In this document: in pieces, positions 1 to 22,453 of the stretch | Numbering within the stretch: the stretch's first letter is position 1 | Layout: every line of letters begins with the position of its first letter | DNA from: a virus | Strand: one strand, 5' to 3' | Length of the DNA stretch: 22,453 nt | IMG/VR virus record: IMGVR_UViG_3300048922_000157 | Coordinates: 1-22,453 of that record | Position numbers and translations under genes: made by a program | Notes under the pieces: generated by a model | The model's input: the letters and a program-made list of their open reading frames with translations, nothing else | What the model was told of the DNA's origin: nothing | Database searches by the model: none

Positions 1-418
1 TCTCTTCCAGCTTTTCAATCGCTTCATCACTGAAGAAATTGCGTTTCGGCTTTTTGCGATCCCCTTTGTTACGGCTGGCGATATTGGGGTTTAAATCCAC
101 CTCGTTTCCGGTCTGGCCGTAGCGGTTAATGCGCGCGAGCCGCTCCATCTGGCGCGACAAAAAATCCGCGACTTTGAAGTCATGCGCGGTCAGGTCTGGC
201 TTAGCGTAGAGCTGGATAAGCCGCGCCTCTAATGTCGATTCCACGCGGTTAATAGGGGCGGTTTCTTCCCATCCATCTCGCTGTTTCCAGCTCTGCACGG
301 TCGGGCGCTTGAGCTGCAGCATGTCGCAGATTTGCGGCACGGCGAACCCCTGCCAGTACAACAGCCGCGCCTGTCGTCGCGGGTCAGTTAACAGAGAAAG
401 GTCAGTTGAAATGGTCAT
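1..418 (-). CDS. P: Terminase large subunit (ATPase) gpP, N-terminal part
   Basis: This is the first 139 codons of the ATPase subunit of the P2-type DNA packaging terminase, running off the left edge of the window; the P2 protein has about 590 residues. It works with gpM at the portal gpQ to drive DNA into procapsids. The start is the ATG at 418-416, preceded on the minus strand by a GAGG ribosome site. Residues about 17-50 form a helix-turn-helix (ARLLYWQGF...VQSWKQRDGW), typical of the N-terminus of this family. A basic linker (SRNKGDRKKPKRNFF) follows at about 115-130. The Walker motifs and nuclease domain lie outside the window. It is divergent from O, as in P2. Confidence 0.93.
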   Translation of the reverse strand, partial: MTISTDLSLLTDPRRQARLLYWQGFAVPQICDMLQLKRPTVQSWKQRDGWEETAPINRVESTLEARLIQLYAKPDLTAHDFKVADFLSRQMERLARINRYGQTGNEVDLNPNIASRNKGDRKKPKRNFFSDEAIEKLEE

Positions 419-483
419 GCTTGCCTCGTTTTTGGTGTGACGTGGCAAGGCTAAGGAAATAGGGGGTTATTCGCGCTAAGTGC

Positions 484-545
484 CTGTTGTATCAGATCTA
501 ACAGGAGCGCAAGCGGTGGCTGATACGGGTCAGAGCCGGGAAACT
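484..545 (+). promoter_or_regulatory. Late promoter region for the O operon (probable Ogr-activated PO; possibly shared with PP)
   Basis: The P-O intergenic region contains a short dyad, CTGTT at 484-488 and AACAG at 500-504. Its left half lies in TGTTGTATCA (485-494). The same block, TGTTGTTTCA, lies ahead of FI, and in both places a GAAA(C/A)T element starts exactly 54 bases after the G of TGTTG (540-545 here). This fits an activator site centred about 55 bases upstream of the start with a weak -10, as known for P2 late promoters activated by Ogr. The spacing does not exactly match the TGT-N12-ACA consensus I recall for Ogr. Because the dyad lies between divergent P and O, it may serve both. 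Confidence 0.55.
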
Positions 546-584
546 AAACCCGACCCGAAAACCCAACATCAGGACACCTGAACA

Positions 585-1439
585 ATGGCAAAGAAAGTTT
601 CTAAATGGTTTCGCATCGGCGTCGAGGGTGACACCTGCGATGGCCGCGTCATCAGCGGCGATGATATTCAGGATATGGCCGACACGTTCGACCCGCGCGT
701 CTACGGCTGCCGCATTAACCTCGAACATATCCGGGGGCTGATGCCTGACAGCCAGTTTAAACGTTATGGCGATGTGACCGCGCTCAAGGCGGAGATTATC
801 AGCGATGGCTCTGCGCTCGATGGCAAAAAAGCGCTGTTTGGCAAAATCGCCCCGCTCGACGAGCTGGTCAGCATGGTTAAGGCCGGGCAGAAGGTTTACA
901 CCTCCATGGAGATCCGCCCGAACTTTGCCAACAGCGGCAAGTGTTACCTCGTTGGTCTGGCCGTCACCGATGACCCGGCAAGTCTCGGCACCGAGTACCT
1001 CGAATTCTGCAGCCGCGCCGCGCAGAACCCGCTCGCCGGTAAAAAAGACCAGCCGGACGACGTTTTTTCTGTCGCCTCACTGGCTGAGCTGGAGTTTGAG
1101 GACGTTCCCGACACCATGTTTAACAGTCTTACCGATATGGTTAAGGCCATTTTCAGCCGGAAGCAGGTCAGCGATGACGAGCGTTTCGCGGATGTGCATG
1201 AGGCGGTGACCACCGTTACCGAGCAGGTGCAAACCAATCTCAACGTTACCGACCAGCGCGTCACCGAGCTGGAGACCGCTTTTGCACAGCTTAAGCAGGA
1301 CGTGAACAGCAAAGTCGATGAAAACGCGCAGGCGTTTACCTCCCTGAAAAGCTCCCTCGATAACACCGAAAGCCAGCGCCAGCCGCGCCGCGAGCTTTCA
1401 AAAGGCGGTACCGGCGACGAGCTGCTGACCAACTGCTGA
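585..1439 (+). CDS. O: Capsid scaffolding protein and maturation protease gpO
   Basis: gpO is the P2-type internal scaffold fused to a serine protease. It directs procapsid assembly and then cleaves itself and the capsid protein gpN. At 284 residues it has the P2 gpO length. The catalytic triad known for P2 (Asp19, His48, Ser107) falls at the same numbers: D19 in CDGR, H48 in NLEH and S107 in YTSMEI. The C-terminal half (about 195-265) is predicted coiled coil (VTTVTEQVQ...LETAFAQLKQDV), matching the scaffolding domain. The ATG at 585 gives a first codon aligned with the family start. It is the first gene of the rightward capsid operon. Confidence 0.96.
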   Translation: MAKKVSKWFRIGVEGDTCDGRVISGDDIQDMADTFDPRVYGCRINLEHIRGLMPDSQFKRYGDVTALKAEIISDGSALDGKKALFGKIAPLDELVSMVKAGQKVYTSMEIRPNFANSGKCYLVGLAVTDDPASLGTEYLEFCSRAAQNPLAGKKDQPDDVFSVASLAELEFEDVPDTMFNSLTDMVKAIFSRKQVSDDERFADVHEAVTTVTEQVQTNLNVTDQRVTELETAFAQLKQDVNSKVDENAQAFTSLKSSLDNTESQRQPRRELSKGGTGDELLTNC

Positions 1440-1445
1440 TAACCC

Positions 1446-1464
1446 GCCGGGCGTGCAGCCCGGC
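1446..1464 (+). other. Intergenic hairpin between O and N
   Basis: A perfect 7-bp inverted repeat, GCCGGGC at 1446-1452 and GCCCGGC at 1458-1464, with a GTGCA loop, lies just after the O stop codon. There is no U-tract directly behind it, so it is not a standard intrinsic terminator. It could protect or process the mRNA, letting the abundant capsid gene N be expressed at a different level from the protease-scaffold O. This role is inference. Confidence 0.55.
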
Positions 1465-1495
1465 CTGATACCCTTTTACCCGAACAGGAAAAACC

Positions 1496-2590
1496 ATGCG
1501 TAAAGATACCCGCTTCAAATTTAATGCCTACCTGTCCCGCGTCGCGGAGCTGAACGGCGTTTCCACCGATGACGTGGCGAAGAAATTTACCGTCGAGCCG
1601 TCGGTCACGCAAACCCTGATGACCACCCTACAGATGTCATCCGCGTTTCTGACCAAAATCAACATCGTGCCGGTCGACGAGCTGAAAGGCGAAAAAGTCG
1701 GCGTCGGCGTTAACGGCACAATTGCGAGCACTACCGACACCGCCGGTGATGATGAGCGTAAGACCGCTGACTTTACCGCGCTGGAGTCGAATAAGTACGA
1801 GTGCGCGCAGATTAACTTTGACTTCCATATCCGCTACAAACAGCTCGACCTGTGGGCGCGATTCCAGGACTTCCAGACCCGTATCCGTGACGCCATCATC
1901 AAACGTCAGTCCCTCGATTTCATCATGGCCGGTTTCAACGGTACTACCCGAGCGGAAACCTCGAACCGCAAAAACAATCCGCTGCTGCAGGATGTGGCCG
2001 TCGGCTGGCTGCAGAAGTACCGCAATGAAGCGCCAGCGCGCGTGATGTCGAAAGTCACCGACGAGGACGGCACAGTCATTTCCGACGTGATCCGTGTGGG
2101 TAAAAACGGCGACTATGCGAACCTCGACGCGCTGGTCATGGATGCCACCAGTAACTTGATTGACGAGATTTATCAGGATGACCCGGAGCTCGTCGTCATC
2201 ACCGGGCGTAAGCTGATGGCGGATAAGTATTTCCCTATCGTCAATCAGGAGCAGGCAAACACCGAATCGCTGGCCGCTGACATCATCATCAGCCAGAAGC
2301 GAATCGGCAACCTGCCAGCCGTGCGCGTGCCTTACTTCCCGGCTGATGGGCTGATGGTGACGCGTCTCGACAACCTGTCGATTTACTTCATGGATGACGC
2401 GCACCGTCGCGCCATCATTGAAGAACCGAAAAAAGACCGCGTAGAAAACTACGAGTCAATGAATATTGACTATGTGGTCGAGGCTTACGCCGCCGGTTGC
2501 CTGATTGAAAACATCAAGCTCGGTGACTTTACCCCACCGGCAGCGCCGGAAAGCGCTTCCGCGCCTGCAGCACCGGAAAGCGGAGAGTAA
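1496..2590 (+). CDS. N: Major capsid protein gpN
   Basis: gpN is the precursor of the P2-type major head protein. At 364 residues it is slightly longer than the P2 protein (357). The N-terminus (RFKFNAYLSRVAELNGV...VAKKFTVEPSVTQTL) is nearly the P2 sequence. The protease site known in P2, after residue 31, corresponds to KKF31/T32 here. The conserved core includes SLDFIMAGFNG, DVAVGWLQKYRNEAPARVMSK and ISQKRIGNLPAVRVPYFPADG. The C-terminus carries a variable Ala-Pro-Glu tail (residues about 347-364, with APES twice), which accounts for the extra length. The ATG at 1496 follows an AGGAA ribosome site. It lies between its protease-scaffold O and terminase subunit M. Confidence 0.96.
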   Translation: MRKDTRFKFNAYLSRVAELNGVSTDDVAKKFTVEPSVTQTLMTTLQMSSAFLTKINIVPVDELKGEKVGVGVNGTIASTTDTAGDDERKTADFTALESNKYECAQINFDFHIRYKQLDLWARFQDFQTRIRDAIIKRQSLDFIMAGFNGTTRAETSNRKNNPLLQDVAVGWLQKYRNEAPARVMSKVTDEDGTVISDVIRVGKNGDYANLDALVMDATSNLIDEIYQDDPELVVITGRKLMADKYFPIVNQEQANTESLAADIIISQKRIGNLPAVRVPYFPADGLMVTRLDNLSIYFMDDAHRRAIIEEPKKDRVENYESMNIDYVVEAYAAGCLIENIKLGDFTPPAAPESASAPAAPESGE

Positions 2591-2593
2591 GCC

Positions 2594-3349
2594 ATGACGA
2601 GTCCCGCAGCGCGTCACATGATGCGGGTCTCGGCCTCTGAAACAGCGCAGCGGGCTGCCGTCCCGCTGCGCAATGCAACTGCCTATGAGCAGATGCTCGT
2701 TAAGCTGGCCGCAGACAACCGCACGCTAAAACAAATCCGATCCAATGAGCGCAAGGCAGACAAAAAGCGCGAGCTGCTGCCGTTCTATCTGCCGTGGGTC
2801 GCTGGCGTCCTAGAAAACGGCAAAGGCGCGCAGGATGACATCGTCATGACGGTGATGCTCTGGCGTCTCGATGCTGACGATATCGCCGGGGCGCTGGAAA
2901 TTGCCCGTTATGCCATGACCTACGGCCTGACCATGCCGACCGGTCGACGTCCGACGCCTTACCTTCTGGCCGAAGAGGTGGCACTGGCCGCGCAACGCCT
3001 GCGGGGTGCGAAACAGCCGGTCGAACTGTCGAACCTGCTCGACACCCTCGCGCTGACCGAGCGCGCGGATATGCCCGACATCGTGCGCGCGAAGCTGCAC
3101 AAAATCACCGGCTACGTGCTGCGTGATGCGGAGCAACTGCCGGAGGCACTGGCGCAACTGCAGCGTGCGATCCAGTTAGAGAGCACCATCGGCGTTCGAA
3201 AAGACATTGAGCAGCTAGAGCGCCAGCTCAGGCCAAAACCCGAACCGGCACCGAAAACCAAAACGACTCAACCACGCACGCGCAAACCTGCCGCTAAAAC
3301 GGCGGCAAGGCGCGGGCGTCCACCAAAGGCGGCAAAAGCCGCTGGTTAA
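2594..3349 (+). CDS. M: Terminase small subunit (endonuclease) gpM
   Basis: gpM is the P2-type terminase subunit that recognises and cuts cos and partners with gpP for packaging. The 251 residues compare with about 247 in P2. The conserved part includes YEQMLVKLAADNRTLKQIRSNERKADKKRELLPFYLPWVAGVL and a long helical middle with DIVMTVMLWRLDADDIAGALEIARYAM. The last 40 residues are low-complexity Lys/Pro/Ala/Arg. They end in ARRGRPPK (residues 238-245), which has the core of an AT-hook minor-groove DNA-binding motif. The gene starts three bases after the N stop with a GGAGAG ribosome site, so it is translationally linked to N. Confidence 0.94.
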   Translation: MTSPAARHMMRVSASETAQRAAVPLRNATAYEQMLVKLAADNRTLKQIRSNERKADKKRELLPFYLPWVAGVLENGKGAQDDIVMTVMLWRLDADDIAGALEIARYAMTYGLTMPTGRRPTPYLLAEEVALAAQRLRGAKQPVELSNLLDTLALTERADMPDIVRAKLHKITGYVLRDAEQLPEALAQLQRAIQLESTIGVRKDIEQLERQLRPKPEPAPKTKTTQPRTRKPAAKTAARRGRPPKAAKAAG

Positions 3350-3448
3350 ACGAGCGCTCCCCGAGCCGGGCGGCACGCCGGTCAATGCGGGTATCAATTG
3401 CCCTGACTGCGACCGGTGTCCACCGCCCACCCATTACCCGAGGTTGTC

Positions 3449-3955
3449 ATGACGACGCTGATTATTGAGCAAAAAAAAGAGCGGCAGGATGTGCCGGGCG
3501 TGGTGATACCGCCACCGGGCGTGAGCGAGCCGGTAATCAAAAACACTCCGTTTTTTCCTGACGTTGATCCGAAGCGCGTGCGGGAAGAAATGCGTTTAGA
3601 GCAGACCGTTTCCCCCGTGCGCCTGCGCCGGGCGATTAAGACCGCGATCGCAGAGACTAACGCGGAACTGAGCGACTGGCGCGAAAGTCAGCTCGACGCC
3701 GGTTACGCCACGCTGGTGGATGTCCCGACCGACGAGCTCGACGGCGAGAGCGTGCGCGTTTTCCACTACTTCAACGCAGTGTGCTCGATGACGACGGCCA
3801 CGCTGTATGAGCGTTTTCGCGGCGTGGATGCTACCGCCAAGGGCGATAAAAAGGCCGACAGCATCGACAGCACTATCGATGAAATGTGGCGGGATATGCG
3901 CTGGTCTGTGGCGCGCATCCAGGACAAAGCGCGCTGCATTGTGGGGCAAATATGA
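3449..3955 (+). CDS. L: Head completion protein gpL
   Basis: gpL is the P2-type head completion or connector protein that caps filled heads before tail joining. I chose the ATG at 3449 (MTTLIIEQ), giving 168 residues against 169 in P2. A GAGG ribosome site lies at the right distance, and P2 gpL also starts with MMTLII. The reading frame stays open upstream to a GTG at 3416, but those residues have no family match. Diagnostic stretches are EPVIKNTPFFPDVDPKRVREEMRLEQTVSP, YERFRGVDATAKGDKKADSIDSTIDE and MRWSVARIQ...IVGQI. About 100 bases separate it from M; I see no further gene in that gap. The stop overlaps the X start. Confidence 0.94.
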   Translation: MTTLIIEQKKERQDVPGVVIPPPGVSEPVIKNTPFFPDVDPKRVREEMRLEQTVSPVRLRRAIKTAIAETNAELSDWRESQLDAGYATLVDVPTDELDGESVRVFHYFNAVCSMTTATLYERFRGVDATAKGDKKADSIDSTIDEMWRDMRWSVARIQDKARCIVGQI

Positions 3956-4158
3956 TGAAAGCGTATGCGCTGCAGGGCGACACCCTCGATGCGATTTGTG
4001 CCCGGTATTACGGGCGCACCGAGGGCGTGGTCGAAACCGTCTTAGAGGCTAATCCCGGCCTGTCTGAGCTCGGCGTTATCCTGCCGCACGGCACGGCAAT
4101 AGAGCTGCCCGAGACCGAGAGCGCGGCCAGAACCGAAACGGTGAATCTATGGGACTGA
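3955..4158 (+). CDS. X: Tail protein gpX (LysM-like)
   Basis: gpX is the small P2 tail protein of 67 residues, with the same length here from this start. The sequence MKAYALQGDTLDAICARYYGRTEGVVETVLEANPGLSELG is a LysM-like fold of the type used to bind peptidoglycan or baseplate parts, and it ends in the conserved ETVNLW. An alternative ATG at 3952 (MM...) overlaps the L stop as ATGATG; either start is possible and they differ by one residue. It sits between head completion and lysis genes as in P2. Confidence 0.93.
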   Translation: MKAYALQGDTLDAICARYYGRTEGVVETVLEANPGLSELGVILPHGTAIELPETESAARTETVNLWD

Positions 4159-4160
4159 GT

Positions 4161-4370
4161 ATGGAAAAAATCACCACGTTTATCGCCTACTGGCTGGCCG
4201 TGGGGCTGGCGTATGTCGGGGCAATGTCCCCCGAAAAGATGGCGCTTTACGTGGGCGGTGGATGCGCCATTTTTACCGCGCTGACGAACTACTGGTTTAA
4301 GCGCAAAACCTATATCTATCTGACGTCTCTCGGACTCGATAAAGGGGCTATTCGTGAAATCAATCGTTAA
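4161..4370 (+). CDS. Holin, HP1-family type (gene Y position)
   Basis: This small inner-membrane protein of 69 residues occupies the P2 Y (holin) locus but is not like P2 Y. It has two hydrophobic segments (about residues 5-21, FIAYWLAVGLAYVGAM, and 27-41, MALYVGGGCAIFTAL) and a charged C-terminus (NYWFKRKTY...KGAIREINR). This pattern fits the HP1-type holin family found in related enterobacterial prophages. An in-frame ATG at 4149 would add MGLS and overlap the end of X; I prefer 4161 because GGGA lies upstream at normal spacing. It would time lysis by releasing or depolarising the membrane, which activates the SAR endolysin encoded next. Confidence 0.78.
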   Translation: MEKITTFIAYWLAVGLAYVGAMSPEKMALYVGGGCAIFTALTNYWFKRKTYIYLTSLGLDKGAIREINR

Positions 4371-4863
4371 AAAATGCAGTGTGGCCGCCGTGCTGGCGCT
4401 GGCAGCGCTGATGCCTGACTTTCGTCTGCTTAACACCTCGCCCGGGGGGCTGGCGCTGATTGCCGACCTCGAAGGTTGTCGCCTGACGCCTTACCAGTGC
4501 AGCGCGGGAGTGTGGACGTCGGGCATCGGCCACACTGCAGGCGTCGTGCCGAAGGGAGAAATCACCGAACGGCAGGCGGCGGCGAACCTTGTCGCGGATG
4601 TGCTGAACGTCGAGAAACGTCTGGCCGTATGCGCGCCGGTGAAAATGCCGCTGTACGTTTACGACGCGCTGGTCAGTTTCTCATTCAACGTGGGAACCGG
4701 CGCGGCCTGCCGGTCGACGCTGGTCTCGTTTATCAAACGCCAGCAGTGGCCGCAGGCGTGCGACCAGCTCACACGCTGGGTTTACGTGAATGGCGAAATT
4801 AACAAGGGGCTGGAAAACCGCCGCGCGCGCGAGCGTGCTTACTGCCTGAGGGGGATTCAATGA
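4354..4863 (+). CDS. SAR endolysin (lysozyme-type, P1 Lyz-like cysteine triad), gene K position
   Basis: This 169-residue glycoside hydrolase family 24 muramidase would degrade peptidoglycan at lysis. The N-terminus (residues 9-20, SVAAVLALAALM, after Lys2/6/7) is a weakly hydrophobic signal-arrest-release segment, not a cleaved signal peptide. The catalytic E-x8-(D/C)-x5-T pattern reads E40, C49, T55 (LEGCRLTPYQCSAGVWTSGIGHT). Cys replaces the usual Asp, as in P1 Lyz (E42, C51, T57). C42 and C8 match the positions of P1 Cys44 and Cys13, which control activity by disulfide exchange. The GTG start at 4354 has a GGGG ribosome site and overlaps the holin end by 17 bases. P2 K itself is a different, cytoplasmic endolysin. 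Confidence 0.92.
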   Translation: MKSIVKKCSVAAVLALAALMPDFRLLNTSPGGLALIADLEGCRLTPYQCSAGVWTSGIGHTAGVVPKGEITERQAAANLVADVLNVEKRLAVCAPVKMPLYVYDALVSFSFNVGTGAACRSTLVSFIKRQQWPQACDQLTRWVYVNGEINKGLENRRARERAYCLRGIQ

Positions 4864-5285
4864 AAGTGATGTTGTTTTTACTGGCCGCGCTGATGGCGGT
4901 TGCGCTCTGGCAGCGTCATGAAAACGGCAATCTGACGCGCTCGTTTGAACGGGCAAACAGGGTCGCCACGGAACAAAAAACCGCGATCGGAATGCTGACA
5001 AATCAGCTTTCCGTTTCGCAGGGAATTGCCAGGCGAAATGAAACCGCGCAGGTCAGTCTACGCGGCGAACTGCTGGCCGCCGGTGCAATGGCCGTGCGAC
5101 GTGAAGAAACCATTACGAGGCTGATAAATGAGAATGAAACCTTACGCCGCTGGTATAGCGCTGAGCTGCCTGATGTTATGCGCAGGCTGCACACCCGCGC
5201 CGCCTGCACCTCCGCCGGTCATTGTTTACAGCGCCTGCCCGAAGGTGAGCTATTGCCCGATGCCGGGAAGCGACCCGGCCACTAA
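4860..5285 (+). CDS. lysB: Inner-membrane spanin (Rz-like) LysB
   Basis: LysB is the i-spanin that, with the outer-membrane partner LysC, disrupts the outer membrane in the last step of lysis. The 141 residues match P2 LysB. Residues 2-17 (KVMLFLLAALMAVALW) form an uncleaved membrane anchor, and residues about 25-100 form a periplasmic coiled coil (LTRSFERANRVATEQKTAIGMLTNQLS...ETITRLINENETLRRWY). The C-terminus ends in PDAGKRPGH, as usual for this family. The start codon overlaps the endolysin stop (ATGA). The o-spanin gene begins inside this gene in another frame. Confidence 0.92.
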   Translation: MKVMLFLLAALMAVALWQRHENGNLTRSFERANRVATEQKTAIGMLTNQLSVSQGIARRNETAQVSLRGELLAAGAMAVRREETITRLINENETLRRWYSAELPDVMRRLHTRAACTSAGHCLQRLPEGELLPDAGKRPGH

Positions 5286-5418
5286 TGGCGACCTGAGCGC
5301 CGATATTCGCAGGCTTGAGCACGCGCTCGCCGCCTGCGCGCTGCAGGTTGAAACCGTCAAAGACTGTCAGGATAAACTCGATGAAGAAAGCACGCAGCCT
5401 GCGCGAAGCGCTGATTAA
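5128..5418 (+). CDS. lysC: Outer-membrane spanin lipoprotein (Rz1-like) LysC
   Basis: LysC is the Rz1-type o-spanin, encoded in a different frame and starting inside lysB. It begins MRMKPYAAGIALSCLMLCAGC, a lipoprotein signal peptide with the acylated Cys most likely at C21 (LCAGC). A short proline-rich stretch follows (PAPPAPPPV), typical of o-spanins that meet LysB in the periplasm. The nested gene layout is itself diagnostic of Rz/Rz1 pairs. The protein (96 residues) is longer than lambda Rz1 and has an extra charged C-terminal tail with Cys residues; its end overlaps the start of R by 38 bases. The ATG at 5128 follows an AGG-type ribosome site; a second Met at codon 3 is possible. Confidence 0.87.
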   Translation: MRMKPYAAGIALSCLMLCAGCTPAPPAPPPVIVYSACPKVSYCPMPGSDPATNGDLSADIRRLEHALAACALQVETVKDCQDKLDEESTQPARSAD

Positions 5419-5848
5419 AGCCGTCCCGCAGCTTGAAACAAACCCCGAAATGATGCGCATCTTTGCCGATGAGGGGAATATCGATGCGCGTCTCGCGGCC
5501 TCGCTGTCGCACGAGAAAATTTATACCCTGAATGTGATCGTGTGTGACTTTGTGGGCGACCCTGACCTGATTTTCGTGCCGGTGGCCGCATGGCTCAGGG
5601 AAAACCAGCCGGATATCTGCACGCTCGATGACGGCCGCAAAAAGGGCTACCGTTTCCAGATGGATTTGAACGACGGGGACAGCGTCGATATCAGCATCAG
5701 CCTGCAGCTCACCGAGCGCACCATCATCAAAGAGGAAAACGGCGCGCTGCACGTAAGCTATGCCCCTGAGCCGCCGCTGCCGGAGCCCGTCACCCGGCCT
5801 AAAGAGCTTTATATCAACGGCGAACTGGTGAGCAAATGGGATGAGTGA
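5381..5848 (+). CDS. R: Tail completion protein gpR
   Basis: gpR is required to finish P2 tails. I chose the ATG at 5381 (MKKARSLREAL), giving 155 residues, exactly the P2 length. An earlier in-frame start at 5315 would lie in the lysC coding region without family support, and AGGA lies 8 bases upstream of 5381. Diagnostic stretches are YTLNVIVCDFVGDPDLIFVPVAAWLRENQPDI, the DISISLQLTERT segment and the C-terminal EPVTRPKELYINGELVSKWDE, which is nearly identical to P2. It overlaps lysC upstream and S downstream, so it is translationally coupled to both. Confidence 0.95.
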   Translation: MKKARSLREALIKAVPQLETNPEMMRIFADEGNIDARLAASLSHEKIYTLNVIVCDFVGDPDLIFVPVAAWLRENQPDICTLDDGRKKGYRFQMDLNDGDSVDISISLQLTERTIIKEENGALHVSYAPEPPLPEPVTRPKELYINGELVSKWDE

Positions 5849-6290
5849 ATTTAAGCCCTTTGACGACCGGCTCAATGGTCTGATTGCTGCCCTGTCACCG
5901 GCTGCACGCCGTAAGCTGGCCGGAGAGATAGCAAAGGAGCTGCGCAAGTCGCAACAGCAACGTATCAAGCTGCAGAAAGCCCCGGATGGCTCGCCGTATC
6001 AGGCGCGAAAGCGTCAGCCGCTCAGGGCTAAGACCGGGCGGATTAAGCGGGCGATGTTCCAGAAGCTACGCACAAGCCGGTACATGAAAGCCACTGGCCG
6101 CGAAAACAGCGCGGTGGTTGAATTTACCGGCAAAGTGCAGCGTATCGCGCAAGTCCATCAGTATGGGCTAAAAGACCGCCCTAACCCGCACAGCCGTGAC
6201 GTGCAGTACGCGGCGCGCCAGCTACTCGGACTCAGCTACGAAGATAAGCGGCTCATTGATACTTTGATAATTAACCATCTTGCAGGTTAA
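5841..6290 (+). CDS. S: Tail completion protein gpS
   Basis: gpS is the second P2 tail completion protein and belongs to the same family as Mu gpG (phage virion morphogenesis). At 149 residues it is one shorter than P2 gpS. Visible family features are the N-terminal helix (LNGLIAALSPAARRKLAGEIAKELRKSQQQRI), the basic PDGSPYQARKR segment and the C-terminal RIAQVHQYGLKDRPNPHSRDVQYAARQLLGL...IDTLIINHL. It starts inside the last codons of R (GATGAGTGA). It is the last gene of the O operon before the accessory gene on the other strand. Confidence 0.95.
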   Translation: MSEFKPFDDRLNGLIAALSPAARRKLAGEIAKELRKSQQQRIKLQKAPDGSPYQARKRQPLRAKTGRIKRAMFQKLRTSRYMKATGRENSAVVEFTGKVQRIAQVHQYGLKDRPNPHSRDVQYAARQLLGLSYEDKRLIDTLIINHLAG

Positions 6291-6339
6291 ATGCATATTA
6301 TTGAATGCAATAAACCTGCGTGGGTACTAAATTTAATTG

Positions 6340-7839
6340 CTATTTACGATTTAAGCGCCGACTTTGTTTGGCGTTTTTGTTTTTGCATTTTTTTATTTTT
6401 TTTAATTTCCGTCTGAGTGCTTGAGCATCGGAGGTTTGTGTTCGGCGTTGGGGGGGAGTATATAGATCACTCCCCTTGTAAATCCAGTCTATTATATTTG
6501 ATGGCTTTTGAAGATCGAATATTATACGGGATTCTAGTCCGGTGCCAATAAATGAAGTGTTGCCGTTTTTATAAGAAAAAATAGCTTCCCTATCAATCAT
6601 GAAAAAATCATCAGGATCTGAGAATTTTTTTGGTACAGGTGCTAGGTGTAATAAGTTAGGGTGCATCTTATTTCCCAATTGCATAAACTTTCTATAATCA
6701 AGGCATAATACAATGATTAACTCCCCTGTAATGATGTCTTCTATCAATTCATGAGGGAGATTAAGGTTAAATAATGGCTGGGCGAAATGCTGACCGATGC
6801 TGTCAGAGATGTTGAATACATGACCTTTAAAGTTTGTTCCATCCATCCATGTGTTAAAACCTACAAATCCCATTTCGGATTTTTTATAGGCTCCGACATA
6901 CAAACAATCGTCAATTACCTCTATGCTCCAATTTTTTCCTGACTTTAATTCGCTCCAACAACTTACAATAGCTTGGTTATAAAATTCAGGTATGTAATTA
7001 TCATCTTCAATGTTGACCTGTGTCTTGTGATAGTGGTCATAACCGGTACCTCCGTTGATCGTCTGAGTAATATCGGTCAATCGCTGCCATTGCTTTTTTG
7101 TTCGAGTGTAATGTTTTATATCTTTTTCATTCAGATTTTTAATAAATTGTTCATCAAAGTTTTGGCATTGTGATTCCACTGAGAATTGTGCCGCATGAGA
7201 AAAATCAATGTTCTTATCGCCTGATTTAACCTCGGCGATACTAACACCTTCTCCCATTTTGTAAACGACCAAATCGCCTGCATGGACGAACGTTGTCATA
7301 TCGGATACTATAGCGATGGATGTTGGCTCTTCGTTAATTAAGTCGGCGGCAATCATTGAGTCAATAATATTTTCTTTGGATAAGTTGTCGTTGTTATTTG
7401 GCAAGGATAATCGTCTGATTGATGAGTGCTCGTTGTTAAACAATACCCATACTATCGAATCAATAAATCTTCTTAAAACCTTAATCTCATATTCTTTTAG
7501 TCGAGACTCTCTCAAGCACCTCATTTTCTCTTTGCTGTTTTTTTGCCTATGAAAGTCTTTGGATTGTTTTTGTAGTGATGTGATTTCATCTAACCTAATG
7601 ATTATCTCAAAGGCAATTTTCTTTTGGGCTATTTTCCAACCTTCATGGACTGCGGAAATAAACTCTTTACGTTTGCTTATGGCATTTTGTTCACCTATCT
7701 TTTCAATCCCATACTTCCTTATTAAAAAAAGAAGTTCTTTTGCAAGCGTAACTAACTCAGGTGATAACATCTTCCAAGAAGATCTAAATGGCCTCATCTT
7801 GTATTCCATCACTTTAGAATCATCAATTGCATCAGTCAT
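6340..7839 (-). CDS. Accessory (moron) protein with PD-(D/E)XK-like nuclease motif; candidate anti-phage factor
   Basis: I do not recognise this 499-residue protein as a named family. It lies between S and V on the opposite strand and is clearly AT-rich compared with its neighbours, all signs of a transferred cargo gene. P2 carries its own extra gene (orf30) at this site. Residues 187-207 (AGDLVVYK...SIAEVKSG) contain D189, E203 and K205 in the D-x13-E-x-K arrangement of PD-(D/E)XK nucleases, with an upstream candidate acid E137 in NNEHSSIRRL. Residues 65-125 are helical and charged. The middle (about 290-440) is a mixed, unassigned region. The C-terminus (475-499) is strongly basic and may bind nucleic acid. 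The ATG at 7839 has an AAGG site 9 bases upstream. A DNA- or RNA-cutting defence role is inference. Confidence 0.6.
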   Translation of the reverse strand: MTDAIDDSKVMEYKMRPFRSSWKMLSPELVTLAKELLFLIRKYGIEKIGEQNAISKRKEFISAVHEGWKIAQKKIAFEIIIRLDEITSLQKQSKDFHRQKNSKEKMRCLRESRLKEYEIKVLRRFIDSIVWVLFNNEHSSIRRLSLPNNNDNLSKENIIDSMIAADLINEEPTSIAIVSDMTTFVHAGDLVVYKMGEGVSIAEVKSGDKNIDFSHAAQFSVESQCQNFDEQFIKNLNEKDIKHYTRTKKQWQRLTDITQTINGGTGYDHYHKTQVNIEDDNYIPEFYNQAIVSCWSELKSGKNWSIEVIDDCLYVGAYKKSEMGFVGFNTWMDGTNFKGHVFNISDSIGQHFAQPLFNLNLPHELIEDIITGELIIVLCLDYRKFMQLGNKMHPNLLHLAPVPKKFSDPDDFFMIDREAIFSYKNGNTSFIGTGLESRIIFDLQKPSNIIDWIYKGSDLYTPPQRRTQTSDAQALRRKLKKIKKCKNKNAKQSRRLNRK

Positions 7840-7877
7840 ATAGGTTTACCTTAAGGGGAAAGTTAACAGTAACAAAT

Positions 7878-7938
7878 TGTTGAAATAAACTCTTTTAATT
7901 TACTCGTTTCCATGCCGTTGTGCTAGAGATGGCAAAAA
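7878..7938 (+). promoter_or_regulatory. Possible late promoter for V (PV)
   Basis: P2 has an Ogr-dependent promoter ahead of V. Here TGTTGAAATA (7878-7887) shares 7 of 10 bases with the block ahead of O, and the sequence at 7933-7938 (CAAAAA) falls at the same 54-base offset. That would give a leader of about 38 bases to the V start, close to the O and FI leaders. The match is weaker than at the other two sites. Confidence 0.3.
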
Positions 7939-7982
7939 CCATTGAAGTTGATGCCAGTTTAGCCCGGCGGCATCCTTTCCCC

Positions 7983-8624
7983 ATGAATAATTTAAATTCT
8001 CTGCAGGAAATCGCACGCGCGATCCGCAACCTTATCCGCACCGGCATCGTGACCGACGTCGACCACGACGAGGGGCTTTGTCGTGTCCAGACCGGCGGCA
8101 TGGAAACCACCTGGCTGAACTGGCTAACCTGCCGCGCCGGTCGCTCGCGCGTATGGTGGGCTCCATCCGTTGGCGAGCAGGTGCTTTTGCTGGCGATCGG
8201 CGGCGAGCTCGATACGGCATTTGTGCTGCCGGGCATTTTCTCTGATGACCATCCCGCGCCCTCGGCCTCACCCGATGCGTTTCATGTGTCATTTCCTGAT
8301 GGCGCTGTCATCGAGTACGAACCACAAAACGGCGCGCTCACCGTGTCAGGCATCAAAACCGCAGACGTCACCGCGTCTGAGTCCATTACGGCCACCGTGC
8401 CGGTGGTGCTGGTGAAAGCGTCGAGCCGCATCACGCTCGATACGCCGGAGGTGGTGTGCACCAACAAGCTGACAACCGGCACGCTCGAAGTGAAGAACGG
8501 CGGGAAGATGAGCGGGAACATCGAGCACACCGGCGGGACTCTGAAATCAAACGGCGTGCAGGTGGATAACCACGCGCACGGCAACGTACAGAGCGGCGGA
8601 AGCTGGACTAAGGGGACGCAATGA
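7983..8624 (+). CDS. V: Baseplate spike assembly protein gpV
   Basis: gpV forms the trimeric spike at the tip of the P2 tail that pierces the outer membrane. I chose the ATG at 7983 (MNNLNSLQEIARAIRN), giving 213 residues against 211 in P2; the family begins with the same helix. The frame is open upstream to ATG 7929 and GTG 7920, but those residues have no family match. No strong ribosome site precedes 7983, so the start is slightly uncertain. The OB-like domain (GLCRVQTGGMETTWLNWLTCRAGRSRVWWAPSVGEQVLLLA) and repeated beta-strands (ALTVSGIKTADVTASESITATVPVVLVKAS) are clear. The C-terminal His-X-His motif that binds iron at the spike apex appears as NHAHG. Confidence 0.94.
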   Translation: MNNLNSLQEIARAIRNLIRTGIVTDVDHDEGLCRVQTGGMETTWLNWLTCRAGRSRVWWAPSVGEQVLLLAIGGELDTAFVLPGIFSDDHPAPSASPDAFHVSFPDGAVIEYEPQNGALTVSGIKTADVTASESITATVPVVLVKASSRITLDTPEVVCTNKLTTGTLEVKNGGKMSGNIEHTGGTLKSNGVQVDNHAHGNVQSGGSWTKGTQ

Positions 8625-8971
8625 CGGTGCGTTATCTGGGAATGAACGGCCAGACCGGCCTCAGTATCTCTGAGGTTGAGCATATCCGGCAAAGCGTGCG
8701 CGACATTCTGGTCACGCCGGTTGGGTCGCGCGTCATGCGCCGTGAATACGGCTCGCTTCTGTCGCAAATGATTGACCAGCCGCAGACCCCGGCGCTGCGC
8801 CTGCAGATTATGGCCGCGTGCTATTCCGCGATCCAGAAGTGGGAGCCACGCGTCAGCCTCACGACCATCACCTTTGAACGGTCGGAGACCAGCGGCGGGC
8901 TGTATGTCGACATCACCGGCACCCGCTCAACCGGCGGCCAGCCTTTTTCACTCACCATTCCACTGAGTTAA
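8621..8971 (+). CDS. W: Baseplate wedge protein gpW
   Basis: gpW is a baseplate component of the T4 gp25 family that initiates sheath assembly. The 116 residues compare with 115 in P2. Core features are SISEVEHIRQSVRDILVTPVGSRVMRREYGSLLSQMIDQP, in which the V(M)RREYGS segment is the gp25-type signature. The start overlaps the V stop (ATGA), so translation is coupled. It is followed within six bases by J, its baseplate partner. Confidence 0.95.
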   Translation: MTVRYLGMNGQTGLSISEVEHIRQSVRDILVTPVGSRVMRREYGSLLSQMIDQPQTPALRLQIMAACYSAIQKWEPRVSLTTITFERSETSGGLYVDITGTRSTGGQPFSLTIPLS

Positions 8972-8976
8972 ACGCT

Positions 8977-9885
8977 ATGGCAATTGTTGACCTTAACCAG
9001 CTCGCCGCGCCTGATGTCGTGGAGGTACTGGACTATGAAACCATCCTGAGCGAGCGAAAGGCGACGCTCGTCTCGCTGTACCCGGAAGACCAGCAGGACG
9101 CGATCGCGCGCACGCTCTCGCTTGAGTCTGAGCCGCTGGTGAAGCTACTGCAGGAAAACGCCTACCGGGAGGTTATCTGGCGACAGCGCGTCAACGAAGC
9201 CGCGCGCGCGGTCATGCTGGCCTACGCCACCGACGCAGACCTCGACCAGATAGGCGCAAATTACAACGTCGAGCGCCTTGTCATCACGCCTGCAGACGAT
9301 ACGACGTTACCGCCGACGCCTGCCGTGATGGAGTCGGACACCGACTACCGGCTGCGCATTCAGCAGGCTTTTGAGGGGCTGAGTACCGCAGGCTCTACCG
9401 GCTCTTATCAGTTTCATGGCCGCAGCGCTGACGGGCGGGTCGCCGATATTTCGGTCATCAGTCCCGAGCCTGCGTGTGTCACGGTCACTGTGCTGTCCCG
9501 CGAAAATAACGGGATAGCTTCTGACGAGCTGCTCGCCATCGTGCGTGCCGCCCTGAACGATGAGGACGTCAGGCCGGTCGCTGACCGCGTGACCGTGCAG
9601 TCGGCGAACATTGTCGACTATAAAATCACCGCATCCCTTTACCTTTATCCCGGACCCGAAAGCGAGCCGGTGCTCAGTGCGGCGAAAACTAAGCTGCAGG
9701 CGTATATCACCGCGCAGCACCGGCTCGGGCGCGATATCCGCAAATCAGCGATTTATGCCGCGCTCCACGTCGAAGGTGTGCAGCGCGTAGAGCTGGCCGA
9801 ACCAGTGGCCGACATCGTGCTCGATGACACGCAGGCGTCATGGTGCAGCGAGTACAGCGTGACTATCGGGGGCAACGATGAATGA
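8977..9885 (+). CDS. J: Baseplate wedge protein gpJ
   Basis: gpJ is the main wedge protein of the P2 baseplate and a relative of Mu gp47 and T4 gp6 (Baseplate_J family). The length of 302 residues equals that of P2 gpJ. The N-terminus (DLNQLAAPDVVEVLDYETILSERKATLVSLYP) and the segment YATDADLDQIGANYNVERLVI are characteristic, and the region RIQQAFEGLSTAGSTGSYQFHGRSADGRVADISV matches the central conserved block. It overlaps the start of I by 8 bases. Confidence 0.95.
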   Translation: MAIVDLNQLAAPDVVEVLDYETILSERKATLVSLYPEDQQDAIARTLSLESEPLVKLLQENAYREVIWRQRVNEAARAVMLAYATDADLDQIGANYNVERLVITPADDTTLPPTPAVMESDTDYRLRIQQAFEGLSTAGSTGSYQFHGRSADGRVADISVISPEPACVTVTVLSRENNGIASDELLAIVRAALNDEDVRPVADRVTVQSANIVDYKITASLYLYPGPESEPVLSAAKTKLQAYITAQHRLGRDIRKSAIYAALHVEGVQRVELAEPVADIVLDDTQASWCSEYSVTIGGNDE

Positions 9886-10408
9886 TACCCGCCTGCTGCC
9901 GGTGGGCTCGTCGCCGCTTGAGGTGGCGGCTGCGCGCGCCTGCGCTGAGATTGAAAATACCCCCGTTCCGCTGCGCCGTCTCTGGAGCCCCGATAACTGC
10001 CCGGCAAATCTGCTGCCGTGGCTGGCGTGGGCGTTTTCCGTTGACCGCTGGGATGAGAACTGGCCGGAGGCCACAAAGCGGGATGTGATCCGCGCGGCGT
10101 GGTTTATCCATGCGCACAAAGGAACGATTGGGGCGGTGCGTCGCGTGGTGGAGCCGCTCGGCTACCTGATTAACGTGTCTGAGTGGTGGGAAACGAACGA
10201 CCCGCCCGGCACGTTTCGCCTCGATATCGGTGTGTTAGAGACCGGCATCACCGAAGAAATGTATTACGAAATGGAACGGCTCATCGCGGATGCCAAACCA
10301 GCCAGCCGCCACCTTATCGGCCTGACCATTATTCAGGACATTCCCGGCTACCTCTACACCGGAGCCCTGACCTATGACGGCGACATCATCACGGTTTATC
10401 CCGGATAA
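9878..10408 (+). CDS. I: Baseplate / tail protein gpI
   Basis: gpI connects the baseplate wedge to the tail fibre. Its 176 residues equal P2 gpI. Family features are LLPVGSSPLEVAAARACAEI at the N-terminus and LWSPDNCPANLLPWLAWAFSVDRWDENWPEATKRDVIRAAWFIHAHKGTIGAVRRVVEPLG, which is the phage tail protein I core. The ATG at 9878 overlaps the end of J. The fibre gene H follows 11 bases after the stop. Confidence 0.95.
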   Translation: MNDTRLLPVGSSPLEVAAARACAEIENTPVPLRRLWSPDNCPANLLPWLAWAFSVDRWDENWPEATKRDVIRAAWFIHAHKGTIGAVRRVVEPLGYLINVSEWWETNDPPGTFRLDIGVLETGITEEMYYEMERLIADAKPASRHLIGLTIIQDIPGYLYTGALTYDGDIITVYPG

Positions 10409-10419
10409 GTGAGAGAACA

Positions 10420-12450
10420 ATGACAGTGAAATACAAAACGGTCATCACCAAAGCCGGTGCGATTAAGCTGGCCGCAGCGACCGTCCCGAACGGGAAAAAA
10501 GTGAATTTTACGGCGATGGCCATCGGCGACGGTGGCGGCACGCTGCCGGTGCCTGACCCGAACCAGACAAAGCTCGTCAAAGAGGTCTGGCGTCACGCGC
10601 TGAACAAAATCAGCCAGGACAATAAAAACAAAAATTATGTCGTGGCGGAGCTGCTTATCCCGCCGGAGACCGGCGGTTTCTGGATGCGTGAAATGGGGCT
10701 TTATGATGATACCGGCACGCTGATTGCGGTCGGTAACATGGCCGAAAGCTACAAGCCAGCGCTGGCAGAGGGGTCTGGCCGTGCGCAGACCGTGCGTATG
10801 GTCATCATGGTAAGCGACATCGAGTCGGTCGAGCTGACGATTGACACCTCAATGGTGATGGCAACGCAGGACTACGTTGACGACAAGCTCGCGGAGCATG
10901 AGCAGTCCCGCCGTCATCCTGACGCCACGCTCACAGCAAAGGGTTTCACGCAGTTAAGCAGCGCGACCGACAGCGTGTCTGAGAGCGTCGCAGCGACGCC
11001 AAAAGCGGTTAAGGTGGCATATGACCTTGCAAAAGGGAAATATACGGCTCAGGACGCCACCACGGCGCAAAAGGGTATCGTCCAGCTCAGTAGCGCGGTA
11101 GACAGCGCGTCTGAGAGCGTCGCAGCGACGCCAAAAGCGGTTAAAGCGGCAAACGATAATGCAAATAGCCGTTTACCGCTTGCGGGCGGCTGGCTGACAG
11201 GCGGGTTTGGAATTAAAACCGCGATCGGCAGCGTGTCGTTTGGGGTGGGTAACTCAGATGTGTATATCGCTAACGGTGCGTCGAATAAGTTTCTGCAACT
11301 GAAGCATACGGGCGAGCTGAAGTACGACGACAAGGCTGTTTACCATGAGGGGTATAAACCCACCGCCGATGATGTCGGCGCGTTACCGGCCAAAGGTACA
11401 GCGGAAGCCGCAAAGAAACTCGCCACCGCGCGAAAAATTGCAGGTGTGGATTTTGACGGCACCAAAGATATCACCCTGAAAACCTCGAATCTGGATGATG
11501 CGGGCACGGCGGCCACAAAAGATGTGACCAGCTCAAGCACAGATACTACTGCCGGGCGAGTATTACAGGCAGGTGATTTTGGTGTTGGTGCGGTGGCAGG
11601 TGTCGGCGTGTCTGATGCTAATAATATCAATTTTAATGGTTTTTTCAGGATGAGCGCCGAAGGTGTTCATGGTCCGGTCACGGGTCAGGCCTCAGAGCTG
11701 ATTCATTGCCAGTACGACCAGAATACTGGTCGCCAGATTGGCTGGCGCGCAGGTCGCCCGGATGAGCCCATGCGCCATCGGACAAAAATCAATGGTCAGT
11801 GGCAGGGATGGATTAAGCTCTTTGATTCAAATAACCCTCCCACGGCTGATGAAGTCGATGCCGTTTCAGCGTCAAAGGGTGGCACTTTCCAGAAAGAGGT
11901 CGCTTTCTCTGAAGGCGTGAAAATCAGGAACGCAACGGGGATTTATCAGGGTGAGGATGCCGTCGGCTTTTCCAGTAATAACCTGCTGCTGAAATCATGG
12001 AACGGTATCGGATTCTATTGCACCCTCACCGGCAGTGAGGGCGTCACGGTCTTTGTCGATACCCGTGGCGGGCATGTGGAGGCGAGAGGCCAGATTAAGC
12101 CGGGCAGCTATGAGAATTTCGATAACCGGTTTTATACCAAGTCGCTGGCTAACAGCACTTTCCAGAAGGTCAATACCGCATCAAAAGGGTCTCGCGGATG
12201 GTTTAAAGATTCAAACACGGGAATGATTTTTCAGTGGGGGATTGAGAGCGTTAGCGGGGCAACCACGCGAACATTAAGTTTCCCTGTTTCGTTTCCGACT
12301 GGTTGCGCATCGCTGACGGTATCAAACAACATCGAGCGAACGGCTGGCGAAAACTCAATGACGGGATTTATCAAATCGGCATCACAATATTCCCTGTCAA
12401 ATACTGCCGCAACAGATCGCCAGTTATGCTGGTTTGCCATTGGTTATTAG
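10420..12450 (+). CDS. H: Tail fibre protein gpH
   Basis: gpH is the side tail fibre that binds the host surface and sets host range. At 676 residues it compares with 669 in P2. Residues 1-160 (YKTVITKAGAIKLAAATVPNGKKVNFTAMAIGDGGG...ETGGFWMREMGLYDDTG) are the conserved baseplate-attachment domain. Two phage fibre repeats follow at residues 174-198 and 218-242 (QLSSA.DS.SESVAATPKAVK). The middle is a low-complexity shaft (about 250-400). The C-terminal 85 residues (GWFKDSNTGMIFQWG...FPVSFPTG...WFAIGY) look like a gp53-type receptor-binding tip. A GAGAG ribosome site precedes the ATG. The tip probably differs from P2 and marks a different receptor (inference). Confidence 0.94.
   Translation: MTVKYKTVITKAGAIKLAAATVPNGKKVNFTAMAIGDGGGTLPVPDPNQTKLVKEVWRHALNKISQDNKNKNYVVAELLIPPETGGFWMREMGLYDDTGTLIAVGNMAESYKPALAEGSGRAQTVRMVIMVSDIESVELTIDTSMVMATQDYVDDKLAEHEQSRRHPDATLTAKGFTQLSSATDSVSESVAATPKAVKVAYDLAKGKYTAQDATTAQKGIVQLSSAVDSASESVAATPKAVKAANDNANSRLPLAGGWLTGGFGIKTAIGSVSFGVGNSDVYIANGASNKFLQLKHTGELKYDDKAVYHEGYKPTADDVGALPAKGTAEAAKKLATARKIAGVDFDGTKDITLKTSNLDDAGTAATKDVTSSSTDTTAGRVLQAGDFGVGAVAGVGVSDANNINFNGFFRMSAEGVHGPVTGQASELIHCQYDQNTGRQIGWRAGRPDEPMRHRTKINGQWQGWIKLFDSNNPPTADEVDAVSASKGGTFQKEVAFSEGVKIRNATGIYQGEDAVGFSSNNLLLKSWNGIGFYCTLTGSEGVTVFVDTRGGHVEARGQIKPGSYENFDNRFYTKSLANSTFQKVNTASKGSRGWFKDSNTGMIFQWGIESVSGATTRTLSFPVSFPTGCASLTVSNNIERTAGENSMTGFIKSASQYSLSNTAATDRQLCWFAIGY
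10939..11013 (+). repeat. Tail-fibre repeat unit 1
   Basis: This is the first copy of a 75-base in-frame repeat in H, coding for a fibre repeat of the phage_fiber_2 type. Bases 10977-11012 are identical over 36 positions to 11109-11144 in copy 2; the rest differs at scattered positions. Confidence 0.9.
11071..11145 (+). repeat. Tail-fibre repeat unit 2
   Basis: This is the second copy of the 75-base repeat in H, starting 132 bases after copy 1. The identical 36-base core shows recent duplication or gene conversion and could support recombination between tail-fibre genes. Confidence 0.9.
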
Positions 12451-12460
12451 GAAGATAAAG

Positions 12461-12865
12461 ATGAATTATTATTTTTCGAAAACAACGCTGGGTTTTTATT
12501 GCGATGAGGTGAATAAATCCACTCCTGCTGATGCCGTGGAAATCAGTGAGGAATCATACTTTTCGCTTCGTGAGGGGCAATCCACGGGAAAAGTGATTGC
12601 CGCTGACGAGGCCGGAAACCCCATTTTAGTCGACCCGCCGGAGCCCTCGGCTGATGCGCTCATTGCACTGGCTGAAGAAACCCGGACTGCACTGATGGCT
12701 GAGGCTAACGCCAGAATCACGCCGCTGCAGGATGCTTACGAGCTCGGGATTGACACCGGGGAAGAGGCTGAATTGCTCACCCGCTGGAAGCGTTACCGGG
12801 TGATGTTAAACCGACTCGATATCAGCGCGGCGCCATCTATAGAATGGCCTGAAAAACCAGTCTGA
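12461..12865 (+). CDS. G: Tail fibre assembly chaperone gpG (Tfa-type)
   Basis: gpG is a chaperone that helps the fibre H fold and trimerise. I chose the ATG at 12461 (MNYYFSKTTLGFY), preceded by GGAAG just after the H stop; a GTG at 12434 is in frame but lies inside H. The 134 residues are shorter than P2 gpG (175) but fit the Caudo_TAP/Tfa family. It has an N-terminal beta-rich part (GFYCDEVNKSTPADAVEISEESYFSLREGQSTGKVIAADEAGNPILVDPP) and the C-terminal helix pair AEANARITPLQDAYELGIDTGEEAELLTRWKRYRVMLNRLD ending in EWPEKP. The H-G pair is usually exchanged together with host range. Confidence 0.92.
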   Translation: MNYYFSKTTLGFYCDEVNKSTPADAVEISEESYFSLREGQSTGKVIAADEAGNPILVDPPEPSADALIALAEETRTALMAEANARITPLQDAYELGIDTGEEAELLTRWKRYRVMLNRLDISAAPSIEWPEKPV

Positions 12866-12870
12866 CCTGA

Positions 12871-12897
12871 GCCCTCCACCCGGAGGGCTTTTGTTTG
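12871..12897 (+). terminator. Intrinsic terminator after G
   Basis: GCCCTCC (12871-12877) and GGAGGGC (12882-12888) form a perfect 7-bp stem with an ACCC loop, followed by TTTTGTTTG. It ends the V-to-G transcript, and its T-rich tail runs into the probable activator site of the next promoter. Confidence 0.9.
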
Positions 12898-12956
12898 TTG
12901 TTTCATTCCCCCACCAACGGCATTGCATCGCACCCGTGCAGCACACAACAGAAAAT
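12896..12956 (+). promoter_or_regulatory. Late promoter for the FI operon (probable Ogr-activated PF)
   Basis: The block TGTTGTTTCA (12896-12905) matches the one ahead of O in 9 of 10 bases. A -10-like GAAAAT lies at 12951-12956, 54 bases after the same G as in the O promoter. The predicted start near 12963 leaves a leader of about 25 bases to FI. P2 has an Ogr-dependent promoter at this junction. A GTTG/CAAC dyad (12897-12900, 12915-12918) is centred about 55 bases before the predicted start, as expected for Ogr sites. Confidence 0.6.
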
Positions 12957-12987
12957 AGTCGCACCCCTTAACCACGGAGTTAAACAG

Positions 12988-14181
12988 ATGGGCGACTATC
13001 ATCACGGCGTCGAGGTCATCGAGATTAACGATGGCACGCGCACCATTTCCACCGTCTCGACGGCCATCATCGGCATGGTCTGCACGGCCAGCGATGCTGA
13101 CGAAAAGACGTTTCCACTTAACGAGCCGGTGCTGATTACCAGTGTGCAAACAGCTATCGGTAAAGCCGGTAAACAGGGCACGCTGTCAAAATCCCTGCAG
13201 GCCATCGCCGACCAGTGCAAGCCGGTCATTGTGGTGGTGCGCGTTCCCGAAGGTATCGACGACCCGGAAGACCCGGAAGCGGCGCAGAAAGAAACCATTT
13301 CCAACATCATTGGCACGACCGACGAAAACGGCAAATACACCGGGCTGAAAGCGCTGTTAACGGCGAAAACCGTCACCGGCGTTAAGCCGCGCATTCTCGG
13401 CGTGCCGGGACTGGATACGCAGGAAGTGGCGACCGCGCTTGCGTCGACCTGTCAGAGCCTGCGCGCGTTCGGCTACGTGAGCGCGTGGGGCTGCAAGACC
13501 ATTTCCGAAGCGATCGCCTATCGGGAAAACTTCAGCCAGCGCGAGCTGATGGTCATTCACCCTGATTTTCTGGCATGGGACACCACGACGAACGAAACCC
13601 AGACCGCATGGGCGACCGCCCGCGCGCTCGGCCTGCGTGCCAAAATCGACCAGACAATCGGCTGGCACAAAACGCTGTCTAACGTCGGCGTGAATGGCGT
13701 CACCGGCGTCAGTGCCTCGGTCTCATGGGATTTGCAGGAGCAGGCCACCGACGCCAACCTGCTGAATCAGGCCGGGGTGACAACGCTCATCCGCAACGAC
13801 GGCTTTAAATTCTGGGGCAACCGCACCTGCTCGGACGATCCGTTATTCGTGTTTGAAAACTACACCCGCACGGCGCAGGTGCTGGCCGACACGATGGCGG
13901 AGGCGCACGCGTGGGCGATGGATAAGCCCGTTTCCGCAACGCTTATCCGCGACATCGTCGCCGGTATCAATGCCAAATTCCGCGAGCTGAAAAACAACGG
14001 CTATATCGTTGACGGCTCCTGCTGGTACGACCCGGAGTCAAACACCGTGGAAACCCTGAAAGCCGGGAAGCTGTATATCGATTACGACTACACCCCCGTC
14101 CCGCCGCTGGAAAATCTGACCCTGCGCCAGCGCATCACCGATACCTATCTGGCAGACCTGTCAGACTCGGTCAACAGCTAA
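12988..14181 (+). CDS. FI: Tail sheath protein gpFI
   Basis: gpFI is the contractile tail sheath. I chose the ATG at 12988 (MGDYHHGVEVIEINDGTRTI), giving 397 residues against 396 in P2; a GGAG ribosome site lies upstream. The frame is open further upstream but only across the terminator-promoter region. Conserved stretches include FGYVSAWGCKTISEAIAYRENFSQRELMVI, TARALGLRAKIDQTIGWHKTLSNVGVNGVTGVSASVSWDLQE, NRTCSDDPLFVFENYTRTAQVLADTMAEAHAWA and the C-terminal YIDYDYTPVPPLENLTLRQRITD, which forms the sheath-to-sheath extension. It is followed closely by the tube gene. Confidence 0.97.
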   Translation: MGDYHHGVEVIEINDGTRTISTVSTAIIGMVCTASDADEKTFPLNEPVLITSVQTAIGKAGKQGTLSKSLQAIADQCKPVIVVVRVPEGIDDPEDPEAAQKETISNIIGTTDENGKYTGLKALLTAKTVTGVKPRILGVPGLDTQEVATALASTCQSLRAFGYVSAWGCKTISEAIAYRENFSQRELMVIHPDFLAWDTTTNETQTAWATARALGLRAKIDQTIGWHKTLSNVGVNGVTGVSASVSWDLQEQATDANLLNQAGVTTLIRNDGFKFWGNRTCSDDPLFVFENYTRTAQVLADTMAEAHAWAMDKPVSATLIRDIVAGINAKFRELKNNGYIVDGSCWYDPESNTVETLKAGKLYIDYDYTPVPPLENLTLRQRITDTYLADLSDSVNS

Positions 14182-14193
14182 GGAGCTCAGAGC

Positions 14194-14712
14194 ATGGCGT
14201 TACCACGCAAACTGAAATACCTGAACATGTTTAACGACGGTCTCAGCTACATGGGCGTCGTTGAATCCGTCACCCTGCCAAAGCTGACCCGCAAGCTTGA
14301 GAAATATCGCGGCGGCGGGATGCCGGGCTCGGTGTCTATTGACCTCGGCCTCGACGACGACGCGCTGTCGCTTGAGTGGACGCTGGGCGGCCTGCCTGAC
14401 GTCGCGCTGTGGGCGCAGTATGCGTCACCGGGTGCCGACAGCGTGCCGCTGCGCTTCACCGGCTCATTCCAGCGCGATGATACCGGCGCAATTTCCGCCG
14501 TTGAGGTGGTCATGCGTGGCCGTCACAAGGAGTACGACGGCGGCGAGAACAAACAGGGCGAAAGCGGCACGACCAAAATCGCGACCGAGTGCTCGTATTA
14601 CCAGCTCACGATTGACGGCAAAGAGGTCATCGAGATTGACGTCGTCAACATGGTGATGAAAGTCGACGGCGTTGACCGTCTCGCTGAGCACCGCCGGGCG
14701 ATTGGCCTGTAA
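14194..14712 (+). CDS. FII: Tail tube protein gpFII
   Basis: gpFII is the major tail tube protein around which the sheath assembles. The 172 residues equal P2 gpFII. It begins MALPRKLKYLNMFNDGLSYMGVVESVTLPKLTRKLEKYRGGGMPG and contains EWTLGGLPDVALWAQYA and MRGRHKEYDGGENKQGE, all typical of the family. The ATG at 14194 lies 13 bases after the FI stop with a GGAG site. A hairpin follows its stop codon. Confidence 0.97.
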   Translation: MALPRKLKYLNMFNDGLSYMGVVESVTLPKLTRKLEKYRGGGMPGSVSIDLGLDDDALSLEWTLGGLPDVALWAQYASPGADSVPLRFTGSFQRDDTGAISAVEVVMRGRHKEYDGGENKQGESGTTKIATECSYYQLTIDGKEVIEIDVVNMVMKVDGVDRLAEHRRAIGL

Positions 14713-14720
14713 CCCGTTAA

Positions 14721-14741
14721 CCGGTCAGCCAGGCTGGCCGG
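14721..14741 (+). other. Intergenic hairpin after FII
   Basis: CCGGTCAG (14721-14728) and CTGGCCGG (14734-14741) pair over 8 positions, including one G-U wobble, around a CCAGG loop. No U-tract follows, so it is probably an mRNA-stabilising or processing element downstream of the highly expressed sheath and tube genes (inference), like the one between O and N. Confidence 0.5.
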
Positions 14742-14772
14742 TCACTTACTCACATTCAAAGAGAGCAACATC

Positions 14773-15081
14773 ATGGAAAACATCAACGAAACCGCCACCA
14801 TCGAAACCGAAAACCCAAACATTGTGATCCTCGATAATCCAATCATGCGCGGTGAGCAAAAAATCGAACAGGTGACCGTGTCCAAACCCAACGCCGGTAC
14901 TCTGCGCGGTGTGAGTCTGGCCTCGCTGGCAAACTCTGACGTCGATGCGCTGATTAAGGTGCTGCCGCGCATGACGTACCCGGCGCTGACCGAGCCCGAG
15001 GTCATGCGTCTGGAAGCATCAGACCTGATTTTGTTCGCCGGTAAGGTGGTCGGTTTTTTGTCGCCATCTTCGGCTCGCTGA
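14773..15081 (+). CDS. E: Tail assembly chaperone gpE (short, unshifted product)
   Basis: gpE is the short form of the P2 tail assembly chaperone, which coats the tape measure before tube polymerisation. The 102-residue product is made by ribosomes that do not shift. The core is IMRGEQKIEQVTVSKPNAGTLRGVSLASLANSDVDALIKVLPRMTYPALTEPEVMRLEASDLILFAGKVVGF, typical of the P2 E / Mu gp41-like tail assembly family. The ATG at 14773 follows GAGAG. A slippery T-TTT-TTG at 15054-15060 near the end allows the extended product. Confidence 0.93.
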   Translation: MENINETATIETENPNIVILDNPIMRGEQKIEQVTVSKPNAGTLRGVSLASLANSDVDALIKVLPRMTYPALTEPEVMRLEASDLILFAGKVVGFLSPSSAR

Positions 15082-15236
15082 CGTTCCCGGACAACCTTTC
15101 GGTCGATGACCTGATGGCGGATATCGCGGTGATATTTCACTGGCCGCCATCAGAGCTGAATTCCCTGAGCGTGACCGAGCTCATCACATGGCGCGAAAAG
15201 GCGCTGCAGCGAAGCGGACACCACCATGAGCAATAA
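14773..15236 (+). CDS. E': Tail assembly chaperone gpE+E' (programmed -1 frameshift product)
   Basis: The E frame contains T-TTT-TTG (15054-15060), decoded GGT-TTT-TTG in the zero frame. A -1 slip makes the next codon GTC starting at 15060, and the frame then stays open to the TAA at 15234-15236. The fused product has 154 residues: 96 from E plus 58 from E'. The E' part (FGSLTFPDNLSVDDLMADIAVIFHWPPSELNSLSVTELITWREKAL) is the GpE family, with the FHWPPSE signature. P2 uses the same kind of -1 shift at TTTTTTG, and paired short and long chaperones are general in long-tailed phages. The start of T overlaps the end of E' (ATGAGCAATAA). Confidence 0.92.
15054..15060 (+). promoter_or_regulatory. 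Slippery site for -1 frameshift (E to E')
   Basis: The heptamer T TTT TTG is in the correct phase relative to the E frame for a -1 slip, and 58 codons are open in the -1 frame behind it. The GC-rich sequence just downstream may add a pausing structure, which I did not establish. Confidence 0.88.
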
Positions 15237-17682
15237 CGTCAGGATTGAGGTACTGCTGAACGCAGTAGACCGGGCAAGTCGACCGCTTAAAGCTATCCAG
15301 ACTGCCAGCAAGACCCTTGCTGGCGATATCCGCACTTCTCAAAACAGCCTGCGCGATCTGAATGCGCAGGCGTCCCGAATTGACGGATTCAGGAAAGCGA
15401 GCGCACAGCTTGCCGTGACAGGCCAGTCGCTTAACAAGGCGAAACAGGAAGCCGCCGCGCTGGCCGTGCAGTTTAAAAACACGCAGAACCCCACAACCGC
15501 GCAGGCGCGCGCGATGGAGGCGGCAAAGAAATCCGCCGCTGACCTGCAGCTCAAATACAACAGCCTCAGGCAGTCGGTGCAGCGCCAGCGCACGGAGCTC
15601 GCACAGGCCGGAATTAATACCCGTACTCTGTCGGCGGATGAGCGCCGCCTGAAAACCAGCATCAGCGAGACCACCGCGCAGCTAAACCGGCAGCGCGGGG
15701 CGCTGGCGCGGGTCAGTCAACAGCAGGCGCGACTGAGTCGCGTTAAAGAGCGTTATCAGGCCGGTAAATCCCTTGCCGGAGGCGCTGCAGCGGCAGGCGC
15801 GGCGGGCGTCGGTATCGCCACGGCGGGAACGATAGCCGGAGTGAAATTACTCACACCCGGTTATGACTTTGCACAGAAAAACTCTGAGCTGCAGGCCGTG
15901 CTCGGGGTCGAAAAACAGTCGCCCGAAATGGAGGCGCTGCGCAAACAAGCGCGCCAGCTCGGGGACAATACCGCTGCGTCTGCAGATGATGCGGCGAGCG
16001 CGCAGATTATCATTGCGAAAAGCGGCGGGGATGCCGCAGCGATTCAGGCGGCGACGCCGGTCACGCTGAATATGGCGCTGTCTAACCGTCGCTCGATGGA
16101 AGAAAACGCCGCGCTGCTGACGGGTATGAAATCCGCGTTTCAGATGTCAAACGACCAGATCGCACACATCGGCGACGTGTTGTCGATGACCATGAACAAA
16201 ACGGCCGCTGACTTTGACGGGCTGAGCGACGCGCTGACCTATGCTGCGCCGGTGGCAAAAAATGCCGGGGTCAGTATCGAGCAGACCGCCGCGATGGTCG
16301 GCGCGCTCCATGACGCCAAAATCACCGGCTCGATGGCGGGGACGGGCAGCCGTGCCGTCCTGAGTCGCCTGCAGGCTCCGACCGGTAAGGCATACGAGGC
16401 AATCAAAGAGCTCGGCGTTAAAACGTCTGACAGCAAGGGCAACACGCGCCCGATATTCGCCATTCTGAAAGAAATGCAGCGCAGTTTTGAGAAAAATAAT
16501 CTCGGAACAAGCCAGAAAGGCGAGTACATGAAAACCATCTTTGGTGAGGAAGCCAGCTCGGCGGCGGCGGTACTGATGACCGCGGCATCAAGCGGCAAGC
16601 TCGACCAGCTCACGGCGGCGTTTAAAGCCTCGGACGGGAAAACCGCTGAGCTCGTTAAAATCATGCAGGACAACCTCGGCGGTGACTTCAAAGAATTTCA
16701 GTCAGCCTATGAGGCCGTCGGTACTGACCTGTTTGACCAGCAGGAGGGCTCACTGCGTGAGCTCACTAAAACCGCCACGAAATATGTTTTAAAGCTCGAC
16801 GGCTGGATCACCAATAACAAAACACTTGCGTCAACCATCGGGTTAATTGCAGGTGGTGGGCTGGCGCTGATTGGCGTGCTGGGCGGGATTGGCCTGATAG
16901 CGTGGCCGGTGGTAACGGGTTTCAACGTGATTATGGCCGCTGCCGGTGTTCTCGGTGCAAATCTGGCCGCAATGGGGGCGGCCATTGTCTCTGTGCTCGG
17001 GGCGCTTACCTGGCCGATTGTGGCTATTGGCGTTGCCATCATCGCCGGTGCGCTGCTCATCCGCAAATACTGGGAGCCAATAAGCGCATTTTTCTCAGGC
17101 GTAATGGAGGGGATAAAGCAGGCTTTTGCCCCTGTAGTGGAGTTATTCGAACCGTTAAAGCCGGTTTTTGACTGGCTGGGTGACAAACTCAAAGCGGCGT
17201 GGCAGTGGTTTAAAGACCTGATCGCACCGGTTAAGTCGACGCAGGAGACGCTCGACAGCTGCAAAAATGCGGGTGTGATGTTCGGTAAGATGCTGGCCGA
17301 AGCGCTGATGTTACCGCTCAAAAGCTTTAATACATTGCGTACCGGCGTTAACTGGTTACTGGAAAAGCTCGGGGTTATCAATAAAGAATCGACCGACCTT
17401 GACCAGAAGGCCGCAAAAGCCAATGCCGCCGCCGGCTCGCAAAATGAATCTTATATTCCGACAACCCCAACATATGGCGGTTATCAGGCATATCAGCCGG
17501 TAACGGCGCCGACGGGTAAGACTTACGTCGATCAGAGCAAGCCAGAATATAACATCAACCTGAATGGTGGCATCGCGCCGGGCAGCGACCTCGACCGTCA
17601 GCTGCGTGAGGCTGTCGATAAACTCGACCGTGAAAACCGTGCGCGTCAGCGCTCAAGTATGCGTCATGACTCAAGGGGATAA
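15226..17682 (+). CDS. T: Tail tape measure protein gpT
   Basis: gpT sets tail length and is ejected with the DNA. At 818 residues it is close to P2 gpT (815), so the tail length should be P2-like. It begins MSNNVRIEVLLNAVDRASRPLKAIQTASKTL, followed by a long coiled coil to about residue 180. Gly/Ala-rich hydrophobic stretches lie at about 184-208 and, much longer, about 537-613 (IGLIAGGGLALIGVLGG...AGALLIRKYW), as expected for membrane insertion during ejection. Residues about 215-500 hold the phage_min_tail TP901-type core (LLTGMKSAFQMSNDQIAHIGDVLSMTMNKTAADFDGLSDAL). The start overlaps the E' end. Confidence 0.96.
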   Translation: MSNNVRIEVLLNAVDRASRPLKAIQTASKTLAGDIRTSQNSLRDLNAQASRIDGFRKASAQLAVTGQSLNKAKQEAAALAVQFKNTQNPTTAQARAMEAAKKSAADLQLKYNSLRQSVQRQRTELAQAGINTRTLSADERRLKTSISETTAQLNRQRGALARVSQQQARLSRVKERYQAGKSLAGGAAAAGAAGVGIATAGTIAGVKLLTPGYDFAQKNSELQAVLGVEKQSPEMEALRKQARQLGDNTAASADDAASAQIIIAKSGGDAAAIQAATPVTLNMALSNRRSMEENAALLTGMKSAFQMSNDQIAHIGDVLSMTMNKTAADFDGLSDALTYAAPVAKNAGVSIEQTAAMVGALHDAKITGSMAGTGSRAVLSRLQAPTGKAYEAIKELGVKTSDSKGNTRPIFAILKEMQRSFEKNNLGTSQKGEYMKTIFGEEASSAAAVLMTAASSGKLDQLTAAFKASDGKTAELVKIMQDNLGGDFKEFQSAYEAVGTDLFDQQEGSLRELTKTATKYVLKLDGWITNNKTLASTIGLIAGGGLALIGVLGGIGLIAWPVVTGFNVIMAAAGVLGANLAAMGAAIVSVLGALTWPIVAIGVAIIAGALLIRKYWEPISAFFSGVMEGIKQAFAPVVELFEPLKPVFDWLGDKLKAAWQWFKDLIAPVKSTQETLDSCKNAGVMFGKMLAEALMLPLKSFNTLRTGVNWLLEKLGVINKESTDLDQKAAKANAAAGSQNESYIPTTPTYGGYQAYQPVTAPTGKTYVDQSKPEYNINLNGGIAPGSDLDRQLREAVDKLDRENRARQRSSMRHDSRG

Positions 17683-17685
17683 AGC

Positions 17686-18150
17686 ATGTTAATGGTTTTA
17701 GGTTTGTTTGTGTTTGAGCGCCGCACGCTGCCCTATCAGTCGATGCAGTATTCGAAGGATTACCGCTGGGCGTCAAATGACCGTATCGGCAAGCCTCCGG
17801 CTTACCAGTATCTCGGGGAAGGGGAAACCACGCGCACGCTGTCGGGCGTGCTCTATCCCGAAATTACCGGCGGACGTCTGTCACTGACCGCCATCGAGCT
17901 GATGGCAGACGAGGGGCGCGCGTGGCCGCTGATTGACGGAACGGGCATGATCCACGGCATGTATGTCATCGACAAAGTGACGCATACGCACACCGAGCTA
18001 TTCAGCGACGGCGCGGCGAGAAAAATCGAGTTTAGCCTGTCCCTTAAGCGGGTCGATAAATCGCTGGCGGCCATTTATGGCGACCTGAAAACGCAGGCCG
18101 ACAATCTGGTCACGTCTGCCGGTGACTGGCTGGGAGGGCTGGCAGGATGA
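17686..18150 (+). CDS. U: Tail tip assembly protein gpU
   Basis: gpU is required for P2 tail tip assembly, next to the hub. The 154 residues compare with 159 in P2. Conserved features are MLMVLGLFVFERRTLPYQSMQYSKDYRW, LGEGETTRTLSGVLYPEITGG and AWPLIDGTGMIHGMYVIDKV. The ATG at 17686 lies three bases after the T stop with a GGGG ribosome site; a second ATG at 17692 is possible. Its end overlaps D. Confidence 0.95.
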   Translation: MLMVLGLFVFERRTLPYQSMQYSKDYRWASNDRIGKPPAYQYLGEGETTRTLSGVLYPEITGGRLSLTAIELMADEGRAWPLIDGTGMIHGMYVIDKVTHTHTELFSDGAARKIEFSLSLKRVDKSLAAIYGDLKTQADNLVTSAGDWLGGLAG

Positions 18151-19313
18151 TTACAGGAATGGATATTCAGGCCGGGGCGAAGATAGCACCGGCGTTTATG
18201 CTCAAGCTGGATAACGACGATATCACCCAGGATTTTAGTGACCGTCTTATCAGTCTGACCATGACCGACAATCGCGGATTCGAGGCCGACCAGCTCGATA
18301 TCGAGCTCGATGACACTGACGGTCAGATAGCTTTGCCACCGCGCGGCGAAACGTTGACGCTGTGGTTAGGCTGGCAGGGATCCGCGCTGATAAAAAAAGG
18401 GACGTTCACGGTCGACGAAATCGAGCACAGGGGCGCACCTGATACGCTGACCATCCGGGGGCGAAGCGCCGATTTTCGCGGGACGCTGAACTCGCGCCGG
18501 GAACAGTCATGGCATGACACCACGCTCGGGCAAATTGTGGAGACGATTGCGGCACGCAATAAGCTGACGGCCAGCGTGGCCGACACGCTGAAAGCCGTCG
18601 CCGCGCCTCACATTGACCAGTCGCAGGAATCCGACGCGGTGTTTCTGTCCCGCCTGGCTGACCGGAACGGGGCGTCGGTTTCGGTAAAAGCGGGGAAACT
18701 GTTATTTCTGAAAGCGGGGAGCGGTAAGACGGCCAGCGGTAAGCCCATTCCGCAGATGACGCTTGAGCGCTGCGACGGCGATCGTCATCAGTTTGCCATT
18801 GCTGACCGGGAAGCCTATACCGGCGTGACGGCGAAATGGCTGCACACTAAAGACCCGAAGCCGCAAAAGCAAAAGGTGAAGCTCAAGAGAAAGCCCAAAG
18901 AGAAGCACCTCCGCGCGCTGCAGCACCCGAAAGCGACAAAAGCCCCGGCAAAGACTAAAGCCAAAAAAGAGCAGGAAGCGCGCGAGGGTGAGTATATGGC
19001 CGGTGAAGCTGACAACGTGCTGGAGCTGACGACCATCTACGCGACTAAGGCGCAGGCCATGCGCGCCGCTCAGGCGAAGTGGGACAAGCTACAGCGTGGT
19101 GTCGCTGAGTTTTCAATCTCGCTGGCTATTGGCCGCGCCGATTTATTTCCTGAAACGCCAATCGCGGTGAAAGGCTTTAAGCGCGTCATAGACGAGCAGG
19201 TGTGGATAATCAGCCGGGTGGTGCATAACCTCAACGGGAGCGGCTACACGACGGGCTTAGAGCTTGAGGTTAAGGTTTCGGATGTGGAGTACGAAAGCGA
19301 AGAATTAGAATAG
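18147..19313 (+). CDS. D: Baseplate hub protein gpD
   Basis: gpD forms the central hub to which the spike V and tube attach; it belongs to the phage late control D family, related to T4 gp27 and VgrG. At 388 residues it is close to P2 gpD (387). Features are APAFMLKLDNDDITQDFSDRLISLTMTDNRGFEADQLDIELDD, the LGQIVETIAARNKLTASVADTL helix and SDAVFLSRLADRNGASVSVKAGKLLFLKAG. A strongly basic linker (KQKVKLKRKPKEKHLRAL...KAPAKTKAKKEQE, about 233-273) interrupts the domain, as in relatives. The ATG at 18147 overlaps the U stop; a second Met at codon 5 is possible. Confidence 0.96.
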   Translation: MITGMDIQAGAKIAPAFMLKLDNDDITQDFSDRLISLTMTDNRGFEADQLDIELDDTDGQIALPPRGETLTLWLGWQGSALIKKGTFTVDEIEHRGAPDTLTIRGRSADFRGTLNSRREQSWHDTTLGQIVETIAARNKLTASVADTLKAVAAPHIDQSQESDAVFLSRLADRNGASVSVKAGKLLFLKAGSGKTASGKPIPQMTLERCDGDRHQFAIADREAYTGVTAKWLHTKDPKPQKQKVKLKRKPKEKHLRALQHPKATKAPAKTKAKKEQEAREGEYMAGEADNVLELTTIYATKAQAMRAAQAKWDKLQRGVAEFSISLAIGRADLFPETPIAVKGFKRVIDEQVWIISRVVHNLNGSGYTTGLELEVKVSDVEYESEELE

Positions 19314-19327
19314 TAATTTTATTCTAA
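19305..19327 (+). other. AT-rich inverted repeat at the D stop codon
   Basis: TTAGAATA (19305-19312) and TATTCTAA (19320-19327) are perfect 8-bp arms around a 7-base loop that includes the D stop codon. No proper U-tract follows, so it is at best a weak terminator, which would let late transcription run into ogr. Confidence 0.4.
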
Positions 19328-19331
19328 CTAT

Positions 19332-19360
19332 TTGTTATAAATGGATAAATTGAGTAAAAT
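19332..19360 (+). promoter_or_regulatory. Sigma70-type promoter for ogr
   Basis: TTGTTA (19332-19337) and TAAAAT (19355-19360) are separated by 17 bases and match the sigma70 boxes in 4 of 6 and 5 of 6 positions. The predicted start near 19367 leaves a leader of about 26 bases to ogr. P2 ogr also has its own early promoter, so the activator can be made before the late operons are on. Confidence 0.65.
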
Positions 19361-19392
19361 TAGCGCATCGGAAATTAAATGAGGTGCTCGCC

Positions 19393-19614
19393 ATGTTTCA
19401 CTGTCCAAAATGCCATTTTGCCGCTCACGCTCGCACAAGTCGCTATTTTACTGACACGACTAAAGAGCGCTATCACCAGTGCACAAACATCAACTGCAGC
19501 GCGACATTTGTGACCACCGAAACGGTCGAGCGCTTTATCGTATCGCCAGGAGCAATTGTTCCCGCTCCACCACATCCCACAACATCCGGGCAACAAAAGA
19601 TGAATTGGATGTGA
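19393..19614 (+). CDS. ogr: Late gene transcription activator Ogr
   Basis: Ogr is the small zinc-finger activator that binds upstream of all P2 late promoters and contacts the RNA polymerase alpha subunit. I chose the ATG at 19393 (MFHCPKC), giving 73 residues against 72 in P2, with GAGG 8 bases upstream; a GTG at 19384 would add MLA. The zinc-binding pattern is C4-x2-C7-x22-C30-x4-C35, and the ARTSRYFTDTTKERYHQC block is almost identical to P2. The C-terminus ends SGQQKMNWM, as in the family. Its targets here would be the promoters ahead of O/P, V and FI. Confidence 0.96.
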   Translation: MFHCPKCHFAAHARTSRYFTDTTKERYHQCTNINCSATFVTTETVERFIVSPGAIVPAPPHPTTSGQQKMNWM

Positions 19615-19658
19615 GAAGAAGTTGGTAGGAGTAATCTGTATATGATATTTGTTAATTC

Positions 19659-19678
19659 TTGTTTGTCCTAACAAACAA
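19659..19678. repeat. Perfect inverted repeat between ogr and the orphan gene
   Basis: TTGTTTGT (19659-19666) and ACAAACAA (19671-19678) are perfect 8-bp arms with a CCTA spacer. No T-run follows on the plus strand, so an operator for the small gene that starts 38 bases later, or an mRNA hairpin after ogr, are both possible. The ligand is unknown. Confidence 0.55.
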
Positions 19679-19716
19679 TAGTCTTGGCCTAATAGAAAAC
19701 TACGAGAAATTTACAA

Positions 19717-19926
19717 ATGACTTTTGAACAATATATGGCAGAAATTCGCAGCATAAATGAGCAACTTCAAGACATTTCGAATAAAACGGCAAATCAAGCC
19801 TTAGCAAATTGCGCAAACTCATCTAATCCACTATTTGTTGATCTCATGCGTCGTCAAGCTGATTTGACGTTACGTTCGCATAAGCTGACTGAGAAAATGA
19901 TGGAGCAACTAGATATTGAAAAATAA
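19717..19926 (+). CDS. Small hypothetical protein between ogr and the attachment site
   Basis: I do not recognise this 69-residue protein. It is hydrophilic and mostly helical (MTFEQYMAEIRSINEQLQDISNK...FVDLMRRQADLTLRSHKLTEKMMEQLDIEK), with heptad-like leucines suggesting a short coiled coil, no membrane segment and one Cys. Base composition is AT-rich compared with the phage structural genes, and codon use resembles cargo genes. It is not part of P2 itself, where ogr is followed by attP. The ribosome site is weak (ACGAGAAA). It could be a small lysogenic-conversion or regulatory protein; function unknown. Confidence 0.55.
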   Translation: MTFEQYMAEIRSINEQLQDISNKTANQALANCANSSNPLFVDLMRRQADLTLRSHKLTEKMMEQLDIEK

Positions 19927-20020
19927 AAATCAAATAGCAGTTCATGTTCATGCAATAGTATTCAACGAAATGATTGATGCTTAGTTTCTTAAAGCCAAAC
20001 AAATGTGTTTGGTGTTTAGC

Positions 20021-20052
20021 ATCTTAAAAAGAAAGCCCCGCATTCGCGGGGC
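20021..20052 (-). terminator. Minus-strand intrinsic terminator near the prophage right end
   Basis: GCCCCGC (20035-20041) and GCGGGGC (20046-20052) form a perfect 7-bp stem with a 4-base loop. On the minus strand the stem is followed by TTTCTTTTT, so it stops leftward transcription. No minus-strand gene lies to its right in the prophage. In the circular phage, int reads toward att from the other side, so this may be the int terminator separated from int by integration (inference). Confidence 0.7.
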
Positions 20053-20064
20053 CTGTAGTAACGA

Positions 20065-20083
20065 TGTGGTCAATATGTGGACG
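20065..20083 (+). other. Tandem integrase arm-type-like boxes; prophage right junction (attR) nearby
   Basis: TGTGGTCA (20065-20072) and TGTGGACG (20076-20083) are two direct copies, 11 bases apart. Each differs by one base from TGTGGACA, the arm-binding consensus I recall for P2 integrase. Their place beyond ogr is where the ogr-side arm of attP sits in P2. The crossover core should then lie close by, probably within 20084-20128, but it cannot be fixed without the left junction. Confidence 0.5.
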
Positions 20084-20128
20084 CGACCTGAAACAAATCC
20101 TTTTATTTCAAATGGTTGTGGCGCATTT

Positions 20129-20152
20129 AAAAGCTCCTGAGGGAGCCTTTTT
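20129..20152 (+). terminator. Bidirectional-looking terminator just before the host promoter
   Basis: AAAAGCTCC and GGAGC followed by CTTTTT form a stem (GCTCC 20133-20137, GGAGC 20142-20146) with a TGAG loop; flanking A and T runs make it usable in both directions. It is probably chromosomal, isolating the MarR-GNAT gene from upstream or prophage transcription. Confidence 0.75.
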
Positions 20153-20159
20153 AATATGT

Positions 20160-20208
20160 TTGACAATCCCTCATCATTTAGTTGTATAGTACAACTAAAT
20201 GATGAGGG
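20160..20208 (+). promoter_or_regulatory. Promoter with overlapping 18-bp palindromic operator (MarR-type)
   Basis: A consensus -35 TTGACA (20160-20165) and a -10 TATAGT (20185-20190) are separated by 19 bases. Two perfect 18-base arms at 20168-20185 and 20191-20208, with a 5-base centre ATAGT, cover the spacer, the -10, the start and the GAGGG ribosome site of the following gene. The inner part, TTGTATAGTACAA, has the look of MarR-family operators. Autorepression by the gene product is the obvious inference. Confidence 0.85.
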
Positions 20209-20214
20209 CAAAAC

Positions 20215-21168
20215 ATGCACAGCGAAACCCCGGTAGTCAGTGTTATTCGACGTTCCTCGCGCCTCATGGTGCGAGAGTTAGGTTTTATGGCCTCGACCCT
20301 GGCCTCAACAAATTACTCCCCTTCGGCCGTCCATACCCTGGTCGAAATCGCCTTACGCAAAAAGATGACGGCGAGTCAGCTGGTGCAGCTGCTGGGCCTT
20401 GAAAAGTCCAGCGTCAGCCGGATGCTGGCTCGTCTGATTGCCGCGGGCGAACTCGAGGAGGTGATTTCACCTGAAGATGCGAGAGCGAAGAGCCTCAGGC
20501 TGACCGCGAAAGGTCATGAGACGGTCAGTAAAATTAATACCTTTAGCAACGAGCGCGTGGTCTCAGCAATAAAGCGTCTTGCTCCTGCCCAGCAGCAGAC
20601 CATTTCTGAGGGACTCTCCCTTTATGCCAACGCGCTGCTGGCGTGCCGTGAAAAAGGCAACGACACGCGCCTCGACGAACTCACGATCGTTAAGGGGTAT
20701 ACTCCCGGCATGATTGGCCGTATCGCGGAGATGCACGGGGTTTATTACGCGCGCGAGCACCTTTTTGGCCGCTTTTTTGAGGTCAAAGTGGCTACAGGTG
20801 TTGCAGAATTTAGTGACCGCCTGGATAAGCCATGCAACCAGATCTGGCTGGCGGTGATGAACGGCAGGATAGTGGGGTCGGTGGCGATAGACGGCGAGGA
20901 TTTAGCGCCGGGTGAAGCCCATCTTCGCTGGTTTATTCTTGACGATGGCTGCCGGGGACACGGGGTGGGGAAAAAACTGTTGACCGAAGCGATGCGCTTT
21001 TGCGACAGCCTTGGTTTCTCTGCCGTGCATCTCTGGACATTCAACAAGCTGACCGCCGCACGACGTTTATACGAATCGTTTGGATTTACGCTCGCCAAAG
21101 AGTGGGAAGGCGACCAGTGGGGAAGCCTGATTACAGAGCAGCAGTTTACACGGTATAAAGACGCCTAA
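20215..21168 (+). CDS. MarR-family regulator fused to GNAT acetyltransferase
   Basis: This is a 317-residue two-domain protein. Residues about 10-145 are a MarR-type winged helix: the recognition part is MTASQLVQLLGLEKSSVSRMLARLIAAGELEE and the wing is SPEDARAKSLRLTAKG. Residues about 155-317 are a GNAT N-acetyltransferase with the acetyl-CoA loop R247-G-H-G-V-G252 (CRGHGVGKKLLTEA), preceded by strand HLRWFILDD and followed by ARRLYESFGF. The acetylated substrate is unknown. The ATG at 20215 is fixed by GAGGG 6 bases upstream. It is preceded by a palindromic operator, so it probably represses itself. It looks chromosomal and intact. It is the first host gene to the right of the prophage. Confidence 0.9.
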   Translation: MHSETPVVSVIRRSSRLMVRELGFMASTLASTNYSPSAVHTLVEIALRKKMTASQLVQLLGLEKSSVSRMLARLIAAGELEEVISPEDARAKSLRLTAKGHETVSKINTFSNERVVSAIKRLAPAQQQTISEGLSLYANALLACREKGNDTRLDELTIVKGYTPGMIGRIAEMHGVYYAREHLFGRFFEVKVATGVAEFSDRLDKPCNQIWLAVMNGRIVGSVAIDGEDLAPGEAHLRWFILDDGCRGHGVGKKLLTEAMRFCDSLGFSAVHLWTFNKLTAARRLYESFGFTLAKEWEGDQWGSLITEQQFTRYKDA

Positions 21169-21178
21169 CCGCCGCGAT

Positions 21179-21200
21179 AAAAAAGGCTCCTTTCGGAGCC
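21179..21200 (-). terminator. Terminator for yciI (minus strand)
   Basis: GGCTCC (21185-21190) and GGAGCC (21195-21200) pair around a TTTC loop. On the minus strand the stem is followed by six T residues, so it ends yciI. On the plus strand the tail is only GCTTT, giving at most weak termination of the convergent MarR-GNAT gene. Confidence 0.85.
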
Positions 21201-21209
21201 GCTTTGGTA

Positions 21210-21506
21210 TCAGAACACTTTCTTATACGGTCGAACCGTCACTTTCGCATACACACCTGCTGCGACATACGGATCTGCGTCAGCCCATGCCTGAGCGGTT
21301 TCCTGAGATTCAAACTCAGCAATCACGGTGGAACCGGCAAAACCGGCGGCACCCGGATCGTTGCTGTCTACTGCAGGCATTGGGCCGGCGGTCAGTAAAC
21401 GGCCCTCATCCTGGAGCAGCTGCAAACGTGCCAGATGCGCAGGGCGCACGGCCTGGCGTTTTTCGAGCGAATCAGCAACATCTTCAGAGTAAATCACGTA
21501 AAACAC
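21210..21506 (-). CDS. yciI: YciI family protein
   Basis: The 98-residue protein is nearly identical to E. coli YciI in length and core ([54 protein letters not shown]). The YCII fold is a ferredoxin-like dimer with conserved His (H24) and Asp (D33) in a putative active site; its reaction in E. coli is not established. It starts with GTG at 21506, as in E. coli, with GGAGC upstream. It is divergent from tonB, and this adjacency is also found in E. coli, so the flank is ordinary chromosome. Confidence 0.95.
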
Positions 21507-21658
21507 GGCGAAGCTCCTTAACCGGTAAAAGTGTCAGTTACGTTATGTGAAAGGGCAAACGACTGCAATGTAAAATAAAAACAATGTTAATACCCTGATC
21601 TGAATGCGCCTTTTTTGGCCTCTCATGCGCTAAAGTTGCGTCAGAACAAAGTGTCTTA

Positions 21659-21688
21659 TTGAATATGATTGCTATTTGCATTTAAAAT
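21659..21688 (+). promoter_or_regulatory. tonB promoter with Fur-box-like sequence
   Basis: TTGAAT (21659-21664) and TAAAAT (21683-21688) are spaced by 18 bases. The 19 bases at 21661-21679 (GAATATGATTGCTATTTGC) match the classical Fur box in 11 positions and appear unchanged from the E. coli tonB promoter as I remember it. Iron-dependent repression by Fur is known for E. coli tonB. The leader to the start is about 32 bases. Confidence 0.8.
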
Positions 21689-21726
21689 CAGTGTTCGGTT
21701 TTTTAACGTTGATGATTATGACTTCG

Positions 21727-22449
21727 ATGACCCTTGATTTACCTCGCCGCTTTCCCTGGCCGACGCTGCTTTCTGTCGTGATTCACGGTGCTGTTGTGGC
21801 GGGTTTGCTGTATACCTCGGTTCATCAGGTTATTGAAATGCCCGCGCCCGCGCAGCCGATTTCGGTGACGATGGTCTCGCCAGCGGATCTCGAACCGCCG
21901 CAGGTTGCCCCTCCGCCGCCTCAGCCGGTAGCTGAACCTGAGCCAGAGCCCGAGCCTGTTCCGGCGCCACCGAAGGAAGCGCCGGTGGTGATCCACAAGC
22001 CTGAACCGAAGCCAAAACCTAAGCCGAAGCCAAAGCCGGTTAAGAAGGTCGAGGAGCGTCCAAAACGCGAAGAACGTCCGGTTGAACCGCGCGCGACCCA
22101 GACGGTCGAAAATGCGGCGCCTTCGCGTCCGGTGATGAATAACACCGCAACAGCGCCTAAGCCGGCAGTCAGTGCCCCGGCGGGCCCGCGCGCGCTGAGT
22201 CGCAACCAGCCTCAGTATCCGGCACGAGCGCAGGCCTTACGTATTGAAGGCCGCGTACGGGTAAAATTTGACGTCACTGCGGATGGCCGCGTGGATAACG
22301 TGGAAATCTTGTCAGCTCAACCTTCTAATATGTTTGAGCGCGAAGTGAAATCGGCGATGCGCAGATGGCGCTATGAAGCCGGAAAACCGGGCAGCGGACT
22401 GATTGTGAATATTGTTTTCCGCCTGAACGGCGGGGCGCAGATGGAATAA
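21727..22449 (+). CDS. tonB: TonB energy transducer
   Basis: TonB links the proton motive force, harvested by ExbB-ExbD, to TonB-dependent outer-membrane transporters for siderophores and vitamin B12. I chose the ATG at 21727 (MTLDLPRRFPWPTLLS), giving 240 residues against 239 in E. coli; upstream in-frame codons lie in the promoter. Residues 12-32 are the membrane anchor with S16 and H20 at the E. coli positions. A Pro-rich rigid spacer follows, with Glu-Pro repeats (about 70-85) and Lys-Pro repeats (about 96-108). The C-terminal domain (from about 165, GPRALSRNQPQYPARAQALRIEGRVRVKFDVT...FEREVKSAMRRWRYE) contacts transporter TonB boxes. The gene is complete; the window ends four bases after the stop. 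Confidence 0.97.
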   Translation: MTLDLPRRFPWPTLLSVVIHGAVVAGLLYTSVHQVIEMPAPAQPISVTMVSPADLEPPQVAPPPPQPVAEPEPEPEPVPAPPKEAPVVIHKPEPKPKPKPKPKPVKKVEERPKREERPVEPRATQTVENAAPSRPVMNNTATAPKPAVSAPAGPRALSRNQPQYPARAQALRIEGRVRVKFDVTADGRVDNVEILSAQPSNMFEREVKSAMRRWRYEAGKPGSGLIVNIVFRLNGGAQME

Positions 22450-22453
22450 AAAA

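Follow-up and report, generated by a model that had tools for sequence, protein, structure and literature searches.

A candidate nuclease-type moron with an invariant PD-(D/E)XK-like motif between tail genes S and V of a P2-like prophage

Shedu (DUF4263) is a defence protein of the PD-(D/E)XK nuclease type that is encoded by a single gene. Single short antiviral cargoes are likewise found in P2-like prophages, at the A-Q locus (old/tin; Rousset 2022, PMC9122126) and at the fun locus (Vassallo 2022, PMC9519451). Both lie in slots different from the one between genes S and V, which is not described as a defence locus in the available portions of these two large defence surveys. The S-V region is one of three moron regions recognised in P2-like phages and includes, in the P2-like phage R18C, the moron ORF16, for which no function is given (PMC6823313). 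In P2 itself, the annotated gap contains the terminator of the O operon, the antisense and non-essential orf30, and the activator site of the V promoter. Here, we describe a gene in the same slot of another P2-like prophage, which probably encodes an anti-phage defence protein, new but not categorically new.

The gene lies at positions 6340-7839, on the minus strand, of the window, by which we mean the whole stretch of 22,453 nucleotides that was analysed. It is an uninterrupted reading frame of 499 codons with an ATG start and a candidate AAGG ribosome site nine bases upstream, and it is the sole gene inside the S-V gap of 1692 bp (6291-7982). The gap is bordered on the left by gene S for tail completion (5841-6290, plus strand; PF05069, E = 1.4e-36) and on the right by gene V for the baseplate spike (7983-8624, plus strand; PF18715, E = 2.3e-27, and PF04717). 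The GC content is 35-37% within the gene (overall about 36%) versus 57-63% in the flanks (about 59%), and the first-pass annotation, which had called the gene AT-rich, antisense and alone between S and V, was right on all three counts. The gene is thus a lone foreign gene between two tail genes. It had also been placed at the site of P2 orf30, and orf30 does have the same slot and the same orientation. The end of S carries an inverted repeat, GCAGGTT...AACCTGC (6282-6319), which may, by its position, be the counterpart of the annotated O-operon terminator of P2, and a GTTGTGC box about 66 bp before V (7917-7937, plus strand), picked out by comparison of S-V gaps, may similarly correspond to the annotated late-activator site of the P2 V promoter. 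A similar GTTGTGC-type box adjoins nearly all of the S-V cargoes compared. In a simple sigma-70 scan, the number of promoters was not above that in shuffled sequences. The moron would sit in a transcriptional gap that reaches from the end of the O operon to the late V promoter, and its location there on the opposite strand would make expression in the lysogen, outside both late operons, possible.

In other P2-like phages, the gene is absent from the S-V slot or replaced, as expected for a non-core moron. The slot is empty in SEN1, with a gap of 68 bp, and S-to-V spans of 1160-1161 bp in PSP3 and 186 contain no insert. Elsewhere, it is occupied by an LmuA-like protein (PADLOC, E = 2e-6; Klebsiella phage ST147-VIM1phi7.1), a PIN_12 protein (ENT4), a DUF4062 protein, a HIT-domain pair, a pentapeptide protein or one of several unknowns (L037-L046), and further S-V genes are present in YenM_06.16-2 and in E. 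coli prophages. Profile comparison revealed no kinship between the LmuA-like protein and the window protein. The slot is known, and its defence-like content appears, from about ten slots, to be under-described; S-V is possibly a third defence hotspot of P2-like phages.

The window protein has no match in Pfam, NCBIfam or PADLOC (PADLOC-DB 2.0.0, 2023 copy; 0 families) and no usable one in PHROGs, and shares the lack of a Pfam match with P2 orf30. Searches of its relatives against Pfam, PADLOC and PHROGs gave nothing usable, the sole PADLOC signal in the family being a weak one to PDC-M10A in one relative (E = 0.0099), and sequence-based searches of the PDB, with the whole protein and with a profile, returned only a spurious helical match (E = 0.07). 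The family thus appears undescribed and is absent from Pfam, NCBIfam and the 2023 PADLOC models. While its kind, a prophage moron and candidate nuclease-type defence gene, is already known, the family itself is new to the databases queried. A Shedu-type protein would work alike, as a lone nuclease-type effector with a D...ExK core and accessory domains; the window protein, in contrast, has no PADLOC or Pfam match to such families and no detectable sequence kinship with them.

Relatives were collected by tblastn on plasmids, in genomes and in viral contigs. Among other P2-like prophages, whose S-V junctions the first-pass annotation had proposed to search, there are relatives in the same slot and orientation in L003 (Citrobacter sp. 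R56, 80% identity), L016 (76%), L018 (58%) and L022 (46%), an identical copy in L017, and a frame-broken copy in L024 (8001-9451). The intact S-V residents form one clade (support 100/98). Other P2-like prophages carry a relative after the integrase (L019-L021, L055 and L068), near ogr (L023), between ogr and D (L030-L032 and L034) or near the apparent Q end (L074). A more distant relative (27%) immediately follows the integrase in a P4-like satellite (L072, 669-3447), which is marked by an integrase with Arm-DNA-bind_3, AlpA and a Toprim primase. In IncFIB phage-plasmids, in E. coli prophages and in lambdoid prophages, relatives follow AbiH (PF14253, E about 1e-69) at a distance of about 90 bp, forming a recurrent two-gene module (L004, L025, L028, L029 and L035; L006, L011 and L013); at least 80% of this pair is present in one place in 65 of 5426 E. 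coli genomes. On Pantoea plasmids, relatives are located about 17 bp behind an Abi_2 protein that matches PD-T4-5 (E = 1.9e-31), and further plasmids carry relatives too. AbiH and Abi_2/PD-T4-5 are thus direct upstream neighbours of relatives in several elements; by family search they are unrelated to the window protein, whose own copy has no such partner. Members of the family are repeatedly found beside defence genes or at sites where mobile elements vary, and the gene is mobile between defence-type loci. No significant relative was detected in 398 phylum-level and 369 class-level genomes besides the Citrobacter genome used as the centre; over about 1100 genome searches at order, class and phylum level, the family was absent apart from that same genome, and the deposited phage records searched contained no relative.

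Between the window gene and its closest named relative, that of Citrobacter, pN is 0.11 and pS 0.79, the latter near saturation, and dN/dS is 0.16-0.23 in unsaturated pairs. Such strong purifying selection indicates that the protein is kept for a function. The gene is also lost, as seen from the broken copy in L024 and from a Pantoea plasmid (L010, around 7880-8588) on which a remnant with an internal deletion follows Abi_2.

What this function might be is suggested by the conserved residues. The alignment comprised the window protein and 19 intact relatives, at 26-80% identity, drawn from P2-like and lambdoid prophages, phage-plasmids, Pantoea plasmids and the P4-like satellite. A PD-(D/E)XK signature, D189 and E203-V-K205, had been reported from the first reading of the protein; it is encoded at 7225-7275 on the minus strand (D189, 7273-7275; E203, 7231-7233; K205, 7225-7227), and all three residues, whose conservation had been named as a check on the proposal, are invariant in 20 of 20 proteins, down to 26% identity. 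The protein therefore contains the conserved D...(D/E)xK catalytic-type set of the PD-(D/E)XK superfamily. Among the 30 invariant positions of the alignment, E203 is the only glutamate (of 32) and K205 and K209 are the only lysines (of 49), so that the E-x-K-x-G-x-K-N stretch contains every invariant Glu and Lys of the protein. When invariant positions were shuffled within residue classes, a D-x(7-19)-[DE]-x-K set arose in 138 of 100,000 shuffles (p about 0.0014, a rough guide, since the control ignores the clustering of conserved positions), and the signature is thus more than chance. Outside the motif, R142, R143, D180, R246, Q250 and C312 are invariant, while H186 is replaced by Q in the most distant relatives. 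The upstream acidic candidate of the first-pass annotation, E137, is Q in three and D in two of the 20 proteins, and is for this reason rejected as a catalytic residue. Nor do we claim D160 as the acid of the first helix, as it is acidic in most relatives and S in L072 and L074.

An AF2 model, obtained with a shallow input alignment of 12 sequences (pLDDT 81.7, pTM 0.78), places a helix (155-169) before three strands (174-178, 190-194 and 198-202) and a second helix (208-223). This helix-strand-strand-strand-helix order is, in the model, as expected for PD-(D/E)XK enzymes, with the fourth strand of their alpha-beta-beta-beta-alpha-beta core uncertain, and the predicted strand order would bring D189 and E203 opposite each other on a beta-hairpin. 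A domain-only model (150-465) was weaker (pLDDT 74.8) and contained the same elements. Beyond helix 208-223, further helices and then a C-terminal alpha/beta part are predicted. In Foldseek searches of the whole model against PDB and BFVD, and of the 150-465 model against PDB, the best E-values were 0.26-0.4, with none at or below 0.001, and the best VIA Z-scores were 6.1 (whole model, on helices) and 4.5 (domain model), all to common helical arrangements or with very low scores. No match was convincing; the searches neither support nor exclude the PD-(D/E)XK fold, which is plausible and unproven. The structural check that had been proposed thus gives partial support: the predicted strand order suggests that D189 and E203 face each other, and neither a nuclease fold nor any other was identified with confidence.

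The N-terminal part is predicted to form a long antiparallel helical hairpin (residues 57-133; 7441-7671, minus strand; pLDDT mostly 90-96), which in the alignment is about 40 residues shorter in the distant relatives L072 and L074, the satellite-borne protein of L072 thus lacking about 40 residues of it. After the hairpin follows a conserved linker of very low model confidence (residues 138-152; 7384-7428), which includes invariant RR (142-143) and N152, with the conserved RRL at residues 142-144; it may be a regulatory or substrate loop. The very basic C-terminus noted in the first reading is present in the window protein, with 16 K/R in the last 35 residues (465-499; 6343-6447, minus strand). 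It varies among relatives and is missing in several (L022, L068, L072 and the AbiH- and Abi_2-coupled clade), which puts it outside the conserved core, and we reject it as a defining, essential DNA-binding element.

Taken together, we consider it somewhat better than an even bet that the gene is an autonomous moron, outside the late operons, for a metal-dependent PD-(D/E)XK-like nuclease-type effector that protects the lysogen against superinfecting phages. D189, E203 and K205 would form the catalytic core, the N-terminal helical hairpin would probably dimerise or sense, accompanied by the C-terminal alpha/beta part, and the effector would protect by nucleic-acid cleavage, aimed directly at phage DNA or, in an abortive response, at nucleic acid of host or phage. 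We infer the nuclease activity from the invariant D/E/K set, which points to nucleic-acid cleavage; trigger and target are put forward on the same conditional footing, and an anti-phage or anti-element function is suggested circumstantially by the company of AbiH, PD-T4-5 and integrases, by exchangeability and by mobility. The idea of a single-gene nuclease-based defence, raised at first reading, hence gains from motif invariance and from this genomic association, and is held back by the lack of a confident nuclease fold. Counting against it, the link to Abi genes amounts to guilt by association in a few independent contexts. The same motif evidence, invariance and shuffle control alike, would equally suit a nuclease core that benefits the phage otherwise, for instance in processing DNA, in replication or in competing with plasmids and satellites; relatives on plasmids and phage-plasmids, of which some (Ewingella L005, Rahnella L007) have no evident defence gene beside them, speak for such a role. 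We nevertheless regard it as unlikely, given that the gene's absence from the deposited phage records searched argues that it is not needed for the P2-like cycle, that the slot swaps it with unrelated cargoes, several of them defence-like, and that separate clades of the family are coupled to AbiH and to Abi_2. The many unrelated sites at which the family is found make a homing endonuclease a disfavoured reading.

A non-cutting abortive-infection protein, in which D, E and K bind a ligand or a metal to a different end and the PD-(D/E)XK resemblance is convergent, would account for the lack of a nuclease fold match, and the invariant R142, R143, D180, R246, Q250 and C312 could then form a different active site. 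This is fairly improbable in our view, because the D-x13-E-x-K spacing on a predicted beta-hairpin followed by a helix is the classical arrangement, and the only invariant Glu and Lys lie in E-x-K-x-G-x-K-N. The AT-rich composition, the occurrence on prophages and plasmids and the coupling to Abi_2 or AbiH in some elements would also fit a toxin from a prophage-stabilising toxin-antitoxin or addiction pair; yet the 1692-bp gap holds no second gene, and partners vary from clade to clade, the S-V clade having none, which makes this very improbable. That the gene is a decaying passenger without function is hardly credible: the frame-broken L024 copy and the L010 remnant are what one would expect of it, but the low pN relative to pS and the low dN/dS contradict it, and the gene is intact in most carriers.

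If the nuclease-type defence reading is right, an unannotated effector family, missed by Pfam, NCBIfam and the 2023 PADLOC models, would be added to prophage-borne immunity, and the S-V moron slot would become a third place in P2-like phages in which to look for defence genes. AbiH, for which we know of no mode of action, would be linked to a possible nuclease partner, a link that is directly testable. A further-reaching proposal, which we hold only tentatively and think doubtful, is that the window protein founds an undescribed family of nuclease effectors carried by phages and satellites, centred on Enterobacterales and with a fold arrangement new to the PDB, which acts alone in P2-like phages and elsewhere joins AbiH or PD-T4-5 in a module as its second component; if true, AbiH would gain a nuclease partner and S-V would be the third P2-like defence hotspot. 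At the far end of the window (20215-22449), the late genes of the prophage are followed by a MarR-GNAT fusion gene, a YciI-like ORF and tonB, and the prophage therefore apparently ends near the host tonB.
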